Assembly: GCF_007692655.1 (NCBI RefSeq)
Contig: NZ_REBQ01000103.1
Span: forward strand, 1 to 64,000
DNA length: 64,000 nt
Source: Halomonas sp.
GTDB lineage: Bacteria > Pseudomonadota > Gammaproteobacteria > Pseudomonadales > Halomonadaceae
Reading direction: 5' to 3'
Part shown: piece by piece, positions 1 through 64,000 of the stretch
Layout of the letters: each line of letters opens with the position of its first letter
Position numbering within the stretch: position 1 is the first letter of the stretch
The notes under the pieces: model-generated
Database searches by the model: none
The model's input: the letters and a program-made list of their open reading frames with translations, nothing else
Told to the model about the DNA's origin: nothing
Position numbers and translations under genes: made by a program

Positions 1-1046
1 CGCCTCAGATCAACCCAACCGTCTACGGCTTGACCACAGGCTTTGTTAAAGCGCTGTTGATCCAGTAAGCGCTGCTGCAATCGCTCAAATGCCGCCAACA
101 GCAGATCCGCTTGTGATGAGGTTAACGCCCCAGCGATATGGCTAAGCGCCATTAAGCGCTTGCGGGTACTTATCTCCTGCCGCCCATGGCGCAGGCAGAG
201 CAAACGCGTGGCACTAATCAAGGGCAACAAGCCTTGATGTTTAAGATTGACAGCCTGATTGTGCGGCGCATCCAAACGGGGGCTTGAGGCGATGCGACCT
301 AAGCGGTCCAGCGCCACCGGAAGCTCGTTCAATAGCATTGCCATCTCATGCATAAAAAGTGATGCCGACGGAATGGTGGCCGCGACACTTTCACTCAGTT
401 GCTTTGCTAGGTAGGCATTACCTGCGACCGGGTAAAAATCGAGCAAAATATTGGTTTGCTGTACCCGTTTTACCTGTCGGTCAGCGCTCCAAATCTCCAA
501 CTGCTTATGCCACTCACTTATCCGCTTGCGCCACATCGGCCAGCGAGCCATAACATGCCCACGGCACAGCGGGATACCCGCATCGTCCAATCGTTGGGTG
601 AAACGCTCGCCCAACGCCTGAAAGTAGCCATCGACCTCCACGTGGCGGTGATCAGGGTAATCATCAATAATCAGCGCATTATCCTGATCCGGGCCAAGCA
701 GGCTTTCAAAGCGTGCCGCAGAACCCAGCATCAAAACACAGTAGTCGACTGGCGGAGGCCCCCACCCCTGGGCCTGCATTTCATCAAGCGATAGCGCAAT
801 GGCGTGACGGTAAATCCAGACATTGTGGTCACTGATAATTTGGCTAATACGCCAAGCAGGCAGGTCGTAATGGACCAAAGCGTCAACCAGAGGCAGCTGC
901 CAGGCATGGGCATCGGCTAAAGAGACAGCAGGAGAAGAAATTTTTGTGAAGAGGGCCTGCAGCGGCGCCGTGAGCGCCGAGCTATTTAGCTGGCCACTCT
1001 CATTGATTAGCGAGCGCCAGGGTGAGGCTCTGTGCACAACACGCAT
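1..1046 (-). CDS. DUF294-family putative nucleotidyltransferase (3' part cut by window edge)
   Basis: The minus-strand frame is open from ATG at 1046 (good GGAGG site 6-7 bases upstream) to the window edge, about 348 codons, with the C-terminus missing. Around residues 105-125 it carries GSAARFE followed by GPDQDNALI, the signature of the DUF294 nucleotidyltransferase domain (G-S-x-x-R-x-E, D-Q-D-N-A). The remainder fits the DUF294 C-terminal helical domain. Many relatives have N-terminal cyclic-nucleotide and CBS domains; here only about 90 residues precede the signature, so those sensor domains are absent. The substrate is unknown; GlnD-like nucleotidyl transfer is only an analogy. It follows the hlyU-like gene on the same strand after a 59-base gap. 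Confidence 0.8.
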   Translation of the reverse strand, partial: MRVVHRASPWRSLINESGQLNSSALTAPLQALFTKISSPAVSLADAHAWQLPLVDALVHYDLPAWRISQIISDHNVWIYRHAIALSLDEMQAQGWGPPPVDYCVLMLGSAARFESLLGPDQDNALIIDDYPDHRHVEVDGYFQALGERFTQRLDDAGIPLCRGHVMARWPMWRKRISEWHKQLEIWSADRQVKRVQQTNILLDFYPVAGNAYLAKQLSESVAATIPSASLFMHEMAMLLNELPVALDRLGRIASSPRLDAPHNQAVNLKHQGLLPLISATRLLCLRHGRQEISTRKRLMALSHIAGALTSSQADLLLAAFERLQQRLLDQQRFNKACGQAVDGWVDLR

Positions 1047-1105
1047 ACGCCTCCTCCACTCTTGATGACAGATGATAGAACGAACAGGGAGATATCAGCT
1101 CACCG

Positions 1106-1432
1106 TCAATGTTCGTTTTCGCGGCGCGGGTCTGGCGCAAACATGGCCTCACCCACTTCATCGATGTAGCGCTGCGCTTTGGTGACCATCATGGCATCAC
1201 AGGCGTCCCGCCCGGGCAGCATGTCGGAACGCTCAAAGCGGTGTTCAAGCACTTCGCCTGAAGCATCTGTCTTACGAATCCAACCGCTTACACGAAACTG
1301 GCCGCTCTGATCATCTGGTTGAGAGACAATCTCGTAGCCTTTGTATTCCACAGCATCAGCAGCTTTAGTGGTGGCGCCTGGCGTCGCTTGACGATCACTA
1401 CCAAAAAGTCCGGATAATATTTTTTTAAGCAT
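1106..1432 (-). CDS. HlyU-family small protein
   Basis: A 108-residue soluble protein. The core from about residue 28 (VEYKGYEIVSQP) through GQFRVSGWIRK and EHRFERSD to a C-terminal KAQRYIDEVGEAMF matches the HlyU family (PF10115), small proteins named after the Vibrio haemolysin activator HlyU. Despite the name, this family lacks the winged-helix fold of true Vibrio HlyU regulators, so a DNA-binding role should not be assumed. The start is supported by AAAGGAA 5 bases upstream. It lies between argG and the DUF294 gene on the same strand, with a strong stem-loop (1451-1480) separating it from argG. Confidence 0.75.
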   Translation of the reverse strand: MLKKILSGLFGSDRQATPGATTKAADAVEYKGYEIVSQPDDQSGQFRVSGWIRKTDASGEVLEHRFERSDMLPGRDACDAMMVTKAQRYIDEVGEAMFAPDPRRENEH

Positions 1433-1450
1433 GACATTTCCTTTACTCGT

Positions 1451-1480
1451 AGGGCGGCAGTCACAAATGACCGCCGCCCT
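1451..1480. other. Intergenic stem-loop between argG and hlyU-like gene
   Basis: AGGGCGGC-A-GTCA pairs with TGAC-C-GCCGCCCT around a CAAA loop, giving 12 pairs with one mismatch. No U tract follows on either strand, so it is more likely a transcript 3'-end stabiliser or REP-like element than an intrinsic terminator. Confidence 0.5.
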
Positions 1481-1523
1481 AGCAAGAGTTGCTGTGCTTC
1501 TATTATTAGCTATTTACTAATTT

Positions 1524-2744
1524 TTAACTTTGCTTACGCCCTTTACCGGCGGCAATCCGTAGGCGCAATGCGTTCAGTTTGATAAAGCCTTCGGCATCTT
1601 TTTGGTTATAAGCGCCCGCATCATCTTCAAATGTAGCGATGGATTCATCAAACAGCGACTCGTCAGACTTGCGGCCAACAACGGTAGCATTGCCTTTGTA
1701 GAGTTTCATACGCACGACACCCGAGACATTCTTTTGGGTTTCGTCAATCGCCGCCTGCAGCATACGACGCTCCGGGCTCCACCAGTAACCGTTGTAAATT
1801 ACCTCAGCGTATTTCGGCATCAGCTGATCTTTCAGGTGAGCCTCTTCGCGATCCAGGGTCAGCGACTCAATCGCCCGGTGTGCACGCAGCATAATGGTGC
1901 CGCCAGGTGTTTCATAGCAGCCACGAGACTTCATGCCCACATAGCGGTTTTCGACGATATCCAACCGGCCGATGCCGTTATCGCCGCCTAGCTTGTTAAG
2001 TTTTTCCAGCACTTCGTGGGCTTTCAACGGCTCGCCATCGATGGCGACAATGTCACCCTTGTCATACGTCAGTTCAACGTAGGTAGGCTGGTCGGGTGCC
2101 GCTTCGGGAGAGACACTCCAGCGCCACATGTCGTCCTCAGCTTCAGCCCAAGGGTCTTCCAAAATGCCGCCCTCATAGGAGATATGCAGCAGGTTGGCAT
2201 CCATGGAGTACGGCGATTTTTTCTTTTTATTGGCAAAATCCACAGGGATCTTATGCTCTTCGCAGTAAGCCATTAGCTTTTCACGAGAGGTTAAATCCCA
2301 CTCACGCCAAGGGGCAATGACTTTAACGCCCGGCTTCAGCGCATAGCCACCTAGCTCAAAACGAACCTGATCATTGCCTTTGCCCGTGGCACCGTGAGAA
2401 ATAGCGTCAGCACCGGTTTCATTGGCAATTTCAATCAAGCGCTTGGCAATCAGAGGGCGCGCGATGGAGGTACCCAGCAGGTACTCACCTTCGTAGACCG
2501 TGTTAGCGCGGAACATCGGGTAAACGTAGTCACGGACAAACTCTTCGCGCAGATCTTCGATGTAAATCTCTTTTACACCAAGGGCTTGCGCTTTAGTGCG
2601 AGCCGGTTCAACTTCTTCTCCCTGACCGATGTCGGCAGTAAAAGTCACCACCTCGCAGTTGTAGGTTTCTTGCAACCACTTAACGATTACGGATGTGTCC
2701 AGGCCGCCTGAATATGCCAGCACAACCTTTTTGACATCGGACAT
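1524..2744 (-). CDS. argG: Argininosuccinate synthase
   Basis: ArgG joins citrulline and aspartate, using ATP (to AMP and PPi), to make argininosuccinate in the cytosolic arginine pathway. The 406-residue protein begins [18 protein letters not shown], containing the SGGLDTS ATP-pyrophosphatase loop, followed by [19 protein letters not shown] and [11 protein letters not shown], all typical of the short (about 400-residue) ArgG class. The open frame extends 44 codons further upstream, but the ATG at 2744 has AAAGGAG seven bases before it and matches the conserved N-terminus, so the longer form is rejected. It is divergent from rnt. Its PPi product is used or removed by two enzymes encoded nearby (pfp, ppa). 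Confidence 0.97.
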
Positions 2745-2930
2745 TCTTTGCTCCTTTAAAAAGATAAACCTTTGCGTTTGATTTTTAAGACACACGTTGA
2801 GTATAGCGTTCTCGATGCCCAGCGAATACCGTCCACGACGCCTAGGGTTTAAAGCTGCTAGAATCACACCAAACAAAGCGGTGGATTACCGCTCAATAGA
2901 TTGATTACTCGCTTTACTAAGGAGAGCTGC

Positions 2931-3599
2931 ATGAGCGAGGCAATTGCCCGCGAATTAATGGCCCAACGTTTTCGCAGTTACCTGCCGGTGGTCGTTGATT
3001 TAGAAACCGGGGGATTTAATGCCCAAGGCGACGCCGTCCTTGAAATAGCCGCCGTCACGCTGACCATGGATCCGGAGGGCAACCTGCTTCCTGATGCCAC
3101 CTATGCGTATCACATTCAGCCCTTTGATGGAGCGAATGTTGAGCAGTCTGCGCTGGATTTCACCGGCATCAACCTTGACGACCCATTGCGACGCCAAGTG
3201 GCCCTGAGCGAAGCTGAAGCGCTAGGTGAGATTTTTCGCCCTATCCGAAAATCCATCAAAGCGCATGACTGCACCCGCGCCATCCTAGTGGGACACAACG
3301 CGGCATTTGATCAGGGGTTCTTGAACGCAGCCGTCAACCGATGCGGGATTAAGCGTAATCCCTTTCACCCCTTCTCCAGCTTTGACACCGCCACCCTTGC
3401 TGGCCTGATTTACGGTCAAACCGTCCTTGCCCGCGCTTGCCGCGCTGCTGGCATTGAATTTGATAATAAAGCCGCTCACTCGGCGCGTTACGACACCGAG
3501 CGCACAGCAGAGCTATTTTGCGCCATGGTCAATCGCTATAAAGACCTGGGCGGTTGGCAGCTAGCACAGCGCGAGCAGGACATGGACGGCATCGATTAA
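2931..3599 (+). CDS. rnt: Ribonuclease T
   Basis: A DEDDh 3'-5' exoribonuclease that trims tRNA CCA ends and matures 5S and 23S rRNA. The 222-residue protein shows the DEDDh residues in order: VVVDLETGGF (D and E), GHNAAFDQGFLNAA (D) and HSARYDTERTAELF (H and D). Length is close to E. coli RNase T (215). The ATG at 2931 is chosen over an in-frame one at 2901 because AGGAG lies directly before it and MSEAIARELMAQRFR fits the family N-terminus. It is divergent from argG with about 186 bases between starts. Confidence 0.95.
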   Translation: MSEAIARELMAQRFRSYLPVVVDLETGGFNAQGDAVLEIAAVTLTMDPEGNLLPDATYAYHIQPFDGANVEQSALDFTGINLDDPLRRQVALSEAEALGEIFRPIRKSIKAHDCTRAILVGHNAAFDQGFLNAAVNRCGIKRNPFHPFSSFDTATLAGLIYGQTVLARACRAAGIEFDNKAAHSARYDTERTAELFCAMVNRYKDLGGWQLAQREQDMDGID

Positions 3600-3728
3600 T
3601 CAGCGACATACGCTGATGCAGTCGGCATGGCTTTACGCTACACTTCGTTACGTTGCAGAACCTCGTTATTTTGCGATGGCATATCGCTAAGATTCAACCT
3701 ACCCGTTTTCAAGAGATGAGACGTTTCC

Positions 3729-4988
3729 ATGGCCCAGCATAATGCCTTTTACGCCCAATCCGGCGGTGTCACCGCCGTGATCAATGCCAGCGCCTGCGGC
3801 GTCATTGAAGCTTGCCGCCAAGCTCCCGATCAAATTGGCAAGGTATACGCCGGCCATAACGGCATTATCGGCGCCTTAACGGAAGACCTTATCGACGTCA
3901 CACAAGAGAGCGATGAAGCCATTGCCGCCCTTCGCCACACGCCAGGCGGCGCCTTTGGTTCCTGTCGCTACAAGCTGAAAGATATTGATACGCACCGCAC
4001 CCAGTACGAGCGACTGATTGAAGTCTTCAAAGCCCACGATATTCGTTACTTCTTCTATAACGGTGGTGGCGACAGCGCCGATACTTGTCTGAAAGTCTCA
4101 CAGCTCTCTGAGAAACTTGGTTACCCACTCACCGCTATTCACGTGCCCAAAACCGTGGATAATGACCTGCCGATTACCGATAACAGCCCAGGCTTTGGCA
4201 GCGTTGCCAAATATATCGCTACCTCAACCCTTGAAGCATCGCTGGATATCGCTTCTATGTGTGCGACCTCCACCAAGGTATTCGTATTGGAGGTCATGGG
4301 GCGCCACGCAGGCTGGATTGCCGCCGCAGGCGGGCTAGCTGGCCAAGCCGAAGGCGAACCGCCCCACTTGATTATTTTCCCGGAAATTCCCTTCAACCGA
4401 AAAGCGGCCATGGCGCGGGTTGAAGAGTGCGTTAAGCAATATGGCTACTGCGTCATTGTGGTCTCGGAAGGCGCTCGCTACGAAGATGGCACGTTCTTGG
4501 CGGATGCGGGTAATACCGATGCATTCGGCCACCGCCAGCTAGGCGGCGTAGCGCCAACGCTTGCAGGCATGATCAAGCAGGATTTGGGCTACAAGTACCA
4601 CTGGGCAGTGGCGGATTATCTGCAGCGCGCGGCGCGCCATTTGGCTTCTAAAACCGACGTTGAGCAAGCCTATGCGGTGGGCCGAGAAGCGGTGACCTTA
4701 GCGCTTGCGGGCAAGAACGCCATGATGCCGGCCATTCGGCGTATTTCTCAGACACCCTACCAGTGGGATGTGATCTCCGCCCCGCTGTCTCAGGTGGCTA
4801 ACCAAGAGAAATTTATGCCCCGGGACTTTATCAGTGAAAATGGATTTGCCATTACTCAGGCATGCCGTGACTACCTCTCACCGCTGATTCAAGGTGAAGA
4901 TTTCCCGCCGTTTGAGAATGGCTTGCCAAAGGTCGCTAAACTGAAGCTCGCCAAAGCCGAACGCAAACTGCCTGCTTTCACGCTATAA
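3729..4988 (+). CDS. pfp: PPi-dependent 6-phosphofructokinase
   Basis: It reversibly phosphorylates fructose-6-phosphate using pyrophosphate instead of ATP, so it can serve glycolysis and gluconeogenesis. The 419-residue protein contains AQSGGVTAVINAS near the N-terminus, a YNGGGDSADT loop with Asp and Ser where ATP enzymes carry GGDGS, PKTVDNDL with the Lys that marks PPi use, and MGRHAGWIAA at the sugar-phosphate site. The GAGATGAG stretch about ten bases upstream may serve as ribosome site. The 3' end carries three imperfect short repeats, the first including the stop codon. PPi use fits Halomonadaceae, many of which lack ATP-PfkA (general knowledge, not testable here). Confidence 0.92.
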   Translation: MAQHNAFYAQSGGVTAVINASACGVIEACRQAPDQIGKVYAGHNGIIGALTEDLIDVTQESDEAIAALRHTPGGAFGSCRYKLKDIDTHRTQYERLIEVFKAHDIRYFFYNGGGDSADTCLKVSQLSEKLGYPLTAIHVPKTVDNDLPITDNSPGFGSVAKYIATSTLEASLDIASMCATSTKVFVLEVMGRHAGWIAAAGGLAGQAEGEPPHLIIFPEIPFNRKAAMARVEECVKQYGYCVIVVSEGARYEDGTFLADAGNTDAFGHRQLGGVAPTLAGMIKQDLGYKYHWAVADYLQRAARHLASKTDVEQAYAVGREAVTLALAGKNAMMPAIRRISQTPYQWDVISAPLSQVANQEKFMPRDFISENGFAITQACRDYLSPLIQGEDFPPFENGLPKVAKLKLAKAERKLPAFTL

Positions 4989-5030
4989 GCTATTCTTCAC
5001 GCTACAAGCACTCCTTTAAGCTACAAGCAA
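4977..5030 (+). repeat. Imperfect short direct repeats over the pfp stop codon
   Basis: Units TTCACGCTATAAGC (4977-4990), TTCACGCTACAAGCA (4996-5010) and a weaker TTAAGCTACAAGCAA (5016-5030) follow each other. The first holds the pfp stop TAA. This looks like duplication of the gene end followed by drift. Confidence 0.5.
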
Positions 5031-5065
5031 TTAAGCCAGTGACGATGCAAATAGCGGCATGACAT

Positions 5066-5095
5066 AAGGGACGAGGGCTAACGCCATCGTCCCTT
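5066..5095. terminator. Stem-loop between convergent pfp and PP2C/kinase genes
   Basis: AAGGGACGA (5066-5074) pairs perfectly with TCGTCCCTT (5087-5095). The U tract is weak on both sides, but the position between convergent genes supports a bidirectional terminator. Confidence 0.5.
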
Positions 5096-5123
5096 GTTTA
5101 TATCTGTATATCTGCGGCGGCGT

Positions 5124-6839
5124 TTAGCGTAAGAGCCAGGAAAGCACCAGTAACAGTAGCAATATACCCGCCACCCCTTGCCAGAAGCGACGCGGCTCTT
5201 GGCGGCTCTCCTCCCGTGCGGGTAGCCGCCCCAAAGGCTTTCTTAAGGCGTGCAAAAACTCTGACATACGCCTAAAACGCAGCGCCCGCTGAGGATCCAA
5301 AGCACGCCGCAACGCATCATCTAATTCGGGGGAAATTTCTGGATTTGTCGTCCGCGCGCTGCGATAGGTTAACTCTTCCAGGTCGGTGTGGCTGCGCAGC
5401 CGGTTAGGCGTCAAGGTATAGGGTAGAGCGCCGGTTAGTAGCCAGTAGACCGTTGAGGCTAACGAGTACTGGTCGCTGCGCCGACCAACGCTATCAGCCA
5501 ACGCATATTCAGGCGCAGTATGTACGTTAAACCCGACTTGACGGAGCAACTCGCCGGAGTGACGGTGTCCTTCTCCATCGCGCATATGGCAGGCGCTAAA
5601 GTCGGTAAGCAGCAGCTTGCCGTGCGGGTCGATCAAAATATTATCGGGGCTAATTTGCTGATGAATAATATCCCGATGGTGTAGCGCTTGCACCGCTTTG
5701 CCCAGTTGGTTAGCAATATCAAGACGCTGAATCAAACTCGCCTGAGGATGACGTTCCGCCCACTCGCGGAGCGTCTCTCCCTCAATTGACTGCATCAAAT
5801 AGTAGAGGTAGCGGCGCGGGCGCGACGGCTCCATCACCTTCACGACAAAGGGCGAGTTAACCCGCTCAACCACCCACTGCTGAAGCAGAAAGTGCTCTAA
5901 ATAAGCATTGCGCAATGAGAGCTCTGGGCTTGGTGCTTTCATCACCATTTCCCGCTCGGTATGTACATCGCGAACGCGGTAAACCCGTGACTGTGCCGTT
6001 CGGGAGAGCACAGCAAGCACCTCTAAGCCATCCAAACGTTCACCAGGTGCAAGTTCGGGCGGAATCGGCAGATCTCCATACATCTGCCCAGGGTGTTCGG
6101 TAATTTCTTCAGGCAGCTCATCAATGCGCACTAGCTGAAAGCAGAACTGATCGCCACCGTAGCCACGCTCTTGCGCACGCTGCTTCGCTTCATTTGCCAA
6201 ACGCTCACAGGCAGCATCAAGGTCGCTTACATCCTGGCGAATTAAACGCACATAATCCGATGGCAATAGGGTTCCACGCACGCCTTGCGTGGTGAACAGA
6301 AACAGATCACCTTGTTTAAGCGCTATGTGGGTGTAATCAATATCGACGCTGCCATCCATCCCTAATGCCCTGGATGGGTAGCGATAGCCACCTAAATCGG
6401 TCACATGGTCGCGGCTTAACTGCTCAAACTCTGCACCACGCAAACGAAAGACCAGCGTATCGCCCATATGAAACAGGTGGCCTTCGCAGCCTCGAAAGAC
6501 CATTGCCGACATGGAGGATACAAAACTGCCTTCTTTTACGTGTTGGCTTTGGCTATAGCACCAGCTGTTCAGCGCGCGAAGCACCCGCGTCGCTGACATT
6601 TTGACGTCCCAATGATCGGGCGTTGAAAAATAGTCAGCCAGGAAGCCACGAACGCTAAGGTCTCCTGCTTGTTTGGCCATCGTATTTCGCGAAATAGAAT
6701 CGCTAATAACGGCACACCCCCCTTTTGCGCGCAGTAGCGGCGCTTCTGGAAAACGAACCGACATTGAACTGCGATGCAGGCGCCGATTGGGCGCGACAAA
6801 CGCTTGACCATAACTAATGAGCAACTGGGCGTGCGACAA
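5124..6839 (-). CDS. PP2C-like/protein kinase-like fusion with C-terminal membrane anchor, probably catalytically degenerate
   Basis: A 571-residue fusion: PP2C-like domain (about 1-240), kinase-like domain (about 265-540) and a C-terminal hydrophobic helix (GVAGILLLLLVLSWLL). Relatives are annotated as bifunctional serine/threonine kinase/phosphatase. Key residues appear changed. In the PP2C half the N-x-D motif reads NRR, the DG motif reads SDS, and the late TDG motif reads TQG. In the kinase half the HRD/KPxN loop reads HQQISPDN (catalytic Asp to Gln, Lys to Ser) and DFG reads DFS, with the metal-binding Asp kept. The start is TTG at 6839, chosen because AGGAGG sits five to six bases upstream and the frame continues into the domain. 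A scaffold or sensor role is my inference. Confidence 0.85.
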   Translation of the reverse strand: MSHAQLLISYGQAFVAPNRRLHRSSMSVRFPEAPLLRAKGGCAVISDSISRNTMAKQAGDLSVRGFLADYFSTPDHWDVKMSATRVLRALNSWCYSQSQHVKEGSFVSSMSAMVFRGCEGHLFHMGDTLVFRLRGAEFEQLSRDHVTDLGGYRYPSRALGMDGSVDIDYTHIALKQGDLFLFTTQGVRGTLLPSDYVRLIRQDVSDLDAACERLANEAKQRAQERGYGGDQFCFQLVRIDELPEEITEHPGQMYGDLPIPPELAPGERLDGLEVLAVLSRTAQSRVYRVRDVHTEREMVMKAPSPELSLRNAYLEHFLLQQWVVERVNSPFVVKVMEPSRPRRYLYYLMQSIEGETLREWAERHPQASLIQRLDIANQLGKAVQALHHRDIIHQQISPDNILIDPHGKLLLTDFSACHMRDGEGHRHSGELLRQVGFNVHTAPEYALADSVGRRSDQYSLASTVYWLLTGALPYTLTPNRLRSHTDLEELTYRSARTTNPEISPELDDALRRALDPQRALRFRRMSEFLHALRKPLGRLPAREESRQEPRRFWQGVAGILLLLLVLSWLLR

Positions 6840-7127
6840 GTCATCCTCCTAGGTTGCCGACTTGATCAAGGAACATCACTGTCAATCAATAATGCCTATC
6901 ATACACATAGCTGAGCTTAAACGATGCCCACCAAACGTCTCTATCGATTTAGCGTGTTTTTAATATTGCTTTATTCAAAGCGCTACAGCCTTAGCAATAT
7001 GCCCGTCCACCTATGTCGCATTGGTAATCGTGCCGCCATCTTCGTATAATTCACCGCCATAAACGACTTTGAAACGATTGCCTAGCAACCGCACGGCTCT
7101 AGCCACTGTAATATCAAGGAATCAAAG

Positions 7128-7658
7128 ATGAACTTCGACAATATCCCTTCTGGCAAGGATCTCCCCAACGACGTTTATGTGGTGATTGAAATTCCAGCCA
7201 ACCACGATCCGATCAAATACGAAATTGATAAGGACATGGGCGCGCTGCTCGTAGATCGTTTCATGGCCACCCCCATGTTTTACCCGGCCAACTATGGTTT
7301 TATTCCGCACACTCTGGCAGACGATGGCGACGCCCTAGACGCTCTTGTGATAACGCCTCATCCGGTTCAGCCCGGCAGCATCATTCGCGCCCGTCCGGTA
7401 GGCATGCTGAATATGACTGACGAAGCCGGTGAAGATACCAAACTGGTTTGTGTACCCCACGCCAAACTCAGCTCGCTTTACGACGATGTCCATGAAGTCA
7501 CCGACCTACCCGAGCTGCTGCGTCAGCAGATCGCTCACTTTTTCGAGAACTATAAAGACCTCGAAAAAGGCAAATGGGTGAAGGTAGAGTCTTGGGAAGG
7601 GGCCGACGCCGCACGTAAAGCAATTGAAAAATCGGTAATTGCTTACCAAAAGGCATAA
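7128..7658 (+). CDS. ppa: Inorganic pyrophosphatase (family I)
   Basis: It hydrolyses cytosolic PPi to two phosphates, pulling biosynthetic reactions forward. The 176-residue length is that of bacterial hexameric enzymes. [20 protein letters not shown] contains the active-site tyrosine and the family I acidic motif (DGDALD, with Ala where D-x-D-P-x-D is usual); [13 protein letters not shown] lies near the C-terminus. AAGGAATCAAAG precedes the ATG. A strong intrinsic terminator follows, so it appears monocistronic. Its neighbourhood with pfp is notable since both act on PPi. Confidence 0.97.
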
Positions 7659-7702
7659 GCGTTCATGTAAGCGTGCGAACTCCCCCCTTAAAATCGCATC
7701 TA

Positions 7703-7729
7703 AAGGCCGCCGCACAAGGCGGTCTTTTT
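7703..7729 (+). terminator. Intrinsic terminator of ppa
   Basis: AAGGCCGCC and GGCGGTCTTTTT form a seven-pair GC-rich stem (one G-U pair) around GCACAA, followed by five T, about 45 bases after the ppa stop. Confidence 0.8.
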
Positions 7730-7849
7730 GTGGGAGTAGTATTAGCGCTCTATTGGCCGCGTCATGTCATCGCAGTTTGCACGCCTAGGTTTTAGAGTTG
7801 CGGTATGCTGTTTACCTTATTTTGCGATGTCATCGATTAAGGACGCACC

Positions 7850-9709
7850 GTGTTATTTGTTAAACGTCTGAGCCTATTTCCCTTACTGGTTTTGCTATTC
7901 GGCTGGTTGCCGCTTTCGGCGCAAGCCCAGTGGTTTTCCTCTTCTAGCAATCAGGATGCATTTTTACCGGTAATGGAGGCCTTCCAGCCCAGCGCCTGGC
8001 ACGATGGCGAGACGCTGTTTATCGGCCTGGATATCGCAGATGAATACTACCTATATCGGCACCAGCTGGCCGTTGAAAGCCAAACTGAGGGTGTAGCACT
8101 CGGCGAACCGCACATTCCTCCGGGCACATTCACCAACGATGAATTCATGGGCGATGTTTACATCTTTCGCGATCAGTTGGTATTTGAGGTTCCGCTGGAG
8201 TCTGCCTACGCAGGCCCCTTGAATGTTGAGCTCACGTTTCAAGGCTGTGCCGATGCAGGACTGTGCTACCCGCCGGAACGCACGAGCCTAGAGGCCAGCG
8301 AAACTGAGCCGCCCAGTCAATTTGCTCAATGGGAAGCCGATAACACCGCAACCAATGAAGTGGTCGATGCCACCGCTCCGAGCACCTTCTCTGCCCCGCA
8401 AAGCGAAGATAGTCGCTTCAGTGCCTTGATTAGCGACGCCAGCCTACCTCTTGCTCTGGGGCTGTTTTTTATTGCCGGCCTAGGTCTTACCTTCACGCCC
8501 TGCGTGTTACCGATGATTCCAATTCTTTCATCGATAGTGGTCGGCCAGAATCCCACTCGCCCACGTGCCTTCGTTCTCTCCGCCAGCTATGTGATGGGTA
8601 TGTCCCTCACCTACGCGCTCGTTGGCATGTTAATGGGGTTATTTGGAGCCGGACTTAACCTTCAGGCGCACTTACAGTCAGCCCCTGTATTGATCACGTT
8701 TGCAGCGCTATTCACACTATTTGCGCTCACCATGTTTGGGGCTTTCAATCTCAATTTTTCACCACGCTTCGCTAGCCGCGTTAATGCTTGGCAAGCACGG
8801 GCCCAACGCAGTGGCCCTGGGGGGTTAGCCTTAGCGGGTGCACTTTCGGTGCTAGTGGTTTCGCCCTGTGTCACGGCGCCCTTGGCCGGGGCGTTAGTGT
8901 TTATCTCATCCACGGGTGATGCGGTGATGGGAGGCGCAGTACTGTTTGCACTCGGCTTAGGGATGGGTATTCCCCTACTCCTCGTTGGGACCTTTGGTAC
9001 CACTCTGCTGCCGCGCACCGGCGCTTGGATGAACGGCGTCAAAATAGCGTTTGGGTTACTGCTTCTTGGCGTGGCAATTTGGATGATAGAGCGCCTGGTA
9101 GCGGCCCCTGTTGCCTTGCTGTTATGGGCTGGCCTAGCGATTGGCAGCGCACTGGCTCTGGGCGCATTATCTTTCAATCAGCCTCAGGGCTGGCCCAGGG
9201 CACGCCAGACGCTAGGCCTTATGCTACTGGCCTGGGGCGTCTTACTGGTAATTGGCGCAGCCCAAGGCGGCGGCAATCCACTCCGCCCCCTTGCCATGGC
9301 AACCATTAACCCAACTGGGCAGCAGGCAGAAGCTCTCGACTTTACTGAAGTGGATAGCTTAGCCGCACTAGAGGCAGCCATTGCCCAAGCTGAAAATGCT
9401 GGACAGCCGGTGTTCGTCCATTTCACGGCTGACTGGTGTATCTCATGCAAGCTAATGGAGCGTGATGTCTATCCCGACCCTCTTGTGTCTGCTGCGCTTA
9501 GCGATTACACCCTGATTGCCGCTGATGTAACCCATACCGGCCCACAAAGCCGCGAGCTGCTTGATCAATTCAACCTATTTGGCCCTCCCAGCCTGCTCTT
9601 TTTTAATCAACGTCAGGAAATTCGTGATGCGCGTATCCAGGGTGAAGTCACCGCCAGTCAGTTGCACGAGCACCTTGAATCGCTCAGCCACTGGATCGCC
9701 AACAGTTAA
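7850..9709 (+). CDS. dsbD: Thiol:disulfide interchange protein DsbD
   Basis: DsbD passes electrons from cytoplasmic thioredoxin across the inner membrane to periplasmic DsbC, DsbG and CcmG. The 619-residue protein has a signal peptide ending near SAQA, an N-terminal immunoglobulin-like domain with the CADAGLC cysteine pair, a central eight-helix domain with FTPCVLP and VSPCVTAP (the transmembrane redox cysteines), and a C-terminal thioredoxin domain with WCISCK. The start is GTG at 7850 with AAGGA upstream. In pseudomonads dsbD is followed by aroQ and accB; here aroQ is absent between dsbD and accB. Confidence 0.95.
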   Translation: MLFVKRLSLFPLLVLLFGWLPLSAQAQWFSSSSNQDAFLPVMEAFQPSAWHDGETLFIGLDIADEYYLYRHQLAVESQTEGVALGEPHIPPGTFTNDEFMGDVYIFRDQLVFEVPLESAYAGPLNVELTFQGCADAGLCYPPERTSLEASETEPPSQFAQWEADNTATNEVVDATAPSTFSAPQSEDSRFSALISDASLPLALGLFFIAGLGLTFTPCVLPMIPILSSIVVGQNPTRPRAFVLSASYVMGMSLTYALVGMLMGLFGAGLNLQAHLQSAPVLITFAALFTLFALTMFGAFNLNFSPRFASRVNAWQARAQRSGPGGLALAGALSVLVVSPCVTAPLAGALVFISSTGDAVMGGAVLFALGLGMGIPLLLVGTFGTTLLPRTGAWMNGVKIAFGLLLLGVAIWMIERLVAAPVALLLWAGLAIGSALALGALSFNQPQGWPRARQTLGLMLLAWGVLLVIGAAQGGGNPLRPLAMATINPTGQQAEALDFTEVDSLAALEAAIAQAENAGQPVFVHFTADWCISCKLMERDVYPDPLVSAALSDYTLIAADVTHTGPQSRELLDQFNLFGPPSLLFFNQRQEIRDARIQGEVTASQLHEHLESLSHWIANS

Positions 9710-10052
9710 CGCAAAGCTGCCCAAGCGCGCGTATCCACACTAACCTCGACAGCGCTTTAGGGCGCTCTAGCAGTCTTCTGCCGCGAACATCGTCAAACAG
9801 TTGTTTAAATTTGCGGTAATCGACAGCTTCTGGCTGCTGCTGGACATCCTGGTACTTTTTCGGCAAACTCCGCTACCATATTATCTGAAAACAGCGTTTT
9901 CAAAGGGGAGAACGTCGTAACGTTCGCTAACATGCAGCGTTCTCTCCATTTTTAAATCTGGTTTACTGCGCTTTCTGAGCGCCATTAAGCACTCTTCGCT
10001 CAGTGACTGAGTGTCTTGTGACTACCGTTTATGACATTGATAGGGCTATGCC
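9710..10052. other. 343-base dsbD-accB intergenic region
   Basis: No convincing gene is visible. It should hold the accBC promoter. A 60-codon minus-strand frame overlapping the dsbD end starts with TTG and has no clear ribosome site. GAGAACG (9908-9914) and CGTTCTC (9938-9944) form a seven-pair stem followed shortly by ATTTTT, a possible dsbD terminator or accB leader attenuator. The gap lies where aroQ stands in related genomes. Confidence 0.5.
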
Positions 10053-10505
10053 ATGGATATCCGTAAAGTTAAGAAACTGATCGAACTGCTCGAAGAGTCC
10101 AACATTAGCGAGATCGAAATTCAGGAAGGCGAAGAGTCAGTACGTATTAGCCGCCATCCCAATGGAGCCACTTGGCAGCCACAGCCAATGCCCCAATATG
10201 CGCAGCCCAACTATGCTCCAGCGGCCAGCGCACCCACTCCTGACGCTGAACCGGCAGGCGCCAGCTACCGAGGTGAAGCGGTCAACTCGCCGATGGTGGG
10301 CACTTTCTATCGTAGCCCTGCCCCGGGTGCTAAATCCTTTGTGGAAGTAGGCGATAGCGTTAAGCAAGGTGATACCGTGTGTATCATTGAAGCCATGAAA
10401 ATGATGAACCAGATTGAAGCAGACCGCGACGGCGTGGTGGAAGCCATCCTTGTGGAAGACGGCGAGCCGGTTGAATTCGATCAGCCTATGATCGTTATCG
10501 CTTAA
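10053..10505 (+). CDS. accB: Acetyl-CoA carboxylase biotin carboxyl carrier protein
   Basis: This carries the biotin that shuttles carboxyl groups between AccC and AccAD in the first step of fatty acid synthesis. The 150-residue protein begins [16 protein letters not shown], has a Pro/Ala-rich linker (about 38-70), and ends in a biotinyl domain with EAMKMMNQ, whose Lys116 is the biotinylation site. Length is near E. coli AccB (156). accC follows after 30 bases, the normal co-transcribed arrangement. Growth-linked control of accBC is known in E. coli; nothing specific is visible here beyond a possible leader stem-loop. Confidence 0.97.
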
Positions 10506-10535
10506 TCTTTCATTTCAACACGGATGGATTCTCTC

Positions 10536-11876
10536 ATGCTGGACAAGGTACTTATCGCGAACCGCGGCGAGATTGCCCTCCGTATCCTACGAGCCTGTAA
10601 AGAACTGGGCATTAAAACCGTAGCGGTACACTCCAAAGCTGATCGTGAACTTATGCACGTTCGCTTAGCAGATGAAGCCGTTTGCATCGGACCGGCATCC
10701 TCTGCGCAATCTTACTTAAATATTCCGGCCCTCATTAGCGCCGCAGAAGTCACTGACTCCACTGCGATTCATCCTGGCTATGGGTTTCTCTCGGAGAATG
10801 CCAATTTTGCCGAGCAGGTAGAACGTTCTGGCTTCACCTTTATTGGCCCCCGCGCTGAGACGATTCGCCTGATGGGTGACAAAGTCAGTGCCATTCAGTC
10901 GATGAAGGAAGCGGGTGTTCCCACTGTTCCAGGCTCAGACGGCCCGTTAGGCGATGATGACGCCACCAATTTAGCCACCGCTCGCCGGATTGGCTACCCC
11001 GTGATTATCAAAGCAGCGTCTGGCGGCGGCGGCCGTGGTATGCGCGTGGTACATACCGAAGGCCACCTGCTGTCAGCGATTACGGTTACTCGCACCGAAG
11101 CACACGCCGCTTTTGGTGACGGCACGGTTTACATGGAAAAATTCCTTGAAAAACCGCGCCACGTTGAAGTTCAGGTGCTTGCTGACGGTCAGGGCAATGC
11201 GATTCATCTTTATGATCGCGACTGCTCGCTACAGCGTCGCCATCAAAAAGTGCTTGAAGAAGCACCGGCGCCTGGCCTCGACCCTGAAGCCCGTGCCCAA
11301 GTACTTGAAGCCTGTCGCCAAGCCTGCATCAAGATTAACTACCGCGGCGCAGGCACCTTCGAGTTCCTGTACGAAGACGGTGAGTATTTCTTCATAGAGA
11401 TGAATACCCGCGTCCAGGTGGAGCACCCGGTCACCGAAATGGTGACCGGCGTGGATATCGTCAAAGAGCAGTTGCGTATCGCCTCTGGCCTGCCGCTGTC
11501 GATTCGCCAAGAAGATGTAAAGCTCTCAGGTCACTCCTTTGAGTGCCGCATCAACGCTGAAGATTCGCGCACCTTTATGCCCTCACCGGGCAAGGTCACC
11601 CTGTACCATTCGCCGGGCGGCCTCGGCGTGCGCATGGATTCACACCTCTACACTGGCTATACCGTTCCGCCCCACTATGACTCGCTGATTGGCAAGCTAA
11701 TCACCTGGGGGGAAGACCGCGAAATAGCCTTGACCCGGATGCGTAATGCACTTGATGAGCTGCTGGTCGAAGGTATTAAAACCAATATCGATCTGCAAAA
11801 AGATCTGGTGCGTGACAGCTACTTCCGCCAGGGCGGCGTCAACATTCACTACCTGGAAAAGAAACTCAGCAGCTAA
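10536..11876 (+). CDS. accC: Acetyl-CoA carboxylase biotin carboxylase subunit
   Basis: AccC uses ATP and bicarbonate to carboxylate biotin on AccB. The 446-residue protein starts [20 protein letters not shown], practically identical to the E. coli N-terminus. It has the ATP-grasp glycine loop ([13 protein letters not shown]), the catalytic region [16 protein letters not shown] and the C-terminal biotin carboxylase domain ECRINAED. An in-frame ATG lies four codons upstream (10524), but the ATG at 10536 matches the family start and has GGATGGA upstream. Probably one operon with accB; a stem-loop follows before prmA. Confidence 0.97.
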
Positions 11877-11907
11877 GATCGCTCTCCAGCGTTATGTTTG
11901 ATGCCCA

Positions 11908-11938
11908 ACGGGGTGGCCTTTGTCCACCCCGTATTTGT
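11908..11938 (+). terminator. Possible terminator between accC and prmA
   Basis: ACGGGGTGG (11908-11916) pairs with CCACCCCGT (11924-11932), nine pairs, followed by ATTTGT. The U tract is short, so termination may be partial and allow readthrough into prmA. Confidence 0.55.
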
Positions 11939-11965
11939 CTTTAATTCGCCTTGCGGAGACCCACC

Positions 11966-12880
11966 ATGCCCTGGCTTCAACTCAAAACCCATGTTGCCCC
12001 TGAGCAAGCTGAGTTTCTTGAAGAGCTCCTGTTGGATGAGGGAGCCACCGCTATCGGCCTTCAGGATGCCCATGATGATCCGGTATTTGAACCTGAGCGT
12101 GGCACCACACCGCTGTGGGAAGATACTATCCTGACCGGCCTCTACGACGACCTTGAAGGCGTTGAGAGCATGCTGGCACGTATTGAGGCGGCCTGGTCGG
12201 AGAAAATGCCGGACGAGCCCTGCCCGACCATTGAATATGAGCTGCTCGCCGATCGCGACTGGGAACGAGAGTGGATGGATGACTTTACCCCTCTGCGGAT
12301 GGGGCAGCGTCTGTGGATTGTGCCTAGCTGGCACGAACCACCCCACCCCGACGCCGTCAACCTAATCCTGGATCCAGGCCTTGCCTTTGGCACCGGCACA
12401 CACCCTACGACAGCGCTTTGCCTGGAGTGGCTAGATGAACTAGCGGTTGCTGGCCAGCTAGCGCAGCAGAGGGTTCTCGACGTAGGCTGCGGCTCAGGCA
12501 TTCTGGCTATCGCCGCGCTCAAGCTAGGTGCTAGTCATGCTGACGCGTCCGACATTGACCCCCAGGCACTGCAAGCCAGTCGTGACAATGCGCAACGTAA
12601 CGGTATTGCCGAACAGGATTTGAACCTTTATTACCCTGAACAGCTGAGCGATGGTGGCGGGTATCCCATTGTGACGGCCAATATTTTGGCGGGGCCCCTG
12701 GTCGAGCTGGCACCCATGATCGCCGGACACCTGGCTCCGGGTGGGCGAATTGCATTATCCGGCATCTTGGCCAATCAAGCAGATGATGTTTACCAAGCCT
12801 ATACGTTGCAAGGCATCATCATGGAAGAACCGGTCATTCGAGAAGGCTGGGTGAGACTTTCAGGCCAACGCCCGGGTTAA
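11966..12880 (+). CDS. prmA: Ribosomal protein L11 methyltransferase
   Basis: It trimethylates ribosomal protein L11 using S-adenosylmethionine. The 304-residue protein starts MPWLQLKTHV; the N-terminal substrate-binding domain is followed by LDPGLAFGTGTHPTT, the SAM motif VLDVGCGSGILAIAALKLGA and TANILAGPLVELAP (the post-I N-I-L motif). GGAG lies ten bases before ATG 11966; an in-frame ATG five codons earlier has no site. The accC-prmA-dusB-fis order is common in gammaproteobacteria. Confidence 0.95.
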   Translation: MPWLQLKTHVAPEQAEFLEELLLDEGATAIGLQDAHDDPVFEPERGTTPLWEDTILTGLYDDLEGVESMLARIEAAWSEKMPDEPCPTIEYELLADRDWEREWMDDFTPLRMGQRLWIVPSWHEPPHPDAVNLILDPGLAFGTGTHPTTALCLEWLDELAVAGQLAQQRVLDVGCGSGILAIAALKLGASHADASDIDPQALQASRDNAQRNGIAEQDLNLYYPEQLSDGGGYPIVTANILAGPLVELAPMIAGHLAPGGRIALSGILANQADDVYQAYTLQGIIMEEPVIREGWVRLSGQRPG

Positions 12881-12980
12881 AGCAGCAATCGGTCTTCACC
12901 CTGCCGCTGAGTAGGCGTATCATACCCCCCCTTGAAAGCGCCCACTTGGCGCCTGCTCAGCACTCAAACAGTCCAATGCC

Positions 12981-14033
12981 ATGACCTTAACAACGAAACC
13001 TGACACCACTGGACGACTCACCATTGGCCCCTATGTATTACCGAACCAGGTAATGCTCGCGCCCATGGCCGGCGTCACCGACCGCCCTTTCCGTCAGCTA
13101 TGCCGACGTCTAGGAGCCGGCTGGGTGGTGGGCGAGATGGTAACAGCGGATCCCAGCTTATGGCATACCCGCAAATCACAGCTACGCATGGATCATTGCG
13201 GTGAACCCGACCCACGTGTCGTGCAAATCGCCGGCGGAGATGCCAACATGCTTGCTCAGGCGGCGCGCCTAAATGCCGAATTAGGCGCACAGGTGATAGA
13301 TATCAACATGGGCTGCCCGGCCAAGAAAGTCTGCAATAAAGCCGCAGGGTCTGCGCTTATGCGCGATGAAGCGCTGGTTGCTGAGATTCTTGATGCGGTG
13401 GTCGCAGCGGTGGATATCCCGGTGACGTTGAAGATCCGCACTGGCTGGTGCGCAGAATCGAATAATGCCCTGCGCATTGCGCGTCTCGCAGAGTCAGCGG
13501 GCATTCAATCACTCGCAATACATGGCCGACATCGTCAGCAGCGCTATACTGGACAGGCAGAGTACGACACGATTGCCGAGATCAAATCTCGTCTCTCGAT
13601 ACCGGTGATCGCAAACGGCGACATAACAAGTCCTGAAAAAGCCGCCGAAGTACTCGCTTATACAGGCGCTGATGCGGTGATGGTAGGACGTGGCGCCCAA
13701 GGTAATCCGTGGATCTTTCAACAGATCAGCCACTATCTCGAACATGGGAAACGGATAGCGTTGCCGACGCTTATTGAGCGTCATCGTGTGCTCGGCGAGC
13801 ATATTTTGGCGCTGCATGAGTTCTATGGCAGCACGATGGGTGTCCGTATTGCGCGAAAACACGTCGGCTGGTACCTCGGTGATGACCACCGTTTTACTCA
13901 GCTTCAACAACGCGTACTTAAGCAACAGTTTAATGCGCTAGCGCTACCCGAACTGCAATTTGATTGGATCAACGACGTGATGGCTCCTGATGCCCCCGCG
14001 CGCTTGCTAGCCAAAGGAAGCTATGCTGCATGA
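12981..14033 (+). CDS. dusB: tRNA-dihydrouridine synthase B
   Basis: An FMN enzyme that reduces uridine to dihydrouridine in the tRNA D-loop. The 350-residue protein has MLAPMAGVTDRPFR, DINMGCPAKKVCNKAAGSAL with the catalytic Cys, LKIRTGW, IHGRHRQQRYTG and the FMN phosphate loops IANGDI and VMVGRGAQGNPW. The stop overlaps the fis start as ATGA, the classical dusB-fis operon seen in E. coli, which implies translational coupling. Confidence 0.96.
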   Translation: MTLTTKPDTTGRLTIGPYVLPNQVMLAPMAGVTDRPFRQLCRRLGAGWVVGEMVTADPSLWHTRKSQLRMDHCGEPDPRVVQIAGGDANMLAQAARLNAELGAQVIDINMGCPAKKVCNKAAGSALMRDEALVAEILDAVVAAVDIPVTLKIRTGWCAESNNALRIARLAESAGIQSLAIHGRHRQQRYTGQAEYDTIAEIKSRLSIPVIANGDITSPEKAAEVLAYTGADAVMVGRGAQGNPWIFQQISHYLEHGKRIALPTLIERHRVLGEHILALHEFYGSTMGVRIARKHVGWYLGDDHRFTQLQQRVLKQQFNALALPELQFDWINDVMAPDAPARLLAKGSYAA

Positions 14034-14353
14034 CCGAACGCGATCTTTTCTCTAGCGATACCGTCTCACACTTAGCGGGCACACTGGCCGACCCTATCGC
14101 CAGCACCCCTCCACAGCCACTTCGTGAGGCTGTAGAAACGTCCATGCGCCGCTACTTCGAGCATCTCGATGGCAGTCAGGCAACTGACCTGTACGCCATG
14201 GTGATGGCCGAAGTAGAAGCCCCTTTACTTGCTTGCGTTTTGGAACACACCGACGGCAACCAAACCCGGGCTGCAGATGTACTTGGGCTGAACCGTGGCA
14301 CCCTCCGCAAAAAACTAAAGCTTTACGGACTGATTGAAGGTGACGCCCCATAA
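14030..14353 (+). CDS. fis: DNA-binding protein Fis
   Basis: A nucleoid-associated factor that bends DNA and adjusts rRNA and recombination promoters during fast growth. The 107-residue protein has an N-terminal activation arm and a C-terminal helix-turn-helix (ACVLEHTDGNQTRAADVLGL then NRGTLRKKLKLYGL), which matches E. coli Fis closely. It starts inside the dusB stop (ATGA). An intrinsic terminator begins at its stop codon, so the dusB-fis unit ends here. Confidence 0.96.
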   Translation: MTERDLFSSDTVSHLAGTLADPIASTPPQPLREAVETSMRRYFEHLDGSQATDLYAMVMAEVEAPLLACVLEHTDGNQTRAADVLGLNRGTLRKKLKLYGLIEGDAP

Positions 14354-14374
14354 CATTGGGGCGTTGTTGTTTTT
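14344..14374 (+). terminator. Intrinsic terminator of dusB-fis
   Basis: CGCCCCA (14344-14350) pairs with TGGGGCG (14357-14363), followed by the T-rich TTGTTGTTTTT. The first arm overlaps the last fis codons. Confidence 0.7.
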
Positions 14375-14403
14375 AATTCTCGACTCCGCACACGAGCACT
14401 CTC

Positions 14404-16020
14404 ATGGCTGACAATCCTCTTATGGCTGATAACCCCTCCTTGACTGACTTGAGCGCTACCCCCGTTCGCCGCGCCCTGTTAAGCGTTTCTGATAAAACTG
14501 GCATTGTGGAATTCGCCCGTGGTCTAACTGAGCATGGCGTTGAACTACTTTCCACGGGCGGCACCTTTCGCCTGCTGCAGGAAAACGCCATTGCTGTGAA
14601 AGAGGTTTCTGAGCACACCGGCTTCCCGGAGATTATGGATGGCCGAGTCAAGACCCTTCACCCGAAAATTCACGGCGGCATTTTGGCTCGTCGCGGCCAA
14701 GATGATGCGGTAATGGCTGAGAACGACATTACCCCGATCGATATGGTGGTCGTAAACCTCTACCCCTTCGCTGCCACGGTGGCCAAGCCGGACTGTACGC
14801 TAGAAGATGCCATTGAAAATATCGACATTGGCGGCCCGACCATGGTCCGCGCCTGCGCCAAAAATCACGCCTATACGACCATCGTGGTCAATAGCAGTGA
14901 TTACGAACGCGTATTGAGCGAATTGGCAGCCCATGGCGGTAAGGTGAGCAGAGCAACGCGTTTCGATTTAGCCGTGAAAGCGTTTGAACACACCGCTGGG
15001 TATGACGGCGCAATTGCCAACTACTTAGGCCGTAAAGTCAGCTCGGCCGATGAGGCCTTCCCACGCACCTTTAACCTGCAGTTGGATAAAAAGCAGGACA
15101 TGCGTTATGGCGAAAACCCCCATCAGCAGGCGGCTTTTTACATCGACCCCCAGGCCAGCGAACCCAGTGTCGCCACGGCAACAATGCTCCAGGGCAAGCC
15201 GCTCTCATACAATAATGTCGCCGATACCGACGCCGCCTTTGAGTGTGTAAAAGCCTTTAACGAAACCGCCTGCGTCATTGTCAAACACGCCAATCCTTGC
15301 GGCGTGGCCATTGGCGCCACCACCCTGGAAGCTTACCAAAAAGCCTTTGCTACTGACCCTACCAGCGCATTCGGCGGCATTATCGCCTTCAATACGCCGC
15401 TGGACGCAGAGACAGCCCAGGCGATTATTGACCGCCAGTTTGTTGAAGTGATTATTGCTCCCGGTGTCAGTGACGAGGCTGCCACGATCGTGGCGAATAA
15501 GCAGAACGTGCGCCTTTTGGATGTCAGCGCTTTCTGGCCCGGCAATCAGTCGCCAGCGCTGGACTTTAAACGCGTGAATGGCGGCTTGCTGGTGCAAGAA
15601 CGCGATGATGGAATGGTTACCAGCGATGACTTGACCGTGGTGAGCAAACGCGCACCCAGCGAGCAGGAGCTAAACGACCTTGCTTTCGCCTGGCGGGTGG
15701 CTAAGTTTGTTAAATCCAATGCCATTGTGTACGTTAAAAATTCGCAAACGGTGGGCGTCGGTGCAGGTCAAATGAGCCGCGTCTACTCCGCAAAAATTGC
15801 GGGTATAAAGGCGGCCGACGAGGGTCTGTCGGTGCCTGGCTCTGTCATGGCGTCTGATGCATTTTTCCCCTTCCGCGACGGCATCGATGCTGCGGCGGCT
15901 GCGGGCATTACCGCGGTTATCCAACCGGGCGGTTCAATGCGTGATCAGGAAGTTATTGATGCGGCTGACGAAGCCGGCATTGCGATGGTGTTTACCGGCA
16001 TGCGCCATTTCCGTCACTAA
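14404..16020 (+). CDS. purH: Bifunctional AICAR transformylase / IMP cyclohydrolase
   Basis: PurH performs the last two steps of IMP synthesis. The 538-residue protein has an N-terminal cyclohydrolase (MGS-like) domain ([35 protein letters not shown]) and a C-terminal transformylase domain with [22 protein letters not shown] and [11 protein letters not shown]. The first 12 codons form an in-frame near-duplicate (ATGGCTGACAATCCTCTT, then ATGGCTGATAACCCCTCC), giving two possible ATG starts (14404 and 14422). Neither has a clear ribosome site, so the start is unsure. purD, its usual partner, does not follow. Confidence 0.96.
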
Positions 16021-16072
16021 GCGCTGCGTTTCGGCATACTCGCTAGCGTGCCTCAGCCTTACTTAATAACAA

Positions 16073-16099
16073 AAAAGTTAAAAACCAAAAGTTAAAAAC
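16073..16099 (+). repeat. 13-base direct repeat downstream of purH
   Basis: AAAAGTTAAAAAC occurs at 16073-16085 and again, unchanged, at 16087-16099, with one base between, just ahead of the purH terminator stem. Confidence 0.6.
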
Positions 16100-16101
16100 A
16101 C

Positions 16102-16154
16102 AAAGCCCCCAACGGCCTGCTCTTACCCAAGAGCACCGTTGAGGGCTTTTTTAT
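16102..16154. terminator. Bidirectional terminator between purH and gabD-like gene
   Basis: AAAGCCCCCAACGG pairs with CCGTTGAGGGCTTT (one mismatch), with a secondary CTCTT/AAGAG hairpin in its loop. It is followed by a T run on the plus strand and has A/T-rich flanks on the minus strand, between convergent genes. Confidence 0.75.
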
Positions 16155-16171
16155 TACCGTTCACCAGCATG

Positions 16172-17629
16172 TTAGCCAAGATCAATACACAGGTACTTGG
16201 TCTCCAGATACTCTTCCAGCCCTTGGTGGCCACCTTCACGACCTAAGCCTGATGCTTTCACCCCACCAAAAGGCGCGGCGGCATTGGATATGATGCCCGT
16301 ATTAATCCCTACCATGCCATACTCCAGCGCCTCGGCTACCCGCCAAACGCGAGAGAGGTCACGGGAGTAGAAATAGGAGGCCAAACCGTATTCGGTATCG
16401 TTGGCCATCTCTATCGCCGTTTCTTCATCGTCGAAGGGAAAAACAGCGGCTAAGGGACCGAACGTCTCTTCATGGGCGACTTTCATTTTATCAGTAGCAA
16501 AACTGATCAGTGTCGGGGTAAAGAAATTACCTCCTAACGGATGCGGATGACCGCCAAGCAGCAGCTCGGCGCCATTATCAATGGCATCCTGTACATGCTC
16601 GCTCACTTTTTTTACCGCGTTATCATCGATTAACGGCCCAATATTGATATTTGGCTTGGTGCCATCGCCCACATAGAGCTCACTGTTCATGGCGACCGCC
16701 AACTTCTCACAGAAGGCGTTAATCACGCTGGACTGTACTAAAAAGCGGTTTGTACAAACACACGTCTGTCCCGCATTCCGGAACTTAGCCGCCATGGCAC
16801 CTTCAACAGCAGCATCGAGATCAGCGTCTTCAAACACGATGAAAGGCGCATTACCGCCTAACTCTAACGAAATTTTCTGAATGTGCTCAGCGGCTTGCGC
16901 CATGAGCTTACGACCCACCTCTGTCGAGCCCGTGAAAGTGATTTTGCGTACTTTGGGCGACTGGGTCATGGCCTGAGCAATTTCGCTGGCATTGCCCGGC
17001 ACCACATTAAACACACCGCGCGGAATGCCCGCCCGCTCAGCCAATAACGCTAGCGCAGTAGCTGAAAATGGCGTTTGGCTAGCAGGCTTGACCACAATCG
17101 TGCAGCCTGCAGCCAAGGCAGCGCCCGCTTTCCGAGTAATCATGGCCGCAGGGAAGTTCCAAGGAGTGATAGCCCCCACCACGCCTACAGGCTGTTTAGT
17201 GACCACGATACGCTGATTGGCTTTTGAGGCAGGGATCGTTTCACCGTAAACCCGCCGCGCTTCTTCTGCAAACCAACGTAAAAAGCTAGCGGCGTAGGCA
17301 ATCTCACCTGCCGCTTCTTTAAGGGGCTTACCCTGCTCGTAGGTCATCAGCATGGCGAGATCCTGTTGATGCTCCAACATCAGATCGTGCCACTTTAATA
17401 ACAAATCTGCCCGCTCCTGAGCGGTAAGCGCCCGCCACGCTGGCAGCGCAGCATCCGCCGCGTCGATTGCTCGCTCAGTTTCAGCTTTACCCAAACGAGG
17501 GATATCACCCACCGCCTCGCCGGTTGCCGGATTCAATACGGTGATCTGTTCACCGCTGTCTGCTGCTACCCAGCTGCCATCAATATAGGCAAATGGGCAA
17601 TACAACTGTGTTTCTTTAAGCGCTTCCAT
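16172..17629 (-). CDS. gabD: NAD(P)+-dependent succinate-semialdehyde dehydrogenase-like aldehyde dehydrogenase
   Basis: It oxidises succinate semialdehyde to succinate, the last step of GABA breakdown. The 485-residue aldehyde dehydrogenase has TPWNFP, KPASQTPFSA, ITFTGSTEVGR, the general-base Glu in LELGGNAPFIVFED and the catalytic Cys in NAGQTCVCTNRF. Length and the CVCTNR context fit GabD. No GABA transaminase or permease is next to it, so the exact semialdehyde (succinic or glutaric) is not settled. CAGGAG is present about eight bases before the ATG. Confidence 0.85.
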   Translation of the reverse strand: MEALKETQLYCPFAYIDGSWVAADSGEQITVLNPATGEAVGDIPRLGKAETERAIDAADAALPAWRALTAQERADLLLKWHDLMLEHQQDLAMLMTYEQGKPLKEAAGEIAYAASFLRWFAEEARRVYGETIPASKANQRIVVTKQPVGVVGAITPWNFPAAMITRKAGAALAAGCTIVVKPASQTPFSATALALLAERAGIPRGVFNVVPGNASEIAQAMTQSPKVRKITFTGSTEVGRKLMAQAAEHIQKISLELGGNAPFIVFEDADLDAAVEGAMAAKFRNAGQTCVCTNRFLVQSSVINAFCEKLAVAMNSELYVGDGTKPNINIGPLIDDNAVKKVSEHVQDAIDNGAELLLGGHPHPLGGNFFTPTLISFATDKMKVAHEETFGPLAAVFPFDDEETAIEMANDTEYGLASYFYSRDLSRVWRVAEALEYGMVGINTGIISNAAAPFGGVKASGLGREGGHQGLEEYLETKYLCIDLG

Positions 17630-17749
17630 GACAGGCTCCTGACCAAAAATGGTGGCCTTACAGGTTCATTAACATCTCCATGCTAAGACGAAACACCGCT
17701 TTAGACCAAGTCTGTGACAAGCATTATTCACCTACGACCAACAGCCGAC

Positions 17750-18301
17750 TCAGCTGATGAGCATCAGAAACTCCTGCCGAGTTGCCTGGTTAGCGCGAAA
17801 TCCGCCCAACATCACCGACGATGTCATACTTGAATTTTGCTTCTCCACCCCACGCATCATCATGCAGAGATGGCGCGCCTCAATCACCACGGCAACGCCC
17901 TTGGCCTGGGTGACTTCCTGAACGGCATCCGCTATTTCCCTGGTTAGGTTTTCCTGAATCTGCATCCGTCGAGCAAACATATCGACAATTCGTGCAAATT
18001 TGGAAAGCCCTAACACTTTGCCGTTGGGCAAATAGGCGATGTGGCACTTACCAATAAAAGGCAGCAAGTGGTGCTCACACATTGAATAGAGCTCAATGTC
18101 TTTTACCAGCACCATTTCATCCGTTTGCGATTCAAATACTGCGCCATTGATAATCTCATCTAGCGTCTGATGATAACCGGCGTTTAGAAACTGCATGGCT
18201 TTTGCAGCGCGCTTGGGTGTGTCTCTTAGCCCTTCGCGATCAGGGTTTTCACCAAGCGCCGAAATGATCTGGCGATAGTGCTGGGCGATATCATCGGACA
18301 T
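17750..18301 (-). CDS. folE: GTP cyclohydrolase I
   Basis: FolE converts GTP to dihydroneopterin triphosphate, entry to folate and pterin synthesis. The protein (183 residues from 18301) has the zinc Cys/His sites [11 protein letters not shown] and [13 protein letters not shown] and the GTP-binding [13 protein letters not shown] stretch. Two upstream in-frame ATGs (18316, 18313) exist; I prefer 18301 because TGAGG lies eight bases before it and [13 protein letters not shown] fits the family. It runs opposite to the gene at 18619, with a 300-base intergenic region that holds a large inverted repeat. Confidence 0.94.
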
Positions 18302-18316
18302 GTTGAGCCTCATCAA

Positions 18317-18618
18317 AAACTATGCGCAATTAGCATGTCGCGTCCGTCCACCTGGGTGGGCGCCCTTTGCACACATGGATAAAAATAACCATCTTAAGAA
18401 AGAAGATGACTGGCAACCTAGTCGTTACACCATGTACAAAAGATATACTCTTAGAAAATACTGTACAACGACTATTAATTAGAAACTCTATTTTAACGCA
18501 CAAGCGACGCATGTGGCAGAGTGCCACGCTTTGCTCTTTGCAACTAATGGGCCTGTGATATGATGAATTGTTTTTATTTTCCTGCTTTTAATGCAGGTAA
18601 CAACATTGAGAGTCCACC
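18317..18618. other. Intergenic region with inverted repeats upstream of folE
   Basis: No gene is supported. AGTCGTT (18420-18426) and AACGACT (18467-18473) flank two copies of TGTACA, which together could fold into an imperfect 54-base hairpin. GTGGCA-GAG-TGCCAC (18513-18527) is a compact six-pair hairpin, and CCTGC-TTTTAAT-GCAGG lies just before the start of the 18619 gene. Their roles are unknown. Confidence 0.5.
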
Positions 18619-19179
18619 ATGTCATTTAAGCCCACACCTATTTGGTTAACCGCTATCGTGGCCCCCTTCTTAGCGATGCCGGTCTACGCAGCCGATGCCA
18701 TCCTTACGCTGCCAAACGAATCCACTGTGGGCGTTGAAGTTGTCGAAACGCTGAGGTTTGAGTCTAACCAAGAGCGCCTAGATGACATTTTGCTACACCC
18801 AACCCAAGTCGAGGGTGCATCGCACTCATTGCCGGAATACTGCGTTATTATTGGTACCGCACAGCTTAATAATGAGCGCATTAGGATCACCACTCAAAAT
18901 GCGACGTGCATTGAGACCCACGAAACAGATAGCAATATCTTTTCTGGTGACTTTATTGCCAGTGCTTACGCAGAAGATGGCCAGTACGCCATTGCTTGTG
19001 AAGGATCGCCGTGCACGCTTGCGCCTGGGCAATCATTTATGCTGACATTAAATGAAGCCGTTGAGATCGAGGAGCTTGATAACCCCTCTGCAGAGCTTAA
19101 CCAGCGGCGCAGGGAAGCCAACGGGGCAGGTATAGCCAACCCTATCCCCCGCGAACAACCCAACCCTGATGCTCAGTAA
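18619..19179 (+). CDS. Secreted protein of unknown function with four cysteines
   Basis: A 186-residue protein with a signal peptide (hydrophobic residues 8-22, likely cleavage after VYA). The mature part has four Cys (EYCVII, NATCIET, AIACEG, SPCTLAP) that may form two disulfides, a beta-rich look and a polar, Pro/Asn-rich tail. I do not recognise the family. It probably sits in the periplasm or on the cell surface. The start follows GAGAGTCC about five bases upstream. It converges with srkA; there is no operon partner. Confidence 0.65.
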   Translation: MSFKPTPIWLTAIVAPFLAMPVYAADAILTLPNESTVGVEVVETLRFESNQERLDDILLHPTQVEGASHSLPEYCVIIGTAQLNNERIRITTQNATCIETHETDSNIFSGDFIASAYAEDGQYAIACEGSPCTLAPGQSFMLTLNEAVEIEELDNPSAELNQRRREANGAGIANPIPREQPNPDAQ

Positions 19180-19225
19180 GTAATAGGTCCTAGAAAGATA
19201 ATAGCCACTAGAAAGCCCTCCTGGC

Positions 19226-20200
19226 CTATGCCAGCCAGCGTGGGCTATCCAGTTGCAAGCACTGCTGCTCTAGCTGGCGAATATGTTGATCCCAATAGCC
19301 GCTATCCGCTACCCATGGAAATGCACGGGGGAAGGCCGGATCATCCCAGCGTGATACCAGCCAAGCCGAGTGCCGAATTAGCCGGTAACTTCTCAGCGGC
19401 TCTATCAGCGACATTTGCTCATCAGGAAAGGAGCAAGCCTCCTCATAGCCTTCCGTAATTTCATTTAAGTGTGACCGCCACCCCTGTGGATCATCGGTGG
19501 GTAGTAGCATCCAGATATCCTGAATAGCAGGAGCCATCAGACAGTCGTCGAAATCCACCAGCGTAAATTGCTCTTCCCGCCCTAGCACATTGCCAAGATG
19601 GCAGTCACCGTGACAGCGAATCATGCTGGTGGCGGGCACGTTATGCTTGGAAAGATGCTCATGCACTTTTTGGATAACCTTCTCGTAAGCACGGCGCTGA
19701 TGGCGGCTCAAGCGCTCACTGGACAGGACACGTTGCTGAGCCTCCAGAATGCCACTGGCCATCTCCAAACGAGGCCTGTGCTGAAAGGCTTTTTTAGCTG
19801 ACACTTGATGTAAACGACCTAGCACCTCCCCCATGGCAAACAGATGGGCAGGATTGTCTATCTCCGGCGCTTGACCAGGGCAGTGAGGAAATAAGGCAAG
19901 GCGAAACGCTTTGTAGTGATGCAGCGACACACCCTGGGCATTTCGCCAAGGCGCGACCACTGGCACTTTGCTGTCTGCAAGTTCCTGCAAAAAATCATGC
20001 TCTTCCTGAATCGCCACATCGGACCAACGGTCCGGGCGGTAAAACTTTACAATCCAGTTTTTGCCGTCCTCATCGCGAAACATTAGCACACGATTTTCGT
20101 AACTATTCAGCGCGAAGGGCTCTCCTGCAGGCCAAATATCCAGTGATTCAACGGCGGACATCACTAGATCGGGCGAAAGAGAGCTGAACGGGTGGGACAT
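19226..20200 (-). CDS. srkA: Stress response kinase A (YihE/RdoA family)
   Basis: In E. coli, SrkA is a Ser/Thr kinase that protects cells from MazEF-linked and ROS-linked death. This 324-residue protein has the aminoglycoside phosphotransferase fold: NSYENRVLMFRDEDG and WIVKFYRP (ATP-site Lys), the catalytic loop IRCHGDCHLGNVL and the metal site LVDFDDCLMAP. E. coli YihE often pairs with dsbA; here the upstream neighbour is comF. AGGAG precedes the ATG. Confidence 0.92.
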   Translation of the reverse strand: MSHPFSSLSPDLVMSAVESLDIWPAGEPFALNSYENRVLMFRDEDGKNWIVKFYRPDRWSDVAIQEEHDFLQELADSKVPVVAPWRNAQGVSLHHYKAFRLALFPHCPGQAPEIDNPAHLFAMGEVLGRLHQVSAKKAFQHRPRLEMASGILEAQQRVLSSERLSRHQRRAYEKVIQKVHEHLSKHNVPATSMIRCHGDCHLGNVLGREEQFTLVDFDDCLMAPAIQDIWMLLPTDDPQGWRSHLNEITEGYEEACSFPDEQMSLIEPLRSYRLIRHSAWLVSRWDDPAFPRAFPWVADSGYWDQHIRQLEQQCLQLDSPRWLA

Positions 20201-20245
20201 GGACCACTCCTGGATGGGCGAAAATGGTAAAAAGAGAAGAGTCTA

Positions 20246-20950
20246 TCAATCCTTGCCTAGCGGTGTCCGGGCCACTGCCCAAATATCGACACGTTCGGCA
20301 CCCGCTTTTAACGCCGCACTTGCCAACGCATGGCCAGTAGAGCCCGTCGTGACCACATCGTCGACAATCACCACATGACGAGGCAGTTTTGTTTCAACCA
20401 CAAAGGCGCCGGCTAAATTCGCCGCCCGCTCACTGCGATTCAGCGTCCGCTGAGAAGGGCTATTCTTAACCCGCTTGGCACTCACTAGTGGCATAGCAAA
20501 GTTTCTGGCTAGCTGTTGTGCCAACCAATGCGATTGATTAAAGCCACGCGTTCGAGCATTAACCGGGTGCATCGGTACCGGCAAAAGCGCGTCCCCTTTC
20601 GATACTGGCGGGGTCAGCAACATCAATTCAAAAAGCAGCATACCTGCACGGGGTGATGCATGAAATTTAAAATCATGCACCAACGCTTTAATAGCGTCCT
20701 GATACAGCAGCCCGGCGTGAGTTGTCGAAAATGCGGGCGGCTCAACCAAGCAGTGGCCACACAGTGCCTGTGCGTTTGTCACTGGGTCACCGCACTGTTT
20801 ACAGCTCTGTAAATTCCAGGGTAGCTCTGCAATACAGCGATGACACCACCCTCTTCCCTCTGCGGCAGGAGCCAAACAAAATGCACAGTAGCCAGGCGTT
20901 CCCCGCTTTAACCAGCGACTTCCCCACTGCAGCCACCGCTTTAGATACAT
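20246..20950 (-). CDS. ComF-family phosphoribosyltransferase-like protein
   Basis: A 234-residue homologue of ComF/GntX, linked to DNA uptake in naturally competent bacteria and to gluconate or biofilm phenotypes elsewhere; its reaction is not known. The N-terminal double zinc ribbon has four CxxC pairs (CAFC, CHRC, CKQC, CGHC), and the C-terminal phosphoribosyltransferase site is VVIVDDVVTTGST. RGFNQSHWLA and the Q-R-T-L-N-R-S-E-R stretch are typical of ComF. GGAGGGGATAT stands just before the start. In many genomes this gene neighbours bioB; here it precedes srkA on the same strand. Confidence 0.88.
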   Translation of the reverse strand: MYLKRWLQWGSRWLKRGTPGYCAFCLAPAAEGRGWCHRCIAELPWNLQSCKQCGDPVTNAQALCGHCLVEPPAFSTTHAGLLYQDAIKALVHDFKFHASPRAGMLLFELMLLTPPVSKGDALLPVPMHPVNARTRGFNQSHWLAQQLARNFAMPLVSAKRVKNSPSQRTLNRSERAANLAGAFVVETKLPRHVVIVDDVVTTGSTGHALASAALKAGAERVDIWAVARTPLGKD

Positions 20951-21040
20951 ATCCCCTCCTTTTGGTAGGTGAAAGCGCAGGGCTAAAAACTAAAAATATA
21001 AGGCCAACATCGAAATCAGGCTACACGTGGCAATCACTTA

Positions 21041-21069
21041 TTGACTTCACTCAAAATAATGATAATATA
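21041..21069 (+). promoter_or_regulatory. Sigma70-type promoter of tRNA-Leu
   Basis: TTGACT (21041-21046) and TAATAT (21063-21068) are spaced 16 bases apart. A GC-rich discriminator (GCCTCG) follows, as expected for stringently controlled stable RNA promoters, and the tRNA starts 14 bases downstream. Confidence 0.6.
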
Positions 21070-21081
21070 CGCCTCGTCTTC

Positions 21082-21166
21082 GCGGATGTGGTGGAATTGG
21101 TAGACACGCTAGATTTAGGTTCTAGTGCCGTAAGGTGTGGGAGTTCGAGTCTCCCCATCCGCACCA
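21082..21166 (+). tRNA. leuW: tRNA-Leu (anticodon UAG)
   Basis: An 85-base class II tRNA including encoded CCA. The acceptor stem GCGGATG pairs with CATCCGC. The anticodon stem CTAGA/TCTAG encloses loop TTTAGGT with anticodon TAG (reads CUA and other CUN codons). A variable arm (TGCCGTAAGGTG region) and T-loop GTTCGAGTC are present. Confidence 0.95.
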
Positions 21167-21312
21167 ATTACTTGTTAGATTTCAAGAATTTAGTTTTATT
21201 TTTTACCCTCCAAGCAATCCCAATACGACTTCAATCGGTCACTCTCCAGTTAGTAAAATTTGGTGAGACAAATTAGTCGTCACTGTTTCCCTTAAATCTG
21301 AATACATATCCC

Positions 21313-21334
21313 AATGGCCTCGCGCCATTTTTTT
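21313..21334 (+). terminator. Hairpin terminator downstream of tRNA-Leu
   Basis: AATGGC (21313-21318) and GCCATT (21324-21329) enclose CTCGC and run into a tract of T, about 150 bases past the tRNA. The remaining 200 bases up to the 21531 gene show nothing I can name. Confidence 0.55.
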
Positions 21335-21530
21335 GTGTCTGATGCTTTATCACTTCATCGCCATTAGCCGCCGATAAAGCTGACTTGTGCCTGTTTTTCC
21401 GCTAGCCTCAATTTAATCGGCATTTAACCACTGCTAATATGATAGCTCTGGAACTTAACTATGGGGATGGTTCTGGCTAAATCCGCCCATGACTGTGGCT
21501 AATGATCGACCGTGAGAAGGATCTCATCTA

Positions 21531-22160
21531 ATGGAATGGCTTAACGACAACGCGCAAGCAATCTCTGCTGTGGCCAGTGTATGCACCCTGTTTGTATGGA
21601 TATTTTATGCCCAATTGCTTTACAACGGCTACATTCGACAGCGACGTCCGCGCGTCATTATCAACCGAGGTAAAGGCATTGGCGCTGAAGCACTCTGCTT
21701 AATCAGCAATATGAGCAGCGAGGCTATTTATATCCAGCATCTAGTAGCGGTTCTGCACACTAGCAATGGTAGCTATTCGCTTGATGTCGTTGAGTATCAG
21801 CAACAGGGTGACGAGGATGAAGAAGTCAGCTACCGCACCCATCAAGGCCCTTTAGCTTCTGGTGACTATCTGCATATCCAATCTTTTGGAAACATTGTGG
21901 ATCAGGTTCAACAGTACTGGCATATCAAGGATGATGAAGTTCATGGTCGCGATGTCCAACTAGAGATACGCGCCATTGCCATATACGGCTCCGAAGATAT
22001 GCCCATTGGCGCTTCCCGCGCCTTCGCGCTAGATCTTGATGCCGCCCCTAATCACCAGCTTACCCCCTTTAAAGTAGACACCCAAAGGCTCACTAGCCGA
22101 ACTGAGCGCAAACGTGTATTACAATGGGTGAAAGAAATCGAAACCCACAAGGCCCACTGA
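21531..22160 (+). CDS. Inner-membrane-anchored protein of unknown function
   Basis: A 209-residue protein with one N-terminal membrane segment (about 10-30, ISAVASVCTLFVWIFYAQLLY) followed by a basic RQRRPRVIINRG. A soluble domain contains NMSSEAIYIQHLVAVL, an acidic QQGDEDEEVSY loop and AIAIYGSEDMPIGASRAF. The topology suggests a cytoplasmic domain. I do not recognise a family. It is followed 62 bases later by a putative outer-membrane protein on the same strand, so the two may be co-expressed. Confidence 0.65.
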   Translation: MEWLNDNAQAISAVASVCTLFVWIFYAQLLYNGYIRQRRPRVIINRGKGIGAEALCLISNMSSEAIYIQHLVAVLHTSNGSYSLDVVEYQQQGDEDEEVSYRTHQGPLASGDYLHIQSFGNIVDQVQQYWHIKDDEVHGRDVQLEIRAIAIYGSEDMPIGASRAFALDLDAAPNHQLTPFKVDTQRLTSRTERKRVLQWVKEIETHKAH

Positions 22161-22222
22161 ACCAAGGTCCTCGCTAAGCACTCCTTGCCAGCAGCGAAGC
22201 ATGGTATTACCGAGATCACTCG

Positions 22223-23209
22223 ATGCACAAAATTATAACGTTCTGCTGGATTGGCCTATTAACCACCGTAGCGGCTAACACCTATGCTGAAGAGGAAGAT
22301 AGTGATTTACCCGAGTGGGCTGAAGAACGGATTGAACCGTTTCGGGAAAATGTGGGCAACTGGGTGGATAACACATCCCGCCGAATCGATGGTTTTTTCG
22401 GCACCGACGAACATGCACAAGTTGCCAACGAATCCTACTTACGCCTGGGCCAGGAAATTGATTGGATGGAAGGCCAAGGGTCCAGTGGCGACATCAACCT
22501 GCGTTACCGTATTGACCTTCCCACCGCTGAAGAGCGTTTACGCTTAGTGATTGAGAGCGACCCAGAAGAGTCCCAAGGCACACTTCAAGAGCAGGGCTCT
22601 GGACGACTGGCTAACGATCAGCGAGATCGCAGTAGCTCCACCCTCGGGCTGGATTGGCTTGAACGTCGAGACAAACGTGAAAACTGGAGCAACCGGATAG
22701 GTGCGGGTGTTCGCCTACGGCTTCCTTTAGACCCTTATGTTCGCTTTACCAGCGAGCGCCTCTGGCGACTTGGCGATGGACCGTGGCATTTGGAATCTAA
22801 CAATCGGATCTCATGGTTCAATAATGACGGTTACTCAGCCAGAACACGCTGGGATGTAGGTCGTCCGTTAAGCGAGAGGCGTCATCTACGCTTTATTTCC
22901 ACGGTGCAGTGGCGCGAGGAAGAGGACACGCTTGAATACAGCGAAATTGCCGAGCTTAACCATCGTATTAACCAACGCAGCGCGCTGCGCTACTCTGCTA
23001 TCGCGCTGGGAGAGAGTGCCTCCAACCCTCGCATGACCAATTACTATTTACAAACCCGCTACCGCCGCGATGTTCATAAAGGCATCTTATTCGCTGACGT
23101 TATCCCTGAGCTGCACTTTCAGCGCGACGTTAGTTATGACCCGCGCTGGGCGATGACACTGCGTCTGGAAATGTATTTCCAAAGAGAAATAAGTCGCGAC
23201 TATTTCTAA
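22223..23209 (+). CDS. Putative outer-membrane beta-barrel protein
   Basis: A 328-residue protein with a signal peptide (cleavage near TYA-EEE), an acidic, helical N-terminal part (PEWAEERIEPFRENVGNWVDNTSRR) and a C-terminal region of alternating aromatic and charged strands such as NRISWFNNDGYSARTRWDVG, LRFISTVQWREEE and MTLRLEMYFQ. It ends in Phe, a feature of barrel proteins recognised by BamA. I do not recognise the family. It may be paired with the upstream membrane protein. A 13-base tandem repeat begins within its last codons. Confidence 0.65.
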   Translation: MHKIITFCWIGLLTTVAANTYAEEEDSDLPEWAEERIEPFRENVGNWVDNTSRRIDGFFGTDEHAQVANESYLRLGQEIDWMEGQGSSGDINLRYRIDLPTAEERLRLVIESDPEESQGTLQEQGSGRLANDQRDRSSSTLGLDWLERRDKRENWSNRIGAGVRLRLPLDPYVRFTSERLWRLGDGPWHLESNNRISWFNNDGYSARTRWDVGRPLSERRHLRFISTVQWREEEDTLEYSEIAELNHRINQRSALRYSAIALGESASNPRMTNYYLQTRYRRDVHKGILFADVIPELHFQRDVSYDPRWAMTLRLEMYFQREISRDYF

Positions 23210-23238
23210 GTGCTATTTCTAAGTGCTATTTCTAAGCG
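23200..23238 (+). repeat. Three tandem 13-base repeats spanning a stop codon
   Basis: CTATTTCTAAGTG occurs at 23200-23212 and 23213-23225, then CTATTTCTAAGCG at 23226-23238. The first unit encodes the final Phe and stop of the upstream barrel protein, so the repeat arose by duplication of the gene end. Confidence 0.9.
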
Positions 23239-23338
23239 CGACACGGTTTCCTCTCAATCTATTGCTCTGCACGACAGCGGGCGGCCTGACAAGACCGCCT
23301 GTTTCGTTTCTTTTGCAGTTGCACTTCTGCCCCCACCG

Positions 23339-24100
23339 CTATAGGCGCAAGCCGCCATCGCACTCAATAATGCGTCCAGTGAAGTAATCGTTTTCAAGTA
23401 TAAAAGCTACACTCTGGGCAATATTATCCGCCTCACCCAGACGCTTTAACGGCACGCTGGACGAAATGCGCTCTAACATATCGGGCCGCATGGCTGCCGT
23501 CATTTCTGTCTCGATAAACCCAGGTGCCACGGTACCGGTACGAATCCCATAGCGTGCCAGTTCCTTACCCCAAGTAACCGTTAGCGCATGAACGCCCGCT
23601 TTGGCGGCCGCGTAGTTACTTTGCCCCATATTACCCGCACGAGAGATGCTCGAAATATTGACAATGACACCCTCATGCCCTGCCTCAATCATTTGCGTGG
23701 CGGCTTCGCGGCCGCATAAAAAAACGCCCGTTAAGTTAACATTGATAACGTTCTGCCAGCTCTCCAGCGACATACGCTTTTCGACATGGCCCTCTTTAGC
23801 CTTAACCAACAGCGCATCTTGGGTAATCCCTGCGTTATTGACACAGCCGCTGATAGCGCCCATGCGCTGCGCAATATCGCCAAATGCCTGGGCTACCGAC
23901 TCCTCCTCAGCAACATTAACCACGAAGGCTTGCGCTTCGACACCTTCGGCGGAGAGCTTCGACACGGCTTGATCCAGCGCTTCAGCGCTCATATCCAGCA
24001 ATGCCATACGCGCGCCCTGCTTACCAAGCCGCAATGCCATGGCGTATCCTAATCCGCGCGCCCCACCGGTCACTGCGATCACTTTATCGGCAAGTACCAT
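23339..24100 (-). CDS. Short-chain dehydrogenase/reductase (FabG-like)
   Basis: A 253-residue classical SDR with the nucleotide loop [13 protein letters not shown], the NNAG motif ([13 protein letters not shown]), the catalytic Ser in [11 protein letters not shown] and the Tyr-Lys pair in SNYAAAKAG. It is near FabG/PhaB in character and could reduce 3-oxoacyl-ACP or acetoacetyl-CoA. It stands alone, not in the fab cluster, so the substrate is open. TAAGGAG precedes the ATG. Confidence 0.85.
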
Positions 24101-24280
24101 TGCTAACTCCTTAAAATAGATAAAATCTGCCTAATGGTGCATTGCAGCATAGAAGAGTAGGCGCCATAAATCGAGCAATACCATCGCCAGAATGGCTATC
24201 TTTAGCTGCTTGTTATTAACATTTCTGTCACCATATTGAGCAATTACAACTGTATTAGTGCCGTTTGTCTGGAGTTAATC

Positions 24281-24790
24281 ATGCCCATTGTTATTTTTAT
24301 CTCACTATTCACCCTGCTTGACTTTGTCATTCTTTTTTCAATTGGTAGTCAAATAGGTTTGTTAATGACGCTTTTGCTGGTGCTGAGCACAGGCTTTGCG
24401 GGACTGCACCTGATTCGTAAAGAAGGAGTCGCTACCTTGGCACGCGCTCGCCAACGCATGCAATCAGGGGAATTACCCTCCAGTGAACTTTTTACCGGCG
24501 CTGCCCTTATTTTTGGTGGCGCCTTATTAATGGCGCCTGGCTTTTTATCCGACGCCCTTGGCTTGGCATGTTTAGTGCCCAGTGCACGGCAATTACTATT
24601 TAAAGTACTCACCTGGCTGGGACTTAAAACTGTTGTTGACCGGCAGAATGCCCCGCACACTTCGCATACCCGCCCCAATCAACCCAATGAGCAGTTTGAT
24701 CACTCATCGAAAGACTCTACTGCCTCGAGTCAGGAAGGTCCTATTGAAGGCGACTTTATAAGTCGTGACGACTCTTCTCGCCGTCGCTAA
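24281..24790 (+). CDS. fxsA: FxsA family membrane protein
   Basis: A 169-residue inner-membrane protein with about three hydrophobic segments (N-terminal MPIVIFISLFTLLDFVILF, then LLMTLLLVLSTGFAG, and FTGAALIFGGALLMAPGF). E. coli FxsA overexpression suppresses F exclusion of phage T7. The start at 24281 has GGAG nine bases upstream; the frame extends 15 codons earlier without a site. The C-terminal tail is polar and low in complexity. As in many gammaproteobacteria, it lies directly upstream of groESL. Confidence 0.9.
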   Translation: MPIVIFISLFTLLDFVILFSIGSQIGLLMTLLLVLSTGFAGLHLIRKEGVATLARARQRMQSGELPSSELFTGAALIFGGALLMAPGFLSDALGLACLVPSARQLLFKVLTWLGLKTVVDRQNAPHTSHTRPNQPNEQFDHSSKDSTASSQEGPIEGDFISRDDSSRRR

Positions 24791-24853
24791 GCCGATCCTG
24801 CAGCACCAATTGGAAGAAAAACAACAAAAAAGCAATTTTTTATTGCCTCCCCC

Positions 24854-24881
24854 CTTGAAAGGCCACCTGCAGCCCCCATTT
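24854..24881 (+). promoter_or_regulatory. Heat-shock (sigma32) promoter of groESL
   Basis: CTTGAAA (24854-24860) and CCCCATTT (24874-24881) are spaced 13 bases apart and match the RpoH consensus (CTTGAAA, 11-15 bases, CCCCATnT) in full. Transcription would start near 24888, giving a leader of about 150 bases before groES. No CIRCE (HrcA) inverted repeat is visible. Confidence 0.85.
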
Positions 24882-25035
24882 TTTAGCCAGCACATAAATT
24901 CGGCGGCTGCTCCTAATGCGTAGCTGCCATTAACAATGAAGACGGTAAGGTCTTCACTTCTCGCGGGAACTCCCACGAGAACTTTTTTAGCTAACCGCCC
25001 TTATCGGGGCTTCAACCATACTCAGGAGAACGTGA

Positions 25036-25329
25036 ATGAATATCCGTCCTTTGCACGATCGTGTCATCGTCCGTCGCGTTGAAGAAGAGCAGAAAACCGC
25101 TGGCGGCATCGTGCTTCCGGGCAATGCAGCAGAAAAACCGACACGCGGTGAAATTCTCGCCGTTGGTAATGGCCGCATTCTGGAAAATGGCGATGTACGC
25201 CCGCTAGACGTTAAAGTCGGCGATAACGTGATCTTTAAAGATGGCTATGGCGTCGAGAAGCAGAAAGTCGACGGCGAAGAAGTCTTGATCATGAGTGAAG
25301 CCGATATTCTTGCGGTTGTCGAAGGCTAA
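25036..25329 (+). CDS. groES: Co-chaperonin GroES
   Basis: The 97-residue lid of the GroEL folding chamber. [29 protein letters not shown] includes the mobile loop that docks on Gro[17 protein letters not shown] and VIFKDGYG follow, as in E. coli. CAGGAGAACGTGA precedes the ATG. groEL follows after 84 bases in one operon driven by the upstream heat-shock promoter. Confidence 0.98.
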
Positions 25330-25401
25330 GCATCCTTGTACTTCACGCTTATTGGATGAGCCCCTCGACTATTTACTTTCACGTTTTTGTATTCAATTTA
25401 G

Positions 25402-27057
<1,656 letters not shown>

Positions 27058-27106
27058 TGCACCCCTGAGCCCTCTGCTCAAGACTGCTAGCTGTTAAGGT
27101 AGTCAC

Positions 27107-27141
27107 CAACAACCCCGCCTTGTGCGGGGTTGTTGCGTTTT
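27107..27141 (+). terminator. Strong intrinsic terminator of groESL
   Basis: CAACAACCCCGC and GCGGGGTTGTTG form a perfect 12-pair stem around CTTGT, followed by CGTTTT. Confidence 0.88.
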
Positions 27142-27250
27142 AATGGGTCGCTAAAAATGGATCATATCAACGAGGCACCCGCCCCAATGCGTAGCGCTAA
27201 CGTGGTACTATCAGCGCGATTTATTTGAGGCTATAGGGCGAAATCAGCGC

Positions 27251-27982
27251 ATGTTGCAGCATATCCGTATCGTACTCGTTCAGACCTTCCACCCCGGCAA
27301 TATCGGCGCTGCAGCAAGAGCGATGAAGACCATGGGGCTAACCGAGCTGGTGTTGGTTAATCCACGTATGTTTCCCGACGAGGAGGCGACGCGGTTAGCG
27401 GCGGGAGCTACCGATGTGCTGGAAAATGCGCGGGTAGTGACAACACTAGCAGACGCGGTCAATGACTGTGTTCAGGTAGTGGGTGCCAGCGCCCGGTTAC
27501 GCACTCTTCCCTTGCCGCATTTTGACGAACCCGATGAGATGGCAGCGGATGTGATTCAAAACGCAGCAACTGCGCCGGTAGCGCTAGTGTTTGGCCGCGA
27601 ACGCTCTGGGCTGACCAACGATGAGATTCGCTGCTGCACCCATCAGGTCAGCATTCCTGCCAACCCTGACTACGGCATTCTGAATTTATCCCAGGCGGTA
27701 CAGATACTGGCTTATGAAGTGCATCGCGCCTGGCGTAAAGGTGATGAGAGCGGTTTTGTTTATCAGCGCCCGCTAGAGGCAACACCGCCTAGCCGCGAGC
27801 AGTTTCTACACTTCCAGAACCACCTTGGCCGCTTGATGCAGGAGAGTGGTTTCTTGACCCAGCCCCACGCCCGCACTGAAGAGACGCTTCAAGCGCTCTT
27901 CGCCCGCGCTCAGCCCAGCCGCAAAGAGCTTTCGCTGCTGCGTGGGCTATTAAGTGCGTTTGAAAGCCATCTGCCTAAATAG
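27251..27982 (+). CDS. trmJ: tRNA (cytidine/uridine-2'-O)-methyltransferase TrmJ
   Basis: A SPOUT-class enzyme that 2'-O-methylates position 32 of tRNAs. The 243-residue protein has VLVQTFHPGNIGAAARAMKTMG at the N-terminus and the knotted SAM site VFGRERSGLTNDE and YGILNLSQAVQILAYE. The C-terminal extension is as in E. coli TrmJ (246 residues). It is transcribed alone, between two terminators. Confidence 0.95.
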   Translation: MLQHIRIVLVQTFHPGNIGAAARAMKTMGLTELVLVNPRMFPDEEATRLAAGATDVLENARVVTTLADAVNDCVQVVGASARLRTLPLPHFDEPDEMAADVIQNAATAPVALVFGRERSGLTNDEIRCCTHQVSIPANPDYGILNLSQAVQILAYEVHRAWRKGDESGFVYQRPLEATPPSREQFLHFQNHLGRLMQESGFLTQPHARTEETLQALFARAQPSRKELSLLRGLLSAFESHLPK

Positions 27983-28001
27983 TGATAGAGTTAAAGCAAC
28001 T

Positions 28002-28030
28002 AAAAAGGGACAACCAAGTTGTCCCTTTTT
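28002..28030. terminator. Bidirectional terminator between trmJ and NhaC-type gene
   Basis: AAAAAGGGACAAC (28002-28014) pairs with GTTGTCCCTTTTT (28018-28030), a 13-pair perfect stem with A and T tracts on either side, between convergent genes. Confidence 0.85.
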
Positions 28031-28048
28031 AGTTTGGAGATAGGGCTT

Positions 28049-29392
28049 TTAGAGCATCATCGCCGCTAGCCAGCCAAAGCCGACTAACGGAATGTTGTAG
28101 TGCAGAAACGTCGGCACCACGCTATCCCACATATGATCGTGCTGGCGATCGACGTTAAGGCCTGAGGTTGGCCCCAAGGTTGAGTCAGACGCTGGCGAGC
28201 CTGCATCGCCTAGCGCCGCGGCGGTTCCCACCAACACCACCGTTGCCATAGGCGAAAAGCCAAACTGTACCGCCAGCGGCACAAAAATCGCAGCAATAAT
28301 CGGAATAGTCGAGAACGATGAGCCAATGCCCAGGGTAATAAACAGCCCGACCAGCAGCATTACCAGAGCAGCCAAACCACGGTTATCGCCAAAGATCGCA
28401 AAGGCACCTGATACCAGCGCATCAATTTCGCCGGTGGTTTTCATTACCTCGGCAAAGCCCGCTGCTGCGATCATGATGAAGCCAATCAGCGCCATCATGC
28501 GCATGCCGCTGGTAAACAGATCGTCCGCTTCACGCCACTTGAAAATACCCCCCAGCGACAGCAAGCCAATACCCACCAAGCCACCCAGTATCATTGAGCC
28601 GCTATACAGCTGCAGACCGAGGGCCGCCACAATCGCCACCCCGGACATTATCAGTCCCAGCATGTGCGGCTTTACAGGTGCATGGCCTTCAGCCACATTT
28701 GCGGCAATATCCTGTGCCTGATACTCACGGGGGCGCCGATAACTCCACAGCAGCGCAACGATTAAACCCAGTGCCATTCCCCCAACAGGAATCGCCATGG
28801 CCATCGGCACCATACTGCGAGTGATTTCCAAACCCAGCGGTTCACCAGCGCTATTTAAATTGGCTAAGAGAATGTCGTTTAAAAAAATTGCCCCAAAGCC
28901 CACTGGCAACAGCATGTATGGCGCCGTTAAACCAAAGGTAAGCGCACACGCCACTGCACGTCGATCCAGACTCAAACGATTCATTACCGTTAACAGAGGT
29001 GGAATCAGCACCGGTATAAAGGCGATATGTACCGGGATCGCATTTTGCGAGGAGATCGCCACCAGCAATACCGCTGTTAATAGCAGCATTTTTACCCGCG
29101 TCTGCTGCGTGGCGGAAGTCTCTTTCCCCAGTAACACTATCAACCGGTTAGCCAACATATCCGGCAACCCTGAGCGGGAAATGGCCACCGCAAAAGCGCC
29201 TAGAGTGGCATAAGCCAGCGCCACCTGGGCACCGCCCCCAACGCCTTCATTGAAGGCATCCAAGGTTTGGTCTAGCGACAGCCCACCCACCAAACCGCCA
29301 ACCAAGGCACCTACCACTAACGCAAACACCACGGAGACACGCGCCAGCGATAGCGCCACCATCACCAGCACCGCAAGAATTACTGCATTCAT
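28049..29392 (-). CDS. NhaC-type Na+/H+ antiporter family membrane protein
   Basis: A 447-residue inner-membrane carrier with about 11 hydrophobic segments. The N-terminal [39 protein letters not shown] and the late [20 protein letters not shown] fit the NhaC/YuiF-like branch of the ion transporter superfamily. Members move Na+, or amino acids such as histidine with Na+ or H+, so the solute is uncertain. In a halophile a Na+/H+ exchange role is plausible. It is single and divergent from a GntP-type permease. Confidence 0.8.
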
Positions 29393-29599
29393 GAAGTTTC
29401 CTAGAGCTATTGAGAGGTCACTAACGTCAAAGGGAGCGGATTTTAGCAGATTAAAACGGTAAACCTAAGATGACGATGCTTCTCCAAAGCAGTGATACTT
29501 TAGTCGAAACGCTCTTGCTGCAGCGCACCATGCTGCCTACTATCCCCTCTTTTGCCTATATTCGACATTCACAATATTAATCTTCGCTTAGGAACACCC

Positions 29600-30994
29600 A
29601 TGAGCATACTCGCCATTGTTATTTCACTGCTGCTATTGATGTTTCTCGCTTATCGAGGAATTTCAGTGCTGCTACTGGCACCTCTGATGGCAAGCTTAGC
29701 GGTAGTGCTTTCTGGGGATGCCGCATTTTTACTGCCGATCTACACCGACACCTTTATGAACGCACTGGGCAACTATGTGATCCAGTTCTTTCCGCTCTTT
29801 TTACTAGGCGCCCTGTTTGGGCAGCTCATGGCCGATTCTGGAGCGGCCCAGTCAATTGCCAATGGCATCGTCAAAAAACTGGGGACCCACCATGTGGTGC
29901 TCACCGTGGTGATGGCCTGCGCGGTGCTCACCTACGGCGGCGTATCGCTGTTTGTGGTGGCGTTTGCGATCTACCCCATCAGCCGTGAGCTGTTTCGCAG
30001 TGCCGATGTGCCTAAACGACTAATTCCAGCGTCCATTGCCCTTGGATCGTTTACGTTCACCATGACGGCACTGCCGGGCACGCCAGCGATCCAGAACGCG
30101 ATTCCCATTCCCTATTTTGAAACCAACAGCTTCGCGGCACCGGGTCTTGGTATTATTGCGGGGCTGATCATGCTTGGGCTGGGTACTGCCTACCTGCAAT
30201 CACGGGTCAAGAAAGCCGCTCAGAACGGCGAAGGCTACGGCCAGCATACCGAGCGCGAAGCAGAGCCTGATCAAGAAGAAGCTCCCGCCACCGCCCTTCC
30301 GCTATGGTTAGCCATTATACCGATCATTATGGTGATCGGTTTGAACGCACTGTTTACTTACGGTGTGTTTCCGGCCATTGATTTAAGCTTTATCAGCGAC
30401 GAGTTCGAAAACGTCTCGCCTACTGGGCAAAGCGGGTTGTGGGCCATCTTAATCGCGCTGCTGAGCGCATCGGCTTGGCTGATTATTACCCGCTGGAACC
30501 ACTGGCAAGATCTTAAAGCCAGCGTCAACAAGGGGTGCTTCGGTTCGCTTTTACCGATATTCAATACCGCATCAGAAGTGGGTTACGGCGCCGTTATCGC
30601 CAGCATGGCGGGCTTTGCAATTATTCGCGACTCAGTGCTCACGGCCTTCCCAGGCAATCCGTTAATTTCAGAAGCAATGGCCATGAGCGTGCTTGCCGGC
30701 ATCACCGGCTCCTCGTCGGGCGGCCTCTCTATTGCGCTGGAAACCCTGGGCAGCGAATACCTGGCGATGGCCCAGGAGGCCGGAATAAACCCCGAGTTGA
30801 TGCACCGGGTGGCAACCTTAGCAGCAGGTGGAATGGATACCCTTCCCCACTCGGGTGCGGTTATCACACTGCTGACCATTTGCGGCTTAACCCATCGCCA
30901 ATCCTATGGCAACGTGGCCATGGTCACTATTGCCCTGCCGGTGTTTGCACTTATCAGCGTCATTACCTTAGGTACACTATTTGGTAGCTTCTAA
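29600..30994 (+). CDS. GntP family permease
   Basis: A 464-residue membrane carrier with about 12 hydrophobic segments. FPLFLLGALFGQLMADSGAAQSIA, TYGGVSLFVVAFAIYPI and TLAAGGMDTLPHSGAVI are typical of GntP/citrate-type H+ symporters for hydroxy or keto acids. The ATG at 29600 is chosen for AGGAA seven bases upstream and because the preceding 16 codons are polar and unconserved. The substrate cannot be told; members carry gluconate, glycerate, acetoacetate or hydroxybutyrate. The next gene is an MFS carrier after 58 bases. Confidence 0.85.
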   Translation: MSILAIVISLLLLMFLAYRGISVLLLAPLMASLAVVLSGDAAFLLPIYTDTFMNALGNYVIQFFPLFLLGALFGQLMADSGAAQSIANGIVKKLGTHHVVLTVVMACAVLTYGGVSLFVVAFAIYPISRELFRSADVPKRLIPASIALGSFTFTMTALPGTPAIQNAIPIPYFETNSFAAPGLGIIAGLIMLGLGTAYLQSRVKKAAQNGEGYGQHTEREAEPDQEEAPATALPLWLAIIPIIMVIGLNALFTYGVFPAIDLSFISDEFENVSPTGQSGLWAILIALLSASAWLIITRWNHWQDLKASVNKGCFGSLLPIFNTASEVGYGAVIASMAGFAIIRDSVLTAFPGNPLISEAMAMSVLAGITGSSSGGLSIALETLGSEYLAMAQEAGINPELMHRVATLAAGGMDTLPHSGAVITLLTICGLTHRQSYGNVAMVTIALPVFALISVITLGTLFGSF

Positions 30995-31052
30995 ACGACT
31001 GCGCCCCATGTAATAGTGAGCCAACTGTAAGCCTGCAAATAAAGAGAACACC

Positions 31053-32264
31053 ATGGCTCTCGTTCGCAACCACGCGCTGCTGCTGATTATCTTAGGAAGT
31101 TTGGTTATTTCCACGGCCATGGGGTTACGCCATGGCTTTGGGCTTTTTATGGAGCCACTCAGCAGCGAACTGGGCTGGGGCCGCGGCGTATTTGCCTTTG
31201 CCATAGCGCTGCAAAACCTCATTTGGGGTCTATCCCAACCCTTTACCGGCGCCCTGGCCGACCGCTTCGGGGCGGCTCGCGTTATCGTCATAGGCGGCCT
31301 GCTCTATGCCCTGGGGCTGCTGTTTATGAGCCTCTCCACCTCAGCATTAGGCATGACGCTGAGCGCGGGGTTATTGATTGGGTTTGGCCTCTCATGCACC
31401 ACGTTCTCAGTGATATTGGGCGCCGTGGGCCGTGCAGTGGCACCAGAGAAACGCAGTATGGCCATGGGCATTGTCAGCGCGGCAGGCTCCTTTGGCCAGT
31501 TCGCCATGCTGCCAGGCACCCTGGGCTTAATCGAATGGCTGGGCTGGGCCGCAGCCCTGATGGCAATGGCCGCGATAGCGACGATTATCATTCCTCTGGG
31601 CGCCATGCTGGGCGACAAGCCCTCGGCTAAAACATCAACCGACTTAAGCCTTAAACAGGCGCTGAATGAAGCGGCAGGGCAAAAAGGCTTCTGGCTGCTC
31701 TGTTTAGGTTTTTTTGTCTGCGGCTTTCAGGTGGTCTTTATTGCGGTTCACCTTCCCGGCTACCTATTTGATAACGGGCTTGCCGTGCAGGTGGCTACCA
31801 CCGTTTTGGCACTGGTGGGCCTGTTTAATATTGTCGGCACCTATGCAGCGGGCTGGATGGGGGGCATTTGGTCTAAACCCAAGCTGCTGACCTGGATTTA
31901 TCTGATACGCGGCGTGGTCATTACAGCATTTTTGTTGTTGCCCCTGAGCCCTATCAGCGCTTACACCTTTGGGATCCTCATGGGGCTGCTCTGGCTCTCC
32001 ACGGTGCCGCTGACCAACGGTATCGTCGCGTCAGTCTTCGGTGTACGTCATCTCTCCATGCTGGGCGGCATCGTCTTTCTGTTTCACCAGCTAGGCTCAT
32101 TTATGGGCGTTTGGCTGGGTGGCTATTTTTATGACCTTACCGGTAACTACAATACGGTATGGCAAATTACCATTCTGCTTTCCATCGCGGCGGCTGCGCT
32201 ACACTGGTTTATCAGTGAGAAGCCGCTTGAGCGCGGCTCATTAGCCAAGGTGACGACGCCATGA
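31053..32264 (+). CDS. MFS transporter (oxalate/formate antiporter-like)
   Basis: A 403-residue carrier of the major facilitator superfamily with 12 predicted helices. ISTAMGLRHGFGLFMEPLSSELGW in helix 1 and GALADRFGAARVIVIGG (the loop 2-3 motif D-R-F-G) place it near the monocarboxylate/oxalate-formate branch. The substrate is unknown. Its stop overlaps the start of a 42-codon membrane peptide (ATGA), suggesting translational coupling. Confidence 0.85.
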   Translation: MALVRNHALLLIILGSLVISTAMGLRHGFGLFMEPLSSELGWGRGVFAFAIALQNLIWGLSQPFTGALADRFGAARVIVIGGLLYALGLLFMSLSTSALGMTLSAGLLIGFGLSCTTFSVILGAVGRAVAPEKRSMAMGIVSAAGSFGQFAMLPGTLGLIEWLGWAAALMAMAAIATIIIPLGAMLGDKPSAKTSTDLSLKQALNEAAGQKGFWLLCLGFFVCGFQVVFIAVHLPGYLFDNGLAVQVATTVLALVGLFNIVGTYAAGWMGGIWSKPKLLTWIYLIRGVVITAFLLLPLSPISAYTFGILMGLLWLSTVPLTNGIVASVFGVRHLSMLGGIVFLFHQLGSFMGVWLGGYFYDLTGNYNTVWQITILLSIAAAALHWFISEKPLERGSLAKVTTP

Positions 32265-32389
32265 ATGCAACCACCACCATCAGCCTCTTACTGCTAGCGA
32301 CCGCCCTCCTCAGCGGCTTGTTAGCTGCCTGGTGGGGCTGGCAAAACCTGGACGCATCGCTACTGCTATTGGGCGCTCGGCTGTGCTGA
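32261..32389 (+). CDS. Small single-span membrane peptide coupled to MFS carrier
   Basis: A 42-codon frame starting in the ATGA overlap with the MFS stop and ending in TGA at 32389. The sequence starts MNATTTISLLLLATALLSG and continues with LLAAWWGWQN: a hydrophobic helix with a Trp-rich interface, then a second short Leu-rich stretch. No family is recognised. The overlap and hydrophobicity argue for a real accessory peptide, but there is no independent proof. The convergent ackA ends 13 bases further on. Confidence 0.5.
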   Translation: MNATTTISLLLLATALLSGLLAAWWGWQNLDASLLLLGARLC

Positions 32390-32401
32390 GCATCACGACT
32401 G

Positions 32402-33601
32402 TCATGGCTGAGCGAGTAACTGGAGAGAGTGCCAGGCAATCATCTTTGCCTCATCGGTAGCAATCACCCAGGCGCCTAAACGGCTGGACGAGGTGGTAAT
32501 ACAAGGCCCATGTTGAGTGTTGGCTTCCGTATCAAGCTCCGCCCCCAGCCATGCACAGCGCTGAACAACCCGGGCGCGCACCTCTGCCGCATGCTCGCCA
32601 ATGCCTGCGGTAAAGATTAACTGATCCAGTCCACCCAAATCCGCAGCCAATCCGCCAATTTCATGGGCAATGCGATGGCAATATAGCTCGATGGCGTCGT
32701 CCGCCTCGGCGGCTTGACTTGCAAGCAGCACCTGCATATCACCACTAATCCCCGACACCCCAAGCAACCCTGAGCGCCGATAGAGCAGATCACTCACCTC
32801 AGCGCTGCTCATTCCCTCATGGTCTAAAAGATGCAGAACAAGGCCGGGGTCTACGCTGCCGGAGCGCGTTCCCATCGGCAACCCCTCTACGGCGCTAAAC
32901 CCCATGGTGGACGATACGCTCTGCCCATTGTGCATAGCGCATAGACTGGCGCCGTTGCCTAAATGGGCAACAACCACTCGGCCACAGGAAGCCTCTGGCG
33001 GCAAGTAATCCACCAGCACACGCTGAATATAGTCATAGGAGAGCCCATGGAAGCCGTAACGCAGCAGGCCGCGATCGCTAAGCTCTCGGGGCAGCGCATA
33101 ACGGCGCACGACATCAGCTTGTTGGGCATGAAAGGCGGTGTCAAAACAGGCCACCTGCGGCACGCCAGGGAGCTGCTTGCGCAGTTGGCGTATCGGCGCC
33201 AAACAGTAAGGCTGATGTAGCGGTGCAAGCGAAGCTAACTGTTCCAGCGCGTCCACCTGGTCGTCATTGACGATTTGAGGTGCCTTAAAGTCGCGCCCGC
33301 CGTGGACTACACGATGGCCAATCCCGATGAGTTCAAGCGCGTTTGCGTGACCGGAGAGCCAACCACAAAGTTGGGAAAGCGCATCATCATGGTCGCGGGC
33401 AGGCTTTAGCCCAACGTTTTCCAACGCGATCCCGTCATTATCAAGCAGCGTGGCATTTGCTTTTCCGCCGCCCAGACCTGAAAAATGCCCGGAATAGCGC
33501 AGCTTGAGCGCCGCGGGCGTAAGAGGCTTGTGACTAGCGTGGCTGAACAGCGCAAACTTGATGCTCGATGAACCGCTATTGACGACCAATATATCGCTCA
33601 C
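32402..33601 (-). CDS. ackA: Acetate/propionate kinase
   Basis: It interconverts acetyl phosphate and acetate with ADP/ATP. The 399-residue ASKHA-fold protein has VVNSGSSSIKFALF at the N-terminus, GHRVVHGGRDF, CFDTAFH (catalytic region), YGFHGLSYDYI, VAHLGNGASLCA and FTAGIGEHAAEVR. The start is three bases from the stop of the upstream MaoC-Pta fusion, so the two form one unit that makes acetate (or propionate) and ATP from acyl-CoA. Confidence 0.95.
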   Translation of the reverse strand: MSDILVVNSGSSSIKFALFSHASHKPLTPAALKLRYSGHFSGLGGGKANATLLDNDGIALENVGLKPARDHDDALSQLCGWLSGHANALELIGIGHRVVHGGRDFKAPQIVNDDQVDALEQLASLAPLHQPYCLAPIRQLRKQLPGVPQVACFDTAFHAQQADVVRRYALPRELSDRGLLRYGFHGLSYDYIQRVLVDYLPPEASCGRVVVAHLGNGASLCAMHNGQSVSSTMGFSAVEGLPMGTRSGSVDPGLVLHLLDHEGMSSAEVSDLLYRRSGLLGVSGISGDMQVLLASQAAEADDAIELYCHRIAHEIGGLAADLGGLDQLIFTAGIGEHAAEVRARVVQRCAWLGAELDTEANTQHGPCITTSSSRLGAWVIATDEAKMIAWHSLQLLAQP

Positions 33602-33604
33602 ACG

Positions 33605-35026
33605 CTACTCCTTGTTCGCGGCATCTTTTTGACGCTGCTGAAAATCAGCGACAATAAGTGCCAGAGCGCAGGACGCCATGCGCGTTAAGGCATCGTCGGC
33701 ACGGCTGGTAAGCACAATGGGAACGCTGGCGCCCATTACTAACCCAGCCCCCGTTGCATCGGCCAAATGGGTTAGCTGTTTCATTAAAATATTGGCGGAC
33801 TCCAGGTCGGGGGCGAGTAAAATATCCGCTTTCCCAGCAACGTCTGAGCGAATGCCTTTGGTTTTAGCGGCCGCTTCCGAGATGGCGTTATCAAAGGCCA
33901 ATGGGCCATCCAAGGTGCCACCGGTAATTTGCCCACGCTCTGCCATCTTGCACAGCGCAGCGGCATCCAGCGTAGAGGCAATATTGGGGTTAATGGTTTC
34001 GACTGCCGATAAAATCGCTACTTTTGGGTTGTTATTGCCCAGGGCGTGGGCCAGGTCGATGGCGTTTTGAATAATATCGCGCTTCTGGGTCAAACCCGGC
34101 TTAATATTGATCGCCGCGTCCGTAATCAGCAGCGGTCGCGGATAAGTCGGCACATCCAGGGCCATCACATGGCTAATACAACGCTCGGTACGCAGGCCAC
34201 CTTCGCGCTTAACCACCGCTTGCATTAGCTCATCAGTATGCAGGGCACCTTTCATAATCGCGCTCACGTGCCCCTGTCGAGTGAGCTCTACTGCCTTGTC
34301 AGCCGCCGCATGGCTATGGGGGGTGTCAATCAGCTCGAAAGCTGATATATCGAGTTCGTATTTCTCTGCCGCGGCCGTTATCTTGCTTTTTGGCCCGACC
34401 AAGACCGGTATAATAAGCCGCTGCTGCGCCGCCTCAACGGCACCGCGCAACGAACTTTCATCAACGGGATGCACCACTGCCATGCGGATCGGCTCGGGAT
34501 GGTCAGCCGCGCTCAGTATCTCATGCAGCCTGCCCCGCTCCGCCAGCCGTATGGTCGGCATAATCGCCCTTGGCATGCGCACTTTCGTGGTGGGTGCCAT
34601 CACCTGGGCCTCACCCTCGATGACCACTTCACCGTCCTGGTTTTGGCAAAGACAGGCGAAGGTGACGATATGCCTATCGCTATGTTTATCGGTCACTCGT
34701 ACGCTAACCCGTAGCACATCGCCCAGGGTAACCGGTGCTTTGAAGCGCAATGTCTGACCGACATAAACCGTACCAGGCCCGGGAAGCTGGGTGCCCAATA
34801 CAGTCGAAATGAGGGCCCCTCCCCACATCCCATGGGCAATGACTTCATGAAATCGGCTGCTTTTGGCAAAATCTTCATCTAAATGGGCAGGATTAACATC
34901 GCCGGACATGATGGCAAAGAGCTTGATGTCCTCCATGGTCAAACGTTTTTCTAAAAACGCTTCTTCACCTAGCGCTATTTCATCAAAGGTACGATTTTCA
35001 ATAACGCTGTTATCATGCTGGTCCAT
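33605..35026 (-). CDS. MaoC-like hydratase fused to phosphate acetyl/butyryltransferase
   Basis: A 473-residue fusion. Residues about 10-150 form a MaoC hot-dog domain (SGDVNPAHLDEDFA, then HGMWGGALISTVLG); about 160-473 form a phosphotransacylase domain (MAVVHPVDESSL, MKGALHTDELMQAV, RCISHVMALDVPTYPRPL, SAVETINPN). The phosphotransacylase half transfers acyl from CoA to phosphate; AckA then makes ATP. The MaoC half suggests crotonyl-CoA-like hydration, so butyryl substrates are possible. ATG 35026 has GGGAG seven bases upstream; a TTG nine codons earlier lacks a site. Operon with ackA. Confidence 0.92.
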   Translation of the reverse strand: MDQHDNSVIENRTFDEIALGEEAFLEKRLTMEDIKLFAIMSGDVNPAHLDEDFAKSSRFHEVIAHGMWGGALISTVLGTQLPGPGTVYVGQTLRFKAPVTLGDVLRVSVRVTDKHSDRHIVTFACLCQNQDGEVVIEGEAQVMAPTTKVRMPRAIMPTIRLAERGRLHEILSAADHPEPIRMAVVHPVDESSLRGAVEAAQQRLIIPVLVGPKSKITAAAEKYELDISAFELIDTPHSHAAADKAVELTRQGHVSAIMKGALHTDELMQAVVKREGGLRTERCISHVMALDVPTYPRPLLITDAAINIKPGLTQKRDIIQNAIDLAHALGNNNPKVAILSAVETINPNIASTLDAAALCKMAERGQITGGTLDGPLAFDNAISEAAAKTKGIRSDVAGKADILLAPDLESANILMKQLTHLADATGAGLVMGASVPIVLTSRADDALTRMASCALALIVADFQQRQKDAANKE

Positions 35027-35125
35027 TGCGATACTCCCTGTTGTTGCGTTCAAAGCATCTATGCTGGTGTGCTATACCCTCAGCCTGCATCTGTGCTTAG
35101 GTTAACCAATGTAGGTAGATTGATT

Positions 35126-35166
35126 CTGAGCAAGATCAATTTTTTACGCATCACTACCTATATACT
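35126..35166 (+). promoter_or_regulatory. FNR/Anr-like site and -10 element of the DUF1538 operon
   Basis: CTGAGcaagATCAA (35126-35139) matches TTGATnnnnATCAA at 8 of 10 positions. Its centre lies about 41 bases before the start predicted from the -10 element TATACT (35161-35166), the classical class II activator spacing. The same bases also form ATTGAT(10)ATCAAT followed by T5, so a hairpin function is an alternative. Confidence 0.45.
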
Positions 35167-35224
35167 GTAGCGTCTATAACAACGCCTATAAGCACTACAC
35201 TCCCCTTACAATACGGAAAACTTG

Positions 35225-35992
35225 ATGGATTTAGTGGTTTCCCTTGCCCGCCAATTTAAAGATAGCCTCCGTGATCTAGCGCCAGTTGTACTGGTGATGG
35301 CATTTTTTCAGCTAGTGGTTATCCGTCAGCCCCTGCCAGAATCGTTAGCCTTGCTTGATCTAGCCTTAGGCTTGGTCTTTGTGGTCGTCGGGCTAACGCT
35401 ATTTATTAAAGGACTCGAGTTGGGGCTTTTCCCCTTGGGAGAAAACCTTGCCCGAGCGTTTGTAAAAAAAGGCTCGGTAGCCTGGTTGTTACTGTTTGCC
35501 TTTGCCCTGGGGTTTGGCTCCACAGTGGCAGAGCCTGCACTCATCGCCATTGCCGCACGCGCAGCAGAGGTGGTGGCTCAAGGTGGACTCATTGCAGATA
35601 CCGGCAGCTCACAAAACAGCTTTGCATTTGCACTGCGCATGGTGGTGGCTGTCTCGGTAGGTACAGCGGTAGTACTGGGCGTGGTGCGTATTTTTAAAGG
35701 CTGGCCTCTTCATCTCATCATTATTGCCGGCTATGTATTGGTGCTGCTCTTAACGCTAATAGCCCCTGCTGAGATGATCGGCATCGCCTATGATTCTGGC
35801 GGCGTCACGACATCAACGATAACAGTACCCTTGGTGACTGCCTTAGGTGTTGGATTAGCATCTTCGATAAAAGGCCGTAGCCCTATGCTCGACGGTTTTG
35901 GCCTGATTGCATTAGCATCTGTAATGCCGATTATTTTTGTACTGCTATTTGGCATTATCGGCATTCACCTGATACCAGGAGTCACCCCATGA
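35225..35992 (+). CDS. DUF1538 membrane protein, first subunit
   Basis: A 255-residue inner-membrane protein with about seven hydrophobic segments. Two stretches recur in the next gene: [23 protein letters not shown] and, near the C-terminus, the region from [14 protein letters not shown] through the [16 protein letters not shown] motif. These define DUF1538, a family without assigned function that looks like a carrier half. The first codon may be TTG 35222 or ATG 35225; I chose ATG. Its stop overlaps the next start (ATGA), and a PII-like gene follows, so the three form an operon. Confidence 0.85.
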
Positions 35993-36756
35993 CCCTGCTC
36001 GTGACTTTTTGGGGCACGCTGCTGGATATACTCCCCATTGCAGCGATTATCTTCGGCTTTCAATATCTGGTGATTCGCAAACCTGTAAAACGCCTCCCCC
36101 AAGTATTGGCTGGATTTTTTATGGTTTGGGTAGGGCTCTCTTTTTTTCTGGTGGGCTTAGAGCAAGCACTGTTCCCAATGGGCGAGCTAATGGCCAGCCA
36201 GCTGACCAGAAGTGAGTTTCTACCTAGCATCGCTGAGGATGCTCAACGCCACTGGAGTGACTACTACTGGGTATATATCTTCGCGTTTGCGATTGGTGCC
36301 AGCACCACGATCGCCGAACCTTCATTGATTGCCGTGTCTTTGAAAGCGGGCGAAATTTCTGGCGGCACCATTAATCCGCTAATGCTACGTATTGCCGTTG
36401 CACTCGGCATGGCCTTTGGCATTACCCTGGGAACATGGCGAATTGTGATGGGCTGGCCACTGCAGTGGTTCGTATTGGCAGCTTACCTGCTGGTAATTGT
36501 TCAGACTTTACGTTCACCACGCGCCATTATACCGCTAGCATTTGACTCCGGCGGGGTCACAACCTCAACCATAACGGTACCGATTATTGCAGCGTTAGGC
36601 TTAGGTTTGGCATCAGCAATTCCTGGTCGCAGCCCTGTTCTGGATGGTTTCGGCATGATCGCCCTTGCCTGCTTATTCCCTATTATTACGGTGATGGGTT
36701 ACGCTCAGATTGCTCAATGGCGAGTGAAACGACGATCCAATGAACCACTCAATTAA
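35989..36756 (+). CDS. DUF1538 membrane protein, second subunit
   Basis: A 255-residue paralogue of the preceding protein, with the same two signature stretches ([23 protein letters not shown] and [14 protein letters not shown] plus [15 protein letters not shown]). The two equal-length halves, with AEP and SGGVTTS motifs in each, suggest a heterodimeric channel or carrier resembling an internally duplicated transporter. Translation is coupled to the first subunit by ATGA. Solute unknown; the adjacent PII-like protein hints at nitrogen-, carbon- or nucleotide-linked gating. Confidence 0.85.
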
Positions 36757-36812
36757 GCCCGTTAATGTCTTAGCGTATTTTATAATTAAGCCGTTAGGAA
36801 AAGGAGATCACA

Positions 36813-37151
36813 ATGCGCTTTAAACTGATTGTCGCCATGGTGGAAGATGATTTAACCGATGCCATTCTGGAGGCTGCTCGCCAAGCGGGTTCCACAGGGG
36901 CAACGGTGATTAACAATGCTCGTGGCGAAGGACTAAAAAAAGCCCACGGCATTTTTGGCATGGAAATAACTGCTCAACGAGACATGCTGATGTTCCTGGC
37001 GGAAGAGCACCGCAGCCGACATATTCTTGAGGCGATTGCTAAGGTCGGTGAATTTGACGAAACCCCTGGCACGGGTATCGCCTTTCAGTTAGATGTCGAG
37101 GATGCCGTTGGGGTTAAAAATCAGATCAAGTCACTTTCTTCCCCTGAATAG
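36813..37151 (+). CDS. PII-like signalling protein of the DUF1538 operon
   Basis: A 112-residue protein with the ferredoxin-like PII fold pattern: MRFKLIVAMVEDDLTDAILEAARQAGSTGATVINNARG then a shortened T-loop (EGLKKAHGIFGMEI) without the uridylylated Tyr51 of GlnB, and a distinct B-loop (FDETPGTGIAFQLDVED). It therefore belongs to the PII-like group that binds nucleotides but is not part of GlnD control. AAAAGGAG precedes the ATG. By analogy with GlnK-AmtB and SbtB-SbtA, it probably regulates the membrane pair encoded upstream. Confidence 0.85.
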   Translation: MRFKLIVAMVEDDLTDAILEAARQAGSTGATVINNARGEGLKKAHGIFGMEITAQRDMLMFLAEEHRSRHILEAIAKVGEFDETPGTGIAFQLDVEDAVGVKNQIKSLSSPE

Positions 37152-37194
37152 CAAACGCGCTCATAAGCTAGCTTGTGATGGATACGCTCAGGAA

Positions 37195-38130
37195 CTAACT
37201 CATACGCCAGCGACGCCACTGGCGTATTAACACGCCGTGCTTGGGTGAAAACAGCAGTGCGACAAAGAACCAGCTGGTAGCCACCAACACTATGGTGCCG
37301 CCAGAGGCCACATCCAGCACCACCGAAAGCCACAGACCTATCACCGCTGAGCTCACCCCAACGCTGACTGAAATCAGCATCATGGTTTTAAAACGGTCAG
37401 TGAGCAGGTGTGCGGTAGCCCCTGGGGTAATCAGCATCGCCACCACTAAAATGATACCGACGGTCTCTAAACTCGCCACGATGGTAAGCGTTAACAGCAA
37501 GATTAGTCCGTAGTGAATCACGCTGGTATTAAACCCCAGCGCCTGGGCCTGTTGGGGATCAAAAGCGTAAAGAAGCAGCGGCCGGTAAGCTAGCCACACC
37601 ACGAGCAGTGCAATCACACTGGCCACCAACGTCAATAGCAGCGCTGACTGCTGAACACCCAGCACGTTGCCAAACAGAATATGCATGAGATGGGTGCTTG
37701 AGGCGATTTTGCTGATAATCACGATGCCCAGCGCAAACGCCCCGGTAAACATGAGCCCCATCGCGGCATCGGATTTAATCCGCGTATGCCGCTCAATAGC
37801 GCCGATACCCACCGAGGTAAGCGCACCGGTAATAAAAGCCCCGATAAAAAATGGCCACCCCAGCAAATAGGCAATCGCCACCCCGGGTAGCACTGCGTGG
37901 GAGATCGCATCCCCTAGCAATGACCAGCGTTTCAGCACCACATAACAGGATAAAATACCGCAAATAGCGCCCACTAGTACCGACGTTAATAAGGCTCGCT
38001 GCATAAACGCGTATTGGAAGGCATCTGAAATGCTACCAGGCAAAATATTCACAATAACCATGAGAGCAGCGATCAGCCCACTCACCACGGCATCGCCGAA
38101 TAGGCCAAGTGCCACCATTAGTTCTGCCAC
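37195..38130 (-). CDS. Mn(II)/Fe(II)-type metal ABC transporter permease
   Basis: A 311-residue permease of the ABC-3 (ZnuB/MntB/SitD) family with about eight to nine helices. QRALLTSVLVGAICGILSCYVVLKRWSLLGDAISHAVLPG, then HILFGNVLGVQ and VAMLITPGATAHLLTDRF, are characteristic. It follows the ATPase gene by five bases. Manganese is the likely cargo because the cluster is divergent from mntR with an MntR-type box between. Confidence 0.92.
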   Translation of the reverse strand: MAELMVALGLFGDAVVSGLIAALMVIVNILPGSISDAFQYAFMQRALLTSVLVGAICGILSCYVVLKRWSLLGDAISHAVLPGVAIAYLLGWPFFIGAFITGALTSVGIGAIERHTRIKSDAAMGLMFTGAFALGIVIISKIASSTHLMHILFGNVLGVQQSALLLTLVASVIALLVVWLAYRPLLLYAFDPQQAQALGFNTSVIHYGLILLLTLTIVASLETVGIILVVAMLITPGATAHLLTDRFKTMMLISVSVGVSSAVIGLWLSVVLDVASGGTIVLVATSWFFVALLFSPKHGVLIRQWRRWRMS

Positions 38131-38135
38131 TTCAT

Positions 38136-38963
38136 TTACCCCTGAGCTGCCATATAGGAAGTTGCTTCAGCAACCTTCATATCATTTGCCGACTGTTCAA
38201 TAGAACTCACTGCAAGCTCGGCCAATTTGGCATCACTCAGCATGTCATTAGGCGTGCCCACACCACGAATAAACCGGTTGATTAACACCACGTGATCAAC
38301 ATGGCGACGAGCGCCGGGCATATCATGGGTCACCATAATCACCGTACGCCCCGCCTCGCGCTCACGGGCCAGCACATTTAAAATCAATCGCTCGCTGGGT
38401 GGATCTACCCCCGCCAATGGCTCATCAAGCAGTAAAATACTGGCCTGCTGGGCAAGCGCCCGGGCAAGTAACACACGCTTTTTCTGCCCGCCAGAGAGCG
38501 CGCCAATGGGTCGTTCAGCCAGCCCCAGCATATCTACCGCCTTTAGCGCTTCACGTACGGCCTCGGCATGGCGGGGAGCATACCAACGCGAAGGGAGTAG
38601 TCGCCGCCACAAGGGATCATGGCGCATATGCCCGTAGCGGCCACCCATAACGGTCTCCCACACCGAGACAGGGAAGTCCCATTCAATCGCTTCCCGCTGC
38701 GCCATATAGGCGATGTGCCCAGCTTTACGGTGAGCCGAGATCGGCTCACCAAATGCCCGCACGCTGCCACGCAGTGGCTTCATGCTGCCGGTAAGCACAT
38801 GGAAAAGCGTGGACTTACCCGCCCCATTCGGGCCCACGATGGCAGTCCACTTACCTGCTGGGAATTGCAAGTTAATGTCTTCAAGCACTGGGTGACGCTG
38901 ATAGGCGGCGTAGAGCCCTTTTATATCAACCGCCACCGAAGCATCGCCAAACGTCGTTGCCAT
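38136..38963 (-). CDS. Mn(II)-type metal ABC transporter ATPase
   Basis: The 275-residue ATP-hydrolysing subunit. Walker A is VGPNGAGKSTLF, the signature is LSGGQKKRVLLARALA, Walker B is ILLLDEPLAGVD, and the switch His is in MVTHD. EWDFPVSVWETVMGGRYGHM is typical of the MntA/SitB branch. The ATG is six bases after the binding-protein stop, so the three genes (binding protein, ATPase, permease) form one operon. Confidence 0.93.
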   Translation of the reverse strand: MATTFGDASVAVDIKGLYAAYQRHPVLEDINLQFPAGKWTAIVGPNGAGKSTLFHVLTGSMKPLRGSVRAFGEPISAHRKAGHIAYMAQREAIEWDFPVSVWETVMGGRYGHMRHDPLWRRLLPSRWYAPRHAEAVREALKAVDMLGLAERPIGALSGGQKKRVLLARALAQQASILLLDEPLAGVDPPSERLILNVLAREREAGRTVIMVTHDMPGARRHVDHVVLINRFIRGVGTPNDMLSDAKLAELAVSSIEQSANDMKVAEATSYMAAQG

Positions 38964-38969
38964 GATTGT

Positions 38970-39878
38970 TTACTCAGTTGCCAACGTTTGGCGTAATAGC
39001 TCAACGTTGTAGCGCATCATACTGAAATAATCGCCTGCTTCGCCATTGGGCTCACTCAGTGAGTCAACATAGAGCGGCCCTGCCACGTCCAGGCCCGTAT
39101 CACGAGCCAAGCTGGTCACATGGCGATCGGAAATGGTGCTCTCCCAAAAAAGGGCCGGCGGCTGAAGCTCTTCAATCTTATCGACGATACGCATCAGCTG
39201 GCGAGGGGAGCCCTCGGTTTCCGCATTGGTACCCCAAATGCCATCGTGCTCAAAATTATAGGCATCAGCAAAATACAAAAAAGCGGCTTCGCTACTAAAC
39301 AGGACACGCCGCTCGTCTGGGATTGCCTCTAAACGCTCTTGCAGTTCAACATGCAGCGCATGTAGCTCGTCTTTCAGGGCGTCAGCTCGTAGCTGCACCT
39401 CTTCAGCACGCTGAGGCAGCAAATGCTCCAGCTCATTGGCGATGACTTGCACATAGGCCGAAACGGCGCGTGGATCCATCCATAGATGAGGGTCTGTATC
39501 GCCCTCCATTTCGCCAATCATAATTTGCTGGGTGGGATACTTGGACTTTTCAGCGATCGCAATGACAGGGGTTCTGTCCACAACCGTAGACTCAACTTGG
39601 TGCATCCACTGCTCTAACTGATAACCGTTGTAGAAAACCACGTCAGCGTCTTCCAGGGTGGCGAAATTCCCCGGCGTTAGCTCCCACTCGTGGACTTCAG
39701 CACCAACGGGAGTCAATACTGAAACGTTAGCGTCTTCACCTGCTACGCGAGCCACAATGTCGCCAAGCACAGAGAAAGTGACGGCAACATTTAAAGTATC
39801 TTCCGCCTCAGCATTCGCCATTGCGGCGCTCAGCCACAGCGGCAGACTCACGACCATGCAAAGATTACGCTTGTTCAT
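38970..39878 (-). CDS. Mn(II)-type metal ABC transporter substrate-binding protein
   Basis: A 302-residue periplasmic cluster A-I protein with signal peptide (cleavage near ANA-EAE). The four likely metal ligands are His in AEVHEWELTP, His in DPHLWMDPRA, Glu in SSEAAFLYFADAY and Asp in STISDRHV. The His-His-Glu-Asp set fits Mn/Fe-binding SitA/PsaA/MntC rather than zinc ZnuA with its His-rich loop, which is absent here. First gene of the operon, facing mntR. Confidence 0.92.
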   Translation of the reverse strand: MNKRNLCMVVSLPLWLSAAMANAEAEDTLNVAVTFSVLGDIVARVAGEDANVSVLTPVGAEVHEWELTPGNFATLEDADVVFYNGYQLEQWMHQVESTVVDRTPVIAIAEKSKYPTQQIMIGEMEGDTDPHLWMDPRAVSAYVQVIANELEHLLPQRAEEVQLRADALKDELHALHVELQERLEAIPDERRVLFSSEAAFLYFADAYNFEHDGIWGTNAETEGSPRQLMRIVDKIEELQPPALFWESTISDRHVTSLARDTGLDVAGPLYVDSLSEPNGEAGDYFSMMRYNVELLRQTLATE

Positions 39879-39949
39879 TTCCTGAATCCCCCGTTTTAAG
39901 TGTTTTGATGAGTAAACTGTAGCCCAATAAGAATGCTTTATGCAAATAG

Positions 39950-39965
39950 TTTAGCCTTGGCTAAC
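39950..39965. promoter_or_regulatory. Predicted MntR operator between the Mn transporter and mntR
   Basis: TTAGCC-TT-GGCTAA (39951-39964) is a palindrome. Its reverse strand TAGCCAAGGCTA differs by one base from the core TAGCAAAGGCTA of E. coli MntR boxes as I recall them. It lies about 75 bases from the transporter start and 100 from the mntR start, suitable for repression of the transporter with Mn. Confidence 0.75.
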
Positions 39966-40065
39966 AATGTTGCGCAAAAATGCGCTACTATTCCAAGGGC
40001 TATATCAAATACTATCTCAAGTACTATCCAATGATTATTACCACTATCTCCGATATAATTTGCCA

Positions 40066-40542
40066 ATGACTGATTCTAATTCGCACGCTTCATCATCCGC
40101 CCCAAGCATTCCTGGCGATGCCCTGCCTCCCGTGGAGCAGCATGCTCAGCAATATGCAACGGTGCGAAACGCCCATGAAACTGAACTAATAGAAGACTAC
40201 GTTGAGCTGATTGGCGATCTCTTAATGCATCGCGGCGAAGCGCGGGCAGCGGATATTGCCTCCCGCATGGCGGTCAGCCAAGCCACCGTGTCAAAAATGA
40301 TTCGGCGCCTAAATGAGCTGGAGCTGGTGACAAGCAAGCCTTACCGCTCACTGTTTCTGACCGAAGCAGGCAAAAAAATGGCTGAAACCTCCCGTGCCCG
40401 CCACGATATTGTGCTGCACTTTTTGCGCGCATTGGGGGTTACGGATGCGACGGCACGTATTGATGCAGAAGGCATGGAGCACCACGTTAGCGATGAAACA
40501 CTCGCTATCATGCAGCGCTTTACTGAACAGCATCAGAAGTAA
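40066..40542 (+). CDS. mntR: Manganese-responsive transcriptional regulator MntR
   Basis: A 158-residue DtxR/MntR-type repressor close to E. coli MntR. After a polar N-terminal extension come NAHETELIEDYVELIGDLL, the winged helix-turn-helix (ADIASRMAVSQATVSKMIRRL) and the metal/dimer part ending in IDAEGMEHHVSDETLAIM, where the Glu-x-x-x-His pattern matches MntR. I chose ATG 40066 because the protein then aligns with the family. The ribosome site is weak; an earlier in-frame start (39967) would add 33 residues without family support. Confidence 0.92.
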   Translation: MTDSNSHASSSAPSIPGDALPPVEQHAQQYATVRNAHETELIEDYVELIGDLLMHRGEARAADIASRMAVSQATVSKMIRRLNELELVTSKPYRSLFLTEAGKKMAETSRARHDIVLHFLRALGVTDATARIDAEGMEHHVSDETLAIMQRFTEQHQK

Positions 40543-40576
40543 GCGCGTGAGTATCAAAGTAAGCGGGCCACTTCCC

Positions 40577-41272
40577 TCAGCGGCGATAGGATCGCAAGTG
40601 GTTAACCTGCGTAATTGCTCCGTTCCAAATCATTTCCAAATGCGTTGTCTGCACAATCTCCGCGACGCTGCGGGGTGTCATTAGGGCCCAGCAGAGCGCG
40701 CCTTGATAACGCACCGAGTGATAGCGCAGGCCTTCTTGATGGCGACGAACATCTGCACCAAATGGCTGTGATACAGAGTAGTCTTCAGGGTTATAAATAG
40801 CGTGCGTTACGGGTAAAGCACTTGCTTCGGCAAAGTCACCTTCATCGAAAACACCTCTCAAACCGCGAAAGACAAATCGCTCGTAGTGCAAACCAGGCAC
40901 ATTCTGCCAATATGCCTGTTGGTGGTACTTCACCTCGGCGATAGCCGTTTCAAGCGTATCGGCAAAGTAGAGTACGCCAAAACTTCCATCGCTAAAGCGC
41001 GAACCCTGCGGATTAATGTGAGTAAATGGCGCCGCTGCATAAGAGCAGCCACGAATTCCGAACGGAATGTGTTCTCTTGGTAGCAATGCCAAGTTGCCAA
41101 GCTCATTTAGTAACCGCGGATTCGTTAATGCCTGCAAAGCGTGCAGGGCAGCAAACTCCTCCTCGCTTGCCACATCATCAAACAGGCCAATGGGCGGAAA
41201 TTTACTGTTCACAAGACGATAGCCGGTGACCTCCTTCCCTGGCAGCGTTTGCAAATCAGCGGCGCTTACCAT
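40577..41272 (-). CDS. RES-domain toxin of a Res-Xre pair
   Basis: A 231-residue RES-domain protein. Known Res toxins degrade NAD+ and stop growth. TGYRLVNSKFPP (conserved Arg), GVLYFADTLETAIAEVKYH (Tyr and Glu) and the C-terminal HSVRYQGALCWALM fit the RES fold, where Arg, Tyr and Glu line the NAD site. It is longer than the usual 150-160 residues through N-terminal and middle insertions. The start overlaps the upstream antitoxin stop by seven bases, as expected for a coupled toxin-antitoxin operon. Confidence 0.88.
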   Translation of the reverse strand: MVSAADLQTLPGKEVTGYRLVNSKFPPIGLFDDVASEEEFAALHALQALTNPRLLNELGNLALLPREHIPFGIRGCSYAAAPFTHINPQGSRFSDGSFGVLYFADTLETAIAEVKYHQQAYWQNVPGLHYERFVFRGLRGVFDEGDFAEASALPVTHAIYNPEDYSVSQPFGADVRRHQEGLRYHSVRYQGALCWALMTPRSVAEIVQTTHLEMIWNGAITQVNHLRSYRR

Positions 41273-41664
41273 TGGCTTCCCCGCAGGCTGTCGATGCGCT
41301 TAAAGGTTTCATAGAGCGCCGCGAAATCACCTGAGCCCATCACCTCCAGCGGTGTTCGACCATTAAAATAGGGATTGTGGTTGACCAGATTTACAAACCC
41401 GTAAAGATTTTCAGGGTTTTCAAACATCATTCGCAGCGCTGCGTGAATATTTAGCAAATAGCTGATTCGGGTAAGCTGGTCGCTATCAAGCTTAATTTCC
41501 GTAAGGTCGCCGCGTCTGGCACGGGCGTAAGTGCTATGGGAAACCCGCAAAATTGCCTCACCCTGCTCACCAGACGCTCGCCATTTATCCAGAATGCGCA
41601 CCGCTGCTTTTAACCCTGCAGCAGCTGCTGCTCTATTTTGAGAGATATTGTGTGCCGTTTGCAT
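41266..41664 (-). CDS. Xre/MbcA/ParS-type antitoxin of the Res-Xre pair
   Basis: A 132-residue protein with an N-terminal Xre-like helix-turn-helix (AAVRILDKWRASGEQGEAILRVSHSTY region) and the C-terminal MbcA/ParS toxin-binding domain (LLNIHAALRMMFENPENLYGFVN and NPYFNGRTPLEVM). It binds and neutralises the RES toxin and probably represses its own promoter. Upstream is A/T-rich sequence facing the RpiR gene. Confidence 0.88.
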   Translation of the reverse strand: MQTAHNISQNRAAAAAGLKAAVRILDKWRASGEQGEAILRVSHSTYARARRGDLTEIKLDSDQLTRISYLLNIHAALRMMFENPENLYGFVNLVNHNPYFNGRTPLEVMGSGDFAALYETFKRIDSLRGSQW

Positions 41665-41788
41665 AGCGACTCCTCACCACCTGCCTGTAAATACTATTTT
41701 ATATAAAAAGTATCTGCAAATATAGAGCGTGTGTTTTTATAGAAGCTATGTTTTGTTGCCCTATTCGCCACCAGCGGTCATTATTTAT

Positions 41789-41802
41789 GAAACTGCAGTT
41801 TC
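41789..41802. promoter_or_regulatory. Predicted RpiR operator upstream of its own gene
   Basis: GAAACTGCAGTTTC is a perfect 14-base palindrome ending 10 bases before the regulator start. The same palindrome with one central change recurs at 42800-42813 in front of the TRAP operon. Confidence 0.75.
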
Positions 41803-41812
41803 AGGAGAACCA

Positions 41813-42661
41813 ATGTCGCCGCTCAACAAGGAACGCTCATTTCTAACCCGCGTGCGCAGTGCACTGCCGACACTCCACCCTGCTGAACGGCGGTTGGGCG
41901 AATTCGTCTGCGACTTTCCTGGAGAATTGGCCAGTTACGACGCCCAAGAGCTAGCTAAATTCGCCCATGTATCTAAAGCAACTGTTTCACGGTTTGTACG
42001 GCGGCTAGGCTATGACAGCTATGAAGCAGCACGTAAACATGCCCGGGAAGAGCAAGCCACCGGCTCAAGACTGTTTCTACCCTCAACGGATCTGCGCGAC
42101 GAGGAGCACTCCCTTGCCAGCAATTTAGAACAGGGGAAAGCGAATCTAGACCGGACGTTTGCCGCCATTACCCAGGCGGAGGTCGATGATGTCGCCCAGG
42201 CAATTCTTAGCGCCCGGAAAACATGGGTGATTGGTTTTCGGGCTAGCCATCCCTTCGCTGATTATTTGCGCTGGCAGTTAACCCAGGTGGTAGAGCAGGT
42301 CACTAGCCTGCCAGGCGGCGGTGAAACCCTCGGGGAGCAGCTGGTCAATTTCACCCAGGATGACTGTGTGATTATTTTTGGTCTGCGTCGCCGCGTGGCA
42401 GTGAATGAGCAATTGCTTGCTCATGCCAAAGAGTGTGGCACCAAGCTTCTCTATATTACTGATGAAGGATTGACCACTGAGCCTAGCGCCACTTGGCATT
42501 TCCGCTGCCACACCCTAGCAACAGGGCCGCTATTCAACCATACCGCTGTGATGGCGCTCTGCCACTTACTCGTTATGCGTACCATTGAATTAGCAGGCGA
42601 CGCCTCACGCTCTCGTTTGCGGCGAATTGAAACCCTCAACGATCAATTTGAAGAACTTTAA
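41813..42661 (+). CDS. MurR/RpiR family transcriptional regulator
   Basis: A 282-residue regulator. The N-terminal HTH_6 domain (about 1-80) contains AQELAKFAHVSKATVSRFVRRLGYDSYEAARK. The C-terminal SIS domain (about 120-260) usually senses a phosphorylated sugar or similar ligand. ATG 41813 has AGGAG upstream; the 28 codons before it cross the operator and are unlikely to be coding. It lies directly upstream of a TRAP transporter and racemase-like gene, and a shared palindrome suggests it controls them and itself. Confidence 0.9.
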   Translation: MSPLNKERSFLTRVRSALPTLHPAERRLGEFVCDFPGELASYDAQELAKFAHVSKATVSRFVRRLGYDSYEAARKHAREEQATGSRLFLPSTDLRDEEHSLASNLEQGKANLDRTFAAITQAEVDDVAQAILSARKTWVIGFRASHPFADYLRWQLTQVVEQVTSLPGGGETLGEQLVNFTQDDCVIIFGLRRRVAVNEQLLAHAKECGTKLLYITDEGLTTEPSATWHFRCHTLATGPLFNHTAVMALCHLLVMRTIELAGDASRSRLRRIETLNDQFEEL

Positions 42662-42799
42662 ATGTAACGATTGCGTCGGCAGCTTCAAGCACCCAAATAG
42701 CGCATAACATCAGCGCCACGCACTATCAGTGTGCACTTTGCAAACCCAACACATGCCAGGCCAGCGTTTATTTAAAAGCCAATCAGTTGATTTTGATAT

Positions 42800-42813
42800 G
42801 AAACTGTAGTTTC
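42800..42813. promoter_or_regulatory. Predicted RpiR operator of the TRAP operon
   Basis: GAAACTGTAGTTTC matches the palindrome at 41789-41802 at 13 of 14 positions and lies 130 bases before the TRAP binding-protein gene. The rest of this 281-base gap holds no further feature I can support. Confidence 0.75.
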
Positions 42814-42942
42814 TTGTTACACATGGCATGAAATATGGATCTACATAATAGCCGTTTTGAAAAAATCAGCGGTACAACGACATCCATGTCCCACCACCAC
42901 GCATAGCCCTACTACCGTGGTAAAACGCAATAGGAAACCATC

Positions 42943-43980
42943 ATGTTAAAGCGCACCGCACTAATAACCGCTATCTCAGCAGCCCTCTTGGTACCTAACG
43001 CACAGGCTGAGACCATCTCGCTTAAAGTACTTGGCCAGCCCGCTGGTTCAGGGCTCATCGCACAAAATAAAGAGCAGCCTTTTTTTGAAGCGCTTGCTGA
43101 ACATAGCGGTTTAGATGTTGCCGTTCAGTATATTCCTGTTGATGTGGCCGGCATTCCTGATACCGACGGCCTGCGCGTGCTGAACTCTGGGCTCTTTGAC
43201 ATCGTGTCGCTACGTGGCCCCCAGGTGAGTCGTGATGAACCTTCAATCCTAGGCTTGGATTTAATCGGCCTTAATACCAGCTTTGAAGCTGGCCGTAATA
43301 ACGTGGCGGCCTTCTATGATTACGTTGACTCACGCCTCCAGGAGCGCTTTAACGCAAAACTCCTGGGAACCTGGCCCGCAGGCCCTCAGGTCATTTTTTG
43401 CAGTGATGACATTACTGGATTAGAGGACCTTCAAGGTCTACGCGTACGTGTAGGCGACCAGAGTGCCGCTAATTTCGTAGGTGAATTGGGCGCAACCGGC
43501 ATATCGATGCCCTTTGGTGACGTGCAACAAGCGCTTTCACGTGGCGTCGTGGATTGCGCCATCACTGGCCCGGCCTCTGCCAACTCAGGTGGTTGGCCTG
43601 AAGCCACCAGCACAGTGCTGCCCATTGCCCTGCAATTAGCGATCAATGGTTATGCCATCAATATGAATACCTGGAATCGTTTATCTGCCGAACAACAGAC
43701 CCAGTTAGAAGAGGCTATTGCCACCCTCAGTGACGATATCTGGGAGTACTCCGAAGAACTATATGAAGACGCGATGCGCTGTAATGCCGGCGAATCACCC
43801 TGCGAGTTCGGTAACTCTTACTCGCTTAATGAGGTGCCCGTCTCGGAAGCAGATTTAGCTACGGTCACGGCCGCGCTAGAAGAAGTGTCGCTCCCCACGT
43901 GGGCCCGCCAGTGCAACGCCGCAGCGGCTGACTGCGAAGCGACTTGGCGCGAAACCGTTGGCGCTCAGTTAGGCCTATAA
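42943..43980 (+). CDS. TRAP transporter substrate-binding protein (DctP family)
   Basis: A 345-residue periplasmic protein with signal peptide (cleavage near AQA-ETI). It has the DctP fold; LQGLRVRVGDQSAANFVGELGATGISMPFGDVQQALSRGVVDCAITGP carries the Arg that typically binds a substrate carboxylate (LRVRV) and the hallmark downstream motif. Four C-terminal Cys (RCNAGESPCEF, QCNAAAADCEA) may form disulfides, which is unusual. First gene of a TRAP-racemase operon behind a predicted RpiR operator. Confidence 0.9.
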   Translation: MLKRTALITAISAALLVPNAQAETISLKVLGQPAGSGLIAQNKEQPFFEALAEHSGLDVAVQYIPVDVAGIPDTDGLRVLNSGLFDIVSLRGPQVSRDEPSILGLDLIGLNTSFEAGRNNVAAFYDYVDSRLQERFNAKLLGTWPAGPQVIFCSDDITGLEDLQGLRVRVGDQSAANFVGELGATGISMPFGDVQQALSRGVVDCAITGPASANSGGWPEATSTVLPIALQLAINGYAINMNTWNRLSAEQQTQLEEAIATLSDDIWEYSEELYEDAMRCNAGESPCEFGNSYSLNEVPVSEADLATVTAALEEVSLPTWARQCNAAAADCEATWRETVGAQLGL

Positions 43981-43998
43981 GGCGCCAGGAGAGTAAAA

Positions 43999-44568
43999 AT
44001 GACGATTTACGCCCGCATCCTTGGAATCATTTTCGGCATTCTGATGCTACTGCTTGCCGTGTTGATCACCTTTGAAACGCTTATCCGTAAGTTCTTTTCG
44101 CTGTCCCTTGGAGGAGTGGATGAGTTAGGTGGCTACGCGATTGCCATTGCCGCACCGCTAGCCTTCTGCGTTGCCATGGTTGAGCAGTCGCATATTCGTA
44201 TCAATTTGCTACATATGCGCCTTCCCACCACTGCCCAAGCAGTTCTCAATGCGCTGGCAGCTCTTTCAATGGGGCTTCTAGCGGCATTTTTACTCTACTT
44301 CACGGTGCAAACCGTTCTGGATACGCGCATGTACCGCTCCATCGCCCAAACCCCCTGGGCGACCCCGCTGATCTATCCGCAGGCTGTCTGGCTGGTCGCG
44401 ATGACAGCGTTTAGCCTGGCGGCAGCCCTGCTTTCCGTCAAAGCGATACTGCTGCTACTAAAGCGCGACTGGAAAACACTCAATCGCCAGTTCGGGCCTA
44501 GTTCAGCAACAGATGAACTAGAGGCAGAGCTTGCCGATTTAGAACACCGCGAAGGAGGCAAGCTATGA
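43999..44568 (+). CDS. TRAP transporter small permease (DctQ family)
   Basis: A 189-residue membrane subunit with four helices. ETLIRKFFSLSLGGVDELGGYAIAIAAPLAFCVAMVEQSHIRIN is the DctQ signature. The C-terminal tail is charged (TDELEAELADLEHREGG). The start has AGGAGAG upstream, and its stop overlaps the large permease start (ATGA). Confidence 0.9.
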   Translation: MTIYARILGIIFGILMLLLAVLITFETLIRKFFSLSLGGVDELGGYAIAIAAPLAFCVAMVEQSHIRINLLHMRLPTTAQAVLNALAALSMGLLAAFLLYFTVQTVLDTRMYRSIAQTPWATPLIYPQAVWLVAMTAFSLAAALLSVKAILLLLKRDWKTLNRQFGPSSATDELEAELADLEHREGGKL

Positions 44569-45869
44569 GCATTCCACTGATTATTGCAGCATTTTTAGTC
44601 ATGTTGACGCTTATGCTTTTAAGCTTGCCGGTGGCAGTGGCGATCCTGTTTGTAGGCGTGTTGGGCGGCTATCTGATGTATGGCGCGCCTCTTGTGGACA
44701 TGATGGGCGGCGTGGTGTGGAGCAGCTTAAACAGCCCATCCATGTTAGCCATACCGTTATTTATGCTGCTGGGTGAGCTGCTGTTAAGGGGCGGCATTGC
44801 GGATCGTATGTATGCCGCCCTAGCGGTTTGGTTCAATAAGCTTCCCGGAGGCTTGCTACATACCAATATCGCCACCTGCACGCTATTTTCGGCAACCTCA
44901 GGTTCATCGGTGGCCACCGCTGCTACGGTAGGCACTATTGCACTGCCGGCGCTTCAACAGTATCGCTATCCCATCCGCCCCTCCCTGGGCTCTTTAGCGG
45001 CGGGTGGCACACTGGGAATACTGATTCCTCCCAGCATTAATCTGTTGGTATATGGCCAATTAGCCAATACGTCGGTTAGCCAGCTGTTCGCAGCAGGTTT
45101 AGTGCCCGGCATTACGCTAGCGCTACTGTTCTCTCTTTACCTATTTATTGCCCACGGCAAAGCAGGCAACGCATCGTTGGTAGAGGTCGACGTTTCCTTA
45201 AAAGAGAAACTCGCACTCTCCAAGCATCTGATTCCTCCGGTGGTCATTTTTGGTGTGGTCATGGGGAGCATTTACGGTGGTTTGGCCACCCCCACGGAGT
45301 CAGCCGCCATTGGGGTAGTGATCGCGTTAGCGTTTATTATTACCGGCGGCAAAATGAGCGTTGATCTACTCATTCACTGCTCGCTTCAGGCAGCTAAAAC
45401 CTCGGGCATGGTCATCATTGTGTTGATGTGCGCCTTGCTGCTCAATGTCACCATTTCAATGCTAGGGGTTACCCAAGCGCTTACCCAGTGGGTCGCCTCG
45501 TTTGGCCTTACTGCTGTTGGCCTGCTTCTCGTTTTACTGGTGTTTTACGTGATACTCGGCACCTTCATGGATGCGATGTCGATGCTGGTACTCACCGTGC
45601 CCATTACGGTGCCAATGGTCATGGCCGTGGGCATTGACCCTATCTGGTTTGGGATTTTTATCGTATTGATGTGCGAAATAGCACTCATCACACCGCCGGT
45701 AGGCATGAACCTGTTTGTGGTTCAGGGGGTGCGTAAAGACGGCGGCAGCTTTAATGACGTCATCTGGGGATCCATGCCCTTTGTTGCCATTATGGCGTTG
45801 TTTACCCTGGCGATTATGATATGGCCAAGCATAGTGATGTGGCTCCCCGACCTGCTGGCGGGGCGCTAA
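44565..45869 (+). CDS. TRAP transporter large permease (DctM family)
   Basis: The 434-residue membrane subunit that forms the Na+-driven translocation path, with about 12 helices. FMLLGELLLRGGIADRM, FSATSGSSVATAATVGTIALPAL and GILIPPSINLLVYG are typical of DctM/SiaM, including the scoop-motif serines. It is coupled upstream to DctQ by ATGA and downstream to the racemase-like gene by TAATG. Confidence 0.92.
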   Translation: MSIPLIIAAFLVMLTLMLLSLPVAVAILFVGVLGGYLMYGAPLVDMMGGVVWSSLNSPSMLAIPLFMLLGELLLRGGIADRMYAALAVWFNKLPGGLLHTNIATCTLFSATSGSSVATAATVGTIALPALQQYRYPIRPSLGSLAAGGTLGILIPPSINLLVYGQLANTSVSQLFAAGLVPGITLALLFSLYLFIAHGKAGNASLVEVDVSLKEKLALSKHLIPPVVIFGVVMGSIYGGLATPTESAAIGVVIALAFIITGGKMSVDLLIHCSLQAAKTSGMVIIVLMCALLLNVTISMLGVTQALTQWVASFGLTAVGLLLVLLVFYVILGTFMDAMSMLVLTVPITVPMVMAVGIDPIWFGIFIVLMCEIALITPPVGMNLFVVQGVRKDGGSFNDVIWGSMPFVAIMALFTLAIMIWPSIVMWLPDLLAGR

Positions 45870-46549
45870 TGAACCTTCATCAAGTGAAACCGACGCAGCG
45901 CTACTTAATTATTAACCCCAATACCAATGACGCCGTCACCCATAGCATTCGCGAGCTTGTACTCAGCATCACCCCCCCCGGAGTGATAACGGAGGTTACC
46001 AGCCCTGCTCTCGGCCCCTACGCCATTGAAACCAAACAGGACAAAGTCGCCGCAACCCAGCACGTGTTAGCACTCATTGAACAACGCCAAAAGGAGGGAT
46101 TTGCAGGCTATATCATGGCCTGCTTTGACGATATCGCCATTGCAGAAGCACGCACACTCACCCAAGCACCCGTGATCAGCTTAGCAGAAGCGGGCATACG
46201 CTATGCGGCGGCGAGTGGCGGTCTCTTTACGGTGGTCACTACTTTTGTTGAAGCGGTACCCACCATTGAAGCGCTTAGCGTCACTTATGGGGTCAGCAAG
46301 CGCTGTAGAGTCGATGCCACCGGCATTGGGGTTGCAGATACCGCCGCCCAAACTGAGCTTGCTGAACTCCGGCTGCATGAAGCCATCCAAGCCGCCATCC
46401 AATTAAAGTCCACTGCCATCGTATTAGGCTCAGGGGCCTTTGCAGGGCGTGCCCAATCGCTTAGCCAGCGTTACAGGATCGATATAACCGATGGTTTCGC
46501 TGAAGCTCTGGATTTCGTCATCCAACAGACCCAGGCTGCTACCCATTAG
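45869..46549 (+). CDS. Asp/Glu/hydantoin racemase superfamily protein with one catalytic Cys replaced
   Basis: A 226-residue homologue of hydantoin/aspartate racemases (LIINPNTNDAVTHSI, GPYAIETKQDKVAA). The first catalytic Cys is kept in MACFDDIAI. The second, normally in a V-L-G-C-A-G context, is Ser here (IVLGSGAFAGRA, codon TCA). A two-Cys racemisation is thus unlikely; decarboxylation, isomerisation or a different proton donor are options. The start overlaps the TRAP permease stop (TAATG), tying its substrate to that transporter. Confidence 0.85.
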   Translation: MNLHQVKPTQRYLIINPNTNDAVTHSIRELVLSITPPGVITEVTSPALGPYAIETKQDKVAATQHVLALIEQRQKEGFAGYIMACFDDIAIAEARTLTQAPVISLAEAGIRYAAASGGLFTVVTTFVEAVPTIEALSVTYGVSKRCRVDATGIGVADTAAQTELAELRLHEAIQAAIQLKSTAIVLGSGAFAGRAQSLSQRYRIDITDGFAEALDFVIQQTQAATH

Positions 46550-47313
46550 TCAGCATTGCCCGCCACCCGTGCGGGCATCCCCAACCGCCCTATCCCGGGC
46601 AGTTTCAACGCGGGACGCATCACGTCGATCCCAATGCTAAAGCCGAGCAAGTTAAGCTCAATGCCCTCTTCTTTTGCCAGCATGAGACCCAACACACCGC
46701 CAAGAGAGAGCTGGTAACCCGTACCGCTGGGCGTAGGCGCAAATACACCCTCAAATAGAAAGTCTTTACCGACCGCAGTGGCAGGCAGAGCCACATCAAA
46801 GCCTTCAACTTCACGGGCAATCCAGGCAATAAAGGTATTGCTGTTTGGCCCTGGCCATACCCGATAACGCTCAGCGCTGGGGTAGCGCTCGGTGGCGGCG
46901 ATAATCTCAGGTATAAGCGCCGCGGCGGCATCACCGCGATAATCCGCCAGCAGCATTGGGGCATTACCAAACCAGGCACGGTCGGGCGTATCAATGACGT
47001 TGACGACCGTAGGTCGACGCCAACTCATCACTTGAAGAATACGGTAATCAGGCTCCCCTTCTGGCTTAAACGCAATCCAGGGATGCACGCCAAAGGCCCC
47101 TCGCCAGTTATAAGCATTGGCAGCATATACCTGTACCACCGCCTCATCCGAGCTCTCGGGCAAAGGCGCTAAGCCAGCAGATGAACGATCCAGGTTCGAC
47201 CAGGGAACATTGGTGGTAATCGTCCCACTCGCCAGCATCCAGACGGGGCCCGCCAATAACAGCATCAAGACCGCTATCACGACGAGCACACCGCGTAATA
47301 AGTACCTTACCAT
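46546..47313 (-). CDS. DUF3750 family protein
   Basis: A 255-residue protein with an N-terminal signal anchor (VLVVIAVLMLLLAGPVWML) and a periplasmic domain. VVQVYAANAYNWRGAFGVHPWIAFKPEGE and RVWPGPNSNTFIAWI fit DUF3750 as I know it; the Asn/Ser near TFIAWI may be part of a papain-like site (speculative). Function is unknown. It overlaps the end of the racemase-like gene by four bases in the opposite direction. Confidence 0.75.
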   Translation of the reverse strand: MVRYLLRGVLVVIAVLMLLLAGPVWMLASGTITTNVPWSNLDRSSAGLAPLPESSDEAVVQVYAANAYNWRGAFGVHPWIAFKPEGEPDYRILQVMSWRRPTVVNVIDTPDRAWFGNAPMLLADYRGDAAAALIPEIIAATERYPSAERYRVWPGPNSNTFIAWIAREVEGFDVALPATAVGKDFLFEGVFAPTPSGTGYQLSLGGVLGLMLAKEEGIELNLLGFSIGIDVMRPALKLPGIGRLGMPARVAGNAD

Positions 47314-47505
47314 TCATCTTTCCCAAAAAATGACGACGATATTACGTCATTGTCGCATCCCCCGCTGACTTTCCCACCGCCAGGGTTCAACGGCACAGCA
47401 AATGCTAGAAAGCACTAAAGACAACCAGGAAGAGAATGAAGGGGCCAAACTCTATAAAAAATAGCAGGTAGCAAGGCACTCAGGCGACTGCCCTAGGAGC
47501 AGGCA

Positions 47506-48639
47506 TTAGGAGCAAGCGTTTAAAAACCCTTCGCTGGACATGCCGTGGTAGGCAGCAGCACGCTGGGTGTATCGCAGCTTATCTGCGTCAAAACACTGTC
47601 CCAAAATGCCACCTCTTACCGCACCAGGACGATGGTCAAAATAGGCCTCTTCCAGCGCGCTATCGAGGGGTTGGCTATCGGGAGTGGCAATCCACGCTCT
47701 AAGTAAATGACGTTGACGACCAGGTTCATCAACGTCAATAAACTCGCGCCGGGAGTGAAGCACAGTGTGATTATTCAGTATTTGCAAGTCACCGGGCTCC
47801 AGCGTCATTTCATAGGTGAACGCTGTGTTGGCAGCAAGGGCGTCAAGCTCGTCCATGGCTCGCTGTTGCAGGTCGCTGGGCGCCGTCGCACCCTCATGCC
47901 GATCAGCGTAGCGGATATGGTTGCGCGTGTAGCGACAGCAAAAGTAGCCTTCTGATTGAGAGAAAATGGGCGCCGAATAGAACGGGGTCTGATGATCGGC
48001 ATGCTCATCCTGACGAGAGTAATCCACTGGGCTGAACAGTGCGTCGACCATGGCTGGATCGCGCTTTGCCAGCTCGTCGCGCAGCGCCACAGAACTGGTG
48101 ACTAAACTTTCACCCCCCTGCTTGGCGGCGTTAATACACAGCAGGGCCACTAAATCGGCAAAATCAGTGTGATAGTCCAGCTTGGCGTTGGTATTGTAGC
48201 CTCGCCCACTTTGGGCACGGTAATTTCCACCTGCATTCCGCACGCTTTTCAGCAACCCGCTATCTTTCCCCTGAGGTCGCATAACACCTAGATGATTACA
48301 GAAGCCCCAATAAAGGGCTTCGATCTGCTCTACGCTCAAGCCCTCAATCGGGAAATTTTTGAGCAAAATAAAGCCTGTTCCGTTAGCAACTTCCCAGCGC
48401 ACGTCGGCTATCAGTGATTCCACCCCCTGAAACGGAAAATCCTCTCCCGTACTCGCCAGGAGCGATACTCCCGAGCGCTCATACTTTGCCAAACCTTCCA
48501 GCAGCCCTTCTTTCTCGCCATTGGTAAGCGGGCGACGCCACTGGCCAGAAGCGGCAATATCTGATGAGCGCCAGCCTGCCGCACCTTCACTCAAGCCATT
48601 AATTTTATTATTAAAAAAATTTTCCATGGTCATTGTCAT
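47506..48639 (-). CDS. TauD/TfdA family Fe(II)/2-oxoglutarate dioxygenase
   Basis: A 377-residue oxygenase. The iron site is His and Asp in DYHTDFADLVALL, the distal His in NNHTVLHSRREF, and 2-oxoglutarate is held by Arg in RQRHLLRAWI. Such enzymes hydroxylate and cleave sulfonates, phenoxy acids, betaines or amino acids; the substrate here is not clear. Three in-frame ATGs (48639, 48633, 48627) compete; 48633 sits best behind AAAAAGG. Upstream lies a predicted GntR-type double box, linking it to the neighbouring catabolic genes. Confidence 0.88.
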   Translation of the reverse strand: MTMTMENFFNNKINGLSEGAAGWRSSDIAASGQWRRPLTNGEKEGLLEGLAKYERSGVSLLASTGEDFPFQGVESLIADVRWEVANGTGFILLKNFPIEGLSVEQIEALYWGFCNHLGVMRPQGKDSGLLKSVRNAGGNYRAQSGRGYNTNAKLDYHTDFADLVALLCINAAKQGGESLVTSSVALRDELAKRDPAMVDALFSPVDYSRQDEHADHQTPFYSAPIFSQSEGYFCCRYTRNHIRYADRHEGATAPSDLQQRAMDELDALAANTAFTYEMTLEPGDLQILNNHTVLHSRREFIDVDEPGRQRHLLRAWIATPDSQPLDSALEEAYFDHRPGAVRGGILGQCFDADKLRYTQRAAAYHGMSSEGFLNACS

Positions 48640-48716
48640 ACCTTTTTTGTGTTTGTTACATGTGTTTTAAGCCTCGAAAAAGTCAGCTGACCCAAACAAA
48701 ATAAGGATTGACCATT

Positions 48717-48742
48717 GGATACATTTTGTCAAAAACGAATCC
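48717..48742. promoter_or_regulatory. Predicted GntR double operator near the TauD-like gene
   Basis: GGATAC (48717-48722) and GAATCC (48737-48742) are variants of GTATAC with centres 20 bases apart, the same spacing as the pairs at 48906 and 58671. This is the weakest of the three pairs. Confidence 0.45.
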
Positions 48743-48905
48743 AACTGGTTAAATCGCAATAGTTACCGTGCTAAAAAAATATTCGGAAAAATAATAGAAA
48801 ATCAAACTTATCAATATCTTAAATAGATAATTTATTTTAAAAAAAGATACGATAATTTATAAAAATAGCCGGATAACACCGTAAGCTTGAAAAATTCTCA
48901 GGATT

Positions 48906-48931
48906 GTATACATTTAATCTAGCGCGTATAC
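48906..48931. promoter_or_regulatory. Predicted GntR double operator of the hydratase-lyase operon
   Basis: GTATAC occurs at 48906-48911 and 48926-48931, centres 20 bases apart. A -10-like TTTAAT (48913-48918) lies between and TTGAAA (48887-48892) upstream, so bound repressor would cover the promoter. Confidence 0.65.
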
Positions 48932-49113
48932 ATAAGTCGATGAGCACCAATGCGATAAGGCACCCATGGCTGGATCGCCTTCAAACATCGGGCCTTGATG
49001 CGATAACCCAGCACGCCTTCATCACCCATGTTATTCGCCCGACCAAAGGCCATCATCGTCACAACAACAAGTCACACAACAAGCACAACACCGCTGACTA
49101 AGAGGAGATCCTA

Positions 49114-50493
49114 ATGGCAAAGACCATGTTTGAAAAAATATGGGAAGCCCACGTCGTTGAGGAGAGGCCGGATGGCACAGCCTTGCTATACGTGGACCGG
49201 CACTTGGTTCACGATGCCACCGCCCAAGCCTTTGACCTCCTGAATGAGGAAGGCCACTCCGTACGACGGCCAGACCTTACATTCGGCATGGCTGACCACT
49301 ATGTGCCTACCCACCAAGACCCCGATAGGCAGGGCCATCATGACGCCATGGTGTCGGCACTCGAAACAAACACCCAGCGGCATGGCATTACCTCCTTTGG
49401 TATGCGCCATGCGTACCAAGGTATCGTGCATGTTGCGGGGCCAGAACTGGGGTTAACCCAACCAGGAATGCTGCTGGTATGCGGTGACAGCCACACTTCC
49501 ACCCACGGTGCACTTGGCACACTTGCCTTTGGGATTGGTGCATCTGAAGTCACCCACACCTTAGCAACCCAGTGCCTGTGGCAAAAAAAGCCTCGCACGA
49601 TGCGCGTTACCCTGAAGGGCACCCTCCCTGCACACATCACTGCTAAAGATTTAATTTTGACCATCATTGGCAAGATTGGCGCCAACGGCGGCACCGGTCA
49701 TGTCATCGAATATAGCGGCACCGCCATCCAGGCACTCTCCATGGAATCGCGACTCACCTTGTGCAACATGTCAATCGAGGCCGGGGCTCGCGCAGGAATG
49801 GTGGCTCCTGACATTACTACCTTTAACTATCTTCGCGATAAACCATACGCCCCTCAGGGCGAGCAGTATGATCAAGCCGTCGCGTACTGGGAAACGCTTC
49901 CCAGCGATCCCAATGCAACATTCGATAAAGAAGTAGAGATAAATGCGGGCGACATCGCCCCTACCGTCACCTGGGGAACCTCCCCCGAAACGGCCCTCCC
50001 CATCCATGCCGCTACTCCTAACCCTGCAGCCATGGCCACAGAGCAGCGTTCGGCAATTGAGGCCATGCTCGGCTACATGGCGCTCTCTCCCGAGCAGCCG
50101 CTTCAAGGACTCGCCATTGATCGGGTATTCATTGGCTCTTGCACCAACAGTCGTATCGAGGACCTTCGTGCAGCTGCCGCCATTGCTAAAAAAGGCAAGG
50201 CCCGTATACCTGCGGTGGTCGTTCCCGGCTCCTGGCAGGTCCGAACTCAGGCTGAAAAGGAAGGATTAGACCGCGTATTCATAGCGGCGGGGTTTGAATG
50301 GCGGGAGCCTGGATGCTCGATGTGCGTCGCCATGAATGGTGACCACATTCCTCCCCACGAGCGCTGTGCCTCTACCTCTAATCGCAACTTTGCTGGCCGC
50401 CAAGGCCGGGATAGTCGCACCCACTTGATGAGCCCAGCGATGGCCGCCGCCGCCGCCATTCACGGCTGCATCACCGACGTTCGCAATTTATAG
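49114..50493 (+). CDS. LeuC-like aconitase-family hydratase, large subunit
   Basis: A 459-residue aconitase-family large subunit. Its [4Fe-4S] cysteines are in FIGSCTNSRIEDLRAA and EPGCSMCVAMN; CGDSHTSTHGALGTLAFGIGASEV is the aconitase signature. It resembles isopropylmalate isomerase LeuC, but no leuA or leuB is nearby; instead a small subunit and an isocitrate-lyase-family lyase follow. That trio resembles dimethylmaleate hydratase (DmdAB) plus 2,3-dimethylmalate lyase of nicotinate fermenters. Maleate or citraconate hydratase are alternatives. AGAGGAG precedes the ATG. Confidence 0.9.
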   Translation: MAKTMFEKIWEAHVVEERPDGTALLYVDRHLVHDATAQAFDLLNEEGHSVRRPDLTFGMADHYVPTHQDPDRQGHHDAMVSALETNTQRHGITSFGMRHAYQGIVHVAGPELGLTQPGMLLVCGDSHTSTHGALGTLAFGIGASEVTHTLATQCLWQKKPRTMRVTLKGTLPAHITAKDLILTIIGKIGANGGTGHVIEYSGTAIQALSMESRLTLCNMSIEAGARAGMVAPDITTFNYLRDKPYAPQGEQYDQAVAYWETLPSDPNATFDKEVEINAGDIAPTVTWGTSPETALPIHAATPNPAAMATEQRSAIEAMLGYMALSPEQPLQGLAIDRVFIGSCTNSRIEDLRAAAAIAKKGKARIPAVVVPGSWQVRTQAEKEGLDRVFIAAGFEWREPGCSMCVAMNGDHIPPHERCASTSNRNFAGRQGRDSRTHLMSPAMAAAAAIHGCITDVRNL

Positions 50494-50504
50494 GGGGGCC
50501 TCGC

Positions 50505-51143
50505 ATGCAAGCATTTACTACTCATCAAGGCATTGCCGTGCCATTGCTGGATAACAATATCGATACCGATCAAATCATTCCTGCACGCTTTTTACATCGA
50601 CCACGAAACGCTGGCTACGCCGATCAGCTATTTTGCGACCTGCGCTTCCATGTCGATGGCTCTGCCGATGCTCACTTCATCCTTAATCAGCCAGACTACG
50701 CTGCGGGTAGTATTTTATTGGCTGGGGAAAACTTCGGCTGCGGCTCCTCGCGTGAACACGCGGTATGGGCATTAATGGATTACGGCTTTAGGGCCGTTAT
50801 CGCACCGAGCTTTGGAGATATTTTTTTCAATAATAGCCTTAAAAATGGCCTATTGGTCATCACCCTTCACCACCAGACGGTGCAAGCCCTGGCCCAGGAA
50901 GCCCGTCAACCCGAGAGCCGCCATCTCAGTATCGATTTAGAGCAACAGTGCATCTCTTCAACGGAGCAAGGTGATCTCGCCTTTGAGATTGACGCCTACC
51001 GCAAAGAAGCACTGCTCAAAGGCGCGTCAGAAATCGACATGACGCTCGCCAAAGAAGGCGCTATCACCGCTTTTGAAGAGGCCTATTTAAAGCGACACCC
51101 TTGGCTGATTCCCAGCCCACCAACAACCATCACTACTCAATAA
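50505..51143 (+). CDS. LeuD-like aconitase-family hydratase, small subunit
   Basis: A 212-residue swivelling-domain subunit starting 11 bases after the large subunit. DNNIDTDQIIPARFL and GENFGCGSSREHAVWALMDYGFRAVIAPSF are typical of LeuD. The substrate-specificity loop reads LHRPRNAGYADQLF, unlike the VTRTGFG loop of E. coli LeuD, so a substrate other than isopropylmalate is likely. The gene end is repeated in the following intergenic space. Confidence 0.9.
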   Translation: MQAFTTHQGIAVPLLDNNIDTDQIIPARFLHRPRNAGYADQLFCDLRFHVDGSADAHFILNQPDYAAGSILLAGENFGCGSSREHAVWALMDYGFRAVIAPSFGDIFFNNSLKNGLLVITLHHQTVQALAQEARQPESRHLSIDLEQQCISSTEQGDLAFEIDAYRKEALLKGASEIDMTLAKEGAITAFEEAYLKRHPWLIPSPPTTITTQ

Positions 51144-51186
51144 TAGATCACTACTCAACAATAACGATCACCACTGAACAACAACG
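51129..51186 (+). repeat. Three imperfect tandem repeats across the small-subunit stop
   Basis: ATCACTACTCAATAATAG (51129-51146), ATCACTACTCAACAATAACG (51147-51166) and ATCACCACTGAACAACAACG (51167-51186). The first contains the stop codon TAA (51141-51143). Confidence 0.8.
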
Positions 51187-51209
51187 CAGCCAATATAACG
51201 GAGAGAGCT

Positions 51210-52067
51210 ATGACGCAAGCGACGCTTAAACAACAACTCGAAAGCGGTGAGATCATTGTCGCGCCTGGGATCTACGACATGATTTCAGCCCTGATGGCTG
51301 ACCGGATGGGCTTTAAAGCGCTATACATGACAGGCTATGGCACGGTTGCTTCACACCTGGGACTACCGGATGCCGGCTTGGCCACTTACACCGATATGGT
51401 CGGCCGGGTTGCCACCATGGCCAAGCTGACCAAAACACCGATCATTGCCGACGGCGATACCGGCTATGGCGGGCTCCTCAATGTTCATCACACCGTGCGT
51501 GGCTATGAAGAAGCAGGCGCCGCAGCGATTCAGCTCGAAGACCAGGAGTTCCCCAAAAAATGTGGTCACACACCTGGGCGTCGGGTGATCCCGAAGGCGG
51601 ATATGGTCAAAAAAATTCAGGTTGCCTGCGAGGCTCGCCAGAGTGAAGACTTTCTGATTATTGCCCGTACTGACGCGCGCACCGCACTGGGCCTTGAAGA
51701 GGCACTGACTCGCGCCGAGGCTTACGCCGATGCAGGCGCCGATGTCATATTCGTCGAGTCCCCAGAAAACGAAGATGAAATGGCCGAAATCGGTAAACGT
51801 TTGAACAAACCACTGGTGGCCAATATGGTTCCCGGTGGTCGCACACCAATTTTAGCTGCCGATAAGCTTCAAGCGCTCGGTTTTTCACTAGCCATCCACC
51901 CCGCGGCTGGCTTTCTAGCAACCGCCCAGGCGCTGGACAAGAGCTATCGTGACATCCTGGAAAATGGTGACGTTACCGACTGGTCGCTGCTGTACAACTT
52001 CAGTGACTTCAATAGCATTATCGGCTTTGAAGATATTTGGGAGTTCGATAAGCGACATGCCGACTAA
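51210..52067 (+). CDS. Isocitrate lyase/PEP mutase family lyase (2,3-dimethylmalate lyase-like)
   Basis: A 285-residue (beta/alpha)8 enzyme. ADGDTGYGGLLNVHHTVRGYEEAGAAAIQLEDQ carries the Mg-binding Asp/Glu, and FPKKCGHTPGRRVIP has the K-K-C-G-H lyase loop with catalytic Cys; IIARTDAR follows. Family members cleave isocitrate, methylisocitrate or dimethylmalate, or decarboxylate oxaloacetate. Directly after an aconitase-family hydratase, cleavage of a 2-hydroxy diacid into pyruvate (or glyoxylate) and a short acid is the best inference. GGAGAG precedes the ATG. Confidence 0.88.
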   Translation: MTQATLKQQLESGEIIVAPGIYDMISALMADRMGFKALYMTGYGTVASHLGLPDAGLATYTDMVGRVATMAKLTKTPIIADGDTGYGGLLNVHHTVRGYEEAGAAAIQLEDQEFPKKCGHTPGRRVIPKADMVKKIQVACEARQSEDFLIIARTDARTALGLEEALTRAEAYADAGADVIFVESPENEDEMAEIGKRLNKPLVANMVPGGRTPILAADKLQALGFSLAIHPAAGFLATAQALDKSYRDILENGDVTDWSLLYNFSDFNSIIGFEDIWEFDKRHAD

Positions 52068-52143
52068 CACGGTTTAATTCACCAGATTAGGCGGTAGCTC
52101 TTCCACGCTGCCGCCTTTCTGTTTCAGGACACAACAACGTCTC

Positions 52144-53172
52144 ATGCCTCGACTGATCCTAAATCGCGCGACCACTGGCACGCTCCTAACGCTGGTTATC
52201 GCTATAACAGGCGGCTGGCTTGGACATTGGCTTGCAGGGGATGCGGGCTGGCTGCTCGGCGCATTAATAGCCACGTTAGCCGGTGCTTTGAAAGGTTTCC
52301 CTCTGCGCTATGCAAGTATGCTTCAGTCGATGGTGATTGTACTGGTCGGCATTAGCATCGGCAGCATGCTCCAACCCGGCATGCTAGTTGGCATGGCAAA
52401 CTGGCTACCTACACTCGCGGGGCTCTTCATTTCAGTCTTGCTGACGCTGGCAGGCGTTGCCTTCTTTCTCAACCGTTATGGGAATTGCGAACACAACACT
52501 AGCGTCCTGGCCGCCTACCCCGGCCACCTGGTAGTGATTTTACAATTAGCCACCCAGCATCCCTGCGATGCTCATAAAGTGGCCACCATCCAAAGCCTGC
52601 GAATGCTATTTTTAGTGCTATTCCTACCTGCGCTGGCCTATATCTGGATGCCTGAGCAAGCCTCTGCGCACGAAAGCACGGACTATGTAGCCTTTGGCTG
52701 GTTAAGCGTGGCGGGTATCGCCGGTGTTGTAGTCGCATGGCTGCTAAAAATGCCCGCATCCCTTCTAGTCGGGGCAATGACCGGCAGTGGTCTCGCAGCA
52801 CTTAGCGGCACCTCTATCGGCACGCTCCCCGAGGGGTTGAAAGTGGCCATTTTCGTTTTAACCGGCGCCATGATCGGAACGCGCTTTGTTAACACCCATT
52901 GGAGCGCGATTGCTAACATCCTACCGGTAGCCATCAGCGCCATGAGCATTACCATGTTAATCAGTGCCGCCATTGCATTGCCGGTCGCCTGGGTAACAGA
53001 TGTTGCCGCCATGCAGCTTTTACTGGCCTACGCACCGGGCGGTGCGGAGGTAATGTCGTTAATTGCCTTAGCTACCGGCCATGATCCCGCTTTTGTGGGC
53101 TTGCATCATATTGTCCGCTTACTAGCGATGGCAGCACTCTTCCCACTGCTGGTTAAGCTTGCCATTCGTTGA
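52144..53172 (+). CDS. AbrB-family (PF05145) inner-membrane protein
   Basis: A 342-residue protein with about ten helices in two repeated halves; GGWLGHWLAGDAGWLLGALIAT and LLKMPASLLVGAMTGSGL are the paired motifs of PF05145. Databases often call it AbrB family transcriptional regulator, but its all-membrane structure argues for transport. AYAPGGAEVMSLIALATGHDPAFVGLHHIVR is highly typical. It follows the lyase by 76 bases and may export or import a pathway compound. It converges with the alcohol dehydrogenase gene. Confidence 0.85.
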   Translation: MPRLILNRATTGTLLTLVIAITGGWLGHWLAGDAGWLLGALIATLAGALKGFPLRYASMLQSMVIVLVGISIGSMLQPGMLVGMANWLPTLAGLFISVLLTLAGVAFFLNRYGNCEHNTSVLAAYPGHLVVILQLATQHPCDAHKVATIQSLRMLFLVLFLPALAYIWMPEQASAHESTDYVAFGWLSVAGIAGVVVAWLLKMPASLLVGAMTGSGLAALSGTSIGTLPEGLKVAIFVLTGAMIGTRFVNTHWSAIANILPVAISAMSITMLISAAIALPVAWVTDVAAMQLLLAYAPGGAEVMSLIALATGHDPAFVGLHHIVRLLAMAALFPLLVKLAIR

Positions 53173-53217
53173 GAACGGCGCTGCGTCAGTGGGAATACGT
53201 ACTTTCTCTCAGTAACG

Positions 53218-54405
53218 TCAATAACTGGCCTGATAAATTTTCAAGGCGTCATTTAGCGCCACATCGCGAGGATTGTTCACCAATAAGCGGGTTTGCTGCA
53301 TAGCCGCCTTGGCCAGCATAGGCAAATCCTCTTCAGGGATACGCCTATGGTGCTCATGCAAAATGGGTACATCTCTCAGCCGAGCAGGCAGATCACAGAC
53401 GCCAATCAGGCGCTCAAGTGCTTGAATAAAGCGCTCAGCCATCACACCCTCATCGTTCACATGCGCCTGCTGGGGCAGGATGACTCGTGCCAGCTCTGCG
53501 TAGGCCGCCCGAGCATGCGAGACGTTAAAACGCAGTACCTGCGGGAGTACCAAGGCATTCGATAAGCCATGGGGAATATGATAATGACCACCCAGGGGAT
53601 AAGCCAGCGCATGTACCGCCGCCACCGGGGAGTTGGCAAACGCCTGACCCGCCAGCATGGAACCGAGCAACATATTCTGGCGCGCCTCTACATCCTGCCC
53701 ATCCAACATAACCCGCTCTATATTGCCAACCAGTAAGCGCAGCGCCTGGCAGGCATACATATCAGAGACCGGATTTTTCTTATGCTTGCTGGTATAAGCC
53801 TCAATGGCATGCACCATGGCATCAATACCCGTCGCCGCTGTAACGGGTCCGGGCAGCCCAAGGGTCAAGTTAGCATCAAGCAGGGCAATGTCAGGGAGGA
53901 GATGTCGAGACACCACGCCAAGCTTGGTGGTTTCGCCCGTGGTCACAATAGCAATTGGCGTTACCTCCGAACCGGTGCCTGCCGTGGTAGGGATATGAAT
54001 CATTGGCAGCGGCGTTGTGGTTACTTGATCCACTCCATACATATCAGCCAGCGGTTGCGAGCAGTCAGGGTGCGCCAGCAACGCCACCAGCTTGGCCACA
54101 TCCAACGAGCTACCTCCTCCCAAGCCAATGACTACCTCAGCCTGGTTCCGCTTAGCATGCTCAACTGCTTCAAGTACGATTAACTCAGGCGGGTCAGCCA
54201 CAACGTCCGCAAAAACGCTGATCAACAGACCAGCGCTCTCAAGGAGCGACTGTACCGGCGCCAAAAGCCCAGCATTAATAATGCCCTGGTCAGTCACGAT
54301 CAGGACACGCTTTGCCGCATAGCGAGCTAGCAACGATGGTAGACGCTCAATACTACCCGGCGCGCAATGGATATCCGCCACGGTGGTAAACGTAAACGCT
54401 TGCAT
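53218..54405 (-). CDS. Iron-containing alcohol dehydrogenase
   Basis: A 395-residue group III dehydrogenase. NAD binding is GLGGGSSLDVAKLVA; iron ligands are Asp and His in GIDAMVHAIEAYTS and His residues in VHALAYPLGGHYHIPHGLSNA. The family reduces or oxidises alcohols, lactaldehyde, 1,3-propanediol, 4-hydroxybutyrate or maleylacetate; the substrate is not evident. Last gene after tctCBA-gntR on the same strand with a 42-base gap, so it probably belongs to that operon. Confidence 0.9.
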   Translation of the reverse strand: MQAFTFTTVADIHCAPGSIERLPSLLARYAAKRVLIVTDQGIINAGLLAPVQSLLESAGLLISVFADVVADPPELIVLEAVEHAKRNQAEVVIGLGGGSSLDVAKLVALLAHPDCSQPLADMYGVDQVTTTPLPMIHIPTTAGTGSEVTPIAIVTTGETTKLGVVSRHLLPDIALLDANLTLGLPGPVTAATGIDAMVHAIEAYTSKHKKNPVSDMYACQALRLLVGNIERVMLDGQDVEARQNMLLGSMLAGQAFANSPVAAVHALAYPLGGHYHIPHGLSNALVLPQVLRFNVSHARAAYAELARVILPQQAHVNDEGVMAERFIQALERLIGVCDLPARLRDVPILHEHHRRIPEEDLPMLAKAAMQQTRLLVNNPRDVALNDALKIYQASY

Positions 54406-54447
54406 AATGACTCCGCTAGATTGTAGTTGTGGTGTTCCAGTCAGCGC

Positions 54448-55104
54448 CTAGTCGTTATCTCTTACGATGTCACTGGCCGCCAAAATATGAGATTTCATAA
54501 TGGCGGACGCCCACTCCGCATTTTTTGCAGCAAACGCTGACACTAAATCCCGATGATGAAAGAGGCTGCGCTGCTCATCCTTAACCGAGAAGTTCCGGTA
54601 AGAGCGAATCAAAAAACCCACGTCCATGAGCGATAGCGCCGTTTCTTCTAGCTTCCGATTACGTGACATGCGCAGGATTTTCATATGGAACTTGCGGTTT
54701 AGCACCGAGAGCTCCTCTACCGTCTCCTCTGAGAGACGTAGATCTTCCATGCCATCGCAAAGTGCCTCCAGTTCCCGGATATCGCCCGGGGTCGCACTCG
54801 ATACGGCAAGACTAGCCCCCAGGCTTTCAAGACTGGCGCGCACCTGGAAAATTTCAACCGCATCCTGGCGTGACCAACCACGTACGGCGGCCCCTGAATT
54901 AGGATGAAAAACCACAAATCCATCCTGAACCAACCGCTGCAACGCAGAACGAATTGGCGTGCGACTCACGCCCACACGCGTTGCTAATTCATCTTCCCTT
55001 AGGCGGTCGTTGGGCGCGTATTCACCAGCCAAAATGGCTTGGCGAATCATGACATACGCCTTCTCCGGGGCCAGTAACTTGTCGACCTTCTCTTTTTCTA
55101 ACAT
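54448..55104 (-). CDS. GntR family regulator with FCD domain
   Basis: A 218-residue regulator. The N-terminal winged helix (about 15-78) includes DRLREDELATRVGVSRTPIRSALQRLVQDGFV. The C-terminal FCD domain (about 85-210) has the metal-site pattern with Asp/His residues (VLNRKFHMKIL, FHHRDLVSAF, MKSHILAASDIV), expected to bind a carboxylic acid. ATG 55104 has AAGGAAT upstream; the longer frame lacks a site. It sits inside the tct operon. FadR-type members commonly bind TTGTATACAA-like sites, matching the GTATAC boxes around it. Confidence 0.92.
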   Translation of the reverse strand: MLEKEKVDKLLAPEKAYVMIRQAILAGEYAPNDRLREDELATRVGVSRTPIRSALQRLVQDGFVVFHPNSGAAVRGWSRQDAVEIFQVRASLESLGASLAVSSATPGDIRELEALCDGMEDLRLSEETVEELSVLNRKFHMKILRMSRNRKLEETALSLMDVGFLIRSYRNFSVKDEQRSLFHHRDLVSAFAAKNAEWASAIMKSHILAASDIVRDND

Positions 55105-55185
55105 GAACAAATTCCTTGTAGTAACACACCCTAAATCACTCAACACGGGCGAGCTTCCACCCAATTTACGCTCTGTAGAAATGCC

Positions 55186-56712
55186 CTACGTATCCCTCGG
55201 CGCTTTAAGGCTATTACGCATCGAGCGATAGATGCCAAGCAGAATAGGTACCGTGCAGAATACAATAATTATCAGTAAAATAACGCTGACGGGGCGACTC
55301 AAGAAGATATCCAGGCTTAGCTGACCCGACCCCTGAAACGTGCGCATGAGCTGCCTGTCCAAAATTGGCCCCAGAATAATTCCCAAGATAACGGCAATCA
55401 GCGGATAGTCGTATTTGCGCATCAAAATTCCTAGCGCCGCAAATACCAGCATGACTTTCACATCGAACATCTGCAGGCTAATGGCGTAGGTGCCAGCCAC
55501 AGAAAACACAGCGATAAGCGGTATCAGCAGAATAGTCGGAATATTGATAACCCTGGCGGCATAAAAAGAGACCAGCAATCCAGCCGCCATCAGGAATACC
55601 GAAGCAATAATCTGCGAAAACATAATGCCATATACCAATCCCTGGTTATCGATGAACAACCTTGGGCCGGGAATAATCCCCTGAAGCATAAACGCCCCCA
55701 CCATCACCGCGGTGGCAAGCCCTCCAGGGATACCCAATGAGAGCATGGTCGCCAATGCACCACCCTCTGAAGCGTTATTAGCAGACTCGGCACTGATCAG
55801 CCCTTCTTCTGAACCATGCCCAAATTTATCTTTGTGTTTTGAACTACGCTTGGCCTCATTGTAACTTACCACGCTGGCAACCGTGGCTCCCGCTCCGGGT
55901 AAGGCGCCAATAATCACGCCAATACTGCTCGATTTCAGTACATTCAATGGATGCTTAAAAACACTTAGAAATCCTTGCCACAACTTCAACCGACGCTGTG
56001 ACCCCTGCAGGTTGGTTTGCTCCCCGCCACCGGCGATATAGCGCTGCTGAATCATGTAAAACAGCTCAGAAAAACCAATCAGCCCTATCAATGCAGGGAT
56101 GACGGGTATCCCGTCCATTAATTCAAAGTAGCCATGCGTGCCACGAATCGCCCCCGTAGATGTCATCCCCACCGTCCCCAGCAAAACGCCAAAGGCGCCA
56201 GCAATCACCGCCTTCATAAAGCTAGCGTGCAAGGCAGCGATCACTGTTAGGCCCAATACTCCCACCAAAAACAGTTCTGGCGGACCAAACATCAGCGCCA
56301 CCTGTACGATCAATGGCATAACCAAGATCAAGAAAATAGCGCCGATCAAGTTACCCGTCGCCGAGGAAGCAACGGCAATACCCAAGGCTTCATTCGCACG
56401 GCCTTTACGGGTCATGGGGTTACCATCAAACCCTGTCACAATGGCCTGAGGAGAACCTGGAATATTGAGCAAAATCGAAGAGATAGAGCTGCCGAAATTG
56501 CCCCCCGCATAAATAGCGGTAAGGAAAGCAATGCCCAACACGGGGCTCATAGGATAAGTGAGCGGCAACATAATACTGATAGCCAGAGGCGTACTAAAGC
56601 CTGGTATTGCACCAGTAATTATGCCAAAAAACACACCTAATATTAAAATAACCATCACTTTCCAGTCTGCTAAAAGAAGCAAACCTTCCATAATCGGCGC
56701 GGCATCAAACAT
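55186..56712 (-). CDS. tctA: Tripartite tricarboxylate transporter large membrane subunit
   Basis: The 508-residue TctA subunit with about 12 helices. GVFFGIITGAIPGFSTPLAISIMLPLTY and IIGALPGAGATVASVVSYNEAKRSSK are the paired TctA repeats; FGHGSEEGLISAESANNASEGGALATMLSLGIPG is the hallmark. It imports di- or tricarboxylates with the binding protein TctC, powered by H+ or Na+. It follows tctB after 116 bases. Confidence 0.94.
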   Translation of the reverse strand: MFDAAPIMEGLLLLADWKVMVILILGVFFGIITGAIPGFSTPLAISIMLPLTYPMSPVLGIAFLTAIYAGGNFGSSISSILLNIPGSPQAIVTGFDGNPMTRKGRANEALGIAVASSATGNLIGAIFLILVMPLIVQVALMFGPPELFLVGVLGLTVIAALHASFMKAVIAGAFGVLLGTVGMTSTGAIRGTHGYFELMDGIPVIPALIGLIGFSELFYMIQQRYIAGGGEQTNLQGSQRRLKLWQGFLSVFKHPLNVLKSSSIGVIIGALPGAGATVASVVSYNEAKRSSKHKDKFGHGSEEGLISAESANNASEGGALATMLSLGIPGGLATAVMVGAFMLQGIIPGPRLFIDNQGLVYGIMFSQIIASVFLMAAGLLVSFYAARVINIPTILLIPLIAVFSVAGTYAISLQMFDVKVMLVFAALGILMRKYDYPLIAVILGIILGPILDRQLMRTFQGSGQLSLDIFLSRPVSVILLIIIVFCTVPILLGIYRSMRNSLKAPRDT

Positions 56713-56828
56713 AGCGTATACCTTTTGTTTTTTTAATATTCATCATGCCTGTCATGCATTTCATTTAATACTCTCTAATTCACAATCTATTATTATATTT
56801 ATTATTTTTCACTTCTCAGATTTCCGCT

Positions 56829-57314
56829 TTACTTTAGCCATCCACTCGGAAGCGGAATACTAAGCCATAGAACGAAGGTTAAATAGATAAAACCTGCCGT
56901 GGTTAAAGGCAGCAAAAGCAAGACCAGCTTATTCTTCACCGAAAAAGCAAGCAGAAGAAGCAGCATATATAACCAGGAGGACGCAACAAACCCTAACCAC
57001 TCGATAACAAACACGTAGGCGCAACTTAACAACAAAAAAAGCACGGTAGCTTTTTTATCCGTAACTTTACGCACATCTCCCACCAGCGTTTCTTTTCCTT
57101 TACGTGAGCCCCGCGACAATGAAAACTTTACAATGCTGGTAACGAAATAACTCACTACCGCTAAAGCCATTACCCAATAGACGGGCCCTATCAATAACAA
57201 ATTAATATCTGACCTGGGCAAGCTTCTCACTTCAATATAGTAGTAAGTGGCATAACCAAACATTAGTAAAGGAACTAAAAGCTCACCTTTACGGTGTTTA
57301 AAATACTCAAACAT
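56829..57314 (-). CDS. tctB: Tripartite tricarboxylate transporter small membrane subunit
   Basis: A 161-residue four-helix protein; YATYYYIEVRSLPRSD, then YWVMALAVVSYFVTSIVKF and ATVLFLLLSCAYVFVIEWLGFVASSWLYM are typical of the TctB family, which is poorly conserved. ATG 57314 has AGAGGTGG upstream; the frame extends 48 codons earlier into the tctC end without support. Between tctC and tctB lies a hairpin (57340-57375) that may lower expression of the membrane subunits relative to TctC. Confidence 0.85.
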   Translation of the reverse strand: MFEYFKHRKGELLVPLLMFGYATYYYIEVRSLPRSDINLLLIGPVYWVMALAVVSYFVTSIVKFSLSRGSRKGKETLVGDVRKVTDKKATVLFLLLSCAYVFVIEWLGFVASSWLYMLLLLLAFSVKNKLVLLLLPLTTAGFIYLTFVLWLSIPLPSGWLK

Positions 57315-57339
57315 CAAAACCACCTCTGAAAGGAAAGGA

Positions 57340-57375
57340 GCTGGCGAAGACAAACGACAGGGAAGAGGCGCCAGC
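57340..57375 (-). other. Stem-loop in the tctC-tctB gap
   Basis: GCTGGCG (57340-57346) pairs with CGCCAGC (57369-57375). It lacks a U tract. Hairpins after binding-protein genes usually protect that part of the message, giving more binding protein than permease. Confidence 0.4.
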
Positions 57376-57402
57376 CCCCTCCCATGCTCAAAGCGTGATT
57401 CA

Positions 57403-58497
57403 TTATTCGCCCTGCAGCATATCGCCGTAGCGAACCACCACTTCATGGATCTCTTCAATGATCGCTCGAGACTCCTCAGGCCCGTAGTAGTCAGAAATCA
57501 GATCCGATCCCAGGTTGGCTATATGGGCTTGATACCCATCGCTATTAAAAACGTCGCGGTAACTCTCAACAATGGTGTCGAAGACCTCTGGGTTCTCTTC
57601 CGCAAACGAGGAGCGAACGGCAATAAAACGATTATCACCAATAGGAGGAATGTCGGCTTCCGGGTAGACATCATTCACCGGTGGCGCATCTGGCCAGCCA
57701 GGAAAGGTTTCTGGCGAAGAAACTGCCAACACCCGGACCTGATCCCCAAGCGTCATATCTCCATAGGCAGAAGAGAACGCCGCATCAGAATGCCCGCCCA
57801 ACAAGTCTGTACGCTGCTCACCACCACCATCGAAGGTCACAACATTGGGATCAAGCTCTAAGGCATCGAGAAACGCCAATCCAAACAGGTGGGTGCCTGA
57901 ACCGGTCGCCATGGAGACAGTAACGCTACCCGGATCATCACGCATGGCATCGACCAGCTCTTCGATACTCTGGTATGGAGAGTCCTCACGCACGACAACG
58001 GAGCTGTAATCACGCTGCTCAATATTGATGAAGGTAAAATCATCAAGATCAAAATCGGCACCTTGAGCCACAATATTCATGCTCAGGGTTGGCTGAATGC
58101 CAGCAAACAGGTAGTGACCATTATCCGGCGAGCCCAAGAAGGTTCTAGCTCCCAACAAGCCAGACGCGCCACCCCGATTATCCACTAGCATTGAGTAGTC
58201 ATGAGTCTCCTCCCAATGCTGTGCCAACCCCCTTGCGAAGCGATCCACAGAACCGCCTGCGCTGAACGGTAAAATCAGGCGAACATTTTCATTTGGCCAC
58301 TCCTGTGCATGGGCGGTAGTTGCCCCGACGCTCGCCGCAGCAACGACAAAGCCTGCCAGAGCAGTCATTAGCGCAGTTTTTTTAGATAACTTGCTAAGCG
58401 GACGCAATTGACTAGGCAGGCGTAATGCGGACGCAGCAGGCCAATCGTTGACCTCTACAGAAACATCAGACACATGCTGGCGGGTGTGCTTAAGCAT
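57403..58497 (-). CDS. tctC: Tripartite tricarboxylate transporter substrate-binding protein
   Basis: A 364-residue periplasmic protein. The fold motifs are NVRLILPFSAGGSVDRFARGL, VDNRGGASGLLGARTF and VSMATGSGTHLFG. The signal peptide is long: about 43 polar residues precede the hydrophobic core (MTALAGFVVAAASVGATTAHA); the first ATG (58497) has GAGGAG seven bases upstream, so the long form appears real, though ATG at residue 44 is possible. First gene of a tctCBA-gntR-adh operon behind a predicted GntR double box. Confidence 0.92.
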   Translation of the reverse strand: MLKHTRQHVSDVSVEVNDWPAASALRLPSQLRPLSKLSKKTALMTALAGFVVAAASVGATTAHAQEWPNENVRLILPFSAGGSVDRFARGLAQHWEETHDYSMLVDNRGGASGLLGARTFLGSPDNGHYLFAGIQPTLSMNIVAQGADFDLDDFTFINIEQRDYSSVVVREDSPYQSIEELVDAMRDDPGSVTVSMATGSGTHLFGLAFLDALELDPNVVTFDGGGEQRTDLLGGHSDAAFSSAYGDMTLGDQVRVLAVSSPETFPGWPDAPPVNDVYPEADIPPIGDNRFIAVRSSFAEENPEVFDTIVESYRDVFNSDGYQAHIANLGSDLISDYYGPEESRAIIEEIHEVVVRYGDMLQGE

Positions 58498-58670
58498 AAA
58501 TAACTCCTCAGCGGAACTTGGTTGTTGTTATCGGGTTATCACTGGGCTGTTATCACGGCGACTAACAACGGCTAACGCAAGCGTTGTGTTGATAAGTGCC
58601 GTGGGCAGCCAAAAAGGCATAAGGCTGTTGTCGTTGTTTAAACATTGTGATCAAGGCAGCCCGCCTACTC

Positions 58671-58696
58671 GTATACCAAGCTAGTATATTGGATAC
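58671..58696. promoter_or_regulatory. Predicted GntR double operator of the tctCBA operon
   Basis: GTATAC (58671-58676) and GGATAC (58691-58696) have centres 20 bases apart. On the minus strand a -10-like TATACT (58683-58688) lies between them, so the pair straddles the tctC promoter in the same way as the pair at 48906. Confidence 0.65.
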
Positions 58697-58973
58697 AATC
58701 GGTCAAGTAACAATAGCGGCCTAAACAAGCAGACAGAAAAAGAACGTTAACTCATTTAAAAACAGTTAGTTAAAACAAAAACAGCCAGACATAGCACTAT
58801 CGCATTGCACCTTACACTGAGACAGCAGCTAAAACAAAACTCACAACAGCCAAAAATACCCCTCTAATCAACGCATTAACACACACTTTTAGCGATGCAA
58901 TTACGGCTACCGACCGTTACCACACGACGCTAACGAGCAGGAAAAACTAACCTAGCAGCTGAAAATTCTATAC

Positions 58974-59019
58974 TTGACAACCCCTGGACTCTCGATAAGG
59001 ATTGAAAACAACCGTATAC
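58974..59019 (+). promoter_or_regulatory. Promoter and GTATAC box of first TRAP binding-protein gene
   Basis: TTGACA (58974-58979) is followed 40 bases on by GTATAC (59014-59019), with TTGAAAACAACC directly before the box. The same arrangement, with the same 40-base distance, precedes the paralogue at 60660. Confidence 0.6.
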
Positions 59020-59224
59020 CTCCGTACCCAAAAACAAAAAACTCACATTCAACTTCAACCCCTGACAGGCGTTAACTTCAGACGCCGGAGACAGACAATC
59101 AAACTACCCCTTAAACAATCAGTTAAAACAAATCACCAAGGGCTACCACCAGGAGCAACACGCCAGAGCAAGCGCAGACCAGCGCTCACACAACACCATC
59201 AACGCTCAATACCTGGAGAAAAAA

Positions 59225-60208
59225 ATGAACCTCAAACGCACCATCATTGCAGCATCCTTCGCCACCACCCTCACCACCAGCATGAGCGGCATCGCGCAAA
59301 CCACCACTTACCAAATGTTGATACCCTTTCCGGCCAACCACCCCCTTAACGATGCCGCCGACTTGTTTATCGATCTCGTCGATGAGCGCTTTGACGGACG
59401 CTACCAAATCAACCTGATCGGCGAAGAAGCTATCCCCGGCTTTGAGCAGTTTGACCCCGTCAGCTCAGGCGTATTCCCGCTCGCCCTTGCCTCTGGCGCC
59501 TACCACACAGGCTCCACCGGGGTAGGCTTAGCCGCAGACGCCATTGACGCCAACCCTCAGCAGCGCAGAGACACCGGCATATGGGATGCCTACCAAGATT
59601 ACTACCTCACTCACAATGTCAGAATGCTTTCACTCCCCTCGGCAAGCCCCGGCTACCACTTCATGCTTGCTGATCCGATTGGTGAAGATGGCGGCTTTGA
59701 CGGACGCATCATTCGCGGCACGCTGACATATCACGGCCCCATTCGCGCTTTTGGCGGCTCCCCCACAGTGATGCCCGTCTCTGAAATTTATACAGCCGCC
59801 GAACGCGGCGTTATCAATGGCGCTGGACACGGTATTTTTGGCAACTACCCACTAGGCTTTCACGAGGTGCTTCCCTACCTCGTTCGCCCCGGCTTCGGCG
59901 TTACCAGCCTGATGGTGTTGTTCAACGAAGATTACTGGCAAGAGATTCCCGAAGAGGATCAGGCAATCTTTATGGAGATCGGCCGCGAACTGGAAGACGC
60001 ATCACTCGCTTACTACACCCAGTTGATTGAGGAAGAAACCCAGCGCATGGAGGAAGTGGGCGCTACGATCACCCACTTTGGCCCCGAACAACAAGAGCGC
60101 CTGGATCAAGTCTTTGCCGATGAGCTCTGGGAAGAGGCCATTGATATCTCAGGCGAACCCGCAGAGAAAATTCGGACGATGGCCAGAGACGCAGGAATGA
60201 CACCTTAA
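59225..60208 (+). CDS. TRAP transporter substrate-binding protein, paralogue 1
   Basis: A 327-residue periplasmic protein with signal peptide (cleavage near IAQ-TTT). YQMLIPFPANHPLNDAADLF and the block from DGRIIRGTLTYHGPIRAFGG to VMPVSEIYTAAERGVINGAGHGIF are DctP family traits; the Arg in IIRGT is the usual carboxylate ligand position. It is about 75 percent identical by eye to the next gene and has its own promoter, so it is a duplicated binding protein feeding the same permease or offering a second specificity. TGGAG precedes the ATG. Confidence 0.9.
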   Translation: MNLKRTIIAASFATTLTTSMSGIAQTTTYQMLIPFPANHPLNDAADLFIDLVDERFDGRYQINLIGEEAIPGFEQFDPVSSGVFPLALASGAYHTGSTGVGLAADAIDANPQQRRDTGIWDAYQDYYLTHNVRMLSLPSASPGYHFMLADPIGEDGGFDGRIIRGTLTYHGPIRAFGGSPTVMPVSEIYTAAERGVINGAGHGIFGNYPLGFHEVLPYLVRPGFGVTSLMVLFNEDYWQEIPEEDQAIFMEIGRELEDASLAYYTQLIEEETQRMEEVGATITHFGPEQQERLDQVFADELWEEAIDISGEPAEKIRTMARDAGMTP

Positions 60209-60226
60209 AATGCACCTCAAACCTAC

Positions 60227-60249
60227 GCCACTGCCACACCAGCAGTGGC
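60227..60249 (+). terminator. Hairpin after first TRAP binding-protein gene
   Basis: GCCACTG (60227-60233) pairs with CAGTGGC (60243-60249), seven pairs, 20 bases past the stop. The following bases are T/A-rich without a clean T run. Confidence 0.45.
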
Positions 60250-60281
60250 TTAAAATCAATAAAATCAAATACCTAATAAAT

Positions 60282-60287
60282 GTATAC
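60282..60287. promoter_or_regulatory. Single GTATAC box between the TRAP paralogues
   Basis: AATGTATACAATAATT is close to the TTGTATACAA form typical of FadR-type GntR operators and lies 190 bases upstream of the box at 60472. Otherwise the 451-base gap 60209-60659 holds only the hairpin at 60227 and the promoter at 60432. Confidence 0.5.
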
Positions 60288-60431
60288 AATAATTAAATAT
60301 TGTCTTAAATAATCAGGGAATGGAATTATTCCACACATTATGCTTTAAACAGGCCATGACAATAAATATAAATTTATCCATATAAAACAATAAATTATTT
60401 ATAAGCAAACCGAAAGATGTCAATTTCCATC

Positions 60432-60477
60432 TTGACAAAAAGGTAGGCATCATCAAATACTGAAAACACCCGTATAC
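60432..60477 (+). promoter_or_regulatory. Promoter and GTATAC box of second TRAP binding-protein gene
   Basis: TTGACA (60432-60437), a -10-like AATACT (60456-60461), then TGAAAACACCC and GTATAC (60472-60477). The distance from TTGACA to GTATAC is 40 bases as at 58974, and the bases before the box are shared. Confidence 0.6.
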
Positions 60478-60659
60478 GATACATAGCAACTTCATTGGAT
60501 CGAAATACTGGGTGCACTGAGAAACCAATAACAATAGCCATCACTTCCTCTTACTGGCTTAGCAGGGACATCAACACTGCCGCTAACCGTAAGGTGCACG
60601 CCGAGCACACGCTATCAAGCGATGAATAAGAGTAACCACAGGCTCATTCTGGAGGCACC

Positions 60660-61643
60660 ATGAAATCCAAACATATCTTTACTGCGACAGCGCTTACCGC
60701 CGCCATCGGCTTCGCCGCCAGCAGCTCCGCCCACGCCGAAAACTATCAAATGCTTGTCCCCTTCCCTAGCAACCATGCTCTAAGCGATATTGCAGACTTA
60801 TTCGTCGAAATGGTTGATGAGCGTTTTGACGGCCGTTATCAGATCAGCCTGGTAGGCGAAGACGCGATTCCCGGCTTCGAGCAATTCGACCCCGTTAGTT
60901 CCGGCGTTTTTCCCATGGCGCTCTCGACCGGTCCTTACCATACCGGCGTGACGGGTGTGGGCCTTGCCGCCGATGCTATTGACGCGGATCCAGAAGCACG
61001 CCGCGAATCAGGGGTTTGGGAGGCTTATCAAGATTACTATCTGACCCATAATGTACGGATGATTTCGTTTCCTTCCGCTAATCCTGGCTACCACTTCATG
61101 CTCTCCGACCCCATCGGTGATGACGGTGGATTTGATGGTCGCATCATTCGTGGCACCTTGACCTATCATGGCCCCATCCGCGCCTTTGGCGGCTCACCCA
61201 CTGTGATGCCTGTTTCAGAGATTTATACCGCTGCAGAGCGCGGTGTTATCGAAGGCGCAGGACACAATATTTTCGGCAACCATCAACTAGGCCTGCATGA
61301 AGTATTGCCCTACCTCGTTCGCCCTGGCTTCGGGGTAACCAGCCTTATGATTGTCTTCAATGAAGACTACTGGGTGGATATTCCCGAAGAAGATCAAGCG
61401 GCTTTCCTTGAAATTGGTCGCGAGCTGGAAGATGTCTCCCTTGCCCACTACGAACAACTCATTGCTGAAGAAACCGAACTCATGGAAAGCGTGGGCGCTG
61501 AGCTCACTTACCTAGGTGATGAACAACAGGAGATGCTCGATCAGGCATTTGCTGACGGCTTGTGGGAAGAAGCCATCCGTATCTCCGGCGACCCCGCAGA
61601 GCAGATGCGCGAACTCGCCCGCGAGGCAGGCCTAACTCCCTGA
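60660..61643 (+). CDS. TRAP transporter substrate-binding protein, paralogue 2
   Basis: A 327-residue periplasmic protein of exactly the same length as paralogue 1, with signal peptide (cleavage near AHA-ENY). The central part (YQDYYLTHNVRM, DGRIIRGTLTYHGPIRAFGG, VMPVSEIYTAAERGVI) is nearly unchanged between the two, while the N-terminus and tail differ. It leads the TRAP operon with small and large permeases; a strong hairpin follows. GGAGG precedes the ATG. Confidence 0.92.
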   Translation: MKSKHIFTATALTAAIGFAASSSAHAENYQMLVPFPSNHALSDIADLFVEMVDERFDGRYQISLVGEDAIPGFEQFDPVSSGVFPMALSTGPYHTGVTGVGLAADAIDADPEARRESGVWEAYQDYYLTHNVRMISFPSANPGYHFMLSDPIGDDGGFDGRIIRGTLTYHGPIRAFGGSPTVMPVSEIYTAAERGVIEGAGHNIFGNHQLGLHEVLPYLVRPGFGVTSLMIVFNEDYWVDIPEEDQAAFLEIGRELEDVSLAHYEQLIAEETELMESVGAELTYLGDEQQEMLDQAFADGLWEEAIRISGDPAEQMRELAREAGLTP

Positions 61644-61656
61644 TCACACCCCCTAC

Positions 61657-61685
61657 GTGCGCTGCCGCAAACTGCGACAGCGCAC
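61657..61685 (+). other. Strong stem-loop after the TRAP binding-protein gene
   Basis: GTGCGCTG-C-CGCA, loop AAC, TGCG-A-CAGCGCAC: 12 pairs with one mismatch and no U tract, 14 bases past the stop and before dctQ. It probably stabilises the binding-protein message or partly ends transcription. Confidence 0.65.
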
Positions 61686-61731
61686 TGCTGGATGTGACCC
61701 GTCATCACCGTAACCATTTATCGGGGAGCTT

Positions 61732-62250
61732 ATGAACAAGGTTTTCGTTTATAGCACCAGAGTGCACGACACTATTACCTTAATTGGTTATTGGCTGGGG
61801 GTTTTGGCGCTGTTCGCGATTCTGTGCATGTTTTGCTATGAAATCACCGCACGCTACTTCTTTCGCAGCCCGACCCAATGGATTTCTGACTTCACTGGCT
61901 ACGCCCTTCTGTTTTCAACCTTTCTTCTCGCCCCCCGTATTACGCAAAACCGCGGCCATATCGAAATCACCTTTATTCGTGATGCCTTACCAGAGCGGCC
62001 AAAGAGGTTTTTCAACGCCTCCCTGTTCGTGCTAGCCGCAGTCGCCTGTATGTGGGCGGGCTCCTACGCCATTGAGGAAGCCATGCGCCAGTACGATCGC
62101 AACATTCGCACCATGGCAGTTGTATCGGTGCCGCGCTGGTGGATGAGCGCGGTCATCGCCTATGGGCTTATTAACTCCGGCCTCTACTTTATCCGCATCT
62201 GTCTAGAAGAATTGCGTGCCGCCATGGGTAAAACCCCTCACGCGGAATAG
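61732..62250 (+). CDS. TRAP transporter small permease (DctQ family)
   Basis: A 172-residue four-helix membrane subunit. EITARYFFRSPTQWISDFTGYALLFSTFLLAPRITQNRGHIEIT is the DctQ signature, with the Trp and acidic residues that contact the large subunit. It follows the binding-protein gene after the hairpin and precedes the large permease by 23 bases. GGGGAG precedes the ATG. Confidence 0.9.
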   Translation: MNKVFVYSTRVHDTITLIGYWLGVLALFAILCMFCYEITARYFFRSPTQWISDFTGYALLFSTFLLAPRITQNRGHIEITFIRDALPERPKRFFNASLFVLAAVACMWAGSYAIEEAMRQYDRNIRTMAVVSVPRWWMSAVIAYGLINSGLYFIRICLEELRAAMGKTPHAE

Positions 62251-62273
62251 GCCCACTTTAACGGAGAACGAGA

Positions 62274-63584
62274 ATGGAATGGTTTCATACCTTATTGGCT
62301 GGCCTAGGCATATTGCTCTTTCTGTTTATCTTAGGGGTGCCGGTCTTTGTTGCGTTTTTGATCACTAACCTGCTCGGCGCCATTCACTTTTTTGGCGGAC
62401 GCGGCTTCAGCATTTTCACTAACAGTATTTATGACACGCTCGCCTCTGCATCACTAGCCACCATTGCCCTCTTTATTTTAATGGGCGAACTACTGTTCCG
62501 ATCCGGGGCAACCGATGCGGTATTTCGCTCTACCGACACATTGATCGGGCGAGTAAAGGGCCGTGACTTTGTGCTTTCAGCCTCACTGGGCACTATTTTT
62601 GGTGCACTTTCCGGTGCAGCCATGGGGGTGGTGGCAATGCTAGGACGCTCACTATTACCTCAGATGCTCGCACGGGGCTGCGACAAACGACTCTCGATTG
62701 GCGCCATTCTTGGGGGCGCCAACCTTGCCCCCATTATCCCCCCCAGCGTATTGATCATTGTCATAGGCATGCTCGCTAACCTGTCAATCTCTCGTTTTTT
62801 AATTGCTGGCATTGTTCCTGGCTTGGTGATCGCCACCCTTATATTGGCCTATACGGGCATACGCATTGCCATTAACCCGGGATTAGCCGGCAAGGCTTCC
62901 CTGGGAGACATTCCACGCACCACGATTAAGCAAAAACTCATCGCCCTTGCCCAGCTACTCCCCTTTAGCATCATTATTTTCTTTGTCATGGGCTTTATTT
63001 TGCTCGGCATTGCGACGCCTTCCGAGTCGGCGGCATCCGGGGTTATTGGCGCCTTACTCGCTGCTGCTTACTACCGTAAGCTTTCCTGGAAAATGTTTAG
63101 GGAGTCCCTGGAATCAGCAGCTGTTATTTCTGCCATTATTTTGATCATCATGGCCAGCTCAAAACTTTTCAGCCAGCTGCTCTCGCTAAGTGGCGCCACT
63201 TCCGCTATCGCTCAAATGGTGGTCAACGCGCCTCTAGACCCGCTGATCATGCTGCTCATCATGATGCTGATCCCCTTCCTGTTTTGCATGTTTATGGACC
63301 AGATCGCGATCAGCATTGTCATCATCCCCATTTACGTACCGGTCATAGCTGCCCTGGGATTTGATCCGCTGTGGTTTTGGGTACTGTTTCTGATTAACGT
63401 CACTATTGGCGGTTTCTCGCCCCCCTTTGGCTACGTGCTCTTTGCGTTTAAAGCGGCAGCGCCTGAACTGCGAATAAGCGACCTGTACGCCGCCGCCTGG
63501 CCCTTTGTAGGCGTCTTCATTCTTGCCATGGTCATTTTGACAATGTTCCCCATCCTGGTCACTTGGCTTCCAGGCTTGTTATAA
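62274..63584 (+). CDS. TRAP transporter large permease (DctM family)
   Basis: A 436-residue carrier subunit with about 12 helices. FILMGELLFRSGATDAVF, FGALSGAAMGVVAMLGRSLLPQM and NLAPIIPPSVLIIVIGMLAN are typical of DctM, as is ATPSESAASGVIGALL. It moves the ligand delivered by the two binding proteins, usually with Na+. The downstream isochorismatase-family gene starts 13 bases later, so both are likely co-transcribed. Confidence 0.92.
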   Translation: MEWFHTLLAGLGILLFLFILGVPVFVAFLITNLLGAIHFFGGRGFSIFTNSIYDTLASASLATIALFILMGELLFRSGATDAVFRSTDTLIGRVKGRDFVLSASLGTIFGALSGAAMGVVAMLGRSLLPQMLARGCDKRLSIGAILGGANLAPIIPPSVLIIVIGMLANLSISRFLIAGIVPGLVIATLILAYTGIRIAINPGLAGKASLGDIPRTTIKQKLIALAQLLPFSIIIFFVMGFILLGIATPSESAASGVIGALLAAAYYRKLSWKMFRESLESAAVISAIILIIMASSKLFSQLLSLSGATSAIAQMVVNAPLDPLIMLLIMMLIPFLFCMFMDQIAISIVIIPIYVPVIAALGFDPLWFWVLFLINVTIGGFSPPFGYVLFAFKAAAPELRISDLYAAAWPFVGVFILAMVILTMFPILVTWLPGLL

Positions 63585-63597
63585 AACGGAGATTTTC

Positions 63598-64000
63598 ATG
63601 ACGGATTCCAGCCTAGAGAAAAACTATCAGCAGACATTTAACGGCTCTACTGGGTTTGGCAACCAGCCTGCCATCCTGGCTATCGACTTTATGAAGTCTT
63701 ACACCACGCCCAGCAGCGGCCTCTATGCAGAGGGCGTGGTGGAAGCGGTGAGCCACGCGCAAACGCTTTATGCCACTGCTCGCCAGCTAGGGGTGCCGAT
63801 CATCCACACTCGCGTAACCTACCTGGCTAGCGGTGAAAACGGTGGCGTATTCGTCGAAAAATTGCCCATCCTGCGTGACATGACGGAAGACAATCCGCTT
63901 ACCCAGTTCGATGAGCACGTTTTACCCAGCGCCGACGAAGCAGTGATTTGCAAACAGTACCCTAGTGCATTTTTTGGCACCCCCCTGGTTTCCATGCTGG
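63598..64000 (+). CDS. Isochorismatase-family amidohydrolase (3' end cut by window edge)
   Basis: 134 codons are visible from ATG 63598 (CGGAGA upstream). FGNQPAILAIDFMKSYTTPSSGL carries the catalytic Asp and VICKQYPSAFFGTPL the catalytic Lys; the nucleophilic Cys would lie beyond the window. The GFGNQPA-type start is shared with N-carbamoylsarcosine amidase and maleamate amidohydrolase, so hydrolysis of a small amide taken up by the TRAP system is a reasonable inference. Linked to the dicarboxylate genes nearby, a maleamate-like substrate is possible but unproven. Confidence 0.88.
   Translation, partial: MTDSSLEKNYQQTFNGSTGFGNQPAILAIDFMKSYTTPSSGLYAEGVVEAVSHAQTLYATARQLGVPIIHTRVTYLASGENGGVFVEKLPILRDMTEDNPLTQFDEHVLPSADEAVICKQYPSAFFGTPLVSML

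Follow-up and report, generated by a model that had tools for sequence, protein, structure and literature searches.

Within the window, by which we mean the whole 64,000-nucleotide stretch of Halomonas sp. DNA that was analysed, three consecutive genes on the + strand were read as open reading frames: a umpA-like gene, a umpB-like gene and a gene for a PII-like protein. The features of this locus are as follows.

35222, + strand: alternative TTG start of the UmpA-like protein, adding one residue (256 aa)
35225..35992, + strand: UmpA-like membrane protein of the DUF1538 family, 255 aa with the ATG start at 35225; PF07556
35531..35533, + strand: Glu of the UmpA AEP motif, residue 104 if the TTG is residue 1; the same in all 20 UmpA proteins aligned
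35792..35830, + strand: 13-residue motif of UmpA, from the sequence and the UmpA alignment
35989..35992, + strand: ATGA start/stop overlap of umpA and umpB, from the sequence
35989..36756, + strand: UmpB-like DUF1538 membrane protein, 255 aa; PF07556 and NF041628
36316..36318, + strand: Glu110 of the UmpB AEP motif, at the break of the model between helices 89-108 and 111-123 (alignment and model)
36544..36582, + strand: 13-residue motif of UmpB, residues 186-198 (alignment and model)
36802..36806, + strand: Shine-Dalgarno-like AGGAG ahead of the PII-like gene, read off the sequence
36813..37151, + strand: PII-like protein, partner of UmpAB, 112 aa; PF00543

The open reading frames, together with matches of both membrane proteins to PF07556, bear out what the original prediction had described here, namely two paralogous membrane proteins of equal length (255 residues) coupled by ATGA. 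It had pointed to AEP and a second shared motif; AEP and the 13-residue motif are present in both DUF1538 proteins. Position 35126, from which the system had been counted, falls in the non-coding stretch 5' of umpA.

The neighbouring genes lie on the - strand. Upstream and divergent from umpA are genes for an acetate kinase and a bifunctional enoyl-CoA hydratase/phosphate acetyltransferase (32402-35053), and downstream are AztABC/Mnt-like metal ABC transporter genes (37195-40542). A gene for an MntR-type regulator divergently adjoins these transporter genes. No second DUF1538 gene was found in the genome to which the window belongs, which is 90.6% complete, and another contig of that genome holds two P-II matches stronger than that of the PII-like gene. 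A scan with the UmpB alignment supplied relatives, at least 594 loci in all, and the closest of these, 80 named loci, were retained. Among them, Vreelandella boliviensis and V. sedimenti are the closest named relatives by UmpB, with 91% identity, and on this ground the window probably comes from Vreelandella, a genus split from Halomonas.

Control by a riboswitch was considered and set aside: positions 34000-38200 of the window gave no Rfam match at E up to 1, and a search of seven relative loci at gathering thresholds yielded only a TPP riboswitch in L046, some 2.7 kb upstream of its umpA. Scans of positions 35000-37300 returned one promoter-like site, on the - strand inside umpB (shuffled sequences gave 2.5, sd 1.9), and four terminator-like sites (shuffled sequences 2.5, sd 1.6). 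None of the promoter- or terminator-like sites in this interval accounts for control of the operon.

The DUF1538 pair

Both membrane proteins matched PF07556 (DUF1538), UmpA with an E value of 1.9e-63 (214 bits) and UmpB with 5.6e-66 (222.3 bits), against a gathering score of 22.6, and 110 of their 234 aligned residues are identical to one another (47%). UmpB passed the equivalog cut-off of NCBIfam model NF041628 (509 versus 500 bits). UmpA fell below that of NF041627 (436 versus 490 bits), which counts against our reading of the carrier, and UmpA of V. boliviensis likewise misses this cut-off, with 428 bits. The two models are titled 'Na,Li,K/H(+) antiporter subunit UmpA' and the same for 'UmpB'. 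Because one of the two cut-offs was missed, the carrier is, on its profile scores, called UmpAB-like here rather than a named equivalog.

The original prediction held that the solute and mechanism of DUF1538 were unassigned. This is contradicted by the NCBIfam models and by a 2017 paper in which the DUF1538 pair UmpAB of Halomonas zhaodongensis is reported as a heterodimeric Na+(Li+,K+)/H+ antiporter (PMC5484666). According to that paper, co-expressed UmpA and UmpB allow E. coli KNabc to tolerate 0.4 M NaCl and 30 mM LiCl, the two proteins co-immunoprecipitate, the antiport is pH-dependent, and cation/proton antiport needs both subunits. Its umpAB subclone and pETDuet-1 construct are described as umpA and umpB only, the text describes no gene past umpB in the 4.2-kb clone, and 'PII' or 'P-II' has 0 occurrences in the main text (PMC5484666). 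DUF1538 is also listed with MnhB and MrpF in a machine-learned pH-adaptation table of Pfam families from 2026 (PMC13255231), and the available text of a study of cable bacteria treats UmpAB as a marker of salt adaptation and leaves PII unmentioned (PMC12093952). Of the undescribed regulated carrier that had been proposed, the carrier has turned out to be known. No description of its regulator was found: in the open-licence literature, a scope outside which most subscription papers and preprints lie, we came across neither a PII nor a CBS partner reported for UmpAB.

For structural modelling, the window's UmpB was folded instead of a natural UmpA-UmpB fusion, the alignment of which appeared to place both subunits mainly on its first half. 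The AlphaFold2 model of UmpB (pLDDT 93.4) has nine helices, which break at AEP and again within the 13-residue motif, where residues 191-195 separate helix 181-190 from helix 196-210. All 94 sequences of both subunits have Glu110 and Asp186, which lie at or near the modelled breaks and are plausible candidates for the cation site. Foldseek returned no PDB match to the UmpB model at E < 0.001 (best E 0.14), the best match in a second structural comparison was MgtE (Z 5.5, rmsd 3.6, 101 residues), which is in the chance range for helical proteins, and the UmpA profile had no PDB sequence relative at E up to 1. The predicted fold of UmpB is without a clear PDB match, and the lack of a listed match does not establish a new fold.

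Seven membrane segments are predicted for UmpA and UmpB in the published work (PMC5484666). Assuming seven segments, and with loop borders set by hand from the UmpB model, we counted Lys and Arg in each of the two alternating sets of loops. The excess was on one set in 76 of 77 UmpA proteins and on the opposite set in all 80 UmpB proteins, and in three natural fusions the N half was patterned like UmpA (3/3) and the C half like UmpB (3/3). By the positive-inside rule, these mirror-image patterns imply that UmpA would be oriented N-in/C-out and UmpB N-out/C-in, as an antiparallel heterodimer, and antiparallel subunits could be fused A to B without an additional helix.

Two loci showed unusual gene structures. 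In an otherwise split lineage, L078 has a single open frame of about 620 aa across UmpA and UmpB (6894-8753); this is a metagenome-assembled genome, in which a sequencing error is possible. In L069 (Vibrio crassostreae, 7369-8315) the umpA match is in two separate open stretches, and umpB and the PII gene appear intact.

Linkage of the PII-like and CBS-domain genes with DUF1538

The PII-like gene lies downstream of umpB on the same strand in 77 of the 80 named loci. The three exceptions, L045 with the PII-like gene upstream on the opposite strand and L076 and L112 with none adjoining, speak against our reading. In a phylum sample of 299 genomes, 29 of the best 30 loci have a PII-like gene (the exception, L033, is another point against our reading); DUF1538 was found in 116 of these genomes and the PII-like protein, at E up to 1e-12, in 115, with both in 110, DUF1538 only in 6, the PII-like protein only in 5 and neither in 178. 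Fisher's test gives p ~3e-67 for this co-occurrence, a value which is inflated because the sampled genomes are related; counted by genus, each of the two families is present in 36 of 153 genera.

It also weighs against our reading that PII scores below 70 bits, a weak match, in 20 of the 110 genomes counted as having both. The weak match is directly behind a long fused DUF1538 frame in seven loci (G005, G013, G018, G026, G060, G085 and G109), these being the loci with long fused DUF1538 frames for which both positions were to hand. Among the PII matches of 97 bits or more, at least 84 of 111 are directly downstream of a DUF1538 match among the DUF1538 matches listed, with a median gap of 68 between the matched stretches (84 pairs). 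The other 27 include contig ends and paralogues elsewhere in the genome, and the occurrence in some genomes of PII-like paralogues away from DUF1538 is a further point against a dedicated partnership.

Within the genus of the window, 45 of 82 genomes have DUF1538, 45 have the PII-like protein and 44 have both, including G329 and G371, where both are present in pieces. G355 and G333, which account for the two mismatches, have fragments interrupted by in-frame stops and otherwise show no match to the DUF1538/PII system. The fragment in G333 (C4, 180455-180601) is of the PII gene, and tblastn with the window's PII protein gave 82% over 45 residues; the one in G355 (C10, 202851-203090) is of DUF1538, and tblastn with the window's proteins found nothing there. 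In all 30 genus loci inspected the PII-like gene adjoins DUF1538.

Nine records of a plasmid collection encode DUF1538, with 26.8-33.0% identity to UmpB. Seven of the nine, from Bacillota and Alphaproteobacteria, were inspected, and in all seven a PII gene is directly behind DUF1538. In the five Bacillota plasmid loci (L197, L199, L200, L202 and L203) a fused antiporter gene is followed by a tandem two-domain PII gene, of which the second domain matches strongly and the first less so (8.8 bits for the weaker domain in L197). A different arrangement was seen in Marinospirillum celere (L040, 10704-13295), where a second cassette behind the first comprises a fused DUF1538 gene (495 aa), PII, CBS and another PII. 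From the named loci, the phylum genomes and the plasmids alike, the PII-like gene is a near-obligate partner of the DUF1538 pair. The linkage that the original prediction expected in other genomes is conserved, and the first of its refuting conditions, an absence of such linkage, does not hold.

In 76 loci the downstream sequence extends for 500 nt or more, and in 70 of these a gene for a CBS-domain protein of about 130 residues is behind PII. Four of these proteins were tested against Pfam and all four matched CBS, two of them in two stretches. The CBS gene overlaps the PII gene in 66 of 73 cases, when its start is set at the first permitted codon found from 15 nt ahead of the PII gene's end onwards. 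CBS domains are often nucleotide-sensing modules, and the second repeat mostly keeps the pattern G-h-h-S-x-x-D/N (Ser in 55/73, Asp or Asn in 56/73), the adenosine-binding pattern of a CBS repeat; in the first repeat the corresponding Thr position is Leu or Met in 57/73.

No CBS gene is present at the locus in the window, in V. boliviensis or in V. sedimenti. A search elsewhere in the window's genome gave just two matches, both weak (32% and 27% identity) and both within longer open frames, and on this ground the CBS partner is taken to be absent from that genome. CBS was found in 15 of 30 genus loci, 9 of these being among the 24 in which umpA and umpB are separate genes. It was also present in 21 of the 30 loci from the phylum sample, where flanks are short, and in 0 of 7 plasmid loci; the genus and plasmid counts do not favour our reading. 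Considering the counts across named, genus, phylum and plasmid loci, PII accompanies DUF1538 constantly, and the CBS protein is often added. When open frames near the 80 loci were clustered, by a procedure that undercounts (PII 63, CBS 59), DUF1538, PII and CBS were the only families found in more than 15 loci.

The PII-like protein

The third gene product matches PF00543 (P-II) with an E value of 2.8e-12, and its model (pLDDT 81.4) has the ferredoxin-like fold of PII. The best structural match is GlnZ (4cnz; Z 14.0, rmsd 2.5, 99 residues), and CPII, SbtB, GlnK and GlnZ are all among the matches listed by Foldseek, with sequence identities of about 15-29% in the structural matches listed. The uridylylation Tyr of canonical GlnB/GlnK sits in the T-loop. 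In agreement with the original prediction, which had noted the lack of this residue, the T-loop region (residues 36-56) of the window's protein has no Tyr, and only 3 of 77 aligned family members have one there.

In canonical GlnB/GlnK, Q39, K90, R101 and R103 are residues that bind ATP and 2-oxoglutarate; we transferred their positions through the alignment with GlnZ, reading conservation over the 77 family members. Q39 corresponds to a variable residue 42, K90 to residue 89, which is Ile in 72/77, R101 to G100, which is Gly in 77/77, and R103 to a variable residue 102, so that the canonical residues for the ATP phosphates and for 2-oxoglutarate are missing. Since these positions are not kept, canonical binding of Mg-ATP and 2-oxoglutarate is unlikely; any ligand would presumably be bound in a different manner, and nucleotide binding is a guess. 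The glycines of the PII ligand-site loops are kept: G38, G88 and G100 in 77/77 and G86 in 72/77.

The T-loop of this family is short and hydrophobic, with the consensus KTFFGL (GIFGM in the window) and Gly49 in 77/77. As judged by alignment, the T-loop motif and the invariant G100 distinguish this PII-like subfamily from CPII and other PII proteins. Genus loci without CBS have a more ragged PII C-terminus, and their residue 58 is mostly Met in place of Val; these differences may be a clade marker and no more. The paralogues of the family seen in the phylum sample (L118-L137) are mostly away from DUF1538, with L125 and L135 retaining a DUF1538 match, and several of them adjoin a gene which, by eye, resembles one for a secreted SH3-domain protein.

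A possible mechanism and its alternatives

From these analyses we consider it probable that the operon in the window codes for an antiporter of the UmpAB type, exchanging Na+(Li+,K+) for H+, that is gated by a PII-family regulator of its own. UmpA and UmpB would pair as an antiparallel heterodimer, each subunit having conserved acidic residues at its helix breaks or close to them, and would exchange outgoing Na+ (or K+, Li+) for H+. The PII-like protein, which is most likely trimeric, would dock on the cytoplasmic face through its short hydrophobic T-loop and throttle the antiporter on a small-molecule signal, most plausibly an adenine nucleotide reporting the energy state. The CBS protein, absent in the window, could be a second input in most relatives examined, probably of adenylate type, and it is because of this partner that an adenylate is our best guess for the signal. 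A need to throttle such antiporters is to be expected, since Na+/H+ antiporters spend the proton gradient. To a wider proposal we give as much credence as doubt: UmpAB may form the transporting core of a larger conserved machine of three or four genes. This core, an antiparallel heterodimer without clear PDB fold match, would be gated by its own PII subfamily, in which the canonical ATP/2-oxoglutarate site would have been abandoned, and, among most of the relatives examined, also by a coupled CBS protein, so that Na+/H+ exchange would be tied to the adenylate energy charge.

Published constructs with umpA and umpB only gave E. coli salt tolerance (PMC5484666), so this PII is not needed for transport. 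Because umpAB worked in E. coli without this PII, the PII-like protein is probably a gate or brake and not a transport subunit. The same experiment argues against the proposal, which we consider unlikely, that PII is a structural or assembly subunit, permanently bound and stabilising UmpAB with no signal-dependent gate (PMC5484666). Such a subunit would fit the near-obligate linkage, the tight gene order and the loss of the canonical ligand-binding residues. However, the ligand-site loop glycines are conserved, and the usual neighbour in relatives is a CBS-domain protein, a class that often senses nucleotides. A different proposal is that the Na+(K+)/H+ exchange seen in E. coli is incidental, and that the native substrate of DUF1538 is something else, such as bicarbonate, ammonium or an organic ion, whose movement is coupled to that of Na+ or H+, with PII reporting the carbon or nitrogen state. 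PII partners do serve the uptake of ammonium, nitrate, urea and bicarbonate (PMC10710835), and one experimentally characterised DUF1538 pair was found in the literature. We nevertheless regard this as quite improbable, given the pH-dependent Na+(Li+,K+)/H+ antiport reported for UmpAB (PMC5484666) and the place of DUF1538 beside MnhB and MrpF in the pH-adaptation table (PMC13255231); furthermore, no family beyond DUF1538, PII and CBS recurs around the loci above the level given earlier.

The paralogues away from DUF1538, several adjoining the SH3-domain-like genes seen by eye, would agree with a PII-like protein that is merely co-expressed and acts on another target, either transcription or an enzyme. 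This is very improbable in our view. PII keeps its place beside DUF1538 across phyla and where the antiporter genes are fused, the two are present or absent together within one genus (44 of 82 genomes with both), and none of the other genes is as widely associated with the unit. The reading from which the work began, a carrier of a wholly unassigned family, still has the Pfam name DUF1538 in its favour, but is hardly tenable beside the UmpAB publication (PMC5484666) and the NCBIfam models for UmpA and UmpB.

If the gated antiporter is the correct reading, the published characterisation of UmpAB would have been done without its regulator. On the wider proposal, this would be the first PII-controlled cation/proton antiporter found in the literature searched, with the proton-motive-force cost of Na+/H+ exchange tied to the adenylate energy charge. 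What appears to be new is the PII-like regulator, and often the CBS protein, beside a UmpAB-type antiporter, seemingly overlooked so far. With such a regulator tied to this family of antiporters in at least two phyla, the reach of PII control would go beyond nutrient uptake and take in the homeostasis of salt and pH. The proposal lends itself to direct tests, because the linked genes are simple to delete and natural fusions exist.

Among known systems, the H. zhaodongensis UmpAB likewise consists of paired paralogous DUF1538 proteins from overlapping genes, of 254 and 271 aa there and 255 and 255 aa here; it has been treated as a two-component antiporter (PMC5484666), and in the window copy UmpA falls below the equivalog cut-off. 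CPII and other PII and PII-like proteins in the PDB have the same fold as the window's PII protein and differ from it in the T-loop motif and G100. DarA, of the PII-like class, and DarB, a CBS protein, provide another likeness. These B. subtilis c-di-AMP receptors also place a PII-like and a stand-alone CBS protein in ion homeostasis, a likeness of domain class (PMC7900238).

In AmtB-GlnK and SbtA-SbtB, as in the window, a transporter gene is linked to a PII-family gene. There the PII trimer docks on the cytoplasmic side, its T-loop enters the carrier and transport is limited (PMC8352866, PMC10710835), and in one cyanobacterium SbtA is reported to function independently of SbtB (PMC8352866). 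The PII-regulated AmtB, Amt1, Nrt, Urt and SbtA are uptake systems, all described as blocked or inhibited (PMC10710835). AmtB-GlnK and SbtA-SbtB serve ammonium and bicarbonate uptake, whereas the partner in the window belongs to a cation/proton antiporter family; unlike theirs, its PII protein has neither the T-loop Tyr nor the residues for the canonical ligands, and most relatives have a CBS protein in addition. Our best reading, by analogy, is that the unit would work on the principle of AmtB-GlnK and SbtA-SbtB applied to a cation/proton antiporter, and we would file it under neither.
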